Below are positions 1-64,000 of a stretch of DNA of 64,000 nt, in pieces. This DNA is from a virus. The position numbers and the translations under genes were made by a program. The notes under the pieces are model-generated. The model saw only the letters and a program-made list of their open reading frames with translations. It had not been told where the DNA came from and made no database searches. Numbering within the stretch: position 1 is the stretch's first letter; every line of letters starts with the position of its first letter. The DNA lies in the IMG/VR virus record IMGVR_UViG_3300025669_001026, positions 1-64,000 of that record. One strand, 5' to 3'.

Positions 1-632
1 CTACTGCTTGAGCTGCTTAAGCTACTTGTACTCTTAGCTAGTGTGCTACTTGAGCTGCTGCTGCTTGAGCTGTAATTCAGAATGTCTGAGCTACTTGAGC
101 TGCTGTTATCATAGCCACCGGCTCCGCCTGGTAGATAAACTGTCCAGAAGCGAATTACTGATTTGCCGTCTGCATTGGTACTAGTACCTTCACTTACAAC
201 ACCAACGCCTACTTGGCCTCCATAAGGTGCCTCGACCATGCGTTTAACGTCGCCAGTATTGACTCCGTCTGCTGTTAGAAAGTCATTGGGGTTATATGTA
301 CCTGCTGTATCATATTCTGTAGTTTCAATTTCAAATCCACCTGTTGCTACGATCGCACTCATAACACCACCACTTATATTGCCTACGTCCGAGTTGGCAT
401 CAAAGTCATCGACGTTCTGAATTGAGAACATAGGCATAGGCCTATTCATTGCGGCTCCGACGGTACAACCAGCAATTAGTTGCCCTGCGGCGTTGATCGA
501 ACAAACAGATCCGGCAGCGATTGCTTCGCTAGCGGCCGGTGCTGCTCTAAAGTCTAGTCTGTGCATAAGTGAAGGTCCTTTTATGACGTTCAAAGTATGA
601 TCAAACATTTGAGCTGGTGTTAGTGTACCCAT
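1..632 (-). CDS. Head decoration-like protein, paralogue 2 (C-terminus beyond window edge)
   Basis: Open frame from ATG at 632, preceded by an AGGAGA-type ribosome site, running off the window without a stop. The first ~170 residues are nearly identical to the protein at 13463-14059, which lies directly before the major capsid gene: same MGTLTPAQMFD start, same NRPMPMF and ETTEYD segments. The last part is a long Ser-rich tail (runs of AGC/AGT codons), longer than in the paralogue. Role inferred: capsid surface (decoration) protein. The Ser-rich tail could be a flexible or modified surface extension. A promoter-like site lies at 687-715. Confidence 0.7.
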   Translation of the reverse strand, partial: MGTLTPAQMFDHTLNVIKGPSLMHRLDFRAAPAASEAIAAGSVCSINAAGQLIAGCTVGAAMNRPMPMFSIQNVDDFDANSDVGNISGGVMSAIVATGGFEIETTEYDTAGTYNPNDFLTADGVNTGDVKRMVEAPYGGQVGVGVVSEGTSTNADGKSVIRFWTVYLPGGAGGYDNSSSSSSDILNYSSSSSSSSSTLAKSTSSLSSSSS

Positions 633-686
633 TATTATTTCTCCTGTTAAATTACTGGATATTAAAGTTTATTTCGTCATATCTAT

Positions 687-715
687 ATAATACACGTTGT
701 AGGCGCGTAGTTCAA
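687..715 (-). promoter_or_regulatory. Sigma70-like promoter
   Basis: On the minus strand TTGAAC, 17-bp spacer, TATTAT. The spacer end and -10 (CGTGTATTATAT) closely match the promoter at 43962-43990. It points at the decoration-like gene starting at 632. Confidence 0.5.
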
Positions 716-728
716 ATAAAGGTGTCTA

Positions 729-842
729 CTATAGTTCTCGTTCTTCTATCTTACTGCCTGCGCTGATCCTTAGGTGTAAAAGTCCTGATAAATCATCACT
801 CACTGTAAAGCTGAGCTCGTCTTTATCTTCACTTTTAAGCAC
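729..842 (-). CDS. Small hypothetical protein (37 aa)
   Basis: GTG start at 842 with GGAG six bases upstream; stop TAG at 729-731. It starts 26 bases after the stop of the preceding gene. Charged N-terminus (KSEDKDE) and a mixed C-terminus. No family recognised. Support is the well-spaced ribosome site and the gapless packing only. Confidence 0.35.
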   Translation of the reverse strand: MLKSEDKDELSFTVSDDLSGLLHLRISAGSKIEEREL

Positions 843-867
843 AATAGGCTCCGTTATTGGATTTTAA

Positions 868-1185
868 TTACCGGCCCTGTTGTACACTGAGTCTCTTTGT
901 ACCTGTTCCATCATGGATTGCCCATATTTCGTCATAGTACATATTGACATTGTTCAGTTCAAAGGATCCGCCATTGGGTGCAAGATAGATACCACTGCCT
1001 ACGACAGCTGTGTTGGTGTCGCCTGTACCGACCTGGTATAAAGCTAAATAGATTGCTGTATCTGATGTGTTCACAGCAGCCCAGTATTTCCTGAGCACCT
1101 GTCTTGTGGCGACTCTTGTACCTGTTGTAGCTACATCGTAGCCCTCAGGTGGGTTACCGCCGTGGGATATTAATGAGTTACCCAT
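868..1185 (-). CDS. Hypothetical protein, probable virion component (105 aa)
   Basis: ATG with AGGAGAAAAAT upstream. No family recognised. The middle (TAIYLALYQVGTG, GIYLAPNGGSFELNN, YYDEIWAIHDG) has the alternating hydrophobic pattern of a small beta-sandwich, as in phage head-fibre or decoration proteins; that role is inference. Own promoter-like site at 1241-1269; lies beside the decoration-like paralogue. Confidence 0.6.
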   Translation of the reverse strand: MGNSLISHGGNPPEGYDVATTGTRVATRQVLRKYWAAVNTSDTAIYLALYQVGTGDTNTAVVGSGIYLAPNGGSFELNNVNMYYDEIWAIHDGTGTKRLSVQQGR

Positions 1186-1240
1186 ATTTTTCTCCTGTTA
1201 ATTCTAATATTAATTGTAAATGCATATAATCATCTACACT

Positions 1241-1269
1241 ACTATATCGTATGAAGGGGGACTTTTCAA
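1241..1269 (-). promoter_or_regulatory. Sigma70-like promoter
   Basis: Minus strand TTGAAA, 17-bp spacer, TATAGT, about 55 bp upstream of the ATG at 1185. The -35 overlaps the last codons of the preceding gene. Confidence 0.45.
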
Positions 1270-2225
1270 CTGCTATGGCCTGTTGATTTGAGGGCCTGGT
1301 CCTTAGTCATACCTACCTTTTTGGTCCATTCAACATACATACCAGCTGTGCTGATAGGGTTGGATGGTATTACTGCTTCTTTGAGGGCATCATCAAAGGA
1401 CTGCTGCTCGAAGCAATCTAAGCCACTATCAGGGTTACAGTTTACTATACGGTAGTCTAGTTCCTTTGCGGCTTTCTGTATACCTGGGCCATATTCAGTA
1501 ATAATACGCTTATATGTATTATTATTATTGTTAATAGCTGATTTAGTACGCCCTTCATCGAAGTGATACTTATCAGTCTCGTTCATACTCATGTCCACAC
1601 CAAGCAGGCATAGTTTACGGAAACCAAGTACATATGGTAAACGTATAGCTGGTAGTAATACCGTACGGCAACCACCCCACTTTTTATGGCACCCCCAATT
1701 AAAGCTGGCTTCTGTGAAGAACCTATGTGCTGCGAACTTCTCGTTACGTTTAATCCCTATGACATTGGGGCAGTCCTTAGGGAACTTAATACCAATACTG
1801 TCCTTTAGTGTTTTCCATTCCTCGTTATCCCATAGTTCCTTCTCAAAGGTTGCTGTAGGAATAAACTTCTTTATCGCAGGGTTAAGCCAGATCTGCTTAA
1901 CGAATCTACTTGGTTGATCGACGCATGTCCAGAAGTCAGGTATGATACCATTCTGTAATAGTGTTGATGCACCATTATTAAGGGACATAAGCATAACTCC
2001 GGGTTGTTTAAGCTTTTCAAGGTCTAGCTTAAGTAGGCTTGGACCATTAGATACCAGGAAGCAGGTTGCTCCATAGTATTGTCCTATCATATCAACAGGC
2101 GCACCATAGCGCGTGAAGAACATCGGAACAGTTGATCCAAAGTTTGCATGGCCGAATTCGCGGGGTGAGTTCCTTAGGAAGGTCTCGTCGTTCTTGTCGT
2201 TACCCATAGGGGTCATTCTAGGCAT
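1266..2225 (-). CDS. DUF115/MptE-like protein, probable sugar transferase family
   Basis: 319 aa. The N-terminal third holds CFLVSNGPSL, the nucleotide-binding type loop of DUF115/MptE-like proteins (bacterial Maf motility-associated glycosylation factors and relatives). It is followed by MLMSLNNGA and a later LCLLGVDMSM strand, giving a Rossmann-like order. In cellular relatives this family adds nonulosonic acid sugars to protein or makes pterin diphosphate. The neighbours (two glycosyltransferases, cupin, methyltransferase) favour sugar work, such as modifying phage or host surface. A poly-Asn run (five N) interrupts the C-terminal half. Ribosome site CAGGAG precedes ATG. Confidence 0.55.
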   Translation of the reverse strand: MPRMTPMGNDKNDETFLRNSPREFGHANFGSTVPMFFTRYGAPVDMIGQYYGATCFLVSNGPSLLKLDLEKLKQPGVMLMSLNNGASTLLQNGIIPDFWTCVDQPSRFVKQIWLNPAIKKFIPTATFEKELWDNEEWKTLKDSIGIKFPKDCPNVIGIKRNEKFAAHRFFTEASFNWGCHKKWGGCRTVLLPAIRLPYVLGFRKLCLLGVDMSMNETDKYHFDEGRTKSAINNNNNTYKRIITEYGPGIQKAAKELDYRIVNCNPDSGLDCFEQQSFDDALKEAVIPSNPISTAGMYVEWTKKVGMTKDQALKSTGHSS

Positions 2226-2276
2226 AATAATCTCCTGTTTGTTATTGTTTCTCGATGCATAACAAGTGCACCGCCA

Positions 2277-2492
2277 TCACCTTGATGGTTGAAGTCTCTT
2301 ATCTTTCGACTTTCCTTTATAGGAAGTCGCTATGTATTCTTGTGTAATATACACACGTTCACAATTCTTACAAACGTACTTCCTCTCCTTAACAGGGGAA
2401 TCATCAAGGAGATCCTCGTCACCCAGACCATAGGTCAAGGCGTCACGGGAGTCAATACATTTACATCTGTCTTTACAGTCCGGACAGTTCAT
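2277..2492 (-). CDS. NrdR-type zinc-ribbon protein
   Basis: 71 aa from the ATG at 2492, four bases after the upstream gene's TGA with AAAGGTGA as ribosome site. A longer frame to 2543 exists but overlaps the upstream gene. Cys pairs in CPDCKDRCKCIDSR and CKNCERVYITQEY match the zinc ribbon of NrdR (CPxC...DSR...CxxCxxRFTTxE). The ATP-cone domain of true NrdR is absent, so this is a stand-alone DNA-binding ribbon at most. The C-terminus is Lys/Arg-rich. Function in the phage unknown. Confidence 0.6.
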   Translation of the reverse strand: MNCPDCKDRCKCIDSRDALTYGLGDEDLLDDSPVKERKYVCKNCERVYITQEYIATSYKGKSKDKRLQPSR

Positions 2493-2496
2493 ATGG

Positions 2497-3231
2497 TCAC
2501 CTTTGTATCTCCACATGTTCTCCGAAGTCGGAGTCCCTTTCATGTTGAAGATGTATTTGTAGGGGGAGATCTATTGCCTCCCTACCGAGCATTTTACGGA
2601 AGTGCATATCACTCTTTGCTTTTTGACCCCTATCCCAGCTGCGGTCTAATTTCTTACCGGGGATCTGGTAGTAGCCATGGTTTTCTTTTAATAGTTTAAC
2701 ATTAGCCATCTGGAAGTAGCCTGCCCCTACATTACCCTTGAGTTTACCGGGAAGTCTTGTTGCATACGCGTGCGCCTGACGGACTATACAGGGATAACTA
2801 TATTTACCCATAAGCTCCTTAGTCTCCGGTAATGTTGTAGAGAACCTTCTGCTGTATAGGCAGTGGGGGTTATCCTTGTACTCGTTCTTAAGCTTCTCGG
2901 CCGTCTTGGCGAAGAAGCTAGGAGGGTACACCATATCAGTGTCTGCGTATACGATCCAGTCTGCTTCGCACTCATCTAACTGCCTATTGCGTGTCCAACC
3001 TCTATATTGGAATTCAGATTGGTCTGGATAGGTGCAGTCATTAATTTTCATACCTAAAGCTTTAAACAAGCCTGTAACAGCTTCTGTTGTCGGGGTACCA
3101 AGCCCTGGGATGTATGCAACAGATACACTCAGCTCCAAATCGTCAGGTAGGATCTGCTGCCTTATAGATGAAAGCATCCAGCATAGTCTCTGCTGGAAGA
3201 AATGTGTCTGTACTGCGATTTCAATCTTCAT
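2497..3231 (-). CDS. Glycosyltransferase, GT-A/family 2-like
   Basis: 244 aa. Short GT-A type enzyme: an N-terminal IAVQTHFFQQRLCWML strand-helix and the metal/nucleotide-sugar motif in WIVYADTDMVYPP (DxD as DTD, around residue 95). It overlaps the cupin gene by four bases (ATGA-type coupling). Substrate unknown; context suggests a phage-encoded sugar-transfer pathway. Confidence 0.7.
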   Translation of the reverse strand: MKIEIAVQTHFFQQRLCWMLSSIRQQILPDDLELSVSVAYIPGLGTPTTEAVTGLFKALGMKINDCTYPDQSEFQYRGWTRNRQLDECEADWIVYADTDMVYPPSFFAKTAEKLKNEYKDNPHCLYSRRFSTTLPETKELMGKYSYPCIVRQAHAYATRLPGKLKGNVGAGYFQMANVKLLKENHGYYQIPGKKLDRSWDRGQKAKSDMHFRKMLGREAIDLPLQIHLQHERDSDFGEHVEIQR

Positions 3232-3575
3232 TTTACGCCTCCATGGTCCTTACGTTCAATATCATCCACCGCTAGTTCTACCCAATAGATCTCATAAACT
3301 ACACAGTGATGCATTACATCAAACTTATGGAACAATCCCGGAGGCACTATGCAGGTATCACCTGTGTTGAGAATAGTCTCATCTGGTTTACCTGAGTCGT
3401 CCTTCCATGTTGTAATCTTTATCTCCCCTTCTTCAACAAGGAACATATTGTACTTAGCATGATGCTTATGCACAGAAGAGTATCCTCCCTGCTTACCTGT
3501 TAGGCGGTGTATCTCTACATTGTTCTTATTAAATATAGGGCTAGTCTCGCCCCAGAACTTTCCGGACTTTATCAT
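3228..3575 (-). CDS. Cupin-domain protein (mannose-6-phosphate isomerase/cupin_2 type)
   Basis: 115 aa single-cupin protein. Cupin motif 1 is visible as SSVHKHHAKYNMFLVEEGEI (two metal-binding His and the Glu), motif 2 as LNTGDTCIVPPGLFHKFDV (PPG and His). Such small cupins are sugar-nucleotide epimerases/isomerases or sugar-binding proteins; placement among glycosyltransferases fits. Translationally coupled to the glycosyltransferase downstream. Confidence 0.75.
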   Translation of the reverse strand: MIKSGKFWGETSPIFNKNNVEIHRLTGKQGGYSSVHKHHAKYNMFLVEEGEIKITTWKDDSGKPDETILNTGDTCIVPPGLFHKFDVMHHCVVYEIYWVELAVDDIERKDHGGVK

Positions 3576-3584
3576 GGTATCCTC

Positions 3585-4187
3585 CTACCTTGTGAAACAT
3601 TGTGTGTTATCCACGTAACATCCTTTTATAATTCCACCTTTAGCTAATACTTCCAAATAGACTGCCGTAGCTGCCTCATCTAATTCCCATCCTCGTTTCT
3701 TTAAGCACTTAGCCCAAAACTCCTTTGTTCGACAATTTACATGATGGCGACCTGGTTGTCCTGGGTGGGCAGCCCCGAATACCAGCAGACTTTCTGCAGC
3801 AAAGGCAAGTGATGTTATAAAATCCAATACTTTACCTGTATGCTCTGCTTCAATATGTTCTGCTACTTCCTGGCATATTACTATGTCACTATGACCATAT
3901 GCCGAATGCTTAATAGCCTTTGTAAGATCTAAGTTATAATAAACATCAACCTCTTCTAGTACGTCATCTATATTGACGCTGTAATCTATTCCCAGGGTCT
4001 CACAATCAAAGCCAAGATCTTTAATAGCTTTAAGGTGTGCACCTACTGAACAGCCTACATCCGCTACCTTGTCCGGTAGTATTAAATCAGGAAACGCCGT
4101 TGCATAGCTTTTAAGCACCGCGTCAGCCATAATAGGGTAACGTGGATGTCCGACTCGCTTTTGGTGGAAATGTTTGTTATAACGCAT
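3585..4187 (-). CDS. Class I SAM-dependent methyltransferase
   Basis: 200 aa. Motif I VADVGCSVGAHLKAI (around residues 41-55), motif II acidic strand TLGIDYS, and post-motif DIVICQEVAEHIEAE typical of Methyltransf_23/11-type enzymes. HVNCRTKEFWAKCLKKRGW is a common C-terminal pattern in sugar-pathway methyltransferases. ATG follows directly on the TAG of the 31-aa gene. Target unknown, likely a sugar or glycan. Confidence 0.85.
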   Translation of the reverse strand: MRYNKHFHQKRVGHPRYPIMADAVLKSYATAFPDLILPDKVADVGCSVGAHLKAIKDLGFDCETLGIDYSVNIDDVLEEVDVYYNLDLTKAIKHSAYGHSDIVICQEVAEHIEAEHTGKVLDFITSLAFAAESLLVFGAAHPGQPGRHHVNCRTKEFWAKCLKKRGWELDEAATAVYLEVLAKGGIIKGCYVDNTQCFTR

Positions 4188-4283
4188 CTATAGGCCTCTT
4201 GTGAGTAATCTAGTATAATGCTTCTTACATAAATCTTTTGCATAAAAAGAACCTGCACAACTCTCTATTCTGCATAACTTCAT
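4188..4283 (-). CDS. Tiny zinc-finger protein (31 aa)
   Basis: ATG at 4283 overlaps the TGA of the upstream gene (ATGA) and TAG directly abuts the next ATG (4187), so all three are translationally coupled. Cys/His spacing in MKLCRIESCAGSFYAKDLCKKHYTRL matches the C-x4-C...K-x-LC-x2-HY-x-R finger often found at the ends of phage HNH endonucleases and small phage proteins. No nuclease domain is present, so it may be a remnant or a free finger. Confidence 0.5.
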   Translation of the reverse strand: MKLCRIESCAGSFYAKDLCKKHYTRLLTRGL

Positions 4284-5782
4284 GGTTGAAACCTCTTTTT
4301 AAAATTTGTGCTACCCCACTTATCCCTCTTACCACGCTCCGCACAGTAAAATAAAAACGTGTCGTGACTTGGGATAGGTAAACGACCGTCACACATAGCT
4401 GCATACTTCTGCACAAATACCGTTTTATGTAGGCATATGAATGATGCAAGCCTTGAATGACCATGTTTTTCTCTCCAAGGAATATTAAGTGGGAACATAG
4501 GCGGTTCGCCTGTCTTCTCCTCCCACCATTCATCCAAGGTATTGAGAAAGTGTTTTTCGTTATAGCATTGTTTGCTCTTAGTATAACCGCACTTATTCCC
4601 GAAGATAGACCTATCCCAGGCTTCATCAGGCATATCTAGTGTGTACTGGAAATCTTTATAACCTGATTCTTTGGGTGTTGTGTCACAATCGACTTTCAAC
4701 CACCACTTGGTCTTAATATCCTTGGCTGTACCTAATACGAATGCTGTAAGCATAAGCTCACGTGTATTAGCTGCCTGAGGGAAGTCCCAAGGGATGAGGG
4801 TCGCCCGGTTGCGCGCGAAGTCCAATTTCGGATCCGCGATGTCTATCCCGTTTACGTATATGACCATGGGGTGTTCATAGATACCCTGAGTCTTTAACCA
4901 TAGAGGGAGGTTAGCCTCGAGTCTATTAAGGTACTTCTCGTTCACAGCAGTAACCACTGTTACATTAGATCCGATCGTACCAAGATATCTCTTAAGTCTC
5001 CGGTCATGCCATGGTTTACTAAACTCTTCCTGTAGTTTCCCTTTAAGCTTGTATCTTAATTCCCAGTAATGCTGTATCCATAGATTGCATAAAGGGAAAG
5101 GGGCTACGTGTTTGCGTCCATGGTAATGAACAATCTTAATCTTATCACCAAGCGCACCATACTTAACACTTGTACCCCACTCTACAGGAGCAAGCCAGTG
5201 TCTATATTTATGTAAGAGCATTTGGCACCCTACCTCATCAGGTATGCGGGAGCAGTTCTGCTTACAACCTTCTTCTGCAATCCATTTCCATTCATCAAGT
5301 ATCTCAGCATCTTTAGTGAAGCCGAAGATACCTGTGTTAGTAGCTTTACCGTAGGAAAGGGCACCCTTCACATAGTCAGGTACTACTTTACCAAAACCCC
5401 TAATGCGCTTTGACATAGTACCACCGCTGGTCTTCCAACCTGCAAACTCGCCTGTACAAAACTTGTACTCTTTGATCTTCTCAAAGTACTCATCGATAGG
5501 CTGGAGTATAAGGGTGTCAGCATCAATAAACATGGTAACATCATAAGGACTGTTCTCCTGTAAACGTGCTTTACGTACTAGGGGCCGGATCTTCGGGATA
5601 TTCTTGACTGGCACTATATCAACGTTCATGTCCTTAAGGATATCAACGAACCATTGTTTCTGCTCGTCAACAGCTATTACAGAGACAGGTCCGTCATAGT
5701 GCTTGCGTAATGAAAACACAGACACTAGTATTCGGATCATGCACTTCTCGCCCTGATTCAGATATATAATTCCCTGTGTCAT
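4280..5782 (-). CDS. Two-domain glycosyltransferase
   Basis: 500 aa. The N-terminal half resembles GT8/GT-A enzymes: YDVTMFIDADTLIL carries DAD for Mn/UDP-sugar binding, with GEFAGWKTSGGT and GKATNTGIFGF further on. The C-terminal half starts near TVVTAVNEKYLNRLEANL and has a second acidic motif, WWLKVDCDTTP. Tandem domains suggest two transfers or one catalytic and one pseudo-domain. Start chosen by GGAG seven bases upstream. Part of the 1.3-5.8 kb sugar cassette. Confidence 0.75.
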   Translation of the reverse strand: MTQGIIYLNQGEKCMIRILVSVFSLRKHYDGPVSVIAVDEQKQWFVDILKDMNVDIVPVKNIPKIRPLVRKARLQENSPYDVTMFIDADTLILQPIDEYFEKIKEYKFCTGEFAGWKTSGGTMSKRIRGFGKVVPDYVKGALSYGKATNTGIFGFTKDAEILDEWKWIAEEGCKQNCSRIPDEVGCQMLLHKYRHWLAPVEWGTSVKYGALGDKIKIVHYHGRKHVAPFPLCNLWIQHYWELRYKLKGKLQEEFSKPWHDRRLKRYLGTIGSNVTVVTAVNEKYLNRLEANLPLWLKTQGIYEHPMVIYVNGIDIADPKLDFARNRATLIPWDFPQAANTRELMLTAFVLGTAKDIKTKWWLKVDCDTTPKESGYKDFQYTLDMPDEAWDRSIFGNKCGYTKSKQCYNEKHFLNTLDEWWEEKTGEPPMFPLNIPWREKHGHSRLASFICLHKTVFVQKYAAMCDGRLPIPSHDTFLFYCAERGKRDKWGSTNFKKRFQP

Positions 5783-5786
5783 AAGT

Positions 5787-6545
5787 TTACTCCATGTCTC
5801 CGAATTTATCTGCTGCTAATGCGGCGGCCTTCTTTGCTGCATTGGCTTTACGGGTAGCTAAACCTTTAGCAATACTAGCTGCTTTCTTATCTTTAGCTGC
5901 TGCTACGGCCTCTACGGCTGCTGCTTTCGCTTCTGTCTCAGCTGCTACGGCTGCTACTTTCTCTGCAGCTACTGCTCTGGCTTTGTCTGCTACTGTGTCA
6001 GCCTTGTCACCGAATGCGTCGGCACCGAACATATCAACAGTCTCTACGTCAGCTTTCTTAGAGCTTTGCTTTTCCCAATCATCCCCGAACATATTAGTTA
6101 TTGGGGGTTTCATCTCTTCGATAGTCTTGTTCTTGAATGTTTCTGAAAATGGTTCCACTGGTTCTTCTCCGGTTTCAAGCTTCGCTAGCTTGTCTATAAT
6201 GGCTTCTTCGTTAAGGTCTGCTTCTTGCTGGGCTTTCTTAACCTCAGGCTTCTCTACAGGTTTAACCTTAGGGATCTTAGGGGCAACAGTCTTGTCGCCG
6301 GCTCTAAGGGATACGCCTTTCTGTGCAATCACTTCGAGTGACAGTTTGACTCTCCTGTTACTAAGGTCATTAAGTAGAAGCTGTTTAAATGTGTCTTTAG
6401 TGCAGAGTGACATAACATCACCATCTACGACTACACAGCCGCGGGCGGGTACATACAATCCGTGTGGTGGGTACCAACCATATTTAACATCTGTTCTTGT
6501 TACGTTGCTTACGTGGGTTCTTACGATAGGTGTAATGGCAGCCAT
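5787..6545 (-). CDS. Hypothetical protein with Ala/Lys-rich C-terminal helix
   Basis: 252 aa. The N-terminal ~80 residues (RTDVKYGWYPPHGLYVPARG, VVVDGDVMSLC) form a small folded domain. The rest is low-complexity: Pro/Lys/Glu-rich, then a long Ala/Lys/Glu helix with repeated AAVAAE/KAAA blocks. Such proteins are common as virion-internal or tail-associated proteins; role unknown. Promoter-like site at 6600-6628 and an AACAACATATTGTT inverted repeat lie just upstream. Confidence 0.6.
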   Translation of the reverse strand: MAAITPIVRTHVSNVTRTDVKYGWYPPHGLYVPARGCVVVDGDVMSLCTKDTFKQLLLNDLSNRRVKLSLEVIAQKGVSLRAGDKTVAPKIPKVKPVEKPEVKKAQQEADLNEEAIIDKLAKLETGEEPVEPFSETFKNKTIEEMKPPITNMFGDDWEKQSSKKADVETVDMFGADAFGDKADTVADKARAVAAEKVAAVAAETEAKAAAVEAVAAAKDKKAASIAKGLATRKANAAKKAAALAADKFGDME

Positions 6546-6580
6546 TGCATCCTCCTGTTATTTAGTTTAATTAAATTATA

Positions 6581-6592
6581 ACAATATGTTGT
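6581..6592. repeat. ACAATATGTTGT inverted-repeat motif, copy 1 of 3
   Basis: Plus strand ACAATATGTTGT; extended to AACAA-CATA-TTGTT on the minus strand. It lies between the -10 at 6600 and the ATG at 6545. The same 12-mer occurs at 11600-11611 and 42011-42022. Confidence 0.6.
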
Positions 6593-6599
6593 TATTGGT

Positions 6600-6628
6600 A
6601 ATATAAAACACTACTTGTCTTTTTTCAA
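6600..6628 (-). promoter_or_regulatory. Sigma70-like promoter
   Basis: Minus strand TTGAAA, 17-bp spacer, TATATT, overlapping the 3' end of the gene at 6611-7132 and pointing at the 5787-6545 gene and the sugar cassette beyond. Confidence 0.5.
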
Positions 6629-7132
6629 TTCCAATTCATCAAAAAGCTCATCCATTGTAATAGTGTGCTCGTCAAGTGTCCCTTCCTCTATCCACTTATC
6701 AAGTTCATCACAACGCTCCTTTAAATCGACCTTAACTTCATCTATCTTTTTAGGGTCCCACCCATAGAAGGTCATTTCATAAATACAATGAACAGCAATC
6801 TCCACTGCTTTGTAGTTTTTAATGGTAGCCTTCTCCACTTCCATGCCTGCCCACTCTGCCCATGTAGAGAAGCTCATGCTGTAAGTATTGTCAGGATCAT
6901 CAGGGGTATGGCCTGATACATTGTGGTATTTCTCGTAGTCTTCAAGGGTTCTATCAAATTCCTCCTCTATATAAGAGATACTAATAGAGAACTTTGAGTC
7001 TTCGGGAGGAACGGTCTGTAGTAGCTTAAGAAGTTTCTCGTAGCCATCGTGGGTTTCATCATAGTATTTAAAGGCTAGTTTACGGAGCTGTCCGGGTTTA
7101 ACCTTTTTAATCACCTGTTGTAGTGTCTTCAT
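6611..7132 (-). CDS. Hypothetical acidic protein (173 aa)
   Basis: ATG preceded by AAGGAGAGAAT. Family not recognised. Mostly helical, acidic, with Trp-rich centre (STWAEWAGMEVEKATIKN) and C-terminal DELFDELELKKDK. Directly downstream of the tRNA-Thr gene, so probably co-transcribed with the tRNA cluster. Confidence 0.65.
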   Translation of the reverse strand: MKTLQQVIKKVKPGQLRKLAFKYYDETHDGYEKLLKLLQTVPPEDSKFSISISYIEEEFDRTLEDYEKYHNVSGHTPDDPDNTYSMSFSTWAEWAGMEVEKATIKNYKAVEIAVHCIYEMTFYGWDPKKIDEVKVDLKERCDELDKWIEEGTLDEHTITMDELFDELELKKDK

Positions 7133-7150
7133 ATTCTCTCCTTATTAAAC

Positions 7151-7225
7151 TGGAGCTCCGGGGAAGAATCGAACTCCCTTAAATCGGGTACAAACCGATT
7201 GCATCACCATTTATGCTTCCAGAGC
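7151..7225 (-). tRNA. tRNA-Thr (anticodon TGT)
   Basis: Acceptor GCTCTGG/CCGGAGC, anticodon loop TTTGTAC on stem ATCGG/CCGAT, T-arm GGGAG-TTCGATT-CTTCC, encoded CCA. Reads ACA. Confidence 0.93.
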
Positions 7226-7490
7226 AGAAGGACCCTTTTTATCTAACCAGGGCGGCCTGGATCCTTTATACACACACTTGGTGTCTGTTTTAATTTGGTC
7301 GGCCATCCGTAGCCCATGTTTTGGTTCTCGCCCATGGGCCAGGGCTGAAATTGGTGGTAGCTTAGTTAAACGGGCGCTACCAGCTCCGTTGCATGTACAC
7401 CGAATTAAAATCCGGTTTTTAAATCGTTAACCTCGATCATGCTATGTAGTAAGAGAGGAGGAGAACTCTTACTACAATCTTTCAATTCTT
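7226..7490 (-). other. Structured non-coding stretch between two tRNAs
   Basis: 265 bp without a convincing open frame or a canonical tRNA. Several hairpins: a 7-bp GCCCATG/CATGGGC pair, TGGTAGC...GCTACCA with a 14-nt loop, and on the minus strand a GCATG/CATGC stem closing two hairpins (GATCG-AGGTTAA-CGATT and ACCGG-ATTTTAAT-TCGGT). The last resembles a tRNA without D-arm (the 7-nt loop would present GTT but has G, not T, before it). Could be a decayed tRNA or a small RNA. Confidence 0.4.
7445..7476. ncRNA. Perfect 11-bp hairpin with (anti-)Shine-Dalgarno loop
   Basis: TGTAGTAAGAG and its exact complement flank a 10-nt loop. On the minus strand (the direction of the tRNA cluster) the loop reads TTCTCCTCCT, containing the CCTCCT of the 16S rRNA tail; on the plus strand it reads AGGAGGAGAA. 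No T-run follows on the minus strand, so it is not a standard terminator. Confidence 0.45.
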
Positions 7491-7492
7491 AC

Positions 7493-7582
7493 TGGCGGAG
7501 GGACCCCGACTTGAACGGGGAGATCGCTATAAAGCGAATGCCGCATTAGCAGTGCGGTGCTGTACCATTGAGCCACCCCTCC
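7493..7582 (-). tRNA. tRNA-Ser (anticodon GCT)
   Basis: Class II tRNA with long variable arm (CGCT...AGCG), acceptor GGAGGGG/TCCCTCC, anticodon loop CTGCTAA on CCGCA/TGCGG, encoded CCA. Reads AGC/AGT. Confidence 0.93.
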
Positions 7583-7586
7583 AAAA

Positions 7587-7602
7587 GTCTAACGCGTTAG
7601 AC
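7587..7602. promoter_or_regulatory. 16-bp perfect palindrome GTCTAACGCGTTAGAC, copy 1 of 4
   Basis: Exact palindrome in the 22-bp gap between the stop of the zinc-ribbon gene (7605) and the 5' end of tRNA-Ser (7582). Candidate operator or protein-binding site; identical copies at 27729, 45380 and 54553. Confidence 0.7.
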
Positions 7603-7604
7603 AA

Positions 7605-7772
7605 TTAGTCTACCCACTCAGGTTCTGCGTCATTAATTTCCCCTTCGCTATACTCACATTTATTGTTTTCACATTGATAGGTGTGCTCTTCATCCTCAAT
7701 AAGCACATTAACATTACCGCCACATCCTCGACAGGTGCCGGCAAACTCTGCAGATACATTTGGGTCTTCCAT
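7605..7772 (-). CDS. Small zinc-ribbon protein (55 aa)
   Basis: ATG at 7772 with AGGAGAAGTATT upstream, TAA at 7605-7607. Two Cys pairs, CRGCGG and CENNKC, separated by 16 residues, as in a rubredoxin/zinc-ribbon knuckle pair; acidic C-terminus ending EPEWVD. Role unknown; likely a phage regulator or host-interaction peptide. Confidence 0.6.
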   Translation of the reverse strand: MEDPNVSAEFAGTCRGCGGNVNVLIEDEEHTYQCENNKCEYSEGEINDAEPEWVD

Positions 7773-7939
7773 AATACTTCTCCTTTATGTTAATAACATA
7801 TACATAGGTTCAGGTAATTACAAGGATGAAGATAGACAAGCGTTCGATCAGACATTATTTCGCGGTCTGCTCGCATTACGTGTAAGTTCGGTTTTTATTG
7901 TACTTGCCATTCTACCGTCTACGTTTTATATCTTCAAAG

Positions 7940-8017
7940 TGGTCGGAGTGGCAGGATTCAAACCTGCGACTTTTGCGTCCCAAACGCAACGATCTATTCA
8001 GACTGATCTACACTCCG
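7940..8017 (-). tRNA. tRNA-Pro (anticodon TGG)
   Basis: Acceptor CGGAGTG/CACTCCG, anticodon loop TTTGGGA on TTGCG/CGCAA, T-arm GCAGG-TTTGAAT-CCTGC, encoded CCA. Reads CCA. Confidence 0.93.
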
Positions 8018-8022
8018 TTAAG

Positions 8023-8096
8023 TGGTGGACCAATAGAGAATCGAACTCTAATTGCCCGGATGCAAACCGGGAGTAATACCGTTATACTATTAGCCC
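8023..8096 (-). tRNA. tRNA-Ala (anticodon TGC)
   Basis: Acceptor GGGCTAA/TTGGTCC with two G-U pairs, short D-arm, anticodon loop TTTGCAT on CCCGG/CCGGG, T-loop TTCGATT, encoded CCA. Reads GCA. Confidence 0.88.
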
Positions 8097-8097
8097 C

Positions 8098-8298
8098 TTA
8101 TGCTTTAACTATGGTGACTTGTGCCATAAGCTGTGCAAGCTTAACGCCATCTTCAAAGCTCTTAACCCTGATGGTGGCGTGTGCTGCGCCTACGGAATCA
8201 GACCTCATTACAACAAAATGATCGTCCTCACTAGTGGAGGTTACCCATATTGCGGTACCGAAGTTGTCACCCAGTTCTATTTTAAATTCATCATCCAT
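8098..8298 (-). CDS. Hypothetical protein (66 aa)
   Basis: Start taken as the ATG at 8298, which overlaps the stop of the upstream gene (TAATG) with AAGGAAAGAG before it; a longer frame to 8319 lacks a ribosome site. Sequence MDDEFKIELGDN...AQVTIVKA, probably a small alpha/beta domain. Family not recognised. Ends two bases from the tRNA-Ala gene. Confidence 0.55.
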   Translation of the reverse strand: MDDEFKIELGDNFGTAIWVTSTSEDDHFVVMRSDSVGAAHATIRVKSFEDGVKLAQLMAQVTIVKA

Positions 8299-8639
8299 TA
8301 GCTCTTTCCTTCTTCCCATTCTTTACCGAAGATATCTGCCCATGGTACAGGTCTCTTTGTAGTACCATAGAGCTGTATCATATCTTCTTCGCTCATTACC
8401 TCACCCATATCATTAATAATATGGAGTTCGGCGGCTTCCGCTGCACGGTCACCGTGTTCCTGCCGTATGTACTCCACGCCTTCCTTGTGGTGCCTGTGTA
8501 TCCTGTGATTTATGTCCAGGCATGATACACCCTCCAAGTTCTTTACTGCTGCGCATCCATCGATCCAGGCGTTGACATGGTCAAAGTCCTCGCCCAGCTT
8601 CTCCATACATTCTCTGTTGTGTGCTGCTCTACTACTCAT
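8298..8639 (-). CDS. Hypothetical His-rich protein (113 aa)
   Basis: ATG with CAGGAGAACAAT upstream. Contains HVNAWIDG, INHRIHRHHKEGVEYI and AELHIINDMGEVMSEEDMI. This spacing resembles a small phage/plasmid family with conserved HR...HH and a final HI.D segment (DUF6915-like, from memory and unverified). A metal-binding or hydrolase-like role is possible, not shown. Confidence 0.5.
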   Translation of the reverse strand: MSSRAAHNRECMEKLGEDFDHVNAWIDGCAAVKNLEGVSCLDINHRIHRHHKEGVEYIRQEHGDRAAEAAELHIINDMGEVMSEEDMIQLYGTTKRPVPWADIFGKEWEEGKS

Positions 8640-8658
8640 ATTGTTCTCCTGTTGTTAT

Positions 8659-8732
8659 TGGTAGGCCCACTAGGATTCGAACCTAGATTAGCGGTATCAA
8701 AAACCGCTGTCCTGCCATTGGACGATAGGCCT
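8659..8732 (-). tRNA. tRNA-Gln (anticodon TTG)
   Basis: Acceptor AGGCCTA/TGGGCCT, anticodon loop TTTTGAT on GCGGT/ACCGC, T-arm CTAGG-TTCGAAT-CCTAG, encoded CCA. Reads CAA. Confidence 0.92.
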
Positions 8733-8734
8733 AT

Positions 8735-8810
8735 TGGCTCGGAAGCCTGGGCTCGAACCAGGGACATGTGCCTTAACAGGACACTGTTCTTCCAACTGAA
8801 CTACTTCCGA
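8735..8810 (-). tRNA. tRNA-Asn (anticodon GTT)
   Basis: Acceptor TCGGAAG/CTTCCGA, anticodon loop CTGTTAA on GTGTC/GGCAC, T-arm CCTGG-TTCGAGC-CCAGG, encoded CCA. Two bases from tRNA-Gln. Confidence 0.92.
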
Positions 8811-8818
8811 TTACTTAC

Positions 8819-8894
8819 TGGTAGTCGCACTAGGATTTGAACCTAGGACATCGACCATATCAGGATCGCGCTCTACCGACTGAGCTATACGACT
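8819..8894 (-). tRNA. tRNA-Ile (anticodon GAT)
   Basis: Acceptor AGTCGTA/TGCGACT, anticodon loop CTGATAT on CGATC/GGTCG, T-arm CTAGG-TTCAAAT-CCTAG, encoded CCA. Reads ATC/ATT. Confidence 0.92.
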
Positions 8895-8903
8895 TCATCT
8901 TAC

Positions 8904-8980
8904 TGGCGGGATGTGCGGAACTCGAATCCGCAACTTTCTGATAGACAATCAGATACTCTAACCAATTGAGCTAACATCCC
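8904..8980 (-). tRNA. tRNA-Asp (anticodon GTC)
   Basis: Acceptor GGGATGT/ACATCCC, anticodon loop TTGTCTA on TCTGA/TCAGA, T-arm GCGGA-TTCGAGT-TCCGC, encoded CCA. Confidence 0.93.
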
Positions 8981-9043
8981 ATTCGCGACACTATGTCGCT
9001 TAAATTGTCTCTAACCGGAATCTATCCGGAAATTTCCGGATAC

Positions 9044-9120
9044 TGGTGTGGACGGAGAGATTCGAACTCTCGATAATGCGGGCCACATCCGCACGCCTTA
9101 GGCCACTTGGCTACGTCCAC
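9044..9120 (-). tRNA. tRNA-His (anticodon GTG)
   Basis: Acceptor GTGGACG/CGTCCAC, anticodon loop ATGTGGC on TGCGG/CCGCA, T-arm GAGAG-TTCGAAT-CTCTC, encoded CCA. Confidence 0.92.
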
Positions 9121-9152
9121 CATAAGATACCATATTGCTACCGTCAACCATA

Positions 9153-9228
9153 TGGTGCGGGAGACCGGGTTCAAACCGATGACATTTACGTTGGCAACGT
9201 AATGCTCTATCAATTGAGCTACACCCGC
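9153..9228 (-). tRNA. tRNA-Gly (anticodon GCC)
   Basis: Acceptor GCGGGTG/CTCCCGC with one T-T mismatch, anticodon loop TTGCCAA on TTACG/CGTAA, T-arm ATCGG-TTTGAAC-CCGGT, encoded CCA. Its 5' end touches the stop of the next gene. Confidence 0.9.
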
Positions 9229-9416
9229 TAAAATACATACTTACACCCCTTCTTATCTGCGTACTTCTCTAGTCGTTTAAGTATACAGTCACCACAATAG
9301 TGGCGCTTAACCTCCATCTTTGTCAGCTGCTTAATGCCTAATATATTAACCTTACATATATAGCTGTGGCACTTATTACATGAAAGGTAACTACCACCCA
9401 TCTTATGGTTGAGCAT
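9228..9416 (-). CDS. Small zinc-finger protein (62 aa)
   Basis: ATG at 9416 overlaps the end of the protease gene; GAGG lies 8 bases upstream. Two CxxC pairs (CNKC, CGDC) 27 residues apart form a treble-clef-like finger; Lys-rich C-terminus. Stop overlaps the tRNA-Gly 5' end by one base. Role unknown. Confidence 0.55.
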   Translation of the reverse strand: MLNHKMGGSYLSCNKCHSYICKVNILGIKQLTKMEVKRHYCGDCILKRLEKYADKKGCKYVF

Positions 9417-10122
9417 TTCTATGCCTCTTTTGGAAGAAGACTGCTTCTCCTCGTTGCTTCAATAACTTATCCATATCATCAAATGTTATCTTACATTCCC
9501 CTTTAAAGCCCCACTGAGCACCCCAGCTATTATGTAGGGTGAAGTATGACTCTTTAACGTTTATTGCGTTACAGAGCAAGCAATGGCCTCCTATGGTCTT
9601 TCCTGTTGGCTGTATAAAGTTATTAGTATCTGGGTTTATCATTCCTTCGTACCATTTAAGTCCCATCACAGCTGGGCCGTTATGGCCAACTCCCATAATA
9701 AGGTCGTCTATGCCAAAGGCCCATCTGTAGCTATCGAACCAACCAAGCTTATGAGCTATCTTTACTCCTGCTAGTACAGCGGTGCCTTCATAGAAGCGCC
9801 CGTCGTTCTTCGCGCCCGGGTATGCCCCGCCTGGCCATCTATCAATGCGCTGTGCTGCCCAGTAGATAGTTTCCTTAGCATACGTATGTGTCATGCCTAC
9901 CACCTCTGCCGGTCTGGCTGCCAGCTCATGGGCAATGCCGTGGCCGACACAACTCCCTTCTGTGCCCTGGTCGAGGTGGGCATTGCAGCGCCATGTATAT
10001 GATCTGGCTTTCTTGCTGGGTGCAAGCATTAAAGGGTACTCCTTACTGCGTTCATCAAATTCTTCTATACGGTCAAGGCGTATGTCTTCAGTCATTGTAC
10101 CGTCTCTAAGTGTGTTACTCAT
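9403..10122 (-). CDS. Papain-like (C1A) cysteine peptidase
   Basis: 239 aa. The active-site Cys region QGTEGSCVGHGIAHEL, the His region GKTIGGHCLLCNAINV and the Asn region FTLHNSWGAQWGFKGECKI are in family order, the last being the classic NSWG...WG.G signature. No signal peptide or propeptide is evident, so it likely acts in the cytoplasm or is carried in the virion. Overlaps its neighbours by a few bases on both sides, inside the accessory/tRNA region. Target unknown. Confidence 0.85.
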   Translation of the reverse strand: MSNTLRDGTMTEDIRLDRIEEFDERSKEYPLMLAPSKKARSYTWRCNAHLDQGTEGSCVGHGIAHELAARPAEVVGMTHTYAKETIYWAAQRIDRWPGGAYPGAKNDGRFYEGTAVLAGVKIAHKLGWFDSYRWAFGIDDLIMGVGHNGPAVMGLKWYEGMINPDTNNFIQPTGKTIGGHCLLCNAINVKESYFTLHNSWGAQWGFKGECKITFDDMDKLLKQRGEAVFFQKRHRNAQP

Positions 10123-10324
10123 CTCTTATAATCTCCATGGCTGTTAACTCTTTGATCTCTGGTATAGTCTTCTCCGTGTATGTAAGGCGCCACTCATCCT
10201 CGGTGCCTTTAATCTTCTCCAAGTATATAAACTCGCTCTTACTATGCTCAAATTTTACCATAGATACCTTAGTAAGTTTAAGTTCCTTGTCCGTGCCTTT
10301 AAGCTTTATTGTCCGCTTACTCAT
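10115..10324 (-). CDS. Hypothetical protein (69 aa)
   Basis: ATG at 10324 overlaps the stop of the upstream gene, with CCGGAG seven bases upstream; a TTG two codons earlier is less likely. Lys/Glu-rich (SKRTIKLKGTDKELKLTK, IPEIKELTAMEIIRDE). No family recognised. Confidence 0.6.
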   Translation of the reverse strand: MSKRTIKLKGTDKELKLTKVSMVKFEHSKSEFIYLEKIKGTEDEWRLTYTEKTIPEIKELTAMEIIRDE

Positions 10325-10496
10325 CTTCAATCTCCGGTAAATTAGTTATGTCTGATTGTTTGTTCCGCCACTTAGGGTGTACTGCTGTCCACTTACCATG
10401 GTTCTTCTTTGCAGTTTTAAATGCTAAAGCCCAGTTATCAGACCACTCTTTCTCTGTTATCCTTGCCGGTCTACGTTTATCTGTTTTGCCTGCCAT
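10317..10496 (-). CDS. Hypothetical protein (59 aa)
   Basis: ATG at 10496, inside the end of the upstream gene, TAA at 10317-10319, overlapping the next ATG. Basic and Trp-rich: KEWSDNWALAFKTAKKNHGKW, VHPKWRNKQSD. The tight overlaps on both sides support it as real. No family recognised. Confidence 0.6.
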   Translation of the reverse strand: MAGKTDKRRPARITEKEWSDNWALAFKTAKKNHGKWTAVHPKWRNKQSDITNLPEIEDE

Positions 10497-10839
10497 GCAT
10501 CAGCTCCTTTGGTATATCCATATCTTTAAGTATCTGGTCTTCCAGTATCTTTCTTATATCCATGTCATAGGTTTGGATCATCTCAACATCAGCACTGTAT
10601 CTGGCTGTCACCATGCTATCAGCACTGTATCTGGCTGTCACCTTGCTATCAAACTTAACCTCGTATCGCTTCTTATCCTCAGCACTGTATCTGGCTGTCA
10701 CCATGCTATCAGCACTGTATCTGGCTGTCACCTTGCTATCAAACTTAACCTCGTATCGCTTCTTATCCTCAGCTTCAAGGTGCTTAACGAACTTCTCAAT
10801 CTGTTCATCCTCTCTTGTCTTTATCTTAGGCTTAGGCAT
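10477..10839 (-). CDS. Capsid-peptide-like protein with internal 30-aa duplication
   Basis: 120 aa. Residues 28-44 and 84-106 together match major capsid protein residues 101-139: RYEVKFD...ARYSADV...TYDMDIRKIL.D..LKD against RYRVMFD...RRYNSDV...TYDMDIRQIL.D..LKD, about 22 of 40 identical by eye. A 30-residue unit (residues 24-53, EDKKRYEVKF to RYSA) is repeated exactly at 54-83. Gene order argues against a simple 3' remnant: it has its own start, ribosome site and overlaps. Function unknown: decoy, regulator, assembly peptide or expanded relic are all possible. Confidence 0.6.
   Translation of the reverse strand: MPKPKIKTREDEQIEKFVKHLEAEDKKRYEVKFDSKVTARYSADSMVTARYSAEDKKRYEVKFDSKVTARYSADSMVTARYSADVEMIQTYDMDIRKILEDQILKDMDIPKELMHGRQNR
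10591..10770. repeat. Exact 90-bp tandem duplication with internal 30-bp repeats
   Basis: 10591-10680 and 10681-10770 are identical. Each unit holds two near-identical 30-mers starting AGCACTGTATCTGGCTGTCA (one base different) plus a third 30-mer. The length is a multiple of three, so the frame of the surrounding gene is kept. Confidence 0.95.
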
Positions 10840-11135
10840 TATAGTTCTCCGTTGTAAGGCCTTTTACGCCCTGGGTTCAAGCGTGCTGCTTTAGCATCAA
10901 AGAGTTCCCTAAGGCCATCAGAAAGCTCTAAGGCATTATCCTGTTTATACTGCTCAATCATACATATAAGCTCTAACAGGGGTACCTCTTCATCCACCCT
11001 GCAACCCGCTACTCCCCTGCAGTTAGGGCAGGAGCACAACGCGCCTGCTGGTCCATAAAAGCCGGTACCCTCACACTTGGGGCAGGTCTTCCTTACCAAC
11101 ACTGTTAAATCTTTTAAGTCGGGTCTTCTAGTCAT
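10839..11135 (-). CDS. DnaJ-type zinc-binding protein (98 aa)
   Basis: CPKCEGTGFYG...CSCPNCRG carries two CxxC pairs with the CxxCxGTG pattern of the DnaJ zinc centre; the C-terminal half is helical and ends in a basic NPGRKRPYNGEL. Stop overlaps the next ATG. Perhaps an RNA- or protein-binding adaptor; role unknown. Confidence 0.6.
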   Translation of the reverse strand: MTRRPDLKDLTVLVRKTCPKCEGTGFYGPAGALCSCPNCRGVAGCRVDEEVPLLELICMIEQYKQDNALELSDGLRELFDAKAARLNPGRKRPYNGEL

Positions 11136-11144
11136 AAATACTCC

Positions 11145-11216
11145 TTATCTCATTACTGCGTTGAATATTAATCCAAAAAATACAATGACTGATCCTACTA
11201 TAATAGCTTCCGGCAT
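11145..11216 (-). CDS. Single-pass membrane mini-protein (23 aa)
   Basis: ATG at 11216 with GGAGG six bases upstream; stop TAA. Sequence MPEAIIVGSVIVFFGLIFNA then VMR: one hydrophobic helix with a basic end. Too short to classify, but the ribosome site is strong and the spacing between neighbours is exact. Confidence 0.4.
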   Translation of the reverse strand: MPEAIIVGSVIVFFGLIFNAVMR

Positions 11217-11217
11217 A

Positions 11218-11406
11218 CTAGTCCTCCTTTAATGCATCTAATCCTATAATCTTATAACCACATCTCTCTGCAACATCGAGGCAGGCTATTGAGCCTATAG
11301 TCTCATCGCAGTCGCCTTTCCCCTTCCAACCGCATCTATCACAATTACTAGACATAAGTGCTCTTGCTGTCTCTACCGAATACTCTTCGATGTATGCCTT
11401 ACTCAT
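11218..11406 (-). CDS. Small Cys-rich protein (62 aa)
   Basis: ATG with AGGAGG-type site upstream. CDRCGWKGKGDC followed by AC and CGYK: probable zinc-binding knuckle in the middle, helical ends. Stop is two bases from the start of the mini-protein. No family recognised. Confidence 0.55.
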   Translation of the reverse strand: MSKAYIEEYSVETARALMSSNCDRCGWKGKGDCDETIGSIACLDVAERCGYKIIGLDALKED

Positions 11407-11426
11407 ACTAAGTCCTCCTATTTAAT

Positions 11427-11502
11427 TGGTTGCGGGAGGTGGATTCGAACCACCGATCTTTGGATTATGAGACCAACGACTTAACCGCTTGTCCATCCCG
11501 CA
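11427..11502 (-). tRNA. tRNA-Met (anticodon CAT)
   Basis: Acceptor TGCGGGA/TCCCGCA, anticodon loop CTCATAA on TTGGT/TCCAA, T-arm GGTGG-TTCGAAT-CCACC, encoded CCA. The anticodon stem lacks the three G-C pairs of bacterial initiators, so elongator Met or a lysidine-type Ile tRNA is more likely. Confidence 0.88.
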
Positions 11503-11506
11503 TCAT

Positions 11507-11582
11507 TGGTAAGGCGACGGGGAATCGAACCCAGCGCTTGCCTGGATGAAAACCAGGTGTCCTACCGATAGACGACCGCCTC
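11507..11582 (-). tRNA. tRNA-Glu (anticodon TTC)
   Basis: Acceptor GAGGCGG/TCGCCTT, anticodon loop TTTTCAT on CCTGG/CCAGG, T-loop TTCGATT (one T-stem mismatch), encoded CCA. Reads GAA. Confidence 0.88.
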
Positions 11583-11599
11583 TTACATAATTACTATAC

Positions 11600-11611
11600 A
11601 CAACATATTGT
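11600..11611. repeat. ACAATATGTTGT inverted-repeat motif, copy 2 of 3
   Basis: Reads ACAACATATTGT on the plus strand. It lies between the HNH gene stop and tRNA-Glu; on the minus strand it is followed by TATAGT, so it may sit in a promoter for the tRNA pair (TTTGTA, 17 bp, TATAGT). Confidence 0.5.
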
Positions 11612-12375
11612 TATTTACAAATGGCGTTAGTTTTGATCCATCCCTGGAAGTCCTCTTTAGAGGCCTCCGCGTAGCCATGGAGCGCATGAAAGGCCGAATG
11701 GCATCCTGCGCATAGGGTGGTACCATTAGAGAGCTCTGTGCGCTCCTCCGGGTGCTGAGAGTAAGAGTTCAGGTGGTGGACTGCTAGATCACCTCCATGC
11801 TTGGTGCATACCTGGCATGTGTAATCATCCCTGACCATTGCTTCTTTTACGAACTCCTTATAGCCTGGGATGTGCCTACGTGCTGTACGGTCTTCGTCCG
11901 TTAGGGCGGGGTTCCACCTGGGATGCTTCGCCCCCTTATAATTAGCAATAAGTTTTTTAATGCGTTCTGAGGACTTCTCAACAGACAGACACCCACACGA
12001 TCTCGTATTACCCCTCAACAAACTGTTCTTTAGAACAACAGTTTTTTCCCCACACACACAACGACAGTGCCATCTCGTTGCATCATCAGGGGCATTCTCA
12101 GCCCTCTCTAATACTGTTAGTCTACCAAATACTGTTCCAACGAAATCTTTATTAGCATCACCATGTCTTTTAATTAATGCTTCTTTATTGAAGCACCCAC
12201 AGCTGGTGGTTGCTCCGGATATCAGATGGTTTTTACGTTTAGTAACCATCTGACCACAATCACACTCACATTCCCAGTAAATGTTTTTACCCTTAAGTAT
12301 GCTCTTAAGAGGCTGCAACCGCCCATATTTCTTACTGCGCTGTTGCTTATCATTATATGTATTTCTTTTCGCCAT
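11611..12375 (-). CDS. HNH homing endonuclease with zinc fingers
   Basis: 254 aa. Two N-terminal finger-like repeats (CECDCGQ...TSCGCF and CRCVCGE...RSCGCL) are followed by the HNH core: YTCQVC, DLAVHHLNSY, NGTTLCAGCHSAFH, with the paired Cys and catalytic His in order. Typical of free-standing phage homing endonucleases, acting on DNA at related loci. It lies between the capsid-operon terminator and the tRNAs with its own promoter (12382-12409) and no clear ribosome site. Confidence 0.9.
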   Translation of the reverse strand: MAKRNTYNDKQQRSKKYGRLQPLKSILKGKNIYWECECDCGQMVTKRKNHLISGATTSCGCFNKEALIKRHGDANKDFVGTVFGRLTVLERAENAPDDATRWHCRCVCGEKTVVLKNSLLRGNTRSCGCLSVEKSSERIKKLIANYKGAKHPRWNPALTDEDRTARRHIPGYKEFVKEAMVRDDYTCQVCTKHGGDLAVHHLNSYSQHPEERTELSNGTTLCAGCHSAFHALHGYAEASKEDFQGWIKTNAICK

Positions 12376-12381
12376 ACTACC

Positions 12382-12409
12382 AATATAACGTGCTTTTCAG
12401 ATATGTCAA
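12382..12409 (-). promoter_or_regulatory. Strong sigma70-like promoter for the HNH gene
   Basis: Minus strand TTGACA, 16-bp spacer, TATATT. The -10 ends 6 bp before the ATG at 12375, so transcription would start about at the start codon, giving a leaderless message. Confidence 0.65.
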
Positions 12410-12422
12410 GTGGCTATGGGCG

Positions 12423-12452
12423 AAAAAAAACCCCCGGCCCTTAGACCGGAGG
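12423..12452 (-). terminator. Rho-independent terminator of the capsid operon
   Basis: Minus strand CCTCCGG, 8-nt loop, CCGGGGG, then eight T. It lies 36 bp after the capsid gene stop. GGTTTT on the other side makes it partly bidirectional. Confidence 0.85.
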
Positions 12453-12488
12453 TTTTAAATATATCATAACTTACTTATGAATAGGTGC

Positions 12489-13448
12489 TTACACCCCAGT
12501 CCGCCAATCGACCTGACTTCCCACGAAGGAAACTTTGGCACAACTAGCCGTATTCTGGATAGTAGCTCCTATGCACTCATACGCAAAGAACTCGATAAAA
12601 TAATCCTCATGCTTAGTACTGATCGTAACGTCATCGAGAACAAAGAAGTCCCCAGTGTACTTAGGCTCTGCGAACATGTACAATTCGTCATCGCTTACCA
12701 AGTCAGTCTTGATAGTAATGGCCCATTTGAGTCCCATGATCTGGCGTTCGGCGAAACCGTTAACCAGTAGTTCTTCAGCAAGGTCACCACCAATGTCATC
12801 TCTGCCTAATGCAACAACATCCCAAATAGTGATGTTATTCACGAGTGCAACTGATGCATTCAAGTGACGGTTGGTTGATGGCAGGCCCTTACGGGAATGT
12901 GCCAACGATTGACGAGTCAACGGACCTACTGTAATATTCTGACAACTTTCGAGAGTCGCGTCAACAGTGTTGGCTACGCCTACGATAGAGTCAACTACAG
13001 CCATGAACTTTCTGTCTTCTTCAGCCATAATGTCTTTCAAAAGAAAGTCATTAAGGATCTGACGGATGTCCATGTCATAAGTTAAGAGGTTGTTAACATC
13101 GCTGTTATATCTACGACTCAGGATACGGTCAAACATGACGCGGTATCTTGGGCCCATGATGTAATGGTCCATAGGAGTAGTTCCGAAGGGAACAGTATAT
13201 GCTCCAGCGGAATTAGGTTCCTGGTCCTTTACAATAACAGGTTTCGGTGTGTCGACCTGGCGATCAAGGTCTGCGGGTGTAACTGGGACCGGAGGAAGAA
13301 TCCTACGGGCGAAGCCATCTTCACGCATCTTAATACGAAGCCAATCATCAACACCTTCTTTAGCTTGCTTGCGCAACACATCGTCAGTGGAGGTAAGTCC
13401 ATTAACAATGGTTTCGTTCAGCAAACGAACATCGGGATCCATTCTCAT
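12489..13448 (-). CDS. Major capsid protein (HK97-like fold)
   Basis: 319 aa. Last gene of the head operon, after portal, protease, scaffold and decoration protein, and followed by a strong terminator, the expected place and expression level for the capsid subunit. The N-terminal arm is helical and charged; GFARRILPPVPVTP begins the core. The spine-helix region is TYDMDIRQILNDFLLKDI. The C-terminal half has the HK97 pattern LVNNITIWDVVALG...ELYMFAEPKYTGDFFVLDDVTI...FFAYECIGATIQN. Length matches T4-unrelated HK97-type subunits without large insertions. Residues 101-139 recur in the small protein at 10477-10839. Confidence 0.85.
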   Translation of the reverse strand: MRMDPDVRLLNETIVNGLTSTDDVLRKQAKEGVDDWLRIKMREDGFARRILPPVPVTPADLDRQVDTPKPVIVKDQEPNSAGAYTVPFGTTPMDHYIMGPRYRVMFDRILSRRYNSDVNNLLTYDMDIRQILNDFLLKDIMAEEDRKFMAVVDSIVGVANTVDATLESCQNITVGPLTRQSLAHSRKGLPSTNRHLNASVALVNNITIWDVVALGRDDIGGDLAEELLVNGFAERQIMGLKWAITIKTDLVSDDELYMFAEPKYTGDFFVLDDVTISTKHEDYFIEFFAYECIGATIQNTASCAKVSFVGSQVDWRTGV

Positions 13449-13462
13449 AACTATCTCCTGTG

Positions 13463-14059
13463 TTAACTACTTGTGCTCATGGCTGCTGTGCTGGCACTAG
13501 ATTCGCTAGTACTAGATTCACTAGTGCTACTTTCGTCATGTCCTGCTGCGCCGCCTGGCAAGTAAACTGTCCAAAAACGAACTACTGATTTACCGTCTGC
13601 GTTGGTGCTTACACCCTCGCTGACACATCCTACTGCTACTTGACCACCGTAAGGGTTTTCGCCCATACGTTTGACATCGCCAGTATTGACGCCGTCTGCG
13701 GTAAGAAGATCATTAGGATTGTAAGTTCCAGTAGCATCATACTCTGTAGTTTCAATTTCGAAACCACCCGTCGCAACGATTGCGCTCATCACGCCTCCGC
13801 TGATATTACCAACATCAGAGTTAGCATCAAAATCGTCGATGTTCTGAATTGCAAACATAGGCATAGGCCTATTCATTGCAGCTCCAACACCACAGCCGGC
13901 AACTAATGTGCCTGCAGCGTTGATAGAGCAAACAGAACCCGCGTAGATGGTTTCTCCTACAGCTGGTGCAGCTCTAAAGTCGAGTCTATGCATCAATGAA
14001 GGTCCTTTAATGACATTCAACGATGTATCGAACATTTGAGCTGGAGTTAATGTACCCAT
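13463..14059 (-). CDS. Head decoration-like protein, paralogue 1
   Basis: 198 aa, directly before the capsid gene, the usual site for decoration/stabilising proteins. Gly/Asp-rich beta pattern (GETIYAGSVCSINAAGTLVAG, NISGGVMSAIVATGGFEIET, FWTVYLPGG), then a Ser/Thr-rich tail (SSTSESSTSESS). Near-identical to the gene at 1-632 apart from the tail. Role on the capsid surface is inferred from context. Confidence 0.7.
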   Translation of the reverse strand: MGTLTPAQMFDTSLNVIKGPSLMHRLDFRAAPAVGETIYAGSVCSINAAGTLVAGCGVGAAMNRPMPMFAIQNIDDFDANSDVGNISGGVMSAIVATGGFEIETTEYDATGTYNPNDLLTADGVNTGDVKRMGENPYGGQVAVGCVSEGVSTNADGKSVVRFWTVYLPGGAAGHDESSTSESSTSESSASTAAMSTSS

Positions 14060-14072
14060 TAAATATTCTCCT

Positions 14073-14089
14073 GTTAAGTGTTACTTAAC
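14073..14089. other. Inverted repeat before decoration gene
   Basis: GTTAAGT-gtt-ACTTAAC, a 7-bp stem with a 3-nt loop, in the 50-bp gap upstream of the decoration gene, with TATAAT just upstream of it on the minus strand. May be a leader hairpin or operator. Confidence 0.4.
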
Positions 14090-14109
14090 ACTGTCTTGTG
14101 GAACCAGTA

Positions 14110-14451
14110 TTATACTAGCCCCAGTTTCTCGTATAAAACCCGGTCGGATTCTTTAGTGAATCTTGATGGTCGTGCTTCGCCGGCCTGTTCACCTAGTGAG
14201 TAATCACTTGGTGCCTTAGGTAGGCTTGCTGCAACCTTCGCAATACTTTCAAGAGCCTTATCAGGGTCTGTGCGAAATAATTCAACCAATTCATCCTGTT
14301 CTTCGGCCTTAATCATAGACGCGTCTGCTAATGCAGAAGCTGCCTTTGTTAAAGCTTCTTCAGAAAACTTAGGTTGATCCTTTAACTCACTAATAACTGT
14401 ATCAGTGAGATCAATGTAATCTACTACTTCATTATAAAGTGCTTCATTCAT
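14110..14451 (-). CDS. Hypothetical head-operon protein (113 aa)
   Basis: Between scaffold and decoration genes. All-helical, acidic N-terminal two thirds (YNEVVDYIDLTDTVISELKD), Ala-rich middle, C-terminus SRFTKESDRVLYEKLGLV. Possibly a small core or assembly protein; no family recognised. Confidence 0.65.
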   Translation of the reverse strand: MNEALYNEVVDYIDLTDTVISELKDQPKFSEEALTKAASALADASMIKAEEQDELVELFRTDPDKALESIAKVAASLPKAPSDYSLGEQAGEARPSRFTKESDRVLYEKLGLV

Positions 14452-14462
14452 AGTATACCTCC

Positions 14463-15614
14463 TTAGTCTTGTTGTAGACCGCGGATATAATCTTTGATGT
14501 GCTCTTTACGTTCTGCTGCGAGTTTTTCAGCTTCTTCAGGAAGAACTTCTGGAGCTGCTTCCATCGGGGCTTCTTCAGCCATCGGTGCTTCTTCTAAGGG
14601 AGCTTCTCCCATTCCACCGCCTTCGCCTTCTACTTCGCCAGCTGCTTGGATGATCTCATCAGGACTAACGCCTGCTGCTGTCAGTTCTTCCAATTGCTTA
14701 GCCGCTTGGACTAAATCCTCTGGAGAAACACCAGCTGCTTCCATTTCGTCCGCGAGTTGATCTAACTGCGCTGCTGTTTCTGGGTCCATTTCGCCACCTT
14801 CTTCAGGTGCACCCATTCCCAAATCACCGCCTTCTACAGGAGCTTCTTCCATAGGAGCTTCTCCCATTGGAGCTTCCATACCTGGAGGTGCAATCGCGCC
14901 AGGATCTTCTGCTGCTACAGCATCAAGCATTGCATCTGCTTCCGCAGCTGACTTGAAGATACCGCTTTCCATACATTCCTGGAGGTCATCTTGACGTTGG
15001 TTAAAACCTTCTAGCCAACCAGTCGCAAAGTCATGATATGACTGAGAGATGTGGGCTGCCATTTCCGGGTTCTCGGAAGCCAATTTTTCAAGAATACTAG
15101 CTTCCTGTTTTAGCTTTGCTTCAGGGGTTGCCTCTGGGGTTGCTTCGGTTGCGTTCTTCTGAAGGTCTGCGACCCTACTAAGAATTGCATTACCAAGGCG
15201 TTCTGCACGCGCTACTTTTTCCGGAGTGGTTTCAACAGTTATATTTTCTGTCACTGTTTCACTGGCATCAAGAGATTTTGGTCCCTGGTCGTCTGTAGGT
15301 TCTTCACCGTCACCATCATTATTGGTGGCTTCAGGAGAGTCTGCTTCAACGCCTGCGATACCGGCTTCCATATCTTGCTGCTTCTCTTTGCCCGCTGCGC
15401 CTTGTCCCGCTGGGGTGTCGGCTACGTTTTCGCTAGTCTTGCCTTCTGGCTCAGTCTTGGCGTTATCGTTGGGTCCTGGAGTCGGAGCTTCGGCTGTTTT
15501 TTCAACAACTGCTTCTGCTGCTGCGTCAGCTGCTGTTTTAGCCATGGACTTTTCTTCTTCTACTGAATGTAGAAAGTCGCCCATCATTGTTACTACATCA
15601 CCATAATTCTTCAT
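14463..15614 (-). CDS. Acidic scaffold/prohead-core protein
   Basis: 383 aa, Ala/Glu/Pro-rich, strongly acidic, predicted helical. Placed between the protease-like gene and the capsid gene, the standard scaffold position. Repeats of (M/A)EEAPM-type units (GEAPMEEAPVEG, EEAPMAEEAPMEAAP) near the C-terminus; basic final segment (ERKEHIKDYIRGL), as in many scaffolds that bind capsid through a basic end. KTA/KEA-like short motifs could be protease sites. Confidence 0.7.
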   Translation of the reverse strand: MKNYGDVVTMMGDFLHSVEEEKSMAKTAADAAAEAVVEKTAEAPTPGPNDNAKTEPEGKTSENVADTPAGQGAAGKEKQQDMEAGIAGVEADSPEATNNDGDGEEPTDDQGPKSLDASETVTENITVETTPEKVARAERLGNAILSRVADLQKNATEATPEATPEAKLKQEASILEKLASENPEMAAHISQSYHDFATGWLEGFNQRQDDLQECMESGIFKSAAEADAMLDAVAAEDPGAIAPPGMEAPMGEAPMEEAPVEGGDLGMGAPEEGGEMDPETAAQLDQLADEMEAAGVSPEDLVQAAKQLEELTAAGVSPDEIIQAAGEVEGEGGGMGEAPLEEAPMAEEAPMEAAPEVLPEEAEKLAAERKEHIKDYIRGLQQD

Positions 15615-15647
15615 AACTATTCCTGTGTTGAGTTATGTCTATTCCTA

Positions 15648-18269
15648 TTATATACTATTAGCGATAGTTTGACCTACTGTCAAGTTCAACTTGTCTTCGG
15701 GTAAACCATCAACGAACGAGATAACGTATCTCGCATACTCCCTGGCAAGGAAATCAGCCGCGGCATCATGTATTTCTGAGGCACATTTCAGCATCCCACC
15801 ATCAAGTCCAGTACAACCGCTGATTGAATTACGTATCACGCGATCGTTTATAGGACTTGCCGCCAAGGAGTGGGACCCAATAAGGCGACTGACTTCACTT
15901 TCAAGTTCCTGGCCTCCGTACGAGCCGGAGGGTTCATAGCTTCCATCTTCCAGTAATGATTCAATACATGGATCATTAAGCATGCGTCCGAATACGCCGT
16001 TAAGAGCGTTCTTAGCACCTGGTAGAAGACTGGCTACCTTGTCAAAGTTGTCCCCTGTGGTAACCTTATAAAAAGATTCCATTGGCAGAACAACCATCTT
16101 ATCCTTAAGTGACCCAAATAGAGCACCGGGATCTTGGTTCTTCATTGCACTCACCGTAGAGTTCTCTAGCTCCTTCACTTTACCGTCGTCAGAACGGAAG
16201 GGAACAGTTAGAGAGTTCATGGGTGAATCAGATGTAGCAGTCAGTATCTCCTTCTCTATCGCAGCAAGCTTACTTAAAAGCGCTATACGATTTGAGGATT
16301 TGACGCCGGCATACTTTCTCATTATATCAACACGTGGGGCTAACCCGTGAAGGTCAGCTAACTCAGCTGAAGACAGGACACGATCAGATGCTACCTTACG
16401 GAGAGCAAATGCGATCTTATCTGCAGGTTTGAATACACCGCTGATATCGTGAAATAAAGGTTTATCATTTATAGCACCTATCTGGTGCCCTTCTTTAGTA
16501 ATAGTAAGCATATCATTCTTCAGGTGATCACAATAATCAGATAATTTAGAGGCCTTATTCCCACAGGCTGTACAAATGTCGTACTTAACATCCGCCGCCA
16601 TTGAAAAAAAGATGGGCTTCTCATTTGCAACTTTCTGCAGTTCTTTATCCCATTTATCATTTTCGACACCTACAATAAGTTCCCCTCGGTTCATATCATT
16701 ATTATAAGCCGCCTTTACGATATAACCGGAAGGTGTACCGTTCTTATGTCTATTACAGTTATGAACCAGTAAACCCTCTACAAAATATTCAGGTGCATCC
16801 TCCACCTCGAGATTATATACCAACTCATCCAGTTCACAAGGGCTTACGTCTTTTATTTTATGTAAACGCATATCATCCAACATAACTGTAACGAAGGCGG
16901 AACGTCTCCGTCCAATGCTTACCCTTACATATTTATTACTATAATCAGTCATATCAAGATTATCAGACGAGGCCACGCTAACGTAGCCACTGCCATTTGA
17001 TTTATAAGTCTTACCGTTGGTAGGGGATATCATAGTAGACGAGTTGTTGTCCCATAAGGTGTTTGCCGCTATGCCTAAGGAGCTAACTAGGTCGGATAAC
17101 ATCCTGAGCATGGAGGGTGAGGAGCTTCTTATACGAAGATAGCCTGGCGTGGGACCTTCGGGCTTGGTGTAACACCCGTCACCATCAACATATGCTCCCA
17201 GTAAATGTAATTTGGATTCATTATCCAGTTTGAATAACTCGGCTGTCAGTGTTTTATCAGAGTATGTGCCTTTTATATATTGTGAAAGCTCATGATGTAG
17301 CAATTTGGAGCCTGTATTTATTGCTATGCACCCGTATTTAGTAGGTGTAAGCGTGACATTGTAGCCTGCTTTCTTTATGCAGTCACATATATCATCTATA
17401 GCATACTGATCTTTCTGGCTTATTGTATATTGTATGTGACAGCCATTCTTAGCTAGATAGCCCTCAGCGGCCGTCCAACCTATTAAACGGGCCATGTAAG
17501 TCGGTAAAGAAGTTGTGCCTCCGCTAACAGCGTGGGATACCAACCAATCACCTTTCTGCAGGCTATATGCGGGTACCTCGGTTATAAGGGATGTAATTTC
17601 TTTTTTATTCTTAGAAGCCCACTCTCTACAATGTGTACTGTGCCCTTGATATTTTTGTTTATTTAATATTGTATACTTGTGCTTACAACATGTATCAACT
17701 GCTCGTAATACAAAAACAGGATGATCTACTGTACATTTGAAGGATCTGAGATCTGAGCAGTCTACGCTCACTCCTGCTCCTTTATAAGGTCTTTTAAAAA
17801 TATGACTCACTGCACGAGGGCCTTTTCTAGTATTGACAGCATCCCCCTGAGCATAGGACTCAATTGGCTTATAAGAGCCCTCACCACTCTGAACCAGGGT
17901 CCTCCCCGGAAAGCAGTGATTTTTATATACCTTACCAAATTCCATAAATGTAGGGTTATGATATTCCAACATACCGCCCCCTGTTCTATAGGGAGCAGCT
18001 GACTTATTCAAGAAAGGAGTAAACATGTAACTTTCACGGGGGAAGCCATCTCCATTATTATTAAAACCATAAGTCTCTTGGGCACCTGTAGTTATAAGAT
18101 GCAGGTATGTATACCCGGGTTTACGTTCAATTTCATTTAGGTCAGTGTCGAACTCTGCTGCACGTTTCTGTAGGGTCTCCATACGGAAGCCTTTAGAATA
18201 TGTATCAATCAATGCCACTGTGGGCATTCCGAAATCAAATGCGTCTGGATGTATAATCTTGGGTATCAT
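15648..18269 (-). CDS. Prohead-protease-like protein interrupted by an intein
   Basis: 873 aa precursor; residues 119-504 are an intein, leaving a 487-aa mature protein. Extein features: LEYHNPTFMEFGKVYKNH | CNRHKNGTPSGYIVKAAY, ELIVGVENDKW, IFFSMAADV, then a four-Cys/His knuckle CTACGNKASKLSDYCDHLK. A His near GK/GY-V segments followed about 50 residues later by a Ser in a short hydrophobic strand is the layout of HK97-type prohead proteases. The gene stands just before the scaffold, as expected. Later C-terminal half is unrecognised. Family assignment is inference from order and pattern. Confidence 0.65.
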   Translation of the reverse strand: MIPKIIHPDAFDFGMPTVALIDTYSKGFRMETLQKRAAEFDTDLNEIERKPGYTYLHLITTGAQETYGFNNNGDGFPRESYMFTPFLNKSAAPYRTGGGMLEYHNPTFMEFGKVYKNHCFPGRTLVQSGEGSYKPIESYAQGDAVNTRKGPRAVSHIFKRPYKGAGVSVDCSDLRSFKCTVDHPVFVLRAVDTCCKHKYTILNKQKYQGHSTHCREWASKNKKEITSLITEVPAYSLQKGDWLVSHAVSGGTTSLPTYMARLIGWTAAEGYLAKNGCHIQYTISQKDQYAIDDICDCIKKAGYNVTLTPTKYGCIAINTGSKLLHHELSQYIKGTYSDKTLTAELFKLDNESKLHLLGAYVDGDGCYTKPEGPTPGYLRIRSSSPSMLRMLSDLVSSLGIAANTLWDNNSSTMISPTNGKTYKSNGSGYVSVASSDNLDMTDYSNKYVRVSIGRRRSAFVTVMLDDMRLHKIKDVSPCELDELVYNLEVEDAPEYFVEGLLVHNCNRHKNGTPSGYIVKAAYNNDMNRGELIVGVENDKWDKELQKVANEKPIFFSMAADVKYDICTACGNKASKLSDYCDHLKNDMLTITKEGHQIGAINDKPLFHDISGVFKPADKIAFALRKVASDRVLSSAELADLHGLAPRVDIMRKYAGVKSSNRIALLSKLAAIEKEILTATSDSPMNSLTVPFRSDDGKVKELENSTVSAMKNQDPGALFGSLKDKMVVLPMESFYKVTTGDNFDKVASLLPGAKNALNGVFGRMLNDPCIESLLEDGSYEPSGSYGGQELESEVSRLIGSHSLAASPINDRVIRNSISGCTGLDGGMLKCASEIHDAAADFLAREYARYVISFVDGLPEDKLNLTVGQTIANSI
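16758..17915 (-). other. Intein in prohead-protease-like protein (386 aa, LAGLIDADG)
   Basis: Starts at Cys119 (CFPGRTLVQSGEG, block A), block B FKCTVDHPVFVLR, endonuclease motifs LIGWTAAEGYL and LLGAYVDGDGCY (LAGLIDADG pair), block F VYNLEVEDAPEYFVEG and block G LLVHN followed by Cys +1. All splicing residues (Cys1, TxxH, His-Asn, Cys+1) are present, so it should splice. It inserts next to His118, close to the likely catalytic His. Confidence 0.93.
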
Positions 18270-18270
18270 A

Positions 18271-19896
18271 TTAAAATCCTAATCTAGCGTTTGTATCCTT
18301 CTTAGGTTTACGTTGACCTAGATATCTTGAAAGACTTTCTGAACCTGAACTACCTTGTCTACTATCACCGGGGCCTGCTTTGTCGGTTGTCTCCTCGTTA
18401 TAGCCTTGATCATTAGCAGGCTCTTGAGGGGATCTTCCTTTCTCGGCATTATGTTTATCAAGGAGCTCAGCAAGCTGTGTAACCATAGGCATCTTCTTCT
18501 CTTTAGCCTCGCCGTCCTTGTCTTTACCACCCATGCGTAGAACATCCAAGAGATCTGCAGATGGTCCAGTGTCTCCGCCAACTGTTGCCATGTTCTGAGC
18601 TTCGTCAAGTTCTCTACGAGTCTTCTCACTAGCTGTATAGGATTTCTCCAGGTCAACTAATTGAGAGATTTCAGCTGGGTCCATTAATTGTTTCTGGGCC
18701 AGTTGACGTTTAACCATAGATTTTAAAGCTGGTTGCATTGCTTTATCGCGCATCATAGGTGAGACATTAATAATATTGTTATAGGCTTCTGTTATGTCTT
18801 CTATAGGATAGTTCTTAATAGACTGATCAGATGCAATAGCTACCCAGCCCTGCATATTGTCGATACTATCAATGTTGCCCATAAATGCCGGGTCCATTAC
18901 TTTTAACATTTTAGGATCTGGATTGGCGCTTGTAATGTCAGACCATTTCTGGACTTCGTCGGAGATAGTGTCTAAGCCTTTCTTAACACCGCCTTTTACT
19001 GCGCCTGCTGCGAAACCTGGGGCAGTTGCTCCCATGAATTTACCGCTCTCTAATATACTTTTTGTATCTAAGGGAGCAGCGTCTTTTTCAAAAAAAAAAT
19101 CTCTAGCATCTTCTGCCAGCTTCGTGAGCTCAGCCTTCTCGTCGGCGTACTCGCGGGCATGTCTGATAGCTTGATCAATCTCAGGATAAGGGGAGTTGAA
19201 AGGAAGTACAGCACCATTGGCTGTCTTCTCTAGGGGAAGGTCACGTTGAATCTTAGCACCGATAACCTGGAGCATCTTAGCGCCTTGGTCACCGAAACGA
19301 TTGACTATAACATGAGCAATCTTCTGTAATTCTTTATCTTTAGTATAACGCATATGCTCAGCCGCTTTCATCAGGGAGTCCTGTGTAGATAGGCGTAACT
19401 GATTAACTGTGCTCTTCTGACGATCAAAGTTATCAAGTACTTCCATGCGTTTATTCATATCTCTACGATATTCGACATCACTAGCTGTTTTAAGCATAGC
19501 ATCTCTGTCGATGGGTTCTTCTACAGGTTTCTCAGCTGCTGCCTTCTCGAAGGACATTTCCAGCTTAAGACCTATTTCAGAGAAATCTTGTTTGGGTAGT
19601 GTAATTGAAGCTGCCTTTTCTGTTCCACCAAAGATAGCCTTAACGACTTCTTTAGGGTCTGCGTGCTCGAATGATTCCGCCCGGTCACTCGACTTACGAC
19701 TAGATAGTACGTGTACAGTTTTGGATTTATTAAAGGCTTCACATGCACGCTTAGTGATTTCCGGCGTGAATTCCAACTCAGTTGCCATCTTTATAAGCGC
19801 ATCATTGGGTGAACTACCAGACCTCGTTGAAGCTACTGCTTTCTCGATGCCTCGCATGATTCGACGCTCTTGACTGGCGGATAGTTTGTCGATCAT
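18271..19896 (-). CDS. Hypothetical virion/head-operon protein (541 aa)
   Basis: Stop abuts the ATG of the protease gene. Helical, with many short K-A-A / K-T-A sites (EKAVAS, IKMATE, EKAASI, KTASD, EKAAAEKP, EKTANG, EKDAAP), resembling the K(E)A motifs of other genes here and possibly multiple protease cleavage points. Gly-rich GATAPGFAAGAVKGGVKKG in the middle; Gly/Ser-rich basic C-terminus. Likely a packaged internal protein (inference). Confidence 0.6.
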   Translation of the reverse strand: MIDKLSASQERRIMRGIEKAVASTRSGSSPNDALIKMATELEFTPEITKRACEAFNKSKTVHVLSSRKSSDRAESFEHADPKEVVKAIFGGTEKAASITLPKQDFSEIGLKLEMSFEKAAAEKPVEEPIDRDAMLKTASDVEYRRDMNKRMEVLDNFDRQKSTVNQLRLSTQDSLMKAAEHMRYTKDKELQKIAHVIVNRFGDQGAKMLQVIGAKIQRDLPLEKTANGAVLPFNSPYPEIDQAIRHAREYADEKAELTKLAEDARDFFFEKDAAPLDTKSILESGKFMGATAPGFAAGAVKGGVKKGLDTISDEVQKWSDITSANPDPKMLKVMDPAFMGNIDSIDNMQGWVAIASDQSIKNYPIEDITEAYNNIINVSPMMRDKAMQPALKSMVKRQLAQKQLMDPAEISQLVDLEKSYTASEKTRRELDEAQNMATVGGDTGPSADLLDVLRMGGKDKDGEAKEKKMPMVTQLAELLDKHNAEKGRSPQEPANDQGYNEETTDKAGPGDSRQGSSGSESLSRYLGQRKPKKDTNARLGF

Positions 19897-20753
19897 TTGT
19901 CTAAATCTCCATCTTCATATTTATGTATGTTCGCGTCTAACTTCTCTATCTTCTTTACTACTGCTTCTGCATCTTTCAGTTTGATTCTACCATGAAATGT
20001 AGCTAAACTATCAGGTATTAACCCGTCGTCATCTTGAGCAGCGAGCTCATCAAGCTTGTATGTTCTATCTTCCCAAACACTCAATGTGCGTTGCTGCGTA
20101 GGTATAGTAAGCTCTTTTGGTAATTTACCACTAGTGTGCACGTATTTCAAAGTTTCCCTCGCGTTCTGGCTTACCACATGGTCTATAATCCAGTCGGCAG
20201 TCTTGCCTTTATATGTATGGCCTCTTATGCAATCCATAAGTAGACGCTCTGGTCCTCCGGACCACCCCACAACTTTCCAGATCAAATCTGAGTTCAGATA
20301 GTCATCCTTCTTATGTGTGGCTGCCGGTGCGAATATGTACTTCTCTACCCAAAAGGGTGAATCTAATTTAGTTCTCACATCATAAAACAAAAGCTCATAA
20401 GTTCTGATCATGAAAGGTGTCAGTTTCTTATGAATATTTGATTGTATGAACTGTGGCTTTGCTTTCGCCACTAGAGCTGCTTCAAGTGCATGCTTCGTAC
20501 AACCCGGAGAATTCTCCTGATGTAGGTCGTATAAGAATGCCATTGCGGGCATAAGCTCTCTTGCTGGGGCACCTTGGAATCGGTCGTCTTCCCATACCTC
20601 TAAGAATCGCTTAGCCAGTTTAACTGTTGCATCAGCGTAGGCGACGAAGTCTTTATTACTTTCCTTCTCGTTCTTCCGCTCATACAGTGCTCGCTTCCAA
20701 CGCCAATCAGGCGCATTATCGAGAACGCAACTCTGATCTGATTGTTTACTCAT
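19893..20753 (-). CDS. Hypothetical head-operon protein (286 aa)
   Basis: ATGA overlaps on both sides. Aromatic-rich, mixed fold: PDWRWKRALYERK, LMPAMAFLYDLHQENSPG, PFWVEKYIFAPAATHK, LIWKVVGWSGGPERLLMDC. C-terminal coiled region (LKDAEAVVKKIEKLDANIHK). No family recognised; conserved coupling suggests a structural or packaging role. Confidence 0.6.
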   Translation of the reverse strand: MSKQSDQSCVLDNAPDWRWKRALYERKNEKESNKDFVAYADATVKLAKRFLEVWEDDRFQGAPARELMPAMAFLYDLHQENSPGCTKHALEAALVAKAKPQFIQSNIHKKLTPFMIRTYELLFYDVRTKLDSPFWVEKYIFAPAATHKKDDYLNSDLIWKVVGWSGGPERLLMDCIRGHTYKGKTADWIIDHVVSQNARETLKYVHTSGKLPKELTIPTQQRTLSVWEDRTYKLDELAAQDDDGLIPDSLATFHGRIKLKDAEAVVKKIEKLDANIHKYEDGDLDK

Positions 20754-22816
20754 GCACCTAGATCTTCTGAAAGATCTCCTGCTAAGGCTTCGGTGGATGT
20801 ATCAGGTGCCACAGTCTTTTTACTGAGGAACAATACCAAGTCACTTAAGGACTGGAATACATCACGAAGGCTTTCTTCTAACTCAGTCAGCTCATCAGTA
20901 CCATAACGGTCCTGGAAGTCATCATTGTGCCAGTAGAACAGGAACAACAGTCTACCTACGCGGTCGAGACCACGAAGTAGGTCAGGGAGGTAATCCTCAA
21001 CCATGTCGATTGCTTTACTGTTCATTGCCAATGTACGGAGTACGGATACGTCCATAACTTCTTTGACACCGTTCTCGGATGCCTTAACTGCTGTGTCTAT
21101 ATCATCAAGCCCATCTTGAGGGGCTGTTACTTCTTCTACATCATTAGGTGCAGCTGCTGCTCCTATAGAGTTCTCAGCTGTATTGATGAACGGGTCTTTG
21201 GCCAGTTTAACAAGATACCGCATAGAGTTTGGTCTATGTTGAGAAGCTGCTTCCTTAACCATTTTCTTAGCAGTAGGTGCTGCGATACCGTAATCTCTAA
21301 CTAACTTAATCATGGCTGCTGTCTTATTGATAGGGCCGTCAGATACGTCAGCATTACTAAGTGTAATAGATGCTCCATCGCTGTATACTTTAACAGGAGT
21401 GAGCTGTACCTTATTGATCAGGCTGTTAACTAGAGTATTAGGATTACCGAAACCATACTTCTGATTAAGTTTGTAATCTGCTCTGTCAATAACTTTAGCA
21501 TTGTTAGGAACATATAATGTATCCGCACCAATGAAGAGTTTACCAGGTTTATCAGTGAACTGCATGCAATCTACTTTACGACCAAGATCCATACAAGCTG
21601 CTGTTCCAAGTCCTAGGCTGATTTTAATCTTATTGCCATAGGCTGTCTTAGGTCCATTGAAGTAAACCTGGTAGCTATTAGCATAAGGGTCTACAATCAC
21701 TGCATCATTGGAGCGTTCTCTGATGATACGTTTGAGATCCCTACCAAGTGATTTAAGAAGAGTTGTATCTTCATCATTGGTGATAGTTAGCTGCTTAGCT
21801 TGGATACATCCTTTGCCTGCGAGATACTTATCTTTATGGTTCAAAGGAACCAATAAGAATTTAGCATCACGTGTATTCAGTACACTGTTGTCCGGTTTAT
21901 TTTCCATCTTGTTTGGAAACAAAACATAGAAACGATCAAATGTACCATCAGCCATAAGAACATCATAGAGACCTGTGCACGTAGGAGTGCTTAGTTTCGT
22001 ATGATCTACTTCACCTTTAAATACAGTGGATGTTTCCTTACGGTTGTCTACAAAGAAGACCCGGTCACGCATTAACACTTCTTTCTCTGCATCTTCTAAT
22101 TCAGATGCGTCTGGGGAATCAGGTGTGATTACTTTAAGTACAGTCTGACCTTGAGAAGATCCGTCGGCGGCAGGTATGTCCAACTCATCTACTCCTACTT
22201 CGTCAGCTGTCTTAGCTAATCCGCGTAAATCATCCGCAGAATAATACTTGAGAATTGCGTTAGCGAATTCAGGGTGTTTAATCATGGTGGCTGTAAACTG
22301 GAAAGATGCTTCTTTACCCAGCCTAGGTACCCATTCTTTCAGGTCAAATACGTCTCGGTCGAATTTAACAGGTGTCTGCATGTTCTCCCACGCGTCCTTC
22401 TCTAAGAGTGCTGCACCTTTAAGGAAAGGATCAGTTTCTGTGAGATTGACTGAACCAGGTTTACCCTGCATTGTCTTAGCGCTTTCTTCTTCTTCCTGTT
22501 CTCCTGATTCTCCTAATTCCAGCGGTTGCTGTCCTTTGAGATATGAGATCCAAGTTTCTTTGGTTGGAACAAACTGTCCTCTGTTCGGTAAGAACATGAG
22601 ATCGAGTCCTTTGATCCGTCCATTGAGATAAAAGATTGGGATGTAAATCCATTGATCATTCAATTGGAATACTGATACACCGACTCCTCGAGTCTCATCA
22701 TCATCTTTATCGATGAGCTGAAAGCCGACCTTATAAGGGGTTAATGCTGGGGCGTCCTGCGCAATTTGCGAGTCGGCCAGCTGCCCTAGTTGAACTTCGA
22801 AATTTGAACCTGCCAT
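20750..22816 (-). CDS. Hypothetical virion protein (688 aa)
   Basis: Large protein between RNA polymerase and protease genes. N-terminal ~120 residues beta-rich (GVGVSVFQLNDQWIYIPIFYLNGRIKG), central region repeats beta patterns (FYVLFPNKM, DAKFLLVPLNHKDK, YQVYFNGPKTAYGNKIKIS), C-terminal helical and acidic. K-A/K-E-A sites (LLEKDAWEN, KTAAMIK, VKEAAS) recur. Probably a structural or internal protein; no family recognised. Confidence 0.6.
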   Translation of the reverse strand: MAGSNFEVQLGQLADSQIAQDAPALTPYKVGFQLIDKDDDETRGVGVSVFQLNDQWIYIPIFYLNGRIKGLDLMFLPNRGQFVPTKETWISYLKGQQPLELGESGEQEEEESAKTMQGKPGSVNLTETDPFLKGAALLEKDAWENMQTPVKFDRDVFDLKEWVPRLGKEASFQFTATMIKHPEFANAILKYYSADDLRGLAKTADEVGVDELDIPAADGSSQGQTVLKVITPDSPDASELEDAEKEVLMRDRVFFVDNRKETSTVFKGEVDHTKLSTPTCTGLYDVLMADGTFDRFYVLFPNKMENKPDNSVLNTRDAKFLLVPLNHKDKYLAGKGCIQAKQLTITNDEDTTLLKSLGRDLKRIIRERSNDAVIVDPYANSYQVYFNGPKTAYGNKIKISLGLGTAACMDLGRKVDCMQFTDKPGKLFIGADTLYVPNNAKVIDRADYKLNQKYGFGNPNTLVNSLINKVQLTPVKVYSDGASITLSNADVSDGPINKTAAMIKLVRDYGIAAPTAKKMVKEAASQHRPNSMRYLVKLAKDPFINTAENSIGAAAAPNDVEEVTAPQDGLDDIDTAVKASENGVKEVMDVSVLRTLAMNSKAIDMVEDYLPDLLRGLDRVGRLLFLFYWHNDDFQDRYGTDELTELEESLRDVFQSLSDLVLFLSKKTVAPDTSTEALAGDLSEDLGA

Positions 22817-22915
22817 GGTAATTTCCTTGTGTTAATGTTGTACTTACTTTACTTATATCTAGGCATCAATGTTGTTTATAGGCCTAGTTTATTCATGTAC
22901 CATCTCAAGACTTTA

Positions 22916-23188
22916 TTAGGAGCCATGTTTTTTAGAACATCCTTTTCCTGTTGCTCTTACGGGTTTAAAACTTCCCTTAAGTGTTTCCAAATCAACAGGG
23001 CCCAGCTTCTTAGCTATGGGCTTATCCGCCTCGAAATGTGCACTCTGTGACGGGGTCATAGCTTTACCCAGGGCTGGTTTTGCTTTAACGCCTCCTTTAG
23101 TATAAGCCTGGTAAAGGCCTGTTAAAGGATCTACTGCTTCCTTCGCCAAGTAGCCTGCTAGGTATCCGTGTCTTTTACTGTCTGTCAT
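22916..23188 (-). CDS. Tagged virion-like protein (90 aa)
   Basis: Start taken as the ATG at 23188 with GGAG upstream, just after the beta' gene stop. The N-terminus KRHGYLAGYLAKEAVDPL carries the GYxxGYLxKEA tag shared by many proteins here, and KEAVDPLTGLYQAYTKGG closely matches KEAVNPLAALYIAYTSGE of the gene at 35929-36264. Basic C-terminus GKGCSKKHGS. Probably packaged. Confidence 0.6.
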   Translation of the reverse strand: MTDSKRHGYLAGYLAKEAVDPLTGLYQAYTKGGVKAKPALGKAMTPSQSAHFEADKPIAKKLGPVDLETLKGSFKPVRATGKGCSKKHGS

Positions 23189-23189
23189 T

Positions 23190-26168
23190 TTAATCTCCAA
23201 TATTTGTTATTGCTGGGTAGTATGATGTACTCTTACGTTCGCTAGTGCCCCCGCGTGCAGCGGCCCCTAATGTTGAACGTTTGAGATTTTCTCCGCCTAA
23301 GCGAGTCATCCAATCCTTATCATGTTGTGTAAAATCCTGAGCACGAACGACAAACGGTTCAAAGGGAGGTGGTTTAGGATGCGTTGCAACCAGTCCTACT
23401 CCGTTACTCCTCAGTTCCTTAGATACCTTCGGCGTAATTCGTGTCCCTATACTATAATGTAAATAGGGTTTCTCTAGATATAAATTACTTGCACTTGTGA
23501 CTGATTTCAACTTAGAACCCTCTCTAGGTTGCCATCTGGATGCTAAATAATCATAATCCACAACGTCACCTACCATATGGCCATTGTAACCCTCGGGATC
23601 ATTTATCTTAATTTTGGATATGAAACTACGGGCAAAGAGTTCCAGATTGCGCCTGTTAGTACCTGCTCCATTCTTCTTTAATATTTTATGATACTGTTCC
23701 ATGAAGTAACGTCTGCCACTGCCTATACCTTTATACTTTACAATCTCTGAAGGGTTGGGTACTCCGTTGCTAAGGACATCACCTGCTTCTACATTATCGC
23801 CTATCTTTACTGCTGTGTGGAGTTCTCGTGGAATATGATACTGCTTACCGCTGACCATGATGTATTTACCACCTTGGGGAGCATCTTGTATCTTTGCCAC
23901 CTTACCATCAGCTTCTGATAATATTGCACCACCTACAAACTCTTTAGGGACTTGTACAAATTGATTTACTTCTTTGAAACCTGTTAGACCTACTTCCTCT
24001 TCGTCTTTACCGCCTACTCCGCCTATGTGCTTCGAACCAAGACCGGATTGTGTTAGTGCCTCTACAAAGGAACGTACAGCATTGATGCCCACAGCCTCGC
24101 CTATATCAGGTAAGGTACCTTTCTCTCTTACACCTGTGCACTGTTGGCATACGCCTTCTGGTGCTTCACATGTTAAAGGGCTACGTACTGTTACTTTCTT
24201 GTCGGTCATAAGGGGTAAGTGTTCTGCTTGTATAATTGTACCGGCTTTAAGGGTACCGACAGGCTGCAGTAGTATACTGCCTACATTGTCAGAGTCGTCA
24301 CCTTCTACTTTAAGGCCTTGTGTAACTCCGCAGTCGGGCATAGTTACTATATTACGATGGGCTACGTTTGTTAATTGTTTGCTTAAATAGCCTGACTCAG
24401 CTGTACTGAATTGTGTATCGGAGTTAGATACTACCATTCCATTAGCTAGTACAAATAGATGATCAGGGTGGTTCACTGATAAATCATACGTATTTATTTT
24501 ATAGGAGTCTGATTTACCTGTATACCCGAAAACAAGACTATCGTCCCTGTTATTAGGGGTATGCTTACTAAGTAGTTCTCTAAATTCATCTGATTTTCTT
24601 CCATACGCCAGTAGTTTATTAAATTTATAAATAGAAGACTCATTAGTTACTCTAAGGGTGTACATATCAAGTCTGTGTATTATCTCTTTTCCACTCTTAT
24701 TAAAGGATCTGGTCTTTGAAAGTTTAACAGGGCTTACAGTTGTTGTGTAGATGCCAAACCTGGTTTGTAACAGTTCTTTTAGTTGGTTCAATAATATTTC
24801 TGAAGACATCGACCAGCCTACACCTGGTAAGTTAGATGTATTACTACCTTTGCGGCACCAACCGTCCGACTCATATAACCCATGTATCAAATTAGCTATA
24901 TCAGCATTTGACCATCTCTTACTCTCCTCTGGTATAAACTTAGTATGGGAATGTGTGCCCAGTAATCCAAAGGTATCAAGCCATCTTTTTATAGGGTTTC
25001 TGTGTTTTGCTTGGTCTCTAATCCCTTTTCCAATTACTACGTACTCTAAGGAGGGCTCTCCGGACGTTCTATTCCTCTTTATATGTTTAAGCTGAACATT
25101 GTTTAGATCCTTGTTAAGCTTCTCTATTAGATCAACATCTATTGAAGATAACGTAACACTATATTTCTCGCTTAAATGTCCATCGCCTAATAATAAGCCC
25201 AATAAACGAGCATACGGCTGTGAGGTTTCTGCCTTACATTGATAGGTGCCGGCCGGTGTCATGCCAAAACAACGCCATGCCTGGCTGAGAGGTAGCTTAG
25301 AAGGGATTCTTAGATGAGGTGTTGCCTGTCCATTCTTAATGACAGAGAGGACTTTATGGTTTTCTGTAGCTGTTAGTGTTACAAGATTATCCATCCTTCC
25401 TACCCTGAACGTGTAATCATTAACTTTTCGTTCCCCATTATCAAAAGTGTCGATAACCTCTACCGGAAAAGTATTTCCTTCAGTATCGGCTCCTATTACC
25501 CTCTCACCTTTGGTTATGTCTTTTATAGCTTTAACGGAGAAATCAGCCATTCTAACCAATGTGCTTCCTGCGAGGCACATGCCCTTTCTGGAGGATTGAG
25601 CACCAAGCCAATAAGGTAAAGGAGATACACCACTACCATAGGAGTCCAGTCCTGGGAATGGTATTGTCTTGCCTGTAGAATCTGCCATAAGCATATCACC
25701 GAAGACAGTCTGCATAAGCTGTGTCTTATTCCCTCTGGAGCCACTTTCTATTTGTCTGGCCATAGAGTTGTTACGGGCCAAGAGATCCCTATATACTGTT
25801 TCGGATAAGTTCTTGGAGGCTTTATTGGTTACCTTCGTAATCTCATCAAGCTTCTGCTCAGATGTAAGGCCTGTGCTATTTGTTATAAGGTGTATTCTTT
25901 GCTTGAGTTCTTGCTTCTTATTCCTGATGGAGGCAGGGACTGTTAAATCTTTGAGACTAATACTAGCTTCACGGCCATATGTAGTTGCTACATTACGACC
26001 TATGTTATTAAGTTTTTGGAGGGTGTCGTTATACTTACCTGGATCTTTCTTAGCAAGATCAGTCATAAGATCACCGATCCGCTTACCATCTATAGCCTCT
26101 TCGGCATAAGAACGATAAGCAGCAGGTAAAGCATCTTTAACTAGTTCTTTGCCTACTGTCGTGATCAT
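23190..26168 (-). CDS. RNA polymerase beta' subunit, C-terminal half, with intein
   Basis: 992-aa precursor; residues 198-582 are an intein, mature length 607. Extein shows the bridge helix SSRKGM | SDTQFSTAESGYLSKQL, the second zinc site region RSPLTCEAPEGVCQQCTG, IGEAVGINAVRSFVEALTQ, and the trigger-loop end SGLGSKHIGG with the catalytic His. It completes the fused beta-beta'N protein encoded 1.6 kb upstream in the same operon. Location among virion genes suggests a polymerase carried in the particle, as in phiKZ-like phages (inference). Confidence 0.93.
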   Translation of the reverse strand: MITTVGKELVKDALPAAYRSYAEEAIDGKRIGDLMTDLAKKDPGKYNDTLQKLNNIGRNVATTYGREASISLKDLTVPASIRNKKQELKQRIHLITNSTGLTSEQKLDEITKVTNKASKNLSETVYRDLLARNNSMARQIESGSRGNKTQLMQTVFGDMLMADSTGKTIPFPGLDSYGSGVSPLPYWLGAQSSRKGMCLAGSTLVRMADFSVKAIKDITKGERVIGADTEGNTFPVEVIDTFDNGERKVNDYTFRVGRMDNLVTLTATENHKVLSVIKNGQATPHLRIPSKLPLSQAWRCFGMTPAGTYQCKAETSQPYARLLGLLLGDGHLSEKYSVTLSSIDVDLIEKLNKDLNNVQLKHIKRNRTSGEPSLEYVVIGKGIRDQAKHRNPIKRWLDTFGLLGTHSHTKFIPEESKRWSNADIANLIHGLYESDGWCRKGSNTSNLPGVGWSMSSEILLNQLKELLQTRFGIYTTTVSPVKLSKTRSFNKSGKEIIHRLDMYTLRVTNESSIYKFNKLLAYGRKSDEFRELLSKHTPNNRDDSLVFGYTGKSDSYKINTYDLSVNHPDHLFVLANGMVVSNSDTQFSTAESGYLSKQLTNVAHRNIVTMPDCGVTQGLKVEGDDSDNVGSILLQPVGTLKAGTIIQAEHLPLMTDKKVTVRSPLTCEAPEGVCQQCTGVREKGTLPDIGEAVGINAVRSFVEALTQSGLGSKHIGGVGGKDEEEVGLTGFKEVNQFVQVPKEFVGGAILSEADGKVAKIQDAPQGGKYIMVSGKQYHIPRELHTAVKIGDNVEAGDVLSNGVPNPSEIVKYKGIGSGRRYFMEQYHKILKKNGAGTNRRNLELFARSFISKIKINDPEGYNGHMVGDVVDYDYLASRWQPREGSKLKSVTSASNLYLEKPYLHYSIGTRITPKVSKELRSNGVGLVATHPKPPPFEPFVVRAQDFTQHDKDWMTRLGGENLKRSTLGAAARGGTSERKSTSYYPAITNIGD
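24423..25577 (-). other. Intein in beta' C-terminal subunit, bridge helix (385 aa)
   Basis: Cys1 in CLAGSTLVRMADFSVKAI; block B TLTATENHKVLSV; LAGLIDADG motifs LLGLLLGDGHL and LIHGLYESDGW; C-end INTYDLSVNHPDHLFVLANG...VVSN then Ser +1. The insertion lies between RKGM and the ADTA-equivalent SDTQ of the bridge helix, the most conserved beta' element. Confidence 0.93.
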
Positions 26169-26170
26169 GT

Positions 26171-26968
26171 TTATTCAGGGGGTAGTTTTGAAAGACGTTT
26201 ATGCCTTGCCTGGCCTCTGTACTCATTGATGCCGATTTGTGCACCTATACCCATTAGTGCAAACAAAGCGGCCTTCTTCGCTCCTCCCTGGAGGTTTTTA
26301 TAGATACTAGCACCATTAATGCTACCTTTACTGCCACCTTTCACGTACTTACCGGCGTTAGCACCCATTTGTAGATTACCAGGTTTAAGATTGGGTTTAG
26401 AGAAACTAGGCATCTTGAATTTTTTAAAGTTAGGCATCTTGAAGAGTTTAGGTACCTTTTTTAAGGCCCCAGGTATCTTGGTTACAGCCCCGGGCACCTT
26501 GTTTAAAGATCCACTACTTAACATTTGGGCAGCTACGCCTGTTCCGGCTCCTAATGCTGCCGCACTTGGAGTGCTTTCTAGTAAACCACCTTCCCCTAAG
26601 TTCCAGCTTCTATTCATAAGCTCTGTCCCTGCTCCTTGTTCGCGCGCTGCAGAGTGTTCTCTGATTCTACGAGCGTTCAAAGCCATTACTCCAAGTAAAG
26701 ATCCGCCTGCTAGGCCTGCGATGCCGCCGCCTGCTATCGCGCCGACATTATCCATACCACCTGTTACAGCGCCTAGACCTGCGCCGAGTGCTGCACCTCC
26801 GCCACCATAGAGAAGCATAAACTTAATAATCTCACCCTTGCTAAGCTCACGTGTTACAGGAGCAGCACCTACTGGTGCTGGGGCGTCCCCTTCAGCTGCT
26901 TCTTTCTGTAGCTTGGTCACTTGTATATTGGCTAGTTTATGTAATTCATCTCTAAGTTTCTGGCTCAT
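26171..26968 (-). CDS. Gly-rich membrane-like tagged protein (265 aa)
   Basis: N-terminal helix ending VTKLQKEAAEG (KEA tag), then FMLLYGGGGAALGAGLGAV and AIAGGGIAGLAGGSLLGVMAL glycine-zipper hydrophobic segments, a basic KVPKLFKMPNFKKFKMPSF repeat region, and a C-terminal AALFALMGIGAQIGI helix. Composition fits an internal/ejected protein that inserts in membrane; role inferred. Sits between the two RNA polymerase genes. Confidence 0.55.
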   Translation of the reverse strand: MSQKLRDELHKLANIQVTKLQKEAAEGDAPAPVGAAPVTRELSKGEIIKFMLLYGGGGAALGAGLGAVTGGMDNVGAIAGGGIAGLAGGSLLGVMALNARRIREHSAAREQGAGTELMNRSWNLGEGGLLESTPSAAALGAGTGVAAQMLSSGSLNKVPGAVTKIPGALKKVPKLFKMPNFKKFKMPSFSKPNLKPGNLQMGANAGKYVKGGSKGSINGASIYKNLQGGAKKAALFALMGIGAQIGINEYRGQARHKRLSKLPPE

Positions 26969-27702
26969 CTCTGTTTCTCCTTTAAAGAGCTAACTAGGCT
27001 AGCAATAGTGTTAGACTTGGCTGCTGCTTGTACAGGCATTCCTGGAGGCATAGGTGGAGCTGCTCCTTCTGGGGGCATTCCCATTCCTGTGCTCTGTAGT
27101 AATGCTGAGATTTCTTCAGGGGATCCTGGAGGCATTGGTGCGCCCTCTAATTCAGGAGGCATCATACCTGTATCAGCTGGAGTCGGTTCTCCGCCCACGA
27201 GGGCCGAAAGTGACGTTTCCAACTCTGTTAATTTGTCCATGATCTCTGCATTGGTTGCACGACGTGGTTTTTCAGCGTCGCCTGCTTTGGCGCCTGCTAC
27301 TTCTTCCATCAGTGCTTTAAGATCATCCATACTTACTTTAACGACATCGTCACCTTCTTCTTCCGGGGGCATTGGAGGTGCTCCGCCCAGCATAGCTGGG
27401 TCCATCGGCATTCCTGTTGCTGGGTCTATTGGCATTCCTGTTGCTGGGTCTATTGGAGGCATTCCGCCCATCATAGCTGGATCCATTGGAGGGGCTCCGC
27501 CCATAGCTGCTGGGTCCATTGGTGGCATTGGAGGTGCTCCACCCATCATAGCTGGGTCCATTGGAGGTGCTCCGCCCATCATAGCTGGGTCCATTGGAGG
27601 TGCTCCGCCGGCTGCTGCCGCTTGTGCTTCTGGTGTGAGGGGTACGAAGGCTTCTTTTTTGAGGCTTTCTCGCGCTCCTTTAAGCAGTTTTCTATCAATC
27701 AT
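26965..27702 (-). CDS. Repeat protein with GGAPPMDPAMM units (245 aa)
   Basis: N-terminal RKLLKGARESLKKEAFVP (KEA tag), then about seven Pro/Met/Gly repeats of the GGAPPMDPAMM / IDPATGMP type, an acidic helical middle (VSMDDLKALMEEVAGA), and a second Pro/Met/Gly tract. Probably an internal virion protein. A 16-bp palindrome lies 27 bp upstream of its ATG. Confidence 0.6.
   Translation of the reverse strand: MIDRKLLKGARESLKKEAFVPLTPEAQAAAAGGAPPMDPAMMGGAPPMDPAMMGGAPPMPPMDPAAMGGAPPMDPAMMGGMPPIDPATGMPIDPATGMPMDPAMLGGAPPMPPEEEGDDVVKVSMDDLKALMEEVAGAKAGDAEKPRRATNAEIMDKLTELETSLSALVGGEPTPADTGMMPPELEGAPMPPGSPEEISALLQSTGMGMPPEGAAPPMPPGMPVQAAAKSNTIASLVSSLKEKQR
27365..27615. repeat. Tandem coding repeats (33-bp class)
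   Basis: Repeats of the type GGTGCTCCGCCCATCATAGC with TGGGTCCATTGGA spacers, variably degenerate, encoding GGAPPMDPAMM units. Includes two identical 33-bp copies and two 27-bp copies of the IDPATGMP unit. Confidence 0.85.
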
Positions 27703-27728
27703 TGTATTCTCCTGTTTATATTTGAAAT

Positions 27729-27744
27729 GTCTAACGCGTTAGAC
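27729..27744. promoter_or_regulatory. 16-bp palindrome GTCTAACGCGTTAGAC, copy 2 of 4
   Basis: Lies in the only sizeable gap (76 bp) between the RNA polymerase fusion gene and the repeat-protein gene, 27 bp upstream of the latter's ATG. Confidence 0.7.
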
Positions 27745-27777
27745 TTTTTAGATACATCCTTAAATATACGTGGGTAT

Positions 27778-30700
27778 TTAGCTTTTGTCCACTATACGAA
27801 TAGGATCATCTACGTCTATCTCGCCTTTCCTGTAAGCTTCTTTGGCGTCTGCCTTACTCTTAAAAACTTTAACAGGTGGACCTGGTTTTTGTCTTGTTGC
27901 TATGTTAAGGCCCTGCAAATATTCCCTCATTGGTTTATAATGAGCTTTAAAGTCTTTTATATCCAAAAGGTTCTGTTCGGGCATCATCTTGCTCGCAACT
28001 TCTTGTGCCGCCTTACGTGATACAGGTACGTGGAAGTTTGCTGCATCTCCATCAAAATCCATATTGAATGGTCCTACAATACTAGGACTAACCTGTATAG
28101 TGCTACCCTTTGTCAGTACTGGCCAGAAACCCATTAAGCTAAACTTATGGAGTGAAGGTGCTCTGTTCAGAATTACAGGACGTTCCTCAACTGCCTTTTG
28201 TAGTAGAGAATAAGCCGCTGGGTGTTTCTCAGCTGTCATCTTAACTGCGTCTGTTGCTTTATATCCACCCTGTATGAGTGCTTTAACAACAAATGGTTCA
28301 TAGATGTTCCAAGCCTGTTCCTCTGGGAGTCCGATCTGATTAAGCTTTAATGCTGGGTTAGGTGTGACTGTTCCTCTGCCCACCATGTCAACAGCAGATC
28401 CTACAACACGGCGTTGGAAGGCACCATACTTAGGGGAACTCTTACCGAATACCCACTTAAGTAATCCACCTACATTCTTCTGCTGTAGCTTAATTCCATC
28501 TGGGTCGTGTAATCCTGTTATTGCTTTAAAGCCTCTATAGATCTGAGCTCTAGCATCTCCCAGCATATCATCAGGTAGTTGTTCTCTGGCGTCTTTAAAA
28601 TCTTTGTTAGCATCTATCAGTGCTTTATAGAGGTAGTTAGCATCAGCAACCATTGTCATACCATCTACAGATGTAATAGGTCTGTACTTAGGTGGTAGGA
28701 CTGGTATTCTATCAAGCATGAAGTCTTTAGGGTGCATCTTCTGCAGTTTGATGCTGGCTAATGCTCTATACTTCTTAATCGCATTGTCCCTACGCGTACC
28801 CGTGCTACGCTTTATATCTTCCATGGCATACTTGACCTCTCTGGTAAGGTCGATCTTACCTAGGGCTTTCTTTAATGCGTTACCCCCTGTATCACCATTC
28901 AACTCTTTACGGCCCTCTGCTACTGCTTCGAAATCTTTTAATGTCATATCTAAGGATCTGCGTAAGCTATCAGCCATTACAGGATTAGGGATAGGTTCAT
29001 CTAATGGGATATAACCCCACTGGTTACCGTCCGGTCCAAATACATCTTTACCGAACAAGCCACCATCAATTGGTCTGTATGTGTTAGTCTCAAATGTATC
29101 AGCTGACTTAACCTGTCGACCCTGGCTGAGACGGCCTACATCATCATTGTTCATACCGAAGATATCAATACTGCTTTTGCCTTTACGTACATTAATACCA
29201 GCACCCTTTAGGTGTTCAAAGAACTTGCTATGTACTAAAGGTGTACCAGGCATAGTAGGAGTCTTACCAAATTTAAATGCACGCCAGAACTCATCGTTGG
29301 CCTGCCCTTTAACTATCTTAGCATCTTTAAGGACTTCCATAACAGAGTGACCTATTAAAGCTGAGGTTTCTAAGCCACCAAGCCGTTTGCTACCTTCATA
29401 GCCACCTGACGCTGGGACGTTATCCATTGTATATCCAGCTGTACCACGGCCTGACTCTTTAGATTCAGCTGTATGTTTTAATTTATAATAGTAAGCCATC
29501 CCGTTAAATACCTTAGGAATAGTCTTACCAGTTTCAGGATCAAGCAGATCATCTGTATCTGATAGTCCGTTTTCTTTTAGATCAGCCATCGCCTTCTCCG
29601 CCGCATCTTCAGTCATAAAGGCCGGTAGATCTATGGCTTTACCTCTTTTCTGGGCTATCTTACCATAGGCAACTTCAATTAACTGGGCCGGATTAGTACG
29701 GGAAACGACGCTTAGAGGACTCATTAATATTTCGAATGGTTTACCCTTCTTATCTAAAGGCATTTGGTTATCAGGTACAACCTCTGCTACTACTCCCTTT
29801 GAACCATATCTATTTGAATTACCGGACCACACTGTTTTACCATTACGTCTCGTATAGACTATGTGATTAAAAGGCATCTCAGGGCAATAGACCTTTCCTG
29901 AATAGTTTTCATCCCAGTATTCCGTCTGACCCTTCTGTGTCTTGGCATGCCCGTGGTTGATCGTGGGTTGGTTTTTATATCGGTATGTGCTTACCGTGTA
30001 GGATGGTTTAGCAAAACAATTTCGTCCGCATATAATGCGTGGTCCACCTTTATCTGTAAGTCTTACAGTGGCGGACATTCCCATATGAAGACATAATCTT
30101 TGCCAATCCCCTGCGAGACGGCTGGAGACTGTAGTTATTCCGTGTCCTGCTTGGGTTCTGTGCCCGTCGCCGAACATGAACCACTCATAAAAAATGGCCA
30201 AAAGATCAGGTGACAGGGTCAGTATGTTATCAGGTATGTACTTTTCGGGTGCTTTTCCAAATTGTTTGAGATAAGAAGCCCAGTGCTTACTATACACTCT
30301 TATTTTTTCAGAATGAGACCCTTCACACCACTTCACACCTAATCTGGTAAAGGCCTTTTGCAGTATATATTTATTATTACCTTTTGTTTGGCTTATATCA
30401 AAACCATAAGAACCACTACTAGGCTGCCACACTGAATTGCCGTCGGATAGGTAGATGCCCATTATAGTCAGATAAGCCTCTATCGAAACCTCAGGCCCCT
30501 CAACAAGTTTCATGGTTCTACCTACACCCATAACAACGGGTGGTAATTTGAACGTATCCTGGTGTATGCCTTTCCACTTACCCGTTTTTTCCAGCCTGTA
30601 CTTTTTACCATATAAATCAGAGGCCTTATGAAGACCATATTCCCACCTTGCTTCTTTACCCTTTCTAAGGGCTGCATAATGTTTATGCTCCTCAGTAACA

Positions 30701-33700
30701 CACAGGCTGACCTGTGTTGTTTCTACTACATGCATACTACCAGAGTGGTCGTAGCTATGCAATGCTGAAGGGTTGATGTATTGTATGTTTTTTGTATCAG
30801 GATCTAGGGTGGCCAATTCATCAGCCAGTGTTACAGTCGTAATATTCTTCCACCCCTTTGAGGTTAGCAGATCTGTATCCTCAGAGTAACACATCTTATC
30901 GCCTACCTTCATAGGTACATTGGCTCTGGAGAAGACTGTGTGATTCTCGCGACCTGTAACTACATCTGTTATAACTCCCGGGTAATCATGTTCCCACTTC
31001 TCGGAGACATCTGTAAATGTACGACGACCCGCGGTACCGGGGGATGGCTGGTTCTCTCTGATACCTAGTATAAGTGGATCACCTTTGTCAACAACTGAAC
31101 CCGTTTTAATCATACCGTTAGGATCCATCTTATCAAATTGATCTGCCGTATACTTGCCCGGGAACATGTTAACATATCGTTTGGTATCTGTGGATAGATG
31201 TTTTTCTTTAGGTAGCTTTGTATTGTACATATGCTCGGATGTTAATCTCTTAGCTGCTGCCTCTGATATTACGATAGCATCCTCATAGTTAGAGCCTTTA
31301 AAGTTCATGAAAGCTGTACGAAGATTCAAACCACCCGCGAACACACCATCATTAGCTGTGTAGTTGCTTGAGGCTAGTGCTTGACCTTTCTTAAACGTAT
31401 CACCAGCTTTAACTTCAGCATGGCTCCTTAGGTAACCCTTCTGGTTGGCCGGGAAGTTATCATAAAGCTCATGCTCTGCTTGTTCCCCGTCTATATATTC
31501 AACGATTATTTTATCTTTACGTACTTGTTTTACGACACCTGCTTTAGGTGCCTGGACCGCTCCTGTGTATTTACCTGCTAATCTTTCTACAGAACCGGTA
31601 CCTGTACCATCTGCGCTACGTGTTAGTGCTGCTTCTCTATTAACTAAGGGTAAAGCCTGTGTAGCGTATTTACTATTATGTACAAATATACCTTGACCTA
31701 CTGAGAATGTGTGGTCATTGAGATCCAGATCATATGTAATGGCTACAGGGTCTACGTCCTTTATACCAACCACGCTATCCCACCTTATCTCACTATCTAA
31801 CCAGATGCATTCCTCGGAGGATATGCGCTCTTGTAATGATTGTTTCGTATGTTGATTAACATATGCGCGATGTCTAAAGTGCTCCTTACGGGTAGATCGC
31901 TGTAGTACGCTGGCATGAAGATCTTTATACATAGGTATGTAATCTATATTCTTTTTACCGGACCACAGTTTCAGCGTAGACATCCTCTTAGCTTTTTCGT
32001 TATGAGTAAGCACCGGGACTTTATGTAAATGCTGGGACCTTACTTCGAGTAAGTAGATAGGTTTATCGAGGGCTGTGGTTTCTCTAACCACTGTATCAAT
32101 CTGTAGTGTGCTGAATAGGTTCGACAAACCCTCTATAAGGTCATAACTTCTCACACCTGTAATTAGCCTGGCGTAGCCTCTTCTATCCATCACAGTACCA
32201 TCTCCGTCAAAAAATCCAGCTATAAAACCTTCCCTACACCCTAAGGGGGCCTGCAGGATCAGTCCCGCAACCTTCTTCTTGTAAGAACCCGTTTCCAAAT
32301 TAGCATGTAACCAACGTGCAAACCCTGAGTGATTGACCACTACCTTCTTATGAGGGTCGGCACCATTGCGTCTTATTTTATACTTAAGATCCAAGTCATC
32401 TAATACAGCACATAATCTCTTCTGCAATTCCGGTCTATCAACTGCCCAGCTTGTTGTACCATATCCATGGCCCCTATCTCCTTGTAACCAGCCCTCTGCA
32501 GTATATAAACCCAGCATGTATCCCACGCCCTCTGTGAGCTCCATCTCAAAGCCCGAAAAACTATTATGCTTGGCCCCCTTCCCTATGGTCACAGATGTGA
32601 TGCCTTCTTCCATGGGGAAGTCTAACCAACCTTCTCTGGGGATGGGTGTACCCATAACTAGATTCTGAGCTGTGATCTTTTCTAAAGTTCCTTGTTCACT
32701 CATAGTCACCCATTTATGATTAACAGTTGTAGTTAGTTTTCTACCACTTTTTAATTTAACTTCTAACATATCTATTTTATTATAATTAGGCACCAATCGC
32801 TCAACCCCTCTCCAGGTTGTCTTTCCAGTAGTCTGATCAACTGAGTGCGCTTGGTCTCCTTGGTGCCATTCGTAATTCTCTATATGACCATAAAATATAC
32901 TATTATCAGCTTTTTTAATTATAATATTAGTATCAGGAGCCAGGCACCCCATCAATAATCTCATACCTTTAACACCGCCCTTGAATGGTACCATGTTAGA
33001 ACCCAATGAGAACATGTTATTATCATCACTAAGATAGTAGTCCACATCTTTACGGGGTGCTATATGTACACCACGCTCTCCACCCACTAGAGGGATATAA
33101 GGGTCTTTAGTATCCATGTACTCCGAAGTAGCTATATTGGCTGTTGCTGCTGTCTTAGAGTCTACCCATTCTTTCTTACCTGTGCGTGGGTTGAATAACT
33201 GTGTATATAGTAGGCCATCATGTCCTTTACGTGTATTCTGTGTCATGAACATTTGTAGTCCCACGGCGAGAGACTCTGGTGATCTGATCGGGTCTATGTA
33301 TCCTTTAAAGGAGTTCTGTACCAATCTCATCTCATCAGATGCTAAACGTTGGCTGCTCAAGCCTCCCTCGCCTAGACGTGTAATACGTGTAGCTGAGTCA
33401 ATAGCATCAAAAGGGCTTGACCCGTCAATGTACTGTGCTAATTTTGATTCATTAAAGACTCCGTCAACATGTGCATTAAGTGCACCAGATGACATAAAGT
33501 CCAGGTTCTTTTTGTTTGTAGCCTTCCATAAGAGGGCACGGCCTAGTCGGCCACCATCTTTGACAATACGTTCTGCAAAAATCTCAGCAGGTCCATATAC
33601 TTTCTGAAACTGCATGCTATCCCTATTATCTGCCTTTGATGTGCCTTTAGCTAATCTTAATAGTTTATCCGATGTACCTAACAGCATATCAGGTGATACT

Positions 33701-34515
33701 CTGTCATAAGGCTTGCCAAGAGTGGCTTCTGTGGATACAGGGTCTAGTCGCATCGTTCCAAACGATTCTAAGAGCGCTTTAGCATCATCCGGACTCAGAG
33801 TCACGTAATTGGCTTTCGTGCCGTCAGAGGCTTCCTTGGGTAGTAGCTTTTGAAGATTACGTGTTACCATAGTTCCGGAACTTGCCAGCCTGTTGGTATT
33901 GAGCAATTCAGTGCCCCACATCTCCTCTATTTTCTTATCAGGGATACCCATGGATCTGAGAATAGGATAAAGCCTTGCATTGACATTACCCTTACGAATA
34001 TTAAATACACCAGTCTCTGGGTCGATCTCCATCTTAAACTGGGAACCTGTACCTTGTTCTACATTAACATGGGCCTCATATAATCCATTAGCCTTTACCC
34101 GCGAGTAAACACCCGGGTTTAGGCGCAGCACGTGTCCAATAGTCATCTCATGGCCATTACGGATATAAGTACCACGTGGAGTAATATAAGGAACATTAAG
34201 TAAAGTAACTTTCTTAGTCTGGCTTACTGGTTTGCCTGTGAGTTTATCGGTAAGTGTCCATCTACCCTTAAGTCTACGACCTAGGCTTCTACCTTTTAGG
34301 ATTGCTTCTTTCTGCTCCTTTAGGGAATAACTATCCGGGCCATCGTAATCCACTTCATCTACAGCTAGAGTATAATCATCATTCTCTAAAGGGAAACGTT
34401 GCGATACAGCAGCTTTGACATTATCCATTGTGGCGTTTCTTATGCCATCAAAATCTAAAATGTCATACCTGTACGTAGGTTGCTTCTTTAATTCCGATAA
34501 AAATGTTTGGGTCAT
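27778..34515 (-). CDS. RNA polymerase beta subunit fused to beta' N-terminal half, two inteins
   Basis: 2245-aa precursor; inteins at 524-947 and 1209-1566, mature length 1463. Beta motifs in order: MRLLMG|SKYATQALPLV, GSNYEDAIVISE (1074-1085), VGDKM|SNRYGSKGVVAEVVP, AYYYKLKHTAESK...SGRG, GYEGSKRLGGLET. Beta' motifs follow in the same frame: PPKYRPI, GRGTVTPNPALKLNQIGLP, RPVILNRAPSLHKF, and the catalytic FNMDFDGDAANFH (D2153, D2155, D2157), against cellular NADFDGDQM. It ends shortly after the active site; the rest of beta' is at 23190-26168. ATG overlaps the upstream stop. Mature total (2070 aa) is well below bacterial beta+beta'. Confidence 0.95.
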   Translation of the reverse strand: MTQTFLSELKKQPTYRYDILDFDGIRNATMDNVKAAVSQRFPLENDDYTLAVDEVDYDGPDSYSLKEQKEAILKGRSLGRRLKGRWTLTDKLTGKPVSQTKKVTLLNVPYITPRGTYIRNGHEMTIGHVLRLNPGVYSRVKANGLYEAHVNVEQGTGSQFKMEIDPETGVFNIRKGNVNARLYPILRSMGIPDKKIEEMWGTELLNTNRLASSGTMVTRNLQKLLPKEASDGTKANYVTLSPDDAKALLESFGTMRLDPVSTEATLGKPYDRVSPDMLLGTSDKLLRLAKGTSKADNRDSMQFQKVYGPAEIFAERIVKDGGRLGRALLWKATNKKNLDFMSSGALNAHVDGVFNESKLAQYIDGSSPFDAIDSATRITRLGEGGLSSQRLASDEMRLVQNSFKGYIDPIRSPESLAVGLQMFMTQNTRKGHDGLLYTQLFNPRTGKKEWVDSKTAATANIATSEYMDTKDPYIPLVGGERGVHIAPRKDVDYYLSDDNNMFSLGSNMVPFKGGVKGMRLLMGCLAPDTNIIIKKADNSIFYGHIENYEWHQGDQAHSVDQTTGKTTWRGVERLVPNYNKIDMLEVKLKSGRKLTTTVNHKWVTMSEQGTLEKITAQNLVMGTPIPREGWLDFPMEEGITSVTIGKGAKHNSFSGFEMELTEGVGYMLGLYTAEGWLQGDRGHGYGTTSWAVDRPELQKRLCAVLDDLDLKYKIRRNGADPHKKVVVNHSGFARWLHANLETGSYKKKVAGLILQAPLGCREGFIAGFFDGDGTVMDRRGYARLITGVRSYDLIEGLSNLFSTLQIDTVVRETTALDKPIYLLEVRSQHLHKVPVLTHNEKAKRMSTLKLWSGKKNIDYIPMYKDLHASVLQRSTRKEHFRHRAYVNQHTKQSLQERISSEECIWLDSEIRWDSVVGIKDVDPVAITYDLDLNDHTFSVGQGIFVHNSKYATQALPLVNREAALTRSADGTGTGSVERLAGKYTGAVQAPKAGVVKQVRKDKIIVEYIDGEQAEHELYDNFPANQKGYLRSHAEVKAGDTFKKGQALASSNYTANDGVFAGGLNLRTAFMNFKGSNYEDAIVISEAAAKRLTSEHMYNTKLPKEKHLSTDTKRYVNMFPGKYTADQFDKMDPNGMIKTGSVVDKGDPLILGIRENQPSPGTAGRRTFTDVSEKWEHDYPGVITDVVTGRENHTVFSRANVPMKVGDKMCYSEDTDLLTSKGWKNITTVTLADELATLDPDTKNIQYINPSALHSYDHSGSMHVVETTQVSLCVTEEHKHYAALRKGKEARWEYGLHKASDLYGKKYRLEKTGKWKGIHQDTFKLPPVVMGVGRTMKLVEGPEVSIEAYLTIMGIYLSDGNSVWQPSSGSYGFDISQTKGNNKYILQKAFTRLGVKWCEGSHSEKIRVYSKHWASYLKQFGKAPEKYIPDNILTLSPDLLAIFYEWFMFGDGHRTQAGHGITTVSSRLAGDWQRLCLHMGMSATVRLTDKGGPRIICGRNCFAKPSYTVSTYRYKNQPTINHGHAKTQKGQTEYWDENYSGKVYCPEMPFNHIVYTRRNGKTVWSGNSNRYGSKGVVAEVVPDNQMPLDKKGKPFEILMSPLSVVSRTNPAQLIEVAYGKIAQKRGKAIDLPAFMTEDAAEKAMADLKENGLSDTDDLLDPETGKTIPKVFNGMAYYYKLKHTAESKESGRGTAGYTMDNVPASGGYEGSKRLGGLETSALIGHSVMEVLKDAKIVKGQANDEFWRAFKFGKTPTMPGTPLVHSKFFEHLKGAGINVRKGKSSIDIFGMNNDDVGRLSQGRQVKSADTFETNTYRPIDGGLFGKDVFGPDGNQWGYIPLDEPIPNPVMADSLRRSLDMTLKDFEAVAEGRKELNGDTGGNALKKALGKIDLTREVKYAMEDIKRSTGTRRDNAIKKYRALASIKLQKMHPKDFMLDRIPVLPPKYRPITSVDGMTMVADANYLYKALIDANKDFKDAREQLPDDMLGDARAQIYRGFKAITGLHDPDGIKLQQKNVGGLLKWVFGKSSPKYGAFQRRVVGSAVDMVGRGTVTPNPALKLNQIGLPEEQAWNIYEPFVVKALIQGGYKATDAVKMTAEKHPAAYSLLQKAVEERPVILNRAPSLHKFSLMGFWPVLTKGSTIQVSPSIVGPFNMDFDGDAANFHVPVSRKAAQEVASKMMPEQNLLDIKDFKAHYKPMREYLQGLNIATRQKPGPPVKVFKSKADAKEAYRKGEIDVDDPIRIVDKS
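29818..30891 (-). other. Intein II in the beta part (358 aa)
   Basis: Residues 1209-1566. Cys1 (CYSEDTDLLTSKGW), block B SLCVTEEHKHYAAL, endonuclease-like LTIMGIYLSDGN and FYEWFMFGDGH, C-end GKVYCPEMPFNHIVYTRRNG...VWSGN then Ser +1. The penultimate residue is Gly rather than His, a known variant. It splits GDKM from the GNKG-type loop that carries the two substrate-binding lysines of beta. Confidence 0.9.
31675..32946 (-). other. Intein I in the beta part (424 aa)
   Basis: Residues 524-947. Cys1 (CLAPDTNIIIKKADNS), block B TTTVNHKWVTM, LAGLIDADG motifs MLGLYTAEGWL and FIAGFFDGDGTV, C-end ITYDLDLNDHTFSVGQGIFVHN then Ser +1. It lies in the RALMGANMQRQAVP-equivalent segment of beta. Confidence 0.93.
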
Positions 34516-35600
34516 AGTAATGCCATTGTTCTGTCCGACTTATCTTTGTTGAGACCTGAGACAGGCATGTCTACAGGGGTCTCTTCGATTTTGGACGGTA
34601 AACTATGGCTTACTGCTGATTGTGGGCTACCCAGGTGTTTGTTAAGGTTCTGTTCGAGCGCTGGTGCTATTGGAGCTATTGATATAGGAGTTTTACGCTG
34701 TTCTCTCATCTTTAACTCTTTAAGAGCCTGCTGCATTTCGCTGTACTCTGCTCTCTGTGGATCTTCTCCGTCGAAATATCGTTTCGTAAGTACACCACTA
34801 CTCGCTGCAACACTTAGCATAACTAATGCTGCCATAGATTTAATTGCATTTTTAGCTGAATCCTCAAGGGCTTGTTTAGGTATAGGAGATACCTGCCCGT
34901 CTGCGCTCATCTCTTGTCCAGGTGGTACAGGAGGTGGTAGCTCATCTGGATCTAGGCCCCGTGCTCTCATTAATTTAGTATAGTTGGCCTTATCTAATTT
35001 ATTACTAAGCTCATCAATGTCAGTGTCTAGTTCACTTTTACGATTACGCTCTAATATTTTATCAACACCTTGATATCCTATCATACCGCCGCCTATCATC
35101 ATGGATAAAGGAACTATAGCTTTGAGCCATGGGCTGATATCGACGCCGCCTGTATCAGGCTTGGGTTCTTCTTTGACAGCTTCTTCCGCAGACTTATCGA
35201 TGCCTATGCCCTGCTGGGCCTGCTCTTCTGCTAAATCATCTAAGTAGGGGTCTGGTGAGAATATAGGATTAGTAGCGCCTACGGTCGCCTCACGTGAGCC
35301 TGTTCTAAGTGTTTTGTCTAGCTCTTTATCCTGCGATGTATGCATGATGTACCGAGCCAATGCTGCTAGAGCCATAGCTGTACCACCTGTTGCCATACCA
35401 TGAAACAGATTCTTATCAAAAGATGCATTACCTGTAAAGGGTATTGGAGGGTTATCCCTATACTTAGCCTTCATATTCTCAATAAACTCGGGTATAAAGT
35501 ATTTAGAACCCGGCAGTACTGATGCCCACGGATTCAGTGCGAGATTCGCGAGTGTACCGGGAGTCATCTCTGATGTGGACTCGGCTTGTTTCTTTATCAT
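34512..35600 (-). CDS. Tagged membrane-like virion protein (362 aa)
   Basis: Starts MIKKQAES (K-Q-A tag). Hydrophobic segments near GGTAMALAALARYIM, IVPLSMMIGGGMIGY and SMAALVMLSVAAS suggest three membrane helices; Pro-rich linker DELPPPVPPGQE. Stop overlaps the RNA polymerase ATG, so the two are translationally coupled. Role unknown, perhaps an internal protein that accompanies the polymerase. Confidence 0.55.
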   Translation of the reverse strand: MIKKQAESTSEMTPGTLANLALNPWASVLPGSKYFIPEFIENMKAKYRDNPPIPFTGNASFDKNLFHGMATGGTAMALAALARYIMHTSQDKELDKTLRTGSREATVGATNPIFSPDPYLDDLAEEQAQQGIGIDKSAEEAVKEEPKPDTGGVDISPWLKAIVPLSMMIGGGMIGYQGVDKILERNRKSELDTDIDELSNKLDKANYTKLMRARGLDPDELPPPVPPGQEMSADGQVSPIPKQALEDSAKNAIKSMAALVMLSVAASSGVLTKRYFDGEDPQRAEYSEMQQALKELKMREQRKTPISIAPIAPALEQNLNKHLGSPQSAVSHSLPSKIEETPVDMPVSGLNKDKSDRTMALL

Positions 35601-35932
35601 TTTTCAGGTTCTCCCAGTGGACTGTACCAGTAGTCTATCCATCGTACTAAAGCTACCCAATGCTTTTCATCAGGTATGTACTCCATTTTCTCATAGGATT
35701 GTTGTGCGTGGCCATCCTGTATTTTTTGACATACTTCTTCATATTCTTTAAGCTGTTTCTCATCAGACAGCTCAAACCGTTTGACGTATAATACCGTGTT
35801 CAACTTCATGAAGTCTTCGGGCTTATCCGTCTTCTTCAGATTGATTGGAACACCTCTATATGGTATTCCCTCGAAGTCCCCTGTTATCTTGATAGATGTG
35901 GGTTCTTCTACCTCCTTAATTGTGTCACTCAT
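35597..35932 (-). CDS. Hypothetical protein (111 aa)
   Basis: Four-base overlaps with both neighbours. Acidic; beta-like start (SIKITGDFEGIPYRGVPINLK), helical middle (SDEKQLKEYEEVCQKIQDG), aromatic C-terminus (WVALVRWIDYWYSPLG). Family not recognised. Confidence 0.6.
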   Translation of the reverse strand: MSDTIKEVEEPTSIKITGDFEGIPYRGVPINLKKTDKPEDFMKLNTVLYVKRFELSDEKQLKEYEEVCQKIQDGHAQQSYEKMEYIPDEKHWVALVRWIDYWYSPLGEPEK

Positions 35933-36264
35933 ATATGTAAACTCTTAGGTTTGGGAGCCCCAGGTAAACTCTGTTCTTTTAACTGAGAGAGCTGTTCCTC
36001 GCGATTAGACCTCGACAGTTCACTCTGCAATTTATCCCGAAGGAAAGCTTTTTGTACGTTCTTAACATCTCTCTTACCTGGAGAGGTGAGTTTAGACGCG
36101 ACATAACCTCCGGTTCCTCCTGCTAGTGCAGCTAGAGCGAGCCCCATGGACATAGCCTGTCCTGAGAGTGCTTCTCCAGATGTATAAGCTATATATAAGG
36201 CTGCTAATGGATTAACCGCCTCTTTATGCATATAGTTACAATATTGTTCTATTGGTTTTGACAT
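35929..36264 (-). CDS. Tagged membrane-like protein (111 aa)
   Basis: N-terminus EQYCNYMHKEAVNPLAALYIAY matches the tag region of the 22916-23188 gene. Then a Gly/Ala hydrophobic helix (GLALAALAGGTGGYVASKL) and a basic, coiled C-terminus. Probably packaged and membrane-inserting (inference). Confidence 0.55.
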   Translation of the reverse strand: MSKPIEQYCNYMHKEAVNPLAALYIAYTSGEALSGQAMSMGLALAALAGGTGGYVASKLTSPGKRDVKNVQKAFLRDKLQSELSRSNREEQLSQLKEQSLPGAPKPKSLHI

Positions 36265-37104
36265 TTAAATTACTCCTGTATTCTTTAACATACCTGCTAA
36301 GGCACCTGTTGCTGACAGTGTTTGGGTGACTGCCTGTGGTGCACTTAATACTTTACCCATTGTATTGGCTAGAAGATAACCTGCGCCTGCTCCGAACCCG
36401 GCCCGTAGTGCGCCTCGTGCGAGATCCCCTGTGGAGATCATACCTGATTTACCTTCCCCAGCATTCTCAAATGGTTTGCTGGCATTGATCTTCTCTTTAC
36501 CATTAAGATACTTGTCTCCCCATATAAGGTCAAGCGAGTAATCAACAGGAATACCAGGATGGTCGTGTAAAGGATTCATATAAGCTGCATTGTAGCCTGC
36601 TTCTTTAGCCATCTGTTGCTTCTGAAGATAGTTAGGCGGTATCTTTGGGATAGCGTCCTTCCTCTTATTAAACTCGTCTGGAGACATCGTACCATCGTCA
36701 GGCCACTTGTGATCCCAGGTTAGAAGGCTCTTAAGCCCTCCACTGTCTGGCTGCACTGACTTAGGTACATAATTGTGTGCTAAAGACCCACCTGCTGCTA
36801 GTAAACCTAAGATAGTAGCTAGGCGACCTCTGAAGTCTCCTGCATTGTTTACCTTAGCTAATTCAGCTTGGATCTGTTCAGGTGACTGCCTTAGTAGTCT
36901 ACCTTTTAAATTTGTGAGCCCTCTAGCCATTGGTCTAGCCATGAAGTAAGCAGGCAAAGCAACAGCTGCTCCTGTGGCAAGTGCGGACCCTAGTGGATTC
37001 CCAGTCATCTTGCGCCATGTCTTAGGAATAGATGCTAAGTCGAATTTACCGACTTGGTCCAACATATCATCCACAAATGCTTCTTTTGCTAACCTATCAT
37101 CCAT
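36265..37104 (-). CDS. Tagged membrane-like protein (279 aa)
   Basis: Starts MDDRLAKEAFVDDM (KEA tag at residue 8). Hydrophobic segments GSALATGAAVALPAYFM, LATILGLLAAGGSLA and GFGAGAGYLLANTMG; central soluble domain with DHKWPDDG and DYSLDLIWGD. Coupled to both neighbours. Role unknown. Confidence 0.55.
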   Translation of the reverse strand: MDDRLAKEAFVDDMLDQVGKFDLASIPKTWRKMTGNPLGSALATGAAVALPAYFMARPMARGLTNLKGRLLRQSPEQIQAELAKVNNAGDFRGRLATILGLLAAGGSLAHNYVPKSVQPDSGGLKSLLTWDHKWPDDGTMSPDEFNKRKDAIPKIPPNYLQKQQMAKEAGYNAAYMNPLHDHPGIPVDYSLDLIWGDKYLNGKEKINASKPFENAGEGKSGMISTGDLARGALRAGFGAGAGYLLANTMGKVLSAPQAVTQTLSATGALAGMLKNTGVI

Positions 37105-37928
37105 TATGCTCTACCTCTGAAGTTATAGCCTCTAAAGTTTTTATTAGCCCACCACGGTGAGGGTGCTTGTGGTTGTTGCTGCTGTTGTTGGGCTTGTTGT
37201 TGCCCGCCTGACATCATGAGGGTTGTGAGTAATAGACCTAATCCACCTACGCCGATACCTGCTGCAATTAACCACTCTTTATTCTTAGCCCAGAAGGCTG
37301 CTAAAGCTTCTTGCTGCTGTTGCTTTACAGCGGCTGGTATATTGGCGGCTACTGACTTATCTACAATTCCTCTATTAATAGCACTTGAACCCCACGTACT
37401 GGGATTCCAGAGGGAGCCGGGTGTAAACCCTGCCTGCCGGGCTGCTTCTCCGTCAGGGTTGGCTTTGATATCTTTTAATAGGGCATCCATTTCCGTTGCT
37501 TTCCTATTCTGAGACCCTGTTGCCCATCCTAGAAACTTATCAAACGTGCTGTCTTCTTTTCCTAGGTGCTTGCCCATACGACTAGCAACGCCTGATGTGT
37601 ATCGTGACTGGGCGGGGGTTGTAAGTGAAACTTTGGATTGAGCTCTGAAGGGTTTATCAACACGGGCTACGCGTTCACGTTTTGCTTTGAGCTGGTCCAT
37701 AGAAAGACCTGCATCAGAAGATGATATAAGGTTTCCCTGTTCTCTGGCCTGGGCGGCCGATGGAGCAGCGCGCTGCATCTGCCACTGAGCCTTTGCTCTG
37801 CCTTTGAGGGCATCCAATGCACCCGGTTTATCATCACCATATATACCCTTAGCGGCTTTTATAGTGTCATCTGTGTAACCAGGTCCTGCCTGTTTATTCA
37901 TATATTCAACAAATTGAATGCTGTTCAT
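37104..37928 (-). CDS. Tagged protein with one membrane helix and poly-Gln tail (274 aa)
   Basis: Starts NSIQFVEYMNKQAGPG (tag-like). Basic, Ala/Gln-rich body, a single strong hydrophobic helix WLIAAGIGVGGLGLLLTTLM near the C-terminus, then a Gln-rich stretch and an RGYNFRGRA end. Likely internal virion protein. Confidence 0.55.
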   Translation of the reverse strand: MNSIQFVEYMNKQAGPGYTDDTIKAAKGIYGDDKPGALDALKGRAKAQWQMQRAAPSAAQAREQGNLISSSDAGLSMDQLKAKRERVARVDKPFRAQSKVSLTTPAQSRYTSGVASRMGKHLGKEDSTFDKFLGWATGSQNRKATEMDALLKDIKANPDGEAARQAGFTPGSLWNPSTWGSSAINRGIVDKSVAANIPAAVKQQQQEALAAFWAKNKEWLIAAGIGVGGLGLLLTTLMMSGGQQQAQQQQQQPQAPSPWWANKNFRGYNFRGRA

Positions 37929-37993
37929 AGTTTTACTCCTACATATTTATACTATTAATATAACCTCAGAAAGCACTATTGGCCATTCCGTGA

Positions 37994-39892
37994 TTACATA
38001 GCACCGCCGCCTTGTGACGCTTGTTGCTTAGCTTGGGCTAGGGCGTTTGATTTAACACCCTGCTCCATGTCTGATATCATTTGCTTAACTTGAGCGTGTA
38101 ATGTAGGATTGCTCTTCTTGAGATTAGTGAGCTCATTACGTCTAGTTGTTGGGTCCATAGACATAATCTGCTGAGCTGTCTGCTCAGCTTGTGCCATCAT
38201 ATCATCCATAGAAGGTGTACCACCGCCCATAGGAGCTGCTCCTGCTGGAGGCATAGGTGCTGCGCCTACTGGTCCGCCTGCAGGTGGTGCTCCACCTTCT
38301 GCGCCCGGAGGCATACCCATATTCTGAGCTGCTGCGTCTGGAGGAATAGTAGCCATCTGCTCCGTGAGCATCATAGTCTGTTCATCCTTCTTCTGTTCTT
38401 CGCGCATTAACTCGTTCATAATACGGTCTTCTTCGATGATCTGTTCGCGTTCACGGTCCATATCAATACCGAATGCTTTAAGGGCTGTACGGTTAGAGAT
38501 GACTTTAGCGCTAGCTAGATTAAGCTTAACTTGTTTACCCATTTCGTCTTCAACAATACTAGTACGTTCAAGTTTTCCGGTAATGTTACCTTCCCATCCC
38601 ATGATACGACCGCACTGGACTAGAAACCAACCTAACCAGTCGTCAAGCATAGTGGTATAATGCGTCCAAGTCTTTTCGAACATACGAAGAGAGATTGGAG
38701 GACCACTGCCTCCCATAGTGATAGACCCACGATAGAACTCTTGTGGAACACCCATACTAGTTAACAGTACGTCTTGTGCTCTGTCAATAAGTTCAACAGG
38801 TACCAGTGATTTAGCTTCTCCACCGATTGCCTGATATTCTAGAGGGAATGGTAATGTATGCCAAGAAGTCGGGTCCTGGCGATGCTGTTTGACCATACGT
38901 CTTACAGCTCCCATAAAGTTACCCATGTTATTAGATAACATAGGATCTGTTTTTGAAGCGCCCCCAGTTGTCGGAGGAGTCAGAACTCTGAATGGTACGA
39001 TGTAATCCATCGCAATCGCCTCATTAAATCTCTCAAGTATTTGGAGGTGAACAACTTGTGAGAAGTTAGACATAAACAGAGGTAAGCCCCAACCCTTCAA
39101 CATAGGGACAAGATTTGCTGCAGTATTACATTTTAGATGATAAAATGTTTCCTTATTAAACTTAAATGGCCTGTCGTTCTTAACAGACTCTATAAGTTCC
39201 CACGGCATAGAACGTATAAACACAGGGTCACCGTCCTTGATACGTCTTTTCTCTTCCGCCGGGATCTCATAGTAGTAATCGGATTCACCAGTGATAGAGC
39301 AATGTTTAATAGAAACATACTGAGGTGCCCATCTAATGATTTTAATTTTTGAATGCTTACTGACACCGCTGGCATCAATGCGTCTAAAGGTTTGTGCTTT
39401 CATTTTACACTGAGGACAGTCCCCTACAAAGCTATAATCTTTCCACTTGTAGTCTTCATCTAACTTCAGTGTTTCAAGAGGTCGGGATAGTCCACAATCT
39501 TTATTAGGACATACCAAGGACCGCCTTAACGGTACTGATACTGATGTGAAGCTGTTACCATAGGCGATTACATCATCACCTACCTGCCCAAGCTGGTCCA
39601 GTATATTCATCTGTTCCATTAGGAAGGTTTGGTATTTCTTACGTGTGTCATGGCTTAGGTCGTCCCCTGTCAGGTCTATGTCGTTAAGGAAGTAACGAAC
39701 ACATTTTTTAATGGCCTGAGAATAGATCCCATTACGTAACCATAGCCTGTCTGCCCAATAGAATACTTCCTGTACTGTGGATGGGTAGATAATGTTCGAG
39801 AAGCTCATGAACGGGTCAGGGAAGTCAATGATCCTGCTGTTCAACGGGAATTTAGTTGAGTACATCTTTGTTGTGTCTCCATAATTGTTCAC
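37994..39892 (-). CDS. Portal protein
   Basis: 632 aa. SVQEVFYWADRLWLRNGIYS and QAIKKCVRYFL near the start, a zinc-binding insertion (CPNKDC ... CPQCKMK), then the portal core pattern: YHLKCNTAANLVPMLKGWGLPLF, RFNEAIAMDYIVPFRVL, RAQDVLLTSMGVPQEFYRGS, FEKTWTHYTTMLDDWLGWFL. Met/Pro/Gly-rich tail. Forms the dodecameric DNA channel at one capsid vertex. GTG start at 39892 with GGAG close by; ATG at 39865 is the alternative. Heads the head-morphogenesis series. Confidence 0.85.
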   Translation of the reverse strand: MNNYGDTTKMYSTKFPLNSRIIDFPDPFMSFSNIIYPSTVQEVFYWADRLWLRNGIYSQAIKKCVRYFLNDIDLTGDDLSHDTRKKYQTFLMEQMNILDQLGQVGDDVIAYGNSFTSVSVPLRRSLVCPNKDCGLSRPLETLKLDEDYKWKDYSFVGDCPQCKMKAQTFRRIDASGVSKHSKIKIIRWAPQYVSIKHCSITGESDYYYEIPAEEKRRIKDGDPVFIRSMPWELIESVKNDRPFKFNKETFYHLKCNTAANLVPMLKGWGLPLFMSNFSQVVHLQILERFNEAIAMDYIVPFRVLTPPTTGGASKTDPMLSNNMGNFMGAVRRMVKQHRQDPTSWHTLPFPLEYQAIGGEAKSLVPVELIDRAQDVLLTSMGVPQEFYRGSITMGGSGPPISLRMFEKTWTHYTTMLDDWLGWFLVQCGRIMGWEGNITGKLERTSIVEDEMGKQVKLNLASAKVISNRTALKAFGIDMDREREQIIEEDRIMNELMREEQKKDEQTMMLTEQMATIPPDAAAQNMGMPPGAEGGAPPAGGPVGAAPMPPAGAAPMGGGTPSMDDMMAQAEQTAQQIMSMDPTTRRNELTNLKKSNPTLHAQVKQMISDMEQGVKSNALAQAKQQASQGGGAM

Positions 39893-40049
39893 TCATCTCC
39901 GCGGCAGCTTTAAGACCGAAGTCCGAGCCACTTGATGCAGTTTTCTCATGGGAGTGCGCATTGCACAGTGGGGGACTTGAGTCCTCTTCCGCCTCGTGCG
40001 AACAACCAGAGATTGAACAGATAATACGTTGTTTACTTATTTTTTCCAT
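39852..40049 (-). CDS. Small zinc-finger-like protein (65 aa)
   Basis: IICSISGCSHEAEE...PLCNAHSHEK has Cys/His spacing of a small treble-clef finger. Overlaps the portal start by 41 bases in another frame. Role unknown; perhaps portal-associated only by position. Confidence 0.5.
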   Translation of the reverse strand: MEKISKQRIICSISGCSHEAEEDSSPPLCNAHSHEKTASSGSDFGLKAAAEMSEQLWRHNKDVLN

Positions 40050-40079
40050 ACAGTACTATAGTTTAATACTCGGTTGTAT

Positions 40080-40835
40080 TCAACTACCGTCCTTTAATAA
40101 GACTATGACCTTCTCGGTCTTAGACAGTTTAAATGAGAGTCCCGCATTAATAACAGGTTGAGTCCGTTTACTGCTCTTCTCCTGCCACTCCATTAGGATG
40201 CTTACATCATCAGCAATAGGTGGGTTATAATTGAAAGCACTGTTAGTATCTTGTACCAGTGCTACACAAAGCTCACCATCTACTACTTTCTGGAAAGGAG
40301 CGGATACTTCACCAAAGGGACCGGTAAATGTAACCGATGTATATTCGCCTTTGGTATCTGTTATGATACCATCAGTAGGTATACTGGATGACTTAGGTGG
40401 TTCGTTCTGGGGAGGTGCTACACGTTGTTGCATAACCATCTCCTTCATCATCCTCATCATCTCTAAGTTAGGATCAATCGGAGTAGTAGCCACTGGGTGC
40501 ACTGATGAGATTGAGTCAGGCTGCTTAATGCCGGCTCTTGTGGGTGGCACAGGCAATGAGGGGTCCTGAATAGGGTCACCGCCTAGAGATGGTGCTACAA
40601 ACCCAATACTTGGTTCTTCTTCTACTAGTTCCGGGTGTTTAATGTTAGTAAGCTCTGATTCCTGTACCAGTCGCTCGCCTTCAAACTTACGGTACTTGAT
40701 AGCAGGGTAAGGGTCTTTGACTCCTTCAATGCCTCCAGTACGGCTAGTGTGCGGTAGTATGGTCTCCTTGACCTTATCAATGTATTCATATGACTCCGCT
40801 TCCTTCTCTTCTACTAATGCTCTGTCATTGGCCAT
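40080..40835 (-). CDS. Hypothetical protein (251 aa)
   Basis: Pro-rich, flexible middle (GDPIQDPSLPVPPTRAG), Met-rich helix (LEMMRMMKEMVMQQR), and a C-terminal beta domain (GEYTSVTFTGPFGEVSAPFQKV, CVALVQDTNSAFNYNPPIAD). N-terminal EKEAESY is tag-like. No family recognised. One-base overlap with the upstream gene. Confidence 0.55.
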   Translation of the reverse strand: MANDRALVEEKEAESYEYIDKVKETILPHTSRTGGIEGVKDPYPAIKYRKFEGERLVQESELTNIKHPELVEEEPSIGFVAPSLGGDPIQDPSLPVPPTRAGIKQPDSISSVHPVATTPIDPNLEMMRMMKEMVMQQRVAPPQNEPPKSSSIPTDGIITDTKGEYTSVTFTGPFGEVSAPFQKVVDGELCVALVQDTNSAFNYNPPIADDVSILMEWQEKSSKRTQPVINAGLSFKLSKTEKVIVLLKDGS

Positions 40836-41431
40836 TATTTACCTCGTTTTGCTGCTTTCATTATCTTATTAGCACGTTTGGTATCGTATGTGCACTCAAC
40901 CCCGTTGGCTACCTCATTACGCTTTTGCTGCATAAGGATGGAGCTTGAGACTATCTTAAGTTCCACACCCAGCGCAATATCGTCCGAACGTTCTCCTCTA
41001 GAAGGAGCCGGTGGTGGTACTGCTACATCGCCTGTAAAGTGGCTATCCATGTAGTATAGCTTACGGTCCGTGGATATTAAGGTCTTCTTTGTCTTAGTAT
41101 CATAAACCAGGTCATTGACTCTTACCGCGAATAACATGTAATCACGCTTCTCCCACTGATTAAATATATGATACGGAATAAGATCGACTTGTGCCATAGT
41201 ATAGTAACCCATGCTACCTTCCTTAAGTGCATTGGGTATCTCTTCGTTCTTCATCATAGCTACATCGTCCTCAAGTAGTATGTATTCGCCATCAACAGGC
41301 TCTGCTGTTAATACATACATACACTTATCACGCGTGCGTCCTAGCATAGGCATGCACCCACCCTCCTGTGTGACCAAACTGTGTGCTGTTAGATAGAATC
41401 CGCTTCTAAATGGTAATGGTACTTCTTTCAT
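40835..41431 (-). CDS. Hypothetical protein (198 aa)
   Basis: Beta-rich N-terminus (YILLEDDVAMMKNEEI, MLFAVRVNDLVYDTKTKK, RKLYYMDSHFTGDVAVPPPAP), basic C-terminus (KRANKIMKAAKRGK). Starts two bases after the dNMP kinase stop. No family recognised. Confidence 0.55.
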   Translation of the reverse strand: MKEVPLPFRSGFYLTAHSLVTQEGGCMPMLGRTRDKCMYVLTAEPVDGEYILLEDDVAMMKNEEIPNALKEGSMGYYTMAQVDLIPYHIFNQWEKRDYMLFAVRVNDLVYDTKTKKTLISTDRKLYYMDSHFTGDVAVPPPAPSRGERSDDIALGVELKIVSSSILMQQKRNEVANGVECTYDTKRANKIMKAAKRGK

Positions 41432-41432
41432 A

Positions 41433-41993
41433 TTAGTCCTCCTCCAGTATCTGCGGTACCCAAAATGTGTTAACCTGCCAATTAAGGCTACAGATTGTTG
41501 AATCGTTTGCTACTACATGGTTAATGAGTTCGTCTGGTATGCCTGCCTCACTGGAATGTTTGATAGCATTCTCAGCTTCAGGTTGGCCCGGGCGATCTAT
41601 TCTGATTACTATTCCTCCAAGATCCCGGATGAACTCTGCTTCATTTAGAAATCTTATGTCTGAGATAACTACATGCTTGTCCTCGTGCTCTCTCATGTGC
41701 TTCTCAGCCATCTTAAGCCATACATCCTCTCTGAATACGTCGCGGAACATATCCGTGCCCATGATCTGCAGGAAGCGTCTAGGAGTGATATCCCAAAACT
41801 CGTCTGTAGTCTCCTTAAGGGTGTGGTCTGTTACCTGCTCCTGTGTGAAGCCGAAGACTTCGGTAGCCATCTTCTTCATGGGTGCTGCCAATGAGTACTT
41901 AGTAAACATTTTGCAGTCGTGTGCAATAAGCATGTCCGCGAATGTGTCCTTGCCTGCTGCAATCTTTCCTGTTATTCCGATTGGTCTTAACAT
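41433..41993 (-). CDS. Deoxynucleoside monophosphate kinase
   Basis: 186 aa. P-loop GITGKIAAGKDTFAD at residues 7-21, LID/NMP region with RRFLQIMGTDMFR, and DIRFLNEAEFIRDLGGIVIRIDRPG, the typical signature of phage dNMP kinases (T4 gene 1 type). Phosphorylates dNMPs, including modified ones, to dNDPs with ATP, supplying phage DNA synthesis. Own promoter at 42034-42061 and strong AGGAGGAATTC site; first gene of the operon running to the capsid gene. Confidence 0.9.
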   Translation of the reverse strand: MLRPIGITGKIAAGKDTFADMLIAHDCKMFTKYSLAAPMKKMATEVFGFTQEQVTDHTLKETTDEFWDITPRRFLQIMGTDMFRDVFREDVWLKMAEKHMREHEDKHVVISDIRFLNEAEFIRDLGGIVIRIDRPGQPEAENAIKHSSEAGIPDELINHVVANDSTICSLNWQVNTFWVPQILEED

Positions 41994-42010
41994 AATGAAT
42001 TCCTCCTATC

Positions 42011-42022
42011 ACAATATGTTGT
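42011..42022. repeat. ACAATATGTTGT inverted-repeat motif, copy 3 of 3
   Basis: Between the -10 (42034) and the ribosome site of the dNMP kinase gene, the same position relative to promoter and gene as copy 1. Confidence 0.6.
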
Positions 42023-42033
42023 TTTACAATTAC

Positions 42034-42061
42034 AATATAGCAGGGGTCGGGGATAAGTCAA
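42034..42061 (-). promoter_or_regulatory. Sigma70-like promoter for dNMP kinase and head operon
   Basis: Minus strand TTGACT, 16-bp spacer, TATATT. It lies in the 81-bp gap between two genes and points left. The following genes down to 12489 have no other gap with an equally good site. Confidence 0.7.
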
Positions 42062-42074
42062 ACGACGAAACTAA

Positions 42075-43334
42075 TTACTTCTGTTGTAATTTATATTGTC
42101 TGTTGATGCTAGCCCTAATTGGACTGTCATCTGGAAGACTACTCATGTAGTTATGGACATCTTGATCGGAGATAGGCGCTGTGCCTTCTCTGTTGATATC
42201 TAAGGTACGTGGCATGCTTGGTTTACCTTTGGTAGCTAGGCCACCCCACCAACTACCTGCATCTCTTACTAAGGTTGCGATAGCCTTTGATTTGGTATCT
42301 TTACCTGCTTGGCCTGTTACTAGGTTATACCCCATTCTAGTAGGGTCTAAATAGTTAGTAGTTCTGGCTGCATCTGCCATATAATCTCCGGGCCATATCC
42401 AGGCAGCCGTTTCAGGGGACTTAGTCCCCACGGCTGCTGCACCTAGTCCTCTTACCAACGCTGAAGTTGATCTGCCTAGTTGGCGTTGTTCATAGGCCTC
42501 ATTACCTGGGAGGCCTCCTTGTATGGCGAAAGAGCGTTCTCTACCTTTAGACTTATCTCTAGCAGCTCCATGTTCCTCTGAAAATCTTGCTAATGCGAAC
42601 TTCTTAGCCTGCTCGGCTAGGAGTAACCCGAGAGTAAGCTTGTTGGCTACGCCCCCTACCTTACTAGCTACGCCACTTACGCCGGCGCCTCCTTTAATAC
42701 GAGAGGCTCCTAATTGTGTTCCTAATGATCCCCAGAAACCCCAGTTCATGATCTTATCCGTGATGTCTTGCTTCTGTTCAGGACTATCTGGGTTGATTCT
42801 TCCTAAACCTAGATCCTCTGATACACCTAAGAGAAAAGAATTGGAAATACCACCACCTGTGCCGGGCATTGAATCTAATGTTGTTCCTTTAATGGATGCA
42901 TCTAAATGATCCAGGGAGGGTGGTACCTTCTGGTATTGATCATAATAATCTGCTATTTCATTCTTAATACGTTCGGGTGTGTATCCTTTACCTTCCATGC
43001 CTTTAACCATGTAATCCATATACTGGTCGAAGCGGCTCACTTCTTTAGGGGCTTTAGTAGGTACTGTAGGAGGTGCTCCACCTTTATCCTTCATAGTAGC
43101 AAGCTTATCGTCAGTGGTGGACGTCATGTAGTTGTAGAATTTACCGAGTTGGTCTCTAGCACCTTTATCGGTGGCTAGATATCCACCAGCACCCGCGGCT
43201 GCTCCACCGAGGATACCTGTTGCGCCTGCGCGCCCTCTTATAAGGTATTCAAGAAGACCACCAACGCCGGCGCCTCCTGCTGAATAACCTAGTAATTTAG
43301 TAAGGGCCTTAAGTTGTTGCTCAGTCAATGCCAT
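42075..43334 (-). CDS. Gly-rich membrane-like protein (419 aa)
   Basis: N-terminal LGYSAGGAGVGGLLEYLI and GATGILGGAAAGAGGYLA are glycine-zipper hydrophobic segments; a soluble helical region follows (DQYMDYMVKGMEGKGYTPER); further hydrophobic stretches near GFWGSLGTQLGASRIKGG and LTLGLLLAEQAKKF. Four-base overlap with the upstream gene. Probable internal virion protein. Confidence 0.55.
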   Translation of the reverse strand: MALTEQQLKALTKLLGYSAGGAGVGGLLEYLIRGRAGATGILGGAAAGAGGYLATDKGARDQLGKFYNYMTSTTDDKLATMKDKGGAPPTVPTKAPKEVSRFDQYMDYMVKGMEGKGYTPERIKNEIADYYDQYQKVPPSLDHLDASIKGTTLDSMPGTGGGISNSFLLGVSEDLGLGRINPDSPEQKQDITDKIMNWGFWGSLGTQLGASRIKGGAGVSGVASKVGGVANKLTLGLLLAEQAKKFALARFSEEHGAARDKSKGRERSFAIQGGLPGNEAYEQRQLGRSTSALVRGLGAAAVGTKSPETAAWIWPGDYMADAARTTNYLDPTRMGYNLVTGQAGKDTKSKAIATLVRDAGSWWGGLATKGKPSMPRTLDINREGTAPISDQDVHNYMSSLPDDSPIRASINRQYKLQQK

Positions 43335-43956
43335 TAACTTTTTTACCTATGTCGTATTCCTTTGTGTACGCCGCGTCATTGTCCTGATTAATAGTCTTAT
43401 CCGTCAGTTCTTTGGGGGTAGGAGCTGGAATACTGGTGTCTGCAGGTTTAGCCTTAGGTAGCTTTGCCAAAGGAATACTAGTATCTCTGGGTATAGGCCC
43501 AGGTGCAGGTGTATTGTTAGGCCCCGGTGTGGTTAAAGGGTTTTTCCCGGATGGGGCTACTGGTTTTGGTTTAGACCCGCTTAGGTAGGCCAGTAACTTG
43601 CTGATATAATCATTCTTACCACTACCTGCCTGCCATCCACCGTAACCACCGGCCAATGCTGTTAGTAAGGCTATTAAAGGTGTATTCTTTGCACCCATCA
43701 TCTTACCGCCTATCGCACCGGCTAGACCTGCTCCTATGCCACCGACGCCTGCGCCGATCCATTTCTTATGTTGAGGTTTCATACCCTGCCATCCTTTATA
43801 TATGTCCTGCATAAAGCCAGCTTCTTTGCTTATGTAACCACCGTAGTACGCTTTAAGGTAAATATCTGTCTTTTTGTCTGCACTAGTCTTTTGCATTTTG
43901 TTTTGTCCTCTTTGTAGTGTGTCTTCAATTGAGGTGTCCCTCATAATGTTATTCAT
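43321..43956 (-). CDS. Tagged Gly-rich membrane-like protein (211 aa)
   Basis: DIYLKAYYGGYISKEAGFMQD carries the GYxxGYxxKEA-type tag at about residues 32-48. Hydrophobic IGAGVGGIGAGLAGAIGGKM and LIALLTALAGGYGG segments follow, then a Pro/Thr-rich tail. First gene leftward from the divergent promoter region. Confidence 0.55.
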   Translation of the reverse strand: MNNIMRDTSIEDTLQRGQNKMQKTSADKKTDIYLKAYYGGYISKEAGFMQDIYKGWQGMKPQHKKWIGAGVGGIGAGLAGAIGGKMMGAKNTPLIALLTALAGGYGGWQAGSGKNDYISKLLAYLSGSKPKPVAPSGKNPLTTPGPNNTPAPGPIPRDTSIPLAKLPKAKPADTSIPAPTPKELTDKTINQDNDAAYTKEYDIGKKVNGID

Positions 43957-43961
43957 TCCTT

Positions 43962-43990
43962 AATATAATACACGCGCCTGCATAGTACAA
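43962..43990 (-). promoter_or_regulatory. Leftward promoter of the divergent region
   Basis: Minus strand TTGTAC, 17-bp spacer, TATATT, six bp upstream of the ATG at 43956. Spacer end CGTGTATTATAT equals that of the promoter at 687-715. Confidence 0.55.
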
Positions 43991-44015
43991 ATAGGCAGTA
44001 ACTGTTAAAGATCGC

Positions 44016-44043
44016 TTGACTTTTCAGGAAAACACTATATGTT
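44016..44043 (+). promoter_or_regulatory. Rightward promoter of the divergent region
   Basis: TTGACT, 16-bp spacer, TATGTT. Only 26 bp separate it from the leftward -35, so the two operons likely compete or are co-regulated. The first rightward gene starts at 44062. Confidence 0.55.
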
Positions 44044-44061
44044 GTGTTAGGAGGAATTAAT

Positions 44062-44703
44062 ATGATAGGAATAGTAAGTCCACACATGTACCAAGAAAAA
44101 TATTGGTTTGGGTTAGACGGTAAAAATGAATTCACTACAGTTAAAAGGAGGAGTGATATGATACACTTTGAAGATTCAGGAGGAAAGAAACACGCGCTTA
44201 GACCGGAGGATGTCTCTTCGATTGAGCAGAAAGAAAAGGATGGAAACTTCTTTCTATCCAGTAACATTGAAGGCACAGCAGATATAGAAATCAACGAAAT
44301 CACCTATAATGAGCTTATTAGTTATTTAAGCCAGGACTACGATGGTTATTGGGAACAGAAGATGGAGACGTTTAGTGGCCTACTTAAGGAAGAGGAAGCG
44401 GGAAAGGACACACAAGAAGAGTACGATCTTAGTGGTGACTATAAGTACTCTCAACAGCCTTATGAGATTGGCTCGTCTGGTACAGGTGATAGTACTTGGA
44501 GCACTACTATTACGTCTAATAGTGTCACAGATAATTATCTGAGTGACGCGTCTGCTACAACTGCAACTACGGATACAGGTACCACCTATAAACATACCAT
44601 GACGCCTCAGGAGATAAGAAATGCTTACTCCAATTATGCAACGACAATATCTACTGCACGGAAGCAGGGGCTCGCACGGAAACTTCAAGGAGCTATTACA
44701 TAA
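44062..44703 (+). CDS. Hypothetical protein (213 aa)
   Basis: ATG at 44062 with AGGAGGAATTAAT; an in-frame GTG at 44044 lies on the promoter and is rejected. N-terminal half beta-rich with acidic loops (MIHFEDSGGKKHALRPEDVSS), Thr/Ser-rich middle, basic C-terminus (STARKQGLARKLQGAIT). One-base overlap with the next gene, which has a similar N-terminal pattern. No family recognised. Confidence 0.65.
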   Translation: MIGIVSPHMYQEKYWFGLDGKNEFTTVKRRSDMIHFEDSGGKKHALRPEDVSSIEQKEKDGNFFLSSNIEGTADIEINEITYNELISYLSQDYDGYWEQKMETFSGLLKEEEAGKDTQEEYDLSGDYKYSQQPYEIGSSGTGDSTWSTTITSNSVTDNYLSDASATTATTDTGTTYKHTMTPQEIRNAYSNYATTISTARKQGLARKLQGAIT

Positions 44704-45095
44704 TGTTTATAAAATCAACAAACACCGATGGCTTTGGTGTAATCATCAACACAGATGAAATTACTGTTATTGAGAAGGATGCTGTAGAGGTTACGGTAAA
44801 CTTCCGTTCAGGTAGGATAGATGTTCCGACCACAGAATTTGCCTTATTTGAGTCTATTCTGTGTGCTGAGTATAATCGTGAAGTTAAAAGTCGTATGGAT
44901 GACCTCGTTGATAAACTGGATGATGATGCTGCTAAAGGATCGGCCGCTGGATACCGGTCTAATGAGGATATACAGGCCCTTATAGCTTCATTCATGCAGA
45001 AGTATATTGGCCCAGGGCACGAAGAGAGTGAGGAGTCTTGGAGCAATGATAGTTCATCAACAACAGACGATGAAGAACAAGCTTATTTAACATAG
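44703..45095 (+). CDS. Hypothetical protein (130 aa)
   Basis: N-terminal beta module (GVIINTDEITVIEKDAVEVTV, FRSGRIDVPTTEF) like that of the upstream gene, then helix and an acidic Ser/Glu/Asp-rich tail. ATG overlaps the upstream TAA. Role unknown. Confidence 0.65.
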   Translation: MFIKSTNTDGFGVIINTDEITVIEKDAVEVTVNFRSGRIDVPTTEFALFESILCAEYNREVKSRMDDLVDKLDDDAAKGSAAGYRSNEDIQALIASFMQKYIGPGHEESEESWSNDSSSTTDDEEQAYLT

Positions 45096-45104
45096 GAGGT
45101 AACC

Positions 45105-45455
45105 ATGTTAAAATTTGGATTTGATGAAGAGGACCCAATTCCGGAGGATGCACCAGTATCCTTTAGGGTCTATCGCAAGAAACCTGTAACTATCTTTGCA
45201 TCACCTATCCACGAGGCCTTTGAGGTTATGACGCCTAATGGTGCTGTGCATGCTGAAGCAGGTGAGTATTTAGTAATGGGAGTCGAAGGAGAACTATATC
45301 CTATTAAAGAGTCGATCTTTAAGAAGACCTATGAGTATGCGGATGAAGAGGAGATATCCCTGCACTTCGACGGGGAAAAGTCTAACGCGTTAGACAAAGA
45401 GCCTATCCATCTACGTGAAGAGGTCAAGAGGCTTGAACGGGAGGTCTACAAATGA
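45105..45455 (+). CDS. PGDYG-domain protein (116 aa)
   Basis: YRKKPVTIFASP...VMTPNGAVHAEAGEYLVMGVEGELYPI...FKKTYEY fits the PGDYG family (x-KPV-x-A ... GDYLV-x-G-x-DGE-x-YPI ... F-x-x-Y), common in phages and of unknown function. AGGAGG site upstream. The 16-bp palindrome at 45380-45395 is inside the gene and encodes KSNALD. Stop overlaps the next ATG. Confidence 0.75.
   Translation: MLKFGFDEEDPIPEDAPVSFRVYRKKPVTIFASPIHEAFEVMTPNGAVHAEAGEYLVMGVEGELYPIKESIFKKTYEYADEEEISLHFDGEKSNALDKEPIHLREEVKRLEREVYK
45380..45395. promoter_or_regulatory. 16-bp palindrome GTCTAACGCGTTAGAC, copy 3 of 4 (inside a gene)
   Basis: Exact palindrome within the PGDYG gene, 57 bp before its next gene's ATG at 45452. 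Confidence 0.65.
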
Positions 45456-45532
45456 GTAAACAAGACTGGAGGCAAAGTAGTCAATACTTGAAAATGGTTA
45501 CACAACGCAGTATTGTAGGGGGTAGTACATAA
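45452..45532 (+). pseudogene. 5' fragment of a gene interrupted by an HNH endonuclease
   Basis: ATG overlaps the upstream TGA and follows GGGAGG; 26 codons (MSKQDWRQSSQYLKMVTQRS...) then TAA. The HNH gene 33 bp downstream is in the same frame and carries about 50 residues at its C-terminus beyond the nuclease that look like the rest of the broken gene. May still be translated as a short peptide. Confidence 0.55.
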
Positions 45533-45565
45533 TTAACAAGGTATTTTAATATAACAGCACACAAT

Positions 45566-46618
45566 ATGACGAATAGAGAGGGAGAGCGCATAGGTACATT
45601 AACTGTCCTTGGGCATGCAGGTACAAATAAGCATAGAAAAGCCCTTTGGACCTGCCTCTGTGACTGCGGTAAAACTGTTACACTTCCTAGTAATGTTTTG
45701 GGGAACAGAGAGTTCTGTTCTAATTCGTGCCCACTCGCTACTGTTTTTACAAAACACGGCATGTATAACACCTATGAGTATATAGCGTGGCGTAATATGA
45801 AAGCAAGATGCACGAATCCTAAGCATAAATCTTATAAAAGATACGGAGGAAGAGACATAACAGTCTGCCCTCATTGGGACACCTTTGAAGGCTTCTTTGA
45901 GGACATGGGCTTGCGTCCTAAGGATCACCCGGAGGAGGGTCCTTTTATCCTGAATAGACGGGATAATGACTTAGGCTATTTTAAATCTAATTGCCACTGG
46001 GCTACACAAAGAGAACAGGCGAACAACAGGAGTACAAACAATATGAAAACCTTGAACGGTAAAACCCGGACAATGACCCAATGGTGTCGTTATTATAATA
46101 CATCATACCACCTAGTTAAGGATCGTTTAAAACGAGGATGGGATCTTGAGCGCGCCTTAGTTGCTCCTATTACCAAAAAATCAACTGCTGCCTCTGACGA
46201 CTTTAGAAGAACACCTTCTTATCGAAAATGGAGAGCAGCAGTTATAAGGCGGGATACACGATGTGCAGTATGCTCAAGCATTAAGAATAGGCAAGCACAT
46301 CATAAAAACGGTGCTAAGTATTTTAAAGAGCAAAGATATGATGTAGATAACGGTATAACTCTCTGCCGGGACTGCCACATAGAGTTCCACTGTGATTACA
46401 AAAACAGTTATAGAGAAAAATGTACAGAAAAGGATTTTATGAACTTCCAGGCTCTTATGTGTTATGCTATGGCCCTTGGAGCAGCACAGATTGTACATGA
46501 AGGCCGTGAGGAAGCTGATACTATGGAGAGCATGATTAACAATATGAATAACATAGGTAGTTCATTCATGCAGGATATGGGCCCGGTTGACGACTTCGAA
46601 GCACAAGGCTTATTATAA
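45566..46618 (+). CDS. HNH homing endonuclease fused to host-gene C-terminus
   Basis: 350 aa. N-terminal finger (CLCDCGKTVTLP...FCSNSC), AP2-type DNA-binding motif (YKRYGGRDITVCPHW, FFEDMGLRP), then HNH core CAVCSS...QAHHKNG...ITLCRDCHIEFH. After TEKDFMNFQ, where the 11611-12375 homologue ends, a further ~50 residues (YAMALGAAQIVHEGREEAD to DDFEAQGLL) have no nuclease counterpart. ATG has no clear ribosome site. Inserted in the rightward operon. Confidence 0.88.
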   Translation: MTNREGERIGTLTVLGHAGTNKHRKALWTCLCDCGKTVTLPSNVLGNREFCSNSCPLATVFTKHGMYNTYEYIAWRNMKARCTNPKHKSYKRYGGRDITVCPHWDTFEGFFEDMGLRPKDHPEEGPFILNRRDNDLGYFKSNCHWATQREQANNRSTNNMKTLNGKTRTMTQWCRYYNTSYHLVKDRLKRGWDLERALVAPITKKSTAASDDFRRTPSYRKWRAAVIRRDTRCAVCSSIKNRQAHHKNGAKYFKEQRYDVDNGITLCRDCHIEFHCDYKNSYREKCTEKDFMNFQALMCYAMALGAAQIVHEGREEADTMESMINNMNNIGSSFMQDMGPVDDFEAQGLL

Positions 46619-46627
46619 AGGAGGATA

Positions 46628-46990
46628 ATGATGGAAGCTGAAATGTATTACACAAAGGATGAGAAGACCGGTCGCTATAAGGAGGCCGGCTTCCGTCATG
46701 AGGTTATGACAGGTACTGGTATATGGTTGCTACAGCAGCATAAGTCTGGTTGTAGTTACCATAACATAGTAGCTAGAATGGCTGACCTACCTGAACCAGT
46801 TGAGATGGCTGACCTAGCTAAGTGCATTATGCTTGAGGACATTGTAAGTCATGCTGTATTGAGATGGATGGAGACAGGTACTTCCATAAGCCCCAGTGAT
46901 GCTGCTATGCAGATCTGTGCTAATGTCTATGAGAAGATGCAGGAGAATAAAAAGAAACTAGAAGACTTCTCGGAGGCATTAGAAAGATGA
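46628..46990 (+). CDS. Hypothetical protein (120 aa)
   Basis: AAAGGAGGATA upstream of two adjacent ATGs (46628, 46631). All-helical middle (IWLLQQHKSGCSYHNIVARMA, DIVSHAVLRWMETG) and Lys/Glu-rich C-terminus. Stop overlaps the next ATG. No family recognised. Confidence 0.65.
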   Translation: MMEAEMYYTKDEKTGRYKEAGFRHEVMTGTGIWLLQQHKSGCSYHNIVARMADLPEPVEMADLAKCIMLEDIVSHAVLRWMETGTSISPSDAAMQICANVYEKMQENKKKLEDFSEALER

Positions 46991-47124
46991 ACATTCTTGC
47001 AAAATTACTAAAAGAGGCTATTATGTGGTTATGCGCCGGTTTAATAGTCATAGGCACTGGGGTTATATGTTTATGGGTAGTACTACCCTTCTGTATACTT
47101 GGTGCTTTATTTGGAGAGGATTAA
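46987..47124 (+). CDS. Single-pass membrane protein (45 aa)
   Basis: ATG overlaps the upstream TGA; TAA overlaps the next ATG (TAATG). MNILAKLLKEAIMW then a long hydrophobic helix LCAGLIVIGTGVICLWVVLP, ending FGED. Coupling on both sides supports it. Role unknown; size and make-up fit superinfection or lysis-control peptides but nothing proves it. Confidence 0.55.
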   Translation: MNILAKLLKEAIMWLCAGLIVIGTGVICLWVVLPFCILGALFGED

Positions 47125-47285
47125 TGTTAACAGTAGACGCACAGAAGGATTTGTTTATACTTAATGCATATTATTTTGATGGTATTATAGATAGTCTTTA
47201 TATAGGACCATTTGATAGTACTATGTTTAAGTGGGGAACAGGTTCCTTTACAGTAGATTTTTGGATTAACGGCGTAAAGCAATAG
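47124..47285 (+). CDS. Hypothetical protein (53 aa)
   Basis: ATG overlapping the upstream stop, GGAGAGG just before. Aromatic-rich (LFILNAYYFDGIIDSLYIGPF, FKWGTGSFTVDFWINGVK), a compact beta pattern. No family recognised. Confidence 0.5.
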   Translation: MLTVDAQKDLFILNAYYFDGIIDSLYIGPFDSTMFKWGTGSFTVDFWINGVKQ

Positions 47286-47294
47286 GAGGAGACT

Positions 47295-47708
47295 ATGAAT
47301 ATAGGGTATTTAAGTGGTCCGATGACTGATATTGAAGAGTACAATCATCCGGAGTTTCGTAGAGTAGGAGGCATACTGGTTAGGTCCGGTCTGCTTAGGA
47401 AGCTTATTAACCCATCAGATATGGATGAAGGTGAACAGGCCTGGAGTTATTACCTTAAAAGGGACCTATGTATGATTCTCAATGGTAACGTGGATACTAT
47501 TATCCTATTACCAGGTTGGCAGGCAAGTAAGGGCGCACGCATTGAAGTACGTGTAGCCATAGAAGTATTAGACGCAGAGGTGTACACTTATAGAGACACG
47601 GAGGAGGGTTTCTCGTTAACACCACTGCATGTGTATCCAGAGACGATGATCAAGTGTAAAGCCGCTAGATCTAAAACAATCAACGTACCTTTGGAGGTAG
47701 CAGTATGA
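47295..47708 (+). CDS. DUF4406 / nucleoside deoxyribosyltransferase-like protein
   Basis: 137 aa. IGYLSGPMTDIEEYNHPEF, INPSDMDEG...SYYLKRDLCMIL, DTIILLPGWQASKGARIEVRVA are the DUF4406 signatures (YLSGPMTG, LLPGWxxSxGAxxE). The fold is that of nucleoside deoxyribosyltransferases; phage members are usually uncharacterised. C-terminal 40 residues extend beyond the domain. AGGAGG site; four-base overlap with the next gene. Confidence 0.85.
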   Translation: MNIGYLSGPMTDIEEYNHPEFRRVGGILVRSGLLRKLINPSDMDEGEQAWSYYLKRDLCMILNGNVDTIILLPGWQASKGARIEVRVAIEVLDAEVYTYRDTEEGFSLTPLHVYPETMIKCKAARSKTINVPLEVAV

Positions 47709-48013
47709 AGAAGATATGCCCAAGTAAAGATCTCCTCGCGAAAGAGGGACTCACCGAGGAGTGTTGTGCAGAAGTATCACTAGAGGAGACCCAGCTAACG
47801 GCTCTAGTAGATCAGGCCCATAGCTTGCACATGGTGTCCATGGAAGTAAGAGAGACCACAAACCGCCATGTAGACCGTGCATTAGGGGCCACCCCTATGG
47901 ACGAGTGCGGCCCGGAGTCTGAGCCCTACTCTGACCTGGAGAAGATCAGGGACTCGTTAGATCACATATCAGCGAATCTCGCAACTATCAATGAACAAGT
48001 AACCCGTATATAG
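47705..48013 (+). CDS. Hypothetical protein (102 aa)
   Basis: Coupled to the DUF4406 gene by ATGA overlap. Acidic and helical (EECCAEVSLEETQLTALVDQ, LEKIRDSLDHISANLATINEQ), with a vicinal Cys pair. Probable coiled coil at the C-terminus. No family recognised. Confidence 0.6.
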   Translation: MKKICPSKDLLAKEGLTEECCAEVSLEETQLTALVDQAHSLHMVSMEVRETTNRHVDRALGATPMDECGPESEPYSDLEKIRDSLDHISANLATINEQVTRI

Positions 48014-48022
48014 GAGATAACC

Positions 48023-48352
48023 ATGACAGTAATGCAACACAAACTAGAACCCGGTGACTATGTAACAGTCAAGCCGCTTGATAAGGCGGAATTCGTAATC
48101 CAGATCATGCGTATCTCAGAACTCAATGAGGCATGGCAGGGTAAACCAGCTATGATATTTATCCTTGATCCCCATGATCCGTCTAAAGAAGGTGCTATCA
48201 CAATATCCGCTGATGAGTATAAACGCCTTAAGTATATACTGACAGGTGAACTGGATGTTGCTCCTGAAGAGCTCAAAGAGGCTTATGTAAAGGCCACGGC
48301 TTCTAAGAAGAAACCAGCTAAGAGCAAAAAAAAGGAGGCTCTATTAACATGA
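48023..48352 (+). CDS. Hypothetical protein (109 aa)
   Basis: AGGAGATAACC before ATG. N-terminal beta domain (LEPGDYVTVKPLDKAEFVIQI, KPAMIFILDPHDP), C-terminal basic tail ASKKKPAKSKKKEALLT, suggesting nucleic-acid contact. Stop overlaps the next ATG. Confidence 0.6.
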   Translation: MTVMQHKLEPGDYVTVKPLDKAEFVIQIMRISELNEAWQGKPAMIFILDPHDPSKEGAITISADEYKRLKYILTGELDVAPEELKEAYVKATASKKKPAKSKKKEALLT

Positions 48353-48627
48353 GTGATAACCCGGAAGCAATTCAGTGGAAGGAGCCTAGTTTAGACTTCG
48401 ACGTAAAGACTGATATGATGCATTTAAACTTAGGGGTAGTAGAGCTACCCCCTCATATCAACCCTGATAACACTGAAAGAATACTGGCTATAGTAACCGA
48501 ACTGGTGAACCAGATGATTGAAGATGATATCCTCCCCGGTATTTTATGCCCGGAAGATGATAGCTTTACCCCTATGGTAGAAGGTGTGGCCTTTGAGGAT
48601 GGCCTTAGGGAAAATGAAGAATACTAA
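48349..48627 (+). CDS. Hypothetical acidic protein (92 aa)
   Basis: AAGGAGG upstream; last gene of the rightward operon, followed by a terminator. DFDVKTDMMHLNLGVVELPPHI, ILAIVTELVNQMIEDDILPG; strongly acidic. No family recognised. Confidence 0.6.
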   Translation: MSDNPEAIQWKEPSLDFDVKTDMMHLNLGVVELPPHINPDNTERILAIVTELVNQMIEDDILPGILCPEDDSFTPMVEGVAFEDGLRENEEY

Positions 48628-48633
48628 TCTTAT

Positions 48634-48668
48634 GCCTGGGTCTATCTAGGGCCCGGGCCTCCTTTCTT
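48634..48668 (+). terminator. Terminator of the rightward operon
   Basis: GCCTGGG, 11-nt loop, CCCGGGC followed by a T-rich stretch, starting 7 bp after the last stop. Confidence 0.7.
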
Positions 48669-48752
48669 ACACATTTCTTTTATACAGAACCATACCATAC
48701 CTATTATGAATAATACTACAGCTGCCCCTAGTGCGCATCCTACCATATCCAT
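48642..48752 (-). CDS. Possible membrane mini-protein between convergent operons (36 aa)
   Basis: ATG at 48752 with GGAGAATCATT upstream. MDMVGCALGAAVVLFIIGMV then WFCIKEMCKKGG: one membrane helix followed by a basic Cys-containing end. It overlaps the rightward terminator and lies after the leftward one, so its expression is uncertain. Confidence 0.4.
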   Translation of the reverse strand: MDMVGCALGAAVVLFIIGMVWFCIKEMCKKGGPGPR

Positions 48753-48765
48753 AATGATTCTCCAT

Positions 48766-48797
48766 AAAAAAAGACTGGACTGTTAACCAGACCAGCC
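48766..48797 (-). terminator. Terminator of the leftward block 48828-57086
   Basis: Minus strand GGCTGGTCTGG...CAGTCCAGTC hairpin with one mismatch, then seven T. Convergent with the rightward terminator. Confidence 0.65.
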
Positions 48798-48827
48798 TTC
48801 TAAATTTAAAGCATATTCAATGCCAGT

Positions 48828-49325
48828 TTAACGCCCTAGTGGACTCATAGCCTGTGAGGGTAATCTAAGATTGAATGCACCCTCATTTTTTAGTTTGTAG
48901 AGCCTATCAATAAGATAAGGTATTGCTGTCCCTGCTAATGCGCCTGTTCCTGCCCCTATTGCAGTAGATAGGGTTTTATTACCCTTTCCGCCTGCTAAAT
49001 AGCCCAAGCCTGCACCTACACCTGCACCTGCTGTGGTTGTTGCGGGGAGATTCTCGAGTATGTTATTCTTTTTCTGTTCTTCCTCGTTGCTGATATAAGT
49101 CCTATCCTCTTTTAGAATCTTATCATGGAAACTAGATGGTTCATACTTCTTAGGCATGTATGGACGGAGATCTCCGAGAGCAGTATCAGCCATCATTGTA
49201 GGTACAGGTGCTACCGCTCTTAGTATATCCTTAAGGTCTATTGCTTCTTTCTCTACTGCTTCCTTCTGGATAACACTTGCTTCTTCGTAGCCACTCTCGT
49301 AGCCGTAAATGTATTCGTTTGTCAT
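48828..49325 (-). CDS. Tagged Gly-rich membrane-like protein (165 aa)
   Basis: N-terminus MTNEYIYGYESGYEEASVIQ then KEAVEKEA: the GYxxGY...KEA tag. Later TTTAGAGVGAGLGYLAGGKG and TAIGAGTGALAGTAIPYLI glycine-zipper helices. Same design as 43321-43956. Last gene of the leftward block. Confidence 0.55.
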   Translation of the reverse strand: MTNEYIYGYESGYEEASVIQKEAVEKEAIDLKDILRAVAPVPTMMADTALGDLRPYMPKKYEPSSFHDKILKEDRTYISNEEEQKKNNILENLPATTTAGAGVGAGLGYLAGGKGNKTLSTAIGAGTGALAGTAIPYLIDRLYKLKNEGAFNLRLPSQAMSPLGR

Positions 49326-49333
49326 AATGACTC

Positions 49334-50527
49334 CTATTTAATTAATCCTAGTTTACCTGACAGCTGTTTAATATGCGCTATCTTCTCTGTAGAGGACTCA
49401 GGCTGTATCTGCTTAGCTGATGCTGGAGCTGATCCTTGTGCTTTAACCTTACCGAACTTAACACCAAGCTCTTTAATAGCGGTCAGTTTATCCTTCTGGC
49501 TACCTGCGAACGTTGGCCCTGCGGATGGAGGTGTATTGTCTTCTGCTACTTTCTCGTTCTTTTCACCATCCTCTTCGTCCTCGTCTTCCTTACGGTCCTC
49601 AGTCTCGTCCGATATGGCGGAGACTCCTTTGGCGTCTGAGTTATCAGGGGAGTTCTTAGCAATCTGTGTAGGAACTTCTTCAGTTTCTTGGTTATCATCA
49701 TCGTCTGGTCCTTTTCGTTCTGCTACAGGGACTGCTTCTGCTTGTTTAGTAATAAATGCAAACATATCAGCTATTGTAGCCGTCATCATTGGTTTGTTGT
49801 CTGAAGCCATTTTAACGTACTCCTTCTTAGGTTCTTCTTCAGGTTTAGCTTGGTTCTCTTCAGTGACAACTTCGTCATCATCCTGTTCGAGTTCCCCATC
49901 TTCGATCTCTACTTCTTTCTCTTGGGCGTTCTGTGCTGCTTCTGCTGCTGCGGCTGGGTCATCACCTAACTCGTTGCTCATTGCAGAATAGACTGCTTCT
50001 TCACCTTCGTGTGGATCTACGCCTAAAGCCATATAAAGCTTATGCAGTGTAGCATCATCAAGGTCCTGCTGTGTCTGTAGGAAACGGAATATGATCTCTT
50101 TATCCTCAGGGGATGGATCACCTAGTCCTTTTTCCTTTTCCATTTTGAGTTGTTCTTCCATACCACCCAGTTCATCATAGTAATCAGGTGTGGTCTCTTC
50201 AACATGGTCTGTAGCTATTTCGCCGGCCATATTAGCATCATCGGTGTGTTCCATCTCAATAGCCTGCCCTTGATCAATGGCTCCCTCTACTTCATCTACC
50301 TCTAAACCCTGCTCATCGGCTATCTCTTCCGGTTCTTTACCGTCAGCAGCGCCGCCTTTAATCTTTTCCTCGTCTATGACGCCAACTTCTTCCATGCCTA
50401 ATCCCATCATCTGAGGACAGATAGCTGCCTTCTGTAAGATGTTCTGCATACGCGGGGAGATCTCAACAGGGGGTAGCTCACTTGCTATCTTCTGGAATGA
50501 TCCTAAAATACCTTCTAATCTATTCAT
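49334..50527 (-). CDS. Acidic protein, scaffold-like composition (397 aa)
   Basis: N-terminus RLEGILGSFQKIASELP is tag-like. Very acidic (EEVGVIDEEK, EVEIEDGELEQDDDEVV, EDRKEDEDEEDGEKNEK), ending in a basic region (KIAHIKQLSGKLGLIK). Resembles a prohead-core protein, but the 14463-15614 gene has the better position; could be a second core or internal protein. Confidence 0.5.
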   Translation of the reverse strand: MNRLEGILGSFQKIASELPPVEISPRMQNILQKAAICPQMMGLGMEEVGVIDEEKIKGGAADGKEPEEIADEQGLEVDEVEGAIDQGQAIEMEHTDDANMAGEIATDHVEETTPDYYDELGGMEEQLKMEKEKGLGDPSPEDKEIIFRFLQTQQDLDDATLHKLYMALGVDPHEGEEAVYSAMSNELGDDPAAAAEAAQNAQEKEVEIEDGELEQDDDEVVTEENQAKPEEEPKKEYVKMASDNKPMMTATIADMFAFITKQAEAVPVAERKGPDDDDNQETEEVPTQIAKNSPDNSDAKGVSAISDETEDRKEDEDEEDGEKNEKVAEDNTPPSAGPTFAGSQKDKLTAIKELGVKFGKVKAQGSAPASAKQIQPESSTEKIAHIKQLSGKLGLIK

Positions 50528-50543
50528 TTTAAACTCCTATTGT

Positions 50544-52283
50544 TTATGGCCTGAACTGCGGATATGTTTTAAGTATGTTAGCCCGCTCGTTCGGTGTACC
50601 TTTATAGTACATTTGCCTTAATAATGTCTTCTTGCTTTTTGTCTTGGGTGGGTTCTTCTTGTAACCCTCGAATTCGTCTGATAGCTTAGCTCCTAATCCT
50701 AGAATAGAGTGCAGATCTAAATCACTAGCACCCATAATATCCTTTATATCCTTCGGATTAATACCTGTTCCCTGTAACTGTGTTCCTAGAATTTCCTTAA
50801 TCTTCTCAGGATTATTCCTATTAGCTGTAACCATGTGCAGCATTTGATTAATCTCATCCCTAGTAAACTGCTTAGTAGAACCTGGCATAAGCTTCTGTAT
50901 GGCTAGTGGTAATGCCTCTGTAGCTACATCAAGTAACTCATGCTCTCCATTATAGCGTCTTGGTTTACCGGCCTCTCTGTCTTTTATTTCCTTCATAGTT
51001 ATATTAGGCAGCTGCTTACCTTTACGCTTCAGGGACTTCATATATAATATAGCAGCTATACCCTGTAGTGCGCCACCCCCTGTTAACCAAGCTGCACGAT
51101 TATCTTTTCCTGAGAAGCCTTTAACAAGTGCTCCTGTGCCTAATGCACTAGCTGCTATGCCACCAACTTCATAAGGGTGTTTCTTAACATAGTTACCAGC
51201 AATACGACCACCAGCCTTCAATCCTTTCCAGGCTGTTCCTGCGTGTCCTTTAAGTGCCTCAGGTGTTAATTGCTTCTGGATCTTACCGGAATCCCATACA
51301 TCTAAGAGCTTATCACCGTAGCCGCCTAGATCCTCTGTGAGACCTGCTTTTTTATTTAATGCTTCTAATCTTTGTGCCAGATATTTCACTGCATAAGGCA
51401 GAGATGCTCCAGCAAGTCCACCGCCTATACTCCAAAGGAAGTTATTCTTCTCAGGTATAGCTAATCCGGCTGCACTGCCCAGTAGACCTGATATAATTGA
51501 AGCACGCCTTGGATTCATCTTAGCCATCCTGTTAATCATTGTCTGGTCTTGGGTTCTCTCACCTTTAAGTTCATCTGCTGTGCGTTTCTGATTAAGGTAG
51601 TCTTCCTGTTGTTTAAACCCACGAGCCTCAGCCGCCTCAGGTGCTTCATTGCGAAATGGGGCTTGCTCTGGGTCTCTTTCATCAGTGAATACCTTTCCAG
51701 CACGCCATGTGGCTGCAGCTGGTAATGCCGCTAAACCTAGTGTTGGTGTTAGTCTCCTGCCAAGCCTGTCGGCTTTTTCTATTTTTTGGAACAGATTAGT
51801 ACCATTAGCCCCCGCAAAAGGTAATCTGGCTATGTTACCTCTTGCCTTCATGCCAAGAGCCCCTCCTACATTACGTGCAGGTCCTTTGAAGGCCTTGTGG
51901 GCTAACAAGAACATCATTGCTGTGTACATTGCTGGTTCTGGTTTTACACGAAAGCGTATTGGGCCGTTCTGGAATAAGACATCACCGCCCTCTGCTTTAG
52001 TTATGCCGCCTCCTTTCCACTTCATATTAGGTACTAAGGAGCCAAGGCGTTCATTAAGCTTAAGTTTACCGATAGTAGGGTTATAGATCTTCTCAAGGAA
52101 TCCTATACCCTTCTTACCCTGCTCCTGCGATATTACCTTGGGTAACATTTTAAAAGGCAGGTCAGCAGCCTTAGCGCCGTACTTTAAGCCTTTGGCCCAT
52201 TTACCTGCACTCTTAATCTTGGCAGCTGTTTCTTCTGGTGTCAGTTCTGCTTGTTTATGTAAATGTTCTGATAAACTCCCCAT
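50544..52283 (-). CDS. Tagged membrane-like protein (579 aa)
   Basis: Starts GSLSEHLHKQAELTPEE (tag-like K-Q-A). Several hydrophobic/Gly segments: MYTAMMFLLAHKAF, PTLGLAALPAAATW, ASIISGLLGSAAGLAIP, VGGIAASALGTGALVKG, GALQGIAAILYM. C-terminal soluble helical domain. Probably a large internal/ejection protein. Starts one base from its upstream neighbour. Confidence 0.55.
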   Translation of the reverse strand: MGSLSEHLHKQAELTPEETAAKIKSAGKWAKGLKYGAKAADLPFKMLPKVISQEQGKKGIGFLEKIYNPTIGKLKLNERLGSLVPNMKWKGGGITKAEGGDVLFQNGPIRFRVKPEPAMYTAMMFLLAHKAFKGPARNVGGALGMKARGNIARLPFAGANGTNLFQKIEKADRLGRRLTPTLGLAALPAAATWRAGKVFTDERDPEQAPFRNEAPEAAEARGFKQQEDYLNQKRTADELKGERTQDQTMINRMAKMNPRRASIISGLLGSAAGLAIPEKNNFLWSIGGGLAGASLPYAVKYLAQRLEALNKKAGLTEDLGGYGDKLLDVWDSGKIQKQLTPEALKGHAGTAWKGLKAGGRIAGNYVKKHPYEVGGIAASALGTGALVKGFSGKDNRAAWLTGGGALQGIAAILYMKSLKRKGKQLPNITMKEIKDREAGKPRRYNGEHELLDVATEALPLAIQKLMPGSTKQFTRDEINQMLHMVTANRNNPEKIKEILGTQLQGTGINPKDIKDIMGASDLDLHSILGLGAKLSDEFEGYKKNPPKTKSKKTLLRQMYYKGTPNERANILKTYPQFRP

Positions 52284-53425
52284 TATACTCTCTTGTTCTT
52301 TTTCATCTTGTTAGCAGCAGCTAGTTCAGCCCAGTTTGTGCCGGTGTTGCCTGCTTGGTTTCTCTTAACAAATGTACTAATGTTACGTTTGCTTCTGGAA
52401 TTGTTCTTACCGCGCATGTTAGCTACCATCTCTTCTTCAGGTGCACTTAGTTTATCACCAGTTCTCATACCTTGTAAAGCATTCATTACAGCCTCTGATC
52501 TACCTGGTTGGTTAGCCATATACTGTTGTACTCTATTAGCATGGTGACCGGCTCCTAGTTTAGCTGTTGCGTTATTAGGGTTTACAGCTTCCCTCTTTGC
52601 TCTCATCGCTGCTACAGCCTCTGGCCCTACTTTAACCCCTGCTGAGTATTGCCCAGTAGGTTTGACCCATTCAGAATTCTGTCCGCCGCCTTCTGTATAT
52701 CTTTGGTTAGCTGGGCGTTTATCCCTACGATCTTGCAGGTTAGGCATAGCTTGACGACTGGCATAACGTTGTGTAGGAGTCATGCTTTCTTCGGCTACGG
52801 CTGCTGATGGTTTATAAGTACTTGCTATTGAACCAGCTGGAGCTGATTGGTCTGAACGGCTCTGCTTACGTTGTGCTGCAAAGGCTGCATTCTGTGCATT
52901 TCTTTTATCCGCTGACGTTCTAGCGTTGTTGGCCAGACTACCTGCTTCCATTTGGAATTGATTCTGCTCACTCTCAGCTGTAACTGGATTTAGCTGGTTC
53001 AGTGCTTTACTTGTATTACCACCTGGTCCACCATCCTGTGTAATTTGTTGTTGCTGTGCTGCGTTCTGCCTGTCCCATTCACCCCTGGACTTGTCCTGCT
53101 TCTCATTGAAAAAGCTACGTATAGGGCTACGGGTGTCTGTGTTCTTCCATGCATTATAGTCTGCATTAAAATTAGAATTCTGCACCTTACCACCGGCATT
53201 CATTGCTTTATTATTCTGAAACTGATTCATGGTGCTTGGCATTTTGATCTCTGGGGCTGCTGGTGTTTCTAACGCTGGAGGAGGTTGGAATCCTGGATTA
53301 TTGTTCCCACCTGTAGCTGGAAGAGAAGACAGTACCTTAGGCGGTGGCGTAGTGCTTGCTCCAATTACTGCTTTTTTGCTCAGGTACCCTTGCAGGTATC
53401 CTGTCATATGTGTTTTATCATTCAT
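52283..53425 (-). CDS. Tagged Asn/Gln-rich protein (380 aa)
   Basis: N-terminus HMTGYLQGYLSKKAVIGA (tag with K-K-A). The rest is low-complexity, Asn/Gln/Ala-rich with few hydrophobic residues, and a basic C-terminus (KNNSRSKRNISTFVKRNQ). Likely disordered, packaged protein. Confidence 0.55.
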   Translation of the reverse strand: MNDKTHMTGYLQGYLSKKAVIGASTTPPPKVLSSLPATGGNNNPGFQPPPALETPAAPEIKMPSTMNQFQNNKAMNAGGKVQNSNFNADYNAWKNTDTRSPIRSFFNEKQDKSRGEWDRQNAAQQQQITQDGGPGGNTSKALNQLNPVTAESEQNQFQMEAGSLANNARTSADKRNAQNAAFAAQRKQSRSDQSAPAGSIASTYKPSAAVAEESMTPTQRYASRQAMPNLQDRRDKRPANQRYTEGGGQNSEWVKPTGQYSAGVKVGPEAVAAMRAKREAVNPNNATAKLGAGHHANRVQQYMANQPGRSEAVMNALQGMRTGDKLSAPEEEMVANMRGKNNSRSKRNISTFVKRNQAGNTGTNWAELAAANKMKKNKRV

Positions 53426-53452
53426 TATAGCTCCTTTAATGTGTATATTACT

Positions 53453-54061
53453 TTACCTCTTTACTACTGTTATTGCCAGTTGCCATGCGTCGCAGGCCTC
53501 TGGTCCCCATCTTACAAATCGAATGCTCTTCCACATTTTGCGTTTAAATAGCTTCTTAAGGGCCTCTACATCACTTTCCATAAATACCTGACTTCCATGG
53601 TCACCCATAGGCATCATTGCAAAGAAGGTACCTCCAGGCTTTAGAACACGGTGTATCTCATTGATGCCATCTTCTACGCTGTCCTGATATGATTCCCAGT
53701 GCTCCATGCTCTGTATAGCTGTAACGTTATCAAAGTACTGCTCGTCGAATGGAATGTTATCTGCAGTCCCTGCATACTTGTGGTTCTCTTCGTTAGCGGC
53801 CCATCTGCGTGATGGCTCTATACCATACCATACAAGTCCTTTGCGGTGCGCATTCTTAACAAGGCCCCGGTTCTTACCGTAGCCTACTTCAAGTATGTTC
53901 TGACCTTTTTCAGTTACTTTTTGTATGAATTCTTTGCTAGCCAGTGAAGAACAACACCTCATAACAGAGGGTTTTCTACGTCTTGTGGCTGCTCTATCGT
54001 TTAATCCTTTGCACTCTGCCTTATACTGGCAGCTATGTTCACAGTTTCTTTCCATCATCAT
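53453..54061 (-). CDS. Class I SAM methyltransferase with Cys-rich N-terminus
   Basis: About 202 aa from ATG at 54061 (AGAGGA upstream; a TTG lies one codon earlier). N-terminal CEHSCQYKAEC and RCCSS could bind metal. Core: ILEVGYGKNRGLV (motif I), YGIEPSRRW, FDNVTAIQSMEHWES, INEIHRVLKPGGTFFAMMP (Methyltransf_11). Substrate unknown. Overlaps the upstream gene in another frame. Confidence 0.85.
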   Translation of the reverse strand: MMMERNCEHSCQYKAECKGLNDRAATRRRKPSVMRCCSSLASKEFIQKVTEKGQNILEVGYGKNRGLVKNAHRKGLVWYGIEPSRRWAANEENHKYAGTADNIPFDEQYFDNVTAIQSMEHWESYQDSVEDGINEIHRVLKPGGTFFAMMPMGDHGSQVFMESDVEALKKLFKRKMWKSIRFVRWGPEACDAWQLAITVVKR

Positions 54062-54308
54062 CAAAATCCTCTTTTAAGTGTACCAGAGCTTTTGCTCTCT
54101 CCTCTGGTGTTGCATCTTCTAGTGCTTCCATATATTCTTTTAGTATATCCTGTACTGCCCATTCTACTCTTAGTTCTAGCATGCGTTCAACAGGCATGTT
54201 ATGTTTCGAATAAGCTAACAACTTATTAATAAGGGTATCAGACATCTCCATGTCCATGCTAATAAGGTGCTCTTCATTTTCAGCTATTACTGTTGCAATA
54301 TCCATCAT
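54039..54308 (-). CDS. Hypothetical acidic protein (89 aa)
   Basis: All-helical, acidic (DIATVIAENEEHLISMDMEM, LVHLKEDFDDDGKKL). One-base overlap with the upstream gene and about 23-base overlap with the methyltransferase. No family recognised. Confidence 0.55.
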   Translation of the reverse strand: MMDIATVIAENEEHLISMDMEMSDTLINKLLAYSKHNMPVERMLELRVEWAVQDILKEYMEALEDATPEERAKALVHLKEDFDDDGKKL

Positions 54309-54538
54309 TAGTGGCTACCTCCAGCGCTATCCTCTATAATCTCTTTTTCCATTTGTTTGGTTTTCTTCTCGAACTCAGCACTAATAGTACTCCAGCCTTT
54401 AACAAAACTGAAGGATATGCTGAGAGCGACTATAAGTATAGCAGCAGCAAGGAGTAACGCAACCTTGTAACTCATGTTCTTAATGGTGAATTCACAGCCT
54501 AAGAACTTAACATTGATTTCACTAGGTTTAATTGACAT
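54308..54538 (-). CDS. Single-pass membrane protein (76 aa)
   Basis: Soluble N-terminal 26 residues, membrane helix VALLLAAAILIVALSISFSF, then a coiled KGWSTISAEFEKKTKQMEKE tail. Spanin- or holin-like topology cannot be told from this. The 16-bp palindrome sits just upstream of its ribosome site. Confidence 0.6.
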   Translation of the reverse strand: MSIKPSEINVKFLGCEFTIKNMSYKVALLLAAAILIVALSISFSFVKGWSTISAEFEKKTKQMEKEIIEDSAGGSH

Positions 54539-54552
54539 AATTGTCTCCTATT

Positions 54553-54568
54553 GTCTAACGCGTTAGAC
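54553..54568. promoter_or_regulatory. 16-bp palindrome GTCTAACGCGTTAGAC, copy 4 of 4
   Basis: Overlaps the stop codon of the 54555-54920 gene and ends 15 bp upstream of the ATG at 54538. Confidence 0.7.
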
Positions 54569-54920
54569 TTTTCTTTACTTCTTTTAAATCTTCGTACAAC
54601 GGGTCAATGAAGTCCTCATCTGTATCTATATCCTTTATGAACTCCTCCATGTACCCTTTAAGTTCCTTCAGTTCATCTTCAGTAACATTGTTAGGGATAA
54701 ACATGTCCTGACGTGCATCGCTGTCGCCTTTATCACAGACTAGCTGCCTAACTTGTTGGATGCAGCCATCAATATCATCCTTAAGCTCCCTATAGGTAAA
54801 GGAGGTCATGCCGGAGATATCAAACTGTTGTTTGTCTTTGATATGTTTGGTCGCGTCGGTCTCACCCATTGATGACCAATAGGTGTACCAACAACTGTTG
54901 CCCCAACGTGAATAGCTCAT
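54555..54920 (-). CDS. Hypothetical acidic protein (121 aa)
   Basis: N-terminus SYSRWGNSCWYTYWSSMG is unusually aromatic; the rest is helical and acidic (DELKELKGYME,EFIKDIDTDEDF). The ending DPLYEDLKEVKKSLTR resembles the DPLYxDLLKVKELS motif of the array at 60.4-64 kb, a possible distant copy. Its last codons form the palindrome. Confidence 0.55.
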   Translation of the reverse strand: MSYSRWGNSCWYTYWSSMGETDATKHIKDKQQFDISGMTSFTYRELKDDIDGCIQQVRQLVCDKGDSDARQDMFIPNNVTEDELKELKGYMEEFIKDIDTDEDFIDPLYEDLKEVKKSLTR

Positions 54921-54926
54921 TATTAC

Positions 54927-55241
54927 CTACTTACTATATTGAGGGTTCTTCTTAATGAATTCCCAGTCCTTCTGGAATCCTGGCACTAACTTAGGCGGGT
55001 TAGCTGCCTTTACTGATGCCTTGGCTGCTGCCTGGTCAATCTTAGGTTCCGGTGGGTTAGCTGCCTTTACTGATGCCTTGGCTGCTGCCTGGTCAATCTT
55101 AGGTTCCGGTACTGCCGGGTTAGGTGGTGCTGTGTGGGCTGTTTGTATAGTGTCATCATTATTAGGCTTTGTTCTATATTCACCGCCTGCTTCCTTCTCA
55201 AGATATCCAATCATATATCCGTTTAAATAGCTGTTGTTCAT
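54927..55241 (-). CDS. Tagged protein with duplicated 19-aa unit (104 aa)
   Basis: N-terminus NNSYLNGYMIGYLEKEAGGE is a clear tag copy. A 19-residue unit PEPKIDQAAAKASVKAANP occurs twice in tandem (57-bp exact DNA repeat). Short C-terminus KDWEFIKKNPQYSK. Likely packaged. Confidence 0.6.
   Translation of the reverse strand: MNNSYLNGYMIGYLEKEAGGEYRTKPNNDDTIQTAHTAPPNPAVPEPKIDQAAAKASVKAANPPEPKIDQAAAKASVKAANPPKLVPGFQKDWEFIKKNPQYSK
54997..55110. repeat. Exact 57-bp tandem repeat, two copies
   Basis: 54997-55053 and 55054-55110 are identical, in frame, encoding the 19-aa Ala/Lys unit. Confidence 0.93.
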
Positions 55242-55250
55242 AGTATACTC

Positions 55251-55718
55251 CTACCGTGGTTGAGCTGTTACGCCTTGGGCACGTTCAGCAATCTGAGCCT
55301 GTAGCGCATCGGCTTTATCTTGTTCTTTGTCTTTCTTCAAGGTCGACCCTTGTAACTGGTTATCCAGAGCCATCATTTCAGTTTCTTGCTCGTTCTGTGC
55401 AACCTGCTGTTCGATGCCTTCTCTGGCCTGTACCATAGGATCTACAGGTCCTGCACCTAATTCATTTGGTATTCCTGGTGCTCCTGCTCCTGGTGCTGGT
55501 ACTCCGGGTGCCCCTGGTCCTGCTGGGGTTCCTTCCCCATTAAGCCCCGTTGGTACCGCGGGTAAACCTTGTGGTGCTGCCATATCCGGTGGTGCCATCT
55601 GCGCAGCGGGTGCTGGAGGTGGTGGTGCTACTGCTGGTGGTGCCGACATGGCTCCACCGATCGCTGCTTTCTTTGTAAGGTAACCGATTGTATACCCTTT
55701 GTAATAACTATTATTCAT
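55251..55718 (-). CDS. Tagged Pro/Gly/Ala-rich protein (155 aa)
   Basis: N-terminus NNSYYKGYTIGYLTKKAAIG matches the tag of the neighbour 54927-55241. Body is Pro/Ala/Gly-rich (APPAVAPPPPAPAAQM, GPGAPGVPAPGAGAPGIP), then a Gln/Glu helix. Probably disordered, packaged. Confidence 0.55.
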   Translation of the reverse strand: MNNSYYKGYTIGYLTKKAAIGGAMSAPPAVAPPPPAPAAQMAPPDMAAPQGLPAVPTGLNGEGTPAGPGAPGVPAPGAGAPGIPNELGAGPVDPMVQAREGIEQQVAQNEQETEMMALDNQLQGSTLKKDKEQDKADALQAQIAERAQGVTAQPR

Positions 55719-55719
55719 A

Positions 55720-56823
55720 TTATTCTCCTTTAGCTGTGTTTAGCTTTTCTGATAATTTAGTTGGCTTAGCTGGCCCTGACATTGACTTAATGCCGCCTTT
55801 GAGTTTGCCTGCCAGACTCTTCATTGGTCCCATAGTACCTAGTTGCTTAGCGAACTGTGGCATTACTGAATCATCCCTCATATGTGGCGCACTATTAAAG
55901 CCCTCACCCCATAAGCGGTTCGCTGTCTGGTTATGATTCTCTGTAGATTGGTAGTTAACACTATTAGCATCTACACGGTCTTTAATTTCATTAGGATCTA
56001 ACTTAGGAACATTAGATTGCCCTGCCACAATATTGGCAGCTCTGTTACGTGGATCATTCTGTAGCCCTATTCTTTCCATCAACAGTTCATTGTGGTACTT
56101 CTGTTGCTCTGGTGTCATATTGGCCCACATGTTTGGCTTATCATCCTCTGCAGCACCCTTATGTAGGGGTTCTTTAGAGGCTAGCCTTAGGTCACGCTGC
56201 TTACGTGCTTCGGCGAAGTCTTCTTCAATAAGCTCCTTCTCGCGGTCCATACGACTACGTACAGAAGGGTCGTTGCGTTCTTCCTCGGTGAGGCGTTGGC
56301 ATACGGCTTCCTTCTGTGTGTATCCCTCTAGGTATCCTTTCTGTTTAATATTCATTGCTTTTTTCTCCACCGTAAATCTTGGGTCAGACTTTACAGATTT
56401 AAGTAAACTGTTATAGAGACCATCATGTGAGGTCTTGCCTCCTTTATCATAACTAGGAGCCCCTGTTTCCCAATCAAGTCTATCCAGCTCCGCTATAGCT
56501 TCTTTGTCTCCTTTGTCAGCCCGGTTAACCAGCGTAGCTCTCTCGGCTAACCATCCCGTCGTATCTTTATCCGAAGAAAAAGGCCAAACTGCTTCTTTAT
56601 TCATATCTCTTGTTTTCCTGCTTTGTTTATCCTTAGGTAGATCCTTTTCAATTCTAAAGCTCAATAGCTTCTTACCGTTTACTGTGGGTTGGCCTAGTTC
56701 ATCTATGCCTATTTCTTTAACTACTTCACGTTGGTTCTTAAAACGACCACCTAATAATATATCACCCTTTTCGATATTTACATCCATTGCTGCCTTCTTT
56801 AATTTATCTGCTAGTGTGCTCAT
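55720..56823 (-). CDS. Protein with three internal tag copies (367 aa)
   Basis: Starts STLADKLKKAAMDVN (tag-like); further tag-like sites at NMNKEAVWPF and MNIKQKGYLEGYTQKEAV, and HKGAAEDD. Each internal copy begins with a Met in a position that looks like a former gene start, suggesting fusion of several small tagged proteins or one polyprotein with several cleavage points. Coupled to the upstream gene by overlap. Confidence 0.55.
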   Translation of the reverse strand: MSTLADKLKKAAMDVNIEKGDILLGGRFKNQREVVKEIGIDELGQPTVNGKKLLSFRIEKDLPKDKQSRKTRDMNKEAVWPFSSDKDTTGWLAERATLVNRADKGDKEAIAELDRLDWETGAPSYDKGGKTSHDGLYNSLLKSVKSDPRFTVEKKAMNIKQKGYLEGYTQKEAVCQRLTEEERNDPSVRSRMDREKELIEEDFAEARKQRDLRLASKEPLHKGAAEDDKPNMWANMTPEQQKYHNELLMERIGLQNDPRNRAANIVAGQSNVPKLDPNEIKDRVDANSVNYQSTENHNQTANRLWGEGFNSAPHMRDDSVMPQFAKQLGTMGPMKSLAGKLKGGIKSMSGPAKPTKLSEKLNTAKGE

Positions 56824-57086
56824 AGGTTGCTTACAAACTCCCTCATTTCATGTTCTTCCTTGAATTTACAGTTTGTGCATACATCATCCTTGAGTGGTTG
56901 TACAAGGCGAGCATGCTTCTCAATGTAGAAAGGGTTAAGCCACTTAGTAGTTCCGTCGGCTAGTTCAATCCTCTTCTTGATAACCATAAGGCAATGGGAT
57001 CCACCAGGTTTGTACTCCTTCTCAAGGCACTTGGTGCATAGCTTATAGCGTTCCTCAATATCAATATTCAGTTCTTCATCACCCAT
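56820..57086 (-). CDS. Zinc-binding protein (88 aa)
   Basis: Two CxxC pairs: CTKCLEKEY...HCLMVIKK and CTNCKFKEEHE, about 45 residues apart, forming a probable treble-clef/zinc ribbon around a middle beta hairpin (IELADGTTKWLNPFYIEKH). First gene of the leftward block; ATG with AGGAGA site. Confidence 0.6.
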   Translation of the reverse strand: MGDEELNIDIEERYKLCTKCLEKEYKPGGSHCLMVIKKRIELADGTTKWLNPFYIEKHARLVQPLKDDVCTNCKFKEEHEMREFVSNL

Positions 57087-57144
57087 TTCATATTCTCCTA
57101 ATAAATTTAATACCTTAATATAGTACTAAAACCAGCTAATAGCG

Positions 57145-57186
57145 AAAAAAAAAGGAGAGGGTTAAGCCGGCCCCGAAGGACCGGCT
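57145..57186 (-). terminator. UUCG-loop terminator
   Basis: Minus strand GCCGGTCC-TTCG-GGGCCGGC (8-bp stem, very stable tetraloop), then a nine-T run after a short spacer. Follows the 57194-57688 gene. A 29-bp identical copy of the hairpin lies at 58634-58662. Confidence 0.8.
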
Positions 57187-57193
57187 GTTATTG

Positions 57194-57688
57194 TTATCTG
57201 GCAAGCTTCATGTCCAATGCCTTAATCATAACCTGGTCAAGTAGCTTTTTGGGCAGTTCCTTCTTTATTGTATACAGGGACCCTTCCTTAAGTGCCAACC
57301 TGTAAAACTGTCGGTAGAATGCATAAAGTGTCGGGCAATCATCATGCTTATGCCAGTTACTTGTCTTACCCGGGAGGAAACAGTCCAACGGGATCCTATC
57401 AGCGGGCCCATTCCATCCTTTACCTTTATCAGTACTCTTGTACTCCTGCTTAGGCTCATACACTCTATACTGCGTATATACACAATAGCCATCCCTGGAC
57501 TTAGCGTTCTTTACAAGTGCAACCCTAAAGTTATTTATCTCAGCATAGTTACGTTCCATTGTCTTGGGTATAGACTTCTCAAGGAGTGCAATTACCTTGC
57601 GATCCTTAACGACCTTTACAGGACGGGAAACCGTTTGGTATACCCTTCTAGTTCGTTGTACATATTCATTTACTCTTATAGTATCCAT
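57194..57688 (-). CDS. Hypothetical basic protein (164 aa)
   Basis: Basic, with RTRRVYQTVSRPVKVVKDRK near the start, aromatic-rich middle (DGYCVYTQYRVYEPKQEY), HKHDDCPTLYAFYRQFYRLAL and a basic helical end. AGGAGC-type site upstream. Nucleic-acid binding is plausible, no family recognised. Confidence 0.55.
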   Translation of the reverse strand: MDTIRVNEYVQRTRRVYQTVSRPVKVVKDRKVIALLEKSIPKTMERNYAEINNFRVALVKNAKSRDGYCVYTQYRVYEPKQEYKSTDKGKGWNGPADRIPLDCFLPGKTSNWHKHDDCPTLYAFYRQFYRLALKEGSLYTIKKELPKKLLDQVMIKALDMKLAR

Positions 57689-57729
57689 AAGGCTCCTTTT
57701 ATTGTGGCTTAATTAATGATAATAGTGCC

Positions 57730-58251
57730 TCATCCCTTTGTGGCCACGTGGTCTATGAGGTTATTAACGTCTTTACGGAACTTGATAACATCCTTGAATG
57801 TTAAGGGGGCCACCTTAGCCTCAATATCGAAGCCCTCCAAATAAACATATAACGAATCTGTCAAATCCCCTAACTCTACAGGATCACCTTCGTAACGCAT
57901 AAGGCCATCATTGTAGGCTCTTGCATAAGTGGTTTTCTCTATATCAGCCAGTTCCCTTTCATGCATAGCTACTTTACCTTCCTGCCTTATTCTTTCGATA
58001 CGAATATCATGTAAAGCCGAATCTAACGCGTACAGCCCAGCTGTGACTGCTATCATTAATGCTGAGGAGCTATAAGGGTCTGTTAGTACCTGCTTCATAG
58101 CCGTCACCCTTCCGGGTGGCTTTCCGTACATCTCGGCCATCTGTTTTACAGTACCCAGGCCATCGATAGCACTCTGGGCTGCTTTGTGTAGGATCTTATA
58201 ATCCTCCTTCATGGCTGCCTTCTGTGCTTCATTTCTTCTACCTCTACCCAT
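57730..58251 (-). CDS. Hypothetical protein (173 aa)
   Basis: Basic N-terminus MGRGRRNEAQKAAMKEDYK; a segment IDGLGTVKQMAEMYGKPPGRVTAMKQVL reads like a helix-turn-helix (MAEMYGKPPGRVTAM); long helix with DIRIERIRQEGKVAMHEREL. Possible DNA-binding regulator or small-terminase-like protein; weak. AGGAGAATGAT site. Confidence 0.5.
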   Translation of the reverse strand: MGRGRRNEAQKAAMKEDYKILHKAAQSAIDGLGTVKQMAEMYGKPPGRVTAMKQVLTDPYSSSALMIAVTAGLYALDSALHDIRIERIRQEGKVAMHERELADIEKTTYARAYNDGLMRYEGDPVELGDLTDSLYVYLEGFDIEAKVAPLTFKDVIKFRKDVNNLIDHVATKG

Positions 58252-58266
58252 ATCATTCTCCTTTAG

Positions 58267-58614
58267 TTAATCCTGGTCTAATATTACACCCCTCATTTTA
58301 TGTGACCACATTATACCGTCACATTCCGCACATATAGTGCACCTATATACTGAACGTTTCAGGGATGCTATTATCGAGGGGGGTCTAAAGCCCTCATAAA
58401 CAGCGCCGCAGTAACCGCACTCATGTAGACATGTGCTGGGATCCTCAGCGCCATTCTTCTTGCTTATAAAGATCCTGACGTTCCAACGTGAAACAGGGGG
58501 GCGTTTTCCAAAGGATACTCCCCTCCCATCCATCATCTTCCAGTCATCGTCCAACTGTACAGCTAACACGGCCAGCCTGGCAGCATCCCCTATTAAGTAT
58601 TTCTTCTTCTGCAC
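58267..58614 (-). CDS. Zinc-binding protein (115 aa)
   Basis: LHECGYCGAVYEG...YRCTICAECDG provides two Cys pairs (CGYC, CTICAEC) in a zinc-ribbon arrangement at the C-terminal half; N-terminal half helical. AGGAGG upstream. The repeated UUCG hairpin lies directly before it. Confidence 0.55.
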   Translation of the reverse strand: MQKKKYLIGDAARLAVLAVQLDDDWKMMDGRGVSFGKRPPVSRWNVRIFISKKNGAEDPSTCLHECGYCGAVYEGFRPPSIIASLKRSVYRCTICAECDGIMWSHKMRGVILDQD

Positions 58615-58633
58615 ACCGGCCTCCTTTAGCTAG

Positions 58634-58662
58634 TAAGCCGGCCCCGAAGGACCGGCTGTTAT
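58634..58662 (-). repeat. Second copy of the UUCG hairpin (29-bp exact repeat)
   Basis: Identical to 57163-57191. Here no T-run follows; the next gene's AGGAGG site comes right after, so it may protect or process RNA, or attenuate, rather than terminate. Confidence 0.8.
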
Positions 58663-58667
58663 ATCAC

Positions 58668-59891
58668 CTACTCAGCAGCTGATGCCTTCAGCTCCTCAGC
58701 CAACTGGATGAGCTCTGTAGCCTTTTTGGTTACAGTGTCTGCCAGTTCCTTATGGGGATTCATACCCATAACAGCAGCAGTGATCTTTGAGCCTTTAGCG
58801 GTCCTCACCATAGAATGTCCGGCTCCTTTACCTCTGCCTCTACTATAAAAACGACTTGCATTCGTTGAACGGCCTTTTTTGAGGAGGACGGTGGCTCCAC
58901 GAACTCCCTCTCCACTCAATGCTGCACGTAATGCCTCGTCACTGGCATGATTAAATACCCTACACTGTTCGCCACTCACACTCCCGACTGTACATCTAGC
59001 TGCATGCGCTGTAATTTGTACAGCCTCTCTATAAGAACAGCCATCGTCATATGCTTTCTGGAAAACAGTATAAAGAGCGTTGAACCTAATTAACGCTACA
59101 GCCTCCGATGCATTTTCCTTAGCTCTTTTTATATTGTGGCTATTACTGGGACGCACGATATCATTATACAAAGCCAACCCATCAGCTGACTTAATATTGT
59201 GCCAACCCGGTACATTTACTGTAGCTGGTAAACCCCATGTTACGAATGTCCAGCCGCCTGTTGTTGTTTTCGAACCAGTAACGCCTTCTAGTGCTTTAAG
59301 GTGAACATTGAAGCCTAGACCCCGAGCGTGCTTAACAAAATCTATAAGCACCTCGTTCTCGATCATGCCGTGTTCCTCAAGGTGGCGCTTATCATGTCCC
59401 GCACAGAAATGAATCATACCCTTACCATAAGGATAGTCAGTCATAAACTGCTTCATGTTAGCAACCTTGGCTATGCCCTCTTTCGTACACAGAGTCTTCA
59501 TATCGGTGTATGTGAAGATCTTGGTTGAAGAGGGGACCTTACCTTTGAGGTCCTGAGCAGATGTGCTGCTATCCTCATTAAGCAGGGTAACGTTCTCTGC
59601 GAGACCCAGGAAGCCCCTCAAAGACGTGAATGTCTTCCCGATGAGCTCATACACAATACATACGATACCCTTCTTGGCCACATGCATACAGGTGCATTCT
59701 GTAGTCACAGATACATCCGAGTTCTTTGTTGTGTATCTTCCAGGTCCACCCGAGTTATCTACATAGAGATCGATGCGCAAGGAGTCTATAAACTCCTTGG
59801 AGATATCATGCTTTGTCGGGGTGTAGTGACTAGTGTTACCAGTGTGGGTTTTCGCGGCGATACTACTTCTCTTGTTTTGTTTTTTACTCAT
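58668..59891 (-). CDS. Hypothetical protein (407 aa)
   Basis: IDLYVDNSGGPGRYTTKNSD near residue 40 and several alternating strand-helix segments (GIVCIVYELIGKTF, KIFTYTDMKTL, MIHFCAGHDKRHLEEHG, VLIDFVKHARGLGFNVHLKAL) suggest a Rossmann or VWA-like fold, but the metal-site serine pattern is not canonical. C-terminal basic region (RFYSRGRGKGAGHSMVRTAKG) may bind nucleic acid. Unrecognised. Weak ribosome site GAGGTAATTAGT. Confidence 0.5.
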   Translation of the reverse strand: MSKKQNKRSSIAAKTHTGNTSHYTPTKHDISKEFIDSLRIDLYVDNSGGPGRYTTKNSDVSVTTECTCMHVAKKGIVCIVYELIGKTFTSLRGFLGLAENVTLLNEDSSTSAQDLKGKVPSSTKIFTYTDMKTLCTKEGIAKVANMKQFMTDYPYGKGMIHFCAGHDKRHLEEHGMIENEVLIDFVKHARGLGFNVHLKALEGVTGSKTTTGGWTFVTWGLPATVNVPGWHNIKSADGLALYNDIVRPSNSHNIKRAKENASEAVALIRFNALYTVFQKAYDDGCSYREAVQITAHAARCTVGSVSGEQCRVFNHASDEALRAALSGEGVRGATVLLKKGRSTNASRFYSRGRGKGAGHSMVRTAKGSKITAAVMGMNPHKELADTVTKKATELIQLAEELKASAAE

Positions 59892-59927
59892 ACTAATTAC
59901 CTCATTATTTCATTGTTGTTTCATTCG

Positions 59928-59955
59928 GATTTAGATCTGATTTAGATCTGATTTC
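59928..59955. repeat. Tandem GATTTAGATCT repeat
   Basis: Two exact 11-mers plus a partial third, about 40 bp upstream of the 58668-59891 start. Could be a regulator site. Confidence 0.5.
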
Positions 59956-60028
59956 TTGTGCCTCCTCCATAAGGCTCTGTTAGTTGTTCATTGTTACTCA
60001 CTCTGAGGTCATACAATAAACATACCAA

Positions 60029-60133
60029 TCAGCGCTCTGCAGCGGCCCTGATATGTGTGGCTTTATGTATACCCTCTCCGTTATGTGCTAAAAATATAGC
60101 TAGTAGAACTTTCGTTCTAGTATATAATGCCAT
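60029..60133 (-). CDS. Possible mini-protein (34 aa)
   Basis: ATG at 60133, ten bases after the HTH gene stop, weak ribosome site. MALYTRTKVLLAIFLAHNGE then GIHKATHIRAAAER: hydrophobic N-terminal half, basic C-terminal half. Otherwise the 59892-60143 stretch holds no gene. Confidence 0.25.
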   Translation of the reverse strand: MALYTRTKVLLAIFLAHNGEGIHKATHIRAAAER

Positions 60134-60143
60134 AATTATGCGT

Positions 60144-60452
60144 TCATTTAACCTGCTTTTTGAGTAGCTCCTGAACCGCAATATTTGCAGTTATATCCCC
60201 AGAGCTCATACTTCTGATAAGACCCTTCCTACCACTCTTGAGTACTCTCACTATGCGTTCCCCAGATGAGGCACTGATTCCGAGCTCTTCAGCTATGTCC
60301 TCAGCTGCTTTACCTTTAAATGCCCCTCTAGGGCTGGGTGCATGGTTGCCCTGCCTTTCCTTGGCATCCCTTGATGCCTTTCGTAGCAGGCTACCGATCT
60401 TGCGGATCGTCTCGGTCCGTCTTATTGTAACTCCTGACAATGTTTTCGTCAT
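60144..60452 (-). CDS. Helix-turn-helix DNA-binding protein (102 aa)
   Basis: Basic N-terminus (RRTETIRKIGSLLRKASRDAK), then KAAEDIAEELGISASSGERIVRVLKSG, a ParB/KorB- or sigma-4-like HTH. C-terminal helix. Last product of the Cys-rich array: its Shine-Dalgarno and ATG are inside the conserved 3' end of the 60391-60729 gene. A candidate regulator of the array. Confidence 0.65.
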   Translation of the reverse strand: MTKTLSGVTIRRTETIRKIGSLLRKASRDAKERQGNHAPSPRGAFKGKAAEDIAEELGISASSGERIVRVLKSGRKGLIRSMSSGDITANIAVQELLKKQVK

Positions 60453-60729
60453 CTGTTAGCTCCTTTAGTTTAAGTAGGTCTACGTATAAACCGTCACACT
60501 TGTCTTCTATGATCTCTTTTATTAATTGCTCCTTGTTCTTAGCTTTCACTAAGGCATCAGCGGACCATGCGGGGTAGTCTGTAAAACATATAACCGATGT
60601 GCAAGTAGGTGTTATGCCTCCATTATATATGGGACACCCACTACCACAGCCCTTACAGCCCCCATCAGCAAGACAGTGGTATACTGTATCCCTAATCATC
60701 TTAGGTGTTAGTTGTATTTGTTTCTTCAT
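60391..60729 (-). CDS. Cys-rich array protein (112 aa)
   Basis: Array member. N-terminus QIQLTPKMIRDTVYHCLADG matches the INWTPxLIRK...C start of two other members; CKGCGSGCPIYNGG is the family CxGCPxY motif; C-terminal GLYVDLLKLKELTDDE is the shared junction peptide, followed by a unique tail. Start codon lies in the upstream gene's junction. Zinc binding likely; function unknown. Confidence 0.7.
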   Translation of the reverse strand: MKKQIQLTPKMIRDTVYHCLADGGCKGCGSGCPIYNGGITPTCTSVICFTDYPAWSADALVKAKNKEQLIKEIIEDKCDGLYVDLLKLKELTDDENIVRSYNKTDRDDPQDR

Positions 60730-61021
60730 CGCTCAGCTCCTTAACGTGTAGTAGGTCCTGGTATAGAGGATCTATAAGCTGTAGGTGTGTATGACTACCG
60801 TATCCGCATACTCTATGGTTGTTCTTAAACCGAGGGCATGCGACATTCCCCGCGGATAGAGGAGGCTTGCTTAATGCACAGGTATGGCAAATGTGCTCCT
60901 TAGCTTTAATTGATACCTTTTTAAACATATATGACCGCCCTCCTTGTGCTCTTATAAGGTATACCTTATTAGGCTTAACAACCTCAGCAGAGTATTCAAT
61001 TAGTCTTATTGTCTCCTCCAT
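60701..61021 (-). CDS. Cys-rich array protein (106 aa)
   Basis: Array member. N-terminal beta region (IRLIEYSAEVVKPNKVYLIR), CHTCALSKPPLSAGNVACPRF as the Cys core, then a shared linker (HLQLIDPLYQDLLHVKELSD) and unique tail EETNTTNT. Starts in the junction of the 60996-61190 gene. N-terminus differs from other members, so the array mixes different N-terminal modules. Confidence 0.7.
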   Translation of the reverse strand: MEETIRLIEYSAEVVKPNKVYLIRAQGGRSYMFKKVSIKAKEHICHTCALSKPPLSAGNVACPRFKNNHRVCGYGSHTHLQLIDPLYQDLLHVKELSDEETNTTNT

Positions 61022-61190
61022 CGCATATCTCCTTTAATGTTAATAAGTCTCTGTATAGTGGGTCACTGACATAGCGTGGTATGTACGTTTTGCACTTCAA
61101 GGGGCTGTTACCCTTCGTAAAGTCCCATTCACCATCACAAGTACGCATCAGCTTACGGCACCTCTTACAAGTTGATTTAAGGCTGCTCAT
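60996..61190 (-). CDS. Cys-rich array protein, short (64 aa)
   Basis: Array member. CKRCRKLMRTCDGEWDF...CKTYIP core and VSDPLYRDLLTLKEICD junction peptide; lacks the longer N-terminal module. AAGGAG and ATG for the next gene are inside its 3' end. Confidence 0.65.
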   Translation of the reverse strand: MSSLKSTCKRCRKLMRTCDGEWDFTKGNSPLKCKTYIPRYVSDPLYRDLLTLKEICDGGDNKTN

Positions 61191-61482
61191 CGCTTAGCTC
61201 CTTTACTTTAAGTAGATCTGCATATAATGGATCCGAGTACTGCTCTATTGCGTTCCGGAGTATTTCATCCTTATGCTTTATTATAAAGCTTTTCCAAGAG
61301 CCATCAGGCAGTTTGTGTTCATCAACCCTTATGCATTTACACCAGTTGACACACCTATTATCAGGTTCGAACAGAGGGCATTCGCTACACTCTTCACCGG
61401 GTTCTTTGCTGCAAAGTACGCATCTCTCTAAACCTTCTTTAAGGTCTTGTGGGTTTATATATTTACTCTTCAATGGTTCCAT
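61177..61482 (-). CDS. Cys-rich array protein (101 aa)
   Basis: Array member. YINPQDLKEGLERCVLCSKE, ECSECPLFEPDNRCVNWCKC core (eight Cys), C-terminal YSDPLYADLLKVKELSDEQP. Probable zinc-binding. Start lies in the junction of the frameshifted gene upstream. Confidence 0.7.
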   Translation of the reverse strand: MEPLKSKYINPQDLKEGLERCVLCSKEPGEECSECPLFEPDNRCVNWCKCIRVDEHKLPDGSWKSFIIKHKDEILRNAIEQYSDPLYADLLKVKELSDEQP

Positions 61483-61739
61483 TGCTTATCTCCTTTACTT
61501 TAAGCAGGTCCATGTATAATGAATCTACCTCTGCGAAACTACAAGGCACTACTGAACATACTTTTTTTGTGCATAAGAGGGCATCCTGCGCATGTTCCAC
61601 TCATTGAATATTTACCATAGAAGACCACACCTTCTTCCGTGAACTTTACTATGTCCCCCTCCTTTAGTGTATGGCTACCGTGGCACCAACCAGGCTCGTT
61701 GACGCCATCAGGGTCAAATTCATATTCATGCATTGTCAT
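61462..61739 (-). pseudogene. Cys-rich array gene split by an A7 frameshift
   Basis: Frame from ATG 61739 gives 66 aa (MTMHEYEFDPDG...CAGCPLMHKKSMFSSAL) and stops at 61539. If one A is removed from the run at 61563-61569, the frame continues CPLMHKKVCSVVPC...VDSLYMDLLKVKEIS to 61462, restoring the family C-terminus. Either a homopolymer indel, or slippage/+1 frameshifting that regulates the product. The junction for the next gene is intact. Confidence 0.65.
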
Positions 61740-62061
61740 CGCTTAACTCCTTTACTTTAAGCAGGTCCAGGTATACTGGATCCAGGAAAGTCTTCATCAT
61801 ACGCTCCACCCCCTCATCCAAGACCTCCTTCCATTCCTCATCGTCATCCTGGCCCAGCGCAGAGGTGGCCCCTTCCTTTAAATATGAGGATACTCTGACA
61901 TCACAGAGCTCCTCTCTAGTGTAGACAGGGCACCCACCGCATGCTGAAACATCACGCTTCTCGGTAGGGTTTAACCATGTTCCATCCACGTTCTTAAAGT
62001 GACAATGGAACATAACCTTCCTGATTAGTTCAGGTGTCCAATTTATTATCTTCTTTTTCAT
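61726..62061 (-). CDS. Cys-rich array protein (111 aa)
   Basis: Array member. KKKIINWTPELIRKVMFHC start, CGGCPVYTREELCDV core, long acidic linker (LGQDDDEEWKEVLDEG), C-terminal LDPVYLDLLKVKELSDDNA. Closest relative here is the 63639-63950 gene. Confidence 0.7.
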   Translation of the reverse strand: MKKKIINWTPELIRKVMFHCHFKNVDGTWLNPTEKRDVSACGGCPVYTREELCDVRVSSYLKEGATSALGQDDDEEWKEVLDEGVERMMKTFLDPVYLDLLKVKELSDDNA

Positions 62062-62203
62062 TGGTTAGCTCCTTAACCTTTAATAGGTCTGCACATAGTG
62101 GGTCTCCTATCAACATAAGTACTGCCCAGTCGAATACTGCTTCCAGACAACAAAGAATCGAGTCTGAGTTAAAATGCAAATTTATTAGAGTTCCCGATTT
62201 AAC
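62030..62203 (-). pseudogene. Remnant array C-terminus after the Pth2 gene
   Basis: The frame just after the Pth2 TGA stays open for 57 codons and contains IGDPLCADLLKVKELTNEKE, the junction peptide, without Cys core or good start (first ATG 62116, no ribosome site). Its DNA still supplies AAGGAG/ATG for the 62061 gene. Likely the 3' end of an array gene replaced upstream, or a TGA-readthrough extension of Pth2. Confidence 0.5.
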
Positions 62204-62632
62204 TCACCAGAGCAATTTAAGATCGCTAGTAATCGGATCTATTTTATCTGCATAATCTGGTCCAATAGCTAGGCAGGTAGGTGTTAGAACACCATTAAAT
62301 TCAGTTAATCCCGAATCAATAATTAGTGCGACGGTCAGACCAACCTCTTCAGCCTTTCTTTTTATTTCAAAAAGTTCTTCTTCCGAATCTGTACTAACAC
62401 ATATCTTAGTGAACTTGCCTTTAATCCATTCCTGTTCGGCTTCTGATACCGTGAATACATACCCAGGAAATTCGCTTTGACCGTTTTCGTCTTCTAAGGA
62501 TTCACATACTTCTGTTTCTTCCATCTTGTCGAAGAATACTTTTAGAGAAGCGTGTGCACCCTGGGCCACCATCTTACCTTTCCTCATCTTGAGATCCTTC
62601 CTCATTACAATAACTTGTTTTATTTTATTCAT
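62204..62632 (-). CDS. pth2: Peptidyl-tRNA hydrolase 2 (Pth2)
   Basis: 142 aa. KQVIVMRKDLKMRKGKMVAQGAHASLKVF at the N-terminus carries the Pth2 signature K-GK-x-x-AQ-x-AHA; TKICVSTDSEEEL, ALIIDSGLTEF and PTCLAIGPDYADKIDPITSDLKLL complete it. Releases tRNA from stalled peptidyl-tRNA. Pth2 is the archaeal/eukaryotic type, seen in some phages. An insertion (EVCESLEDENGQSEF) is present after the first helix. Coupled by ATGA to the upstream gene; with 12 tRNAs here it may recycle phage or host tRNAs. Confidence 0.93.
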   Translation of the reverse strand: MNKIKQVIVMRKDLKMRKGKMVAQGAHASLKVFFDKMEETEVCESLEDENGQSEFPGYVFTVSEAEQEWIKGKFTKICVSTDSEEELFEIKRKAEEVGLTVALIIDSGLTEFNGVLTPTCLAIGPDYADKIDPITSDLKLLW

Positions 62633-62847
62633 TTTACTTCCTCTATAAATCCGTTTACGATTGCGTGTTCTGGGTTATTATCTGTAACATACCAATTCCC
62701 ATCTAATCCTTCTATATACAGATTATTACCTTCGACTTTAATTTTAACATTATCGTTGCTGTCAATTATATAATCTTCAGTATCTCTTGCTTCTTTATTC
62801 TGCACTGTAACATGCAGACATTTATCTTTGACTACTTTATATTCCAC
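62629..62847 (-). CDS. Hypothetical beta-rich protein (72 aa)
   Basis: GTG start with GGAGG upstream. YKVVKDKCLHVTVQNKEA, DYIIDSNDNVKIKVEGNNLY: an all-beta small domain, acidic C-terminus. Coupled to Pth2. Lacks the array junction peptide. Confidence 0.55.
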   Translation of the reverse strand: MEYKVVKDKCLHVTVQNKEARDTEDYIIDSNDNVKIKVEGNNLYIEGLDGNWYVTDNNPEHAIVNGFIEEVK

Positions 62848-63083
62848 CTTCCGTTACCTCCTCCTGACATTCAAGACATAATATAGGACCATCATAAATC
62901 CATAATCTAGCCCCACATGCTTTACATTTGTCGATGTTATCTTTCCGTGCTTTTATTAATTTGAGAAGTTCTTTTGTGTGATCATTTAAGAACCCAACCG
63001 TCCGGATCTTCTATTAGCTGGAGGTGTATATCTTTGTACTCTCTTATATCCCTCAGTTTCATCGTTATTGGTTGTATCGCCAT
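62837..63083 (-). pseudogene. Array-linked zinc-finger gene with a +1 frameshift
   Basis: ATG at 63083 with junction AAGGAG; first frame gives 33 aa ending DPDGWVLK and TGA at 62982-62984. One base further on, the frame continues NDHTKELLKLIKARKDNIDK then CKACGARLWIYDGPILCLEC, a zinc ribbon with no start codon of its own, to TAA at 62837. The joined product would be a coherent ~82-aa protein. Programmed +1 shift at AAA TGA T, or an indel. Confidence 0.5.
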
Positions 63084-63423
63084 CTTTACTCTCCTTTACA
63101 TGTAATAAGTCTGCGTATAGTGGGTCCACTAGTTCAAGGTAGGTATCATCAGGTGGTTGACCTGCATCGCATAGATACTTAGACGCTGGGTAATGTTTAT
63201 TGTATGCCGGGCAGTGGTATTTAATAGTACCAAAAACTGCTGCGTCCTTCTCCTTAGGGGCATAGTCCGGTATACAACAATATTCACATACTCTGTCGTT
63301 TCCTCTATCTAGCTTGCTCTTACGGCGCACAGTAATAACCGTGCCATCGTAGTATTCTATTCTAAATAGGCGAACACCAAGTTGCTTGATGCTCTTAGTC
63401 ATTGCTGGACTTGGTAGATGCAT
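62986..63423 (-). CDS. Cys-rich array protein (145 aa)
   Basis: Array member. N-terminal KQLGVRLFRIEYYDGTVITV beta module, CEYCCIPDY...YHCPAYNKHYP core with CP-x-Y, then LELVDPLYADLLHVKES. It has a long extra tail (ETEGYKRVQRYTPPANRR) that overlaps the next gene in another frame. Confidence 0.65.
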   Translation of the reverse strand: MHLPSPAMTKSIKQLGVRLFRIEYYDGTVITVRRKSKLDRGNDRVCEYCCIPDYAPKEKDAAVFGTIKYHCPAYNKHYPASKYLCDAGQPPDDTYLELVDPLYADLLHVKESKDGDTTNNDETEGYKRVQRYTPPANRRSGRLGS

Positions 63424-63676
63424 CTGTTAGCTCCTTTAGTTTTAGTAGGTCCTGGTAGAGTGGGTCCACCCTCTTATAGACGTGTTCATAGCATAGTATG
63501 TCTACCATCTTAGTGGCGGCACAGCTTCTTTGCATTTCATCACAGTTTGGAGGGTGTCTAATAAGGTCGCAAGCATCGCAGTCCCCTTCGACATCATGTT
63601 TCAGTTTATAATACATGCCGTCTATTTCATGGAGGGCCTTAGCTTCCTTTTTTGTTGGTCTTCTTACATTCGCCAT
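63395..63676 (-). CDS. Cys-rich array protein (93 aa)
   Basis: Array member. Basic N-terminus (ANVRRPTKKEAKALHE), CDACDLIRHPPNCDEMQRSC core, C-terminal RVDPLYQDLLKLKELTD plus tail. Starts in the junction of the 63639 gene. Confidence 0.7.
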   Translation of the reverse strand: MANVRRPTKKEAKALHEIDGMYYKLKHDVEGDCDACDLIRHPPNCDEMQRSCAATKMVDILCYEHVYKRVDPLYQDLLKLKELTDASTKSSND

Positions 63677-63950
63677 CTGTTAGCTCCTTTGCTTTCAATA
63701 GGTCTACGTATAACCCATCGCATAGCACTTCAATGTTATCCTTTATACACTGCTTTATACTTGCAGCTGTCCTTTTGCCTGTTTTATTGCTGATCCTCAT
63801 GCTACGGAAGTCCAGTCCACCGCAAGGCCACTCCTCCTCAGATTTCAGCTCTTCTGAGTATGATGGGCAACCCTTACACGTAGGCTGGTCTATACAGAAC
63901 GTTATAGACTTTCTAACCAGGTCAGGCGTCCAGTTTATTTTCCTCTTCAT
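63639..63950 (-). CDS. Cys-rich array protein (103 aa)
   Basis: Array member. KRKINWTPDLVRKSITFC start, CKGCPSYSEE core, PCGGLDFRSMRISNKTG, C-terminal CDGLYVDLLKAKELTDG plus basic tail. Best preserved example of the family layout: WTP helix, CxGCPxY, junction peptide. Confidence 0.7.
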   Translation of the reverse strand: MKRKINWTPDLVRKSITFCIDQPTCKGCPSYSEELKSEEEWPCGGLDFRSMRISNKTGKRTAASIKQCIKDNIEVLCDGLYVDLLKAKELTDGECKKTNKKGS

Positions 63951-64000
63951 CGCTTAGCTCCTTTACTTTTAATAGGTCCTGGTATAGCGGGTCTATTTCC
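63922..64000 (-). CDS. Cys-rich array protein, 3' end only
   Basis: Frame enters from beyond the window: EIDPLYQDLLKVKELSDEEE then NKLDA and TGA at 63922-63924. Shows that the array extends further. Confidence 0.65.
   Translation of the reverse strand, partial: EIDPLYQDLLKVKELSDEEENKLDA

Follow-up and report, generated by a model that had tools for sequence, protein, structure and literature searches.

Head-to-tail phage genes with unlike heads joined by one coding junction that ends each gene and starts the next

How can a row of small genes with unlike heads share one ending, an ending whose DNA also carries the start signal of the next gene? The question is raised by the viral record IMGVR_UViG_3300025669_001026, of which positions 1 to 64,000 (the window) were analyzed. 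Small Cys-bearing genes lie head to tail on its minus strand, and a single joint of ~45 bp (consensus GACCTAYTAAAAGTAAAGGAGCTAACAGATG) forms the tail of the upstream gene, the Shine-Dalgarno sequence and the start of the next gene. The first-pass annotation had described 11 junctions with AAGGAG and an ATG at constant spacing, and this proved correct, with AAGGAG present in 11/11 and the ATG beginning 7 nt after it in 11/11, all on the minus strand. Its estimate of about eight Cys-bearing genes plus insertions also holds, as the window contains 8 intact full-length members, one edge-cut gene, one frame-broken cassette and one headless tail, with two further genes inserted among them.

Following the minus strand, and taking the first base of the GAY codon of D-L-L as the anchor of each junction, the window opens with a type A member cut by its edge (63922–64000; 63922–64200 in the contig). 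Junction 1 (63948–63993, anchor 63978) consists of the tail DPLYQDLLKVKELSD, AAGGAG and an ATG at 63950, and leads to a type B member of 103 aa (63639–63950). Junction 2 (63674–63719, anchor 63704) is followed by a type A member of 93 aa (63395–63676), and junction 3 (63421–63466, anchor 63451) by a type A member of 145 aa with a long C-terminal extension (62986–63423). Junction 4 (63081–63126, anchor 63111) is divergent in its tail, LLHVKESKDG, and is followed by a 33-aa ORF (62982–63083), beyond which lie the inserted genes, namely a 72-aa gene with a sub-threshold Pfam match only (62629–62847) and a non-member encoding the peptidyl-tRNA hydrolase PTH2 (62204–62632; E 3.5e-32). A headless cassette tail next to the insertion (62030–62179) precedes junction 5 (62059–62104, anchor 62089), and a type B member of 111 aa follows (61726–62061). 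Junctions 6 (61737–61782, anchor 61767) and 7 (61480–61525, anchor 61510) bound an extra cassette, which is discussed below, and the next gene is a type B member of 101 aa (61177–61482). The array closes with junction 8 (61188–61233, anchor 61218), a short 64-aa member with a CxxC motif (60996–61190), junction 9 (61019–61064, anchor 61049), a type A member of 106 aa (60701–61021), junction 10 (60727–60772, anchor 60757) and a last, type B member of 112 aa (60391–60729). Junction 11 (60450–60495, anchor 60480) starts a 102-aa non-member gene with no Pfam match (60144–60452). The first picture of a common tail on each gene needs correction for the divergent tail at 63111 and for this 102-aa gene, which has none. 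Just after the array lies a 15-bp element, CATTATATACTAGAA (60115–60129), exact copies of which also occur upstream of the arrays in two other records, G001 and G002. The array had been drawn as ending at 64000, a position that lies inside it; it continues to the contig end at 64654, and in G001, a near-identical phage record, there are 27 junctions with 26 full-length genes and a single headless tail.

Chance resemblance does not explain the junctions, since their pairwise DNA identity reaches 0.85 against 0.25–0.29, i.e., chance, in the flanks on both sides (351 pairs, 27 junctions), and since a reversed control pattern had 0 matches in 4/4 records. The array and its shared junction are confirmed, and the junctions are more alike than the whole genes, as the first-pass annotation had supposed. 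The longest exact in-register runs reach 29 bp between junctions and at most 9 in heads. The two Shine-Dalgarno codons are invariant (AAG 27/27, GAG 27/27), with a search pattern open to either codon at each of the two positions; the corresponding values in the heads of the same genes are 0.59 and 0.49. Other tail codons are also far from head usage (CTA 21/26, CCA 17/19, GTA 15/20), whereas the conserved head cysteines have random codon choice (homozygosity 0.50 and 0.49 vs. an expected 0.51), in a test that takes paralogues as independent. Taken together, biased tail codons and random head Cys codons suggest that the tails are younger than the heads, homogenized, or selected as DNA. The geometry is equally regular, with an identical frame relation in 25/25 overlapping gene pairs and AAGGAG 7 nt before the used start at 22 of the 25 G001 junctions that a member follows.

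Heads and tails behave differently. The heads are of two types, A (18) and B (8), with no homology detectable between them by hhalign (probability 0.5%), and tail DNA identity is 0.75 between head types and 0.75–0.77 within them. Head likeness does not predict tail likeness (correlation 0.02, Mantel P 0.40), in a comparison that has little power because the heads are so diverged. The tail peptide is strongly conserved in amino acids, and this C-terminal segment of the proteins (DPLYxDLLKVKEL) is probably a helix.

Comparison with near-identical uncultured phages (G001, G003 and G004) revealed one change of gene content. The window holds one extra 257-bp cassette, measured from anchor to anchor (61510–61767), and the single junction of all three relatives at this site is a hybrid of window junctions 6 (the left member of the pair) and 7 (the right member). 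To judge from the sequences, the hybrid is the product of recombination inside a junction, by which one cassette was gained or lost. Within the 4.8 kb that was compared, all differences between the window and G001 fall between the hybrid junction and a point 36 nt past the anchor of the next junction, with identical flanks of 2,884 bp on the left and 1,282 bp on the right. The 101-aa gene after the extra cassette holds all 7 further differences. All 7 change the protein, as would 81% of possible single changes, and this pattern is therefore uninformative as to positive selection. The ORF of the extra cassette (61539–61739, 66 aa) stops before the tail, which lies in another frame (61463–61600), so the only variant observed adds no intact tailed protein. 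G001 and G004 have 5 differences in 11,454 bp, 3/5 of them within 9 bp in one junction, and their 27 junctions correspond one to one and in order; the 5 junctions of G003 fit the same order. Close relatives thus otherwise keep one order, and of the gain, loss and shuffling proposed at first a single gain or loss at a hybrid junction is seen, so that fast shuffling is not shown. The idea that exchange always leaves genes translated follows from the constant frame of the 25 pairs, by which each gene would be translated; the one differing cassette is itself frame-broken.

If cassettes are exchanged, related phages should differ in their number and order; the extra window cassette and another phage, G002, agree with this, and the three close relatives, compared among themselves, do not. 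G002 has no other protein in common with the array phages in the parts compared, and its joint occurs with another gene number and other contents, namely three such genes and a sialidase-like insert. A coding-level motif scan of viral contigs gave 15 stretches, 6 of which are the array stretches of four known contigs; in the other 9 the motif lay in frames that resemble no member, and these were rejected as chance. Strict joint patterns were found in one stretch per record, an alignment-guided scan confirmed only G001 and G004, and a genome scan gave 3 matches, all in unrelated frames. Among cultured phages there was no DNA match; one type A protein had no match and one type B protein had two, both at E 9. 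The search set may lack records that lie very close to the window, so more relatives may exist. With regard to recombination enzymes, the tyrosine integrase PF00589 was found in 0/2 records (G001 and G002, both of which may be incomplete) and the control in 14/14 genomes. G001 yielded no protein of the RecA, RecT or ERF families, and G002 has a RecA-family match (E 1.3e-10).

The zinc binding and anti-defense role first suggested for the products gained no support from family or structure searches. Pfam and PHROGs, run on 20 type A and 8 type B sequences, and NCBIfam, run on the 20 type A sequences only (17 from G001 and 3 from G002), gave no match recurring in more than one member. Weak family matches, each to a single member, were judged chance; the best, RE_HaeIII (E 0.008), is likewise confined to one member and supported by no other. 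PDB profile searches returned 0 and 2 matches (best E 0.76). No curated Cys-rich, zinc or anti-defense family was matched in Pfam, PHROGs, NCBIfam or PDB profiles among the members scanned, from which the 64-aa member was left out. AlphaFold models were poor (mean pLDDT 63 and 57), and 19 Foldseek matches to the poor type B model (best E 2.9) were not used.

We think it probable that the array is an operon in which small phage genes have exchangeable heads and are linked by one constant, triple-duty joint, and that it was built by homologous recombination. The joint encodes the conserved C-terminal segment of the protein before it, supplies with AAG GAG the Shine-Dalgarno sequence of the next gene, and holds the next ATG at nearly fixed spacing and in a fixed frame. 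Homologous recombination between two joints could then add, remove or join genes, and because joints share their geometry a crossover would leave a legal tail before it and a legal start after it. General homologous recombination, without a dedicated enzyme, may carry out the exchange, and each gene would be translated by coupled or independent initiation. What the sequences show is the geometry, the nucleotide-level conservation, the two head types with one tail, the one cassette change with its hybrid joint and the presence of the joint in G002. Against this reading stand the single cassette change, in which the extra cassette is frame-broken, the identical order of G001 and G004 and the lack of a RecA, RecT or ERF match in G001; DNA selection on the joint without exchange could also keep the codon choice. 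The constant tail may further serve to attach the diverse Cys-bearing heads to a single shared partner inside the infected cell, in host takeover or counter-defense, an idea against which the poor models and the absence of a family match must be set. A bolder version, which we regard as less likely, is that of a self-assembling library, in which lineages share a pool of Cys-bearing head cassettes and one sequence is docking tail, ribosome signal and recombination joint at once. Crossover in the joint would then give intact translated genes on both sides, and new heads would automatically receive the partner-docking tail. The first-pass interpretation as a whole is partly supported.

Plain tandem duplication with fast head divergence, in which selection on the peptide and the Shine-Dalgarno sequence keeps the tails alike and recombination has no special part, seems unlikely to us. 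The strong conservation of the tail peptide, the selection on the signal itself that AAG GAG in 27/27 shows, and the stable gene order among close relatives favor it, but tail codon choice is biased outside the Shine-Dalgarno sequence where the conserved codons of the heads are saturated, the similarity of heads shows no correlation with that of tails (a test of limited power), and a hybrid junction exists. Conservation extends farther than a Shine-Dalgarno sequence, to ~43 nt before the ATG, and the array is less structured around its starts than elsewhere (mean -4.2 vs. -9.2 kcal/mol per 60-mer), as might be expected if the joint were a nucleotide-level control element (e.g., a site for a phage translation regulator) under RNA selection, with exchange a side effect of the repeats. 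This appears more doubtful still, as RNAalifold found no consensus structure in 32 ungapped junctions, the conserved sites track the codons of the conserved peptide, and at the D and Y codons preceding AAGGAG the third positions show only weak bias (P 0.05–0.12). A misassembly at short repeats, in an otherwise static array, is a very improbable source of the cassette difference: the hybrid joint is present in three contigs whose IMG sample numbers differ and the extra cassette is linked to the 7 differences in the next gene, even if joints are repeats with long exact runs and the contig of G003 breaks off 30 bases upstream of the D-L-L anchor of the hybrid joint. The sample numbers may be those of Antarctic Ace Lake.

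Among known systems, integron arrays are small head-to-tail genes with a recurring recombination sequence, in which cassettes are gained and lost. The present array resembles them in its head-to-tail small genes, recurring joint and cassette gain or loss, and differs in that no tyrosine integrase was found in G001 or G002, that the joint is part of a coding sequence and includes the start signal of the following gene, and that no consensus fold, as a sign of an attC-like site, was obtained with RNAalifold. In lambdoid phage mosaics, modules recombine through short stretches of conserved sequence at the borders of genes, whereas here one sequence occurs 27 times in one genome, forms part of every protein and provides the start of the gene that follows. 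In a study of segmental amplification in phage T4, copies of one segment were reportedly amplified; recombination alters phage gene content in both cases, but here the heads have diverged and only the joint is common. The T4 amplification is recombination-driven and changes gene content under selection (PMC9391042). A search on start repeats, tandem paralogues, shared tails and mobile cassettes, which tests absence from print only weakly, found a single near relative, the start-associated repeats SAS/ESAS of cluster K mycobacteriophages. In the available portion of that account, these are 13 bp long with 11–19 copies per genome, next to genes of different families, with AGGAG typically 3–7 bp before the starts of numerous genes of the non-structural half, and the upstream stop codon can fall inside the repeat (PMC3203893). 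The joint is likewise a short repeat with AGGAG a few bp before starts. It differs in that SAS are 13-bp GGGATAGGAGCCC-like repeats spread over half a genome among different families, whereas the joint is confined to one stretch per record, and that same portion describes no shared protein tail or cassette exchange for SAS (PMC3203893).

If the recombination reading is true, it shows how a virus could maintain a gene library that is open-ended and always expressible with no need of a dedicated recombinase, as frame, tail and start are all guaranteed by the joint. It would also provide a rule for finding such arrays, namely a conserved C-terminal peptide whose codons are the Shine-Dalgarno sequence of the next gene. 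Finally, the constant tail would offer one bait for the common partner of some 26 unknown proteins.

The window covers most of a 64,654-base virus record, on whose minus strand an array of small cysteine-bearing genes, arranged head to tail, extends between 60391 and the end of the contig. Each gene is connected to the next by a junction of about 45 bp that holds the tail of one gene, AAGGAG and the ATG of its successor. The first-pass annotation had counted 11 such junctions with constant spacing, and this is borne out, with AAGGAG present in 11/11 and the ATG 7 nt on in all of them. When viral contigs were scanned with a pattern for the joint, four records had it, three of which, G001 (96,452 b), G003 (46,437 b) and G004 (47,953 b), are near-identical to the window over the regions compared, while G002 (77,273 b) is a different phage. 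The entire array is seen in G001, where 27 junctions accompany 26 genes of full length (64-145 aa) and a single headless tail. Here, successive genes overlap by 11-62 nt in 25 of 26 pairs, with one and the same frame relation in all 25, and the remaining pair is separated by inserted genes. The distance from AAGGAG to the start is exactly 7 nt in 22 of the 25 junctions leading to a member; two others have an upstream GTG start (4 nt) and one has 10 nt. A PTH2 peptidyl-tRNA hydrolase gene (62204-62632, minus strand) is inserted in the window's array, and the same phage has 12 tRNA genes.

The 26 G001 genes were split by eye into 18 with a type A head (short beta start, CxxC), to which some genes are a loose fit, and eight with a type B head (TPELIRK-like start, CxxCP). 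No homology between the two was found in a heads-only profile comparison (probability 0.5%). Tail DNA identity is nonetheless 0.75 between the types, compared with 0.77 among type A genes and 0.75 among those of type B. Head and tail similarity are uncorrelated over 325 pairs (0.02, Mantel P 0.40), a comparison of limited power because heads are near saturation even inside one type.

The conservation of the joint is best seen when the 27 junctions (351 pairs) are aligned ungapped at the D of DLL and read in 10-base bins. Pairwise DNA identity is 0.25-0.29 between -120 and -31 and again between +50 and +139, and within the junction rises from 0.34 at -30 to a peak of 0.85 at +10 to +19 before falling to 0.45 and 0.40 across +30 to +49. 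The junction is thus more similar than the genes as a whole, as had been proposed, which counts against plain tandem duplication. Part of this conservation lies in the protein, where the tail residues D, D, L, K and E never vary in either head type and further tail positions are almost invariant. Codon choice is also constrained: the tail K-E codons are AAG GAG in 27/27 junctions, whereas heads of the same genes use AAG in 111/189 and GAG in 88/179 cases. In a test of 26 genes, restricted to positions whose main residue occurs at least 15 times and treating paralogues as independent, codon choice in the tail differs from that in the heads at P (P 0.0002), V (P 0.0022), the L of KEL and the first of the two L in DLL (each 0/5,000 simulations). 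Departures are weaker for the second L and for the first K (0.01-0.02), and weak at the D and Y codons 5' of AAGGAG (0.05-0.12), and the last D is GAT in 21/21 because the next ATG requires it. The conserved head cysteines, in contrast, show no departure from expected usage (0.52 and 0.75; 26 genes). The heads are thus old and at saturation, and either exchange has homogenised the joint or selection on DNA has kept it.

Exchange at a joint has left a trace in the window itself. Over 4.8 kb compared, the contig is identical to G001 for 2,884 bases on the left side of one junction and for 1,282 on the right, and carries an additional 257-bp cassette between these flanks, the ORF of which stops ahead of its own tail. 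The window junctions anchored at 61767 and 61510 correspond to a single junction in G001, G003 and G004, which joins the left flank of the 61767 junction to the right half of the 61510 one, with the crossover mapped to -9 to -3 of the anchor, the L-Y codons. G003 is not a fully independent witness, as its contig end lies near the repeat of the disputed joint; an assembly error behind the cassette difference is, in our judgment, very improbable. The gene after the extra cassette has seven further substitutions relative to G001, the last 36 nt beyond the next junction's anchor. Together these features resemble the outcome of an exchange with some related array, in which the altered tract begins in one junction and ends just beyond another. 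Between G004 and G001 there are five differences in 11,454 bases, three of them within 9 bp inside one junction. This clustering is suggestive of local conversion, although none of the array stretches compared could be recognised as its donor. The expectation that related phages would differ in their cassettes therefore holds for the one extra cassette, but order and number are otherwise identical in G001 and G004, and G003 agrees across its five junctions. Rearrangement of the array is real but slow among these close relatives.

As for mechanism, the regions around the starts have less structure than the remaining array (-4.2 vs. -9.2 kcal/mol) and no consensus fold was found in the joint. 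These results agree with open starts and speak against a recombination site that folds. A search for a tyrosine integrase in G001 and G002 was negative. Exact in-register runs reach 29 bp between junctions, with at least 12 in 142/351 pairs, compared with at most 9 in heads, and general homologous recombination acting at the joints would therefore be the simplest route of cassette exchange. RecA, RecT and ERF family proteins were not found in the G001 record, so the enzyme would have to come from the host or be an unrecognised phage protein.

The window belongs to a tailed phage that encodes an RNA polymerase of the multisubunit type; its capsid and polymerase share ~29-30% identity with their counterparts in Salmonella phage Arash and Vibrio phages D69, D148 and D181. 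One DNA and two protein queries found no array members in cultured phages. The 2,245-aa RNA polymerase protein (27778-34515, minus strand) has a thymidylate-synthase PHROG match at residues 1206-1317, mid-protein, perhaps an inserted element, and a small protein (54927-55241, minus strand) has an exact internal repeat, with PEPKIDQAAAKASVKAANP occurring twice.

G002 encodes its own terminase, DNA polymerase, primase and helicases, and its record, possibly a fragment, has no match to the window's capsid, polymerase or 407-aa neighbour protein. It carries three members with the same joint. Between the second and third sits a gene for a 320-aa protein with a sialidase-like domain, BNR_2 (E 2e-30); this gene has the joint at its start and none at its end. 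In the window, a protein at 1266-2225 (minus strand) matches a phage sialyltransferase family (E 4.8e-10). A comparison of 36.5 kb of G002 against the window plus 14 kb of G001 gave matches to nothing but array members at E 1e-4; at E 1e-3 over 14 kb there was one more match, in a reading frame on the strand opposite the array. A Cys-rich G002 gene (12374-12772 of stretch L011, plus strand) ends in IHAELLKV without AAG GAG, and the start signal of the following gene lies farther downstream; it is perhaps a diverged relative of the members. Outside the array, a 68-bp stretch has 79% DNA identity with G002 and includes a promoter-like 15-bp element, CATTATATACTAGAA, just after the array (window 60115-60129, minus strand). 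G001 has exact copies at 118 and 12067, one 3.4 kb ahead of the first member and one directly following the array, and G002 has them at 8716 and 56363, one upstream of its array. The element is common to two phages whose only shared proteins, in the parts compared, are array members, hinting at transcription control in common.

In searches of an open-access library, several of them narrow, we found no description of such an arrangement. The closest system found is the Start-Associated Sequences of cluster K mycobacteriophages (PMC3203893), for which the parts of that account consulted describe no shared coding tail, whereas the joint here encodes one. The arrangement is real and unusual, with one clear natural recombinant, and we think it reasonably likely that the array was built by homologous recombination at a joint with triple duty. 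Predicted structures, from weak models, show the tail as part of a C-terminal helix for type A and type B alike. That a constant helix is joined to such varied heads suggests that the proteins may share a docking partner, to which the tail would dock each variable head.
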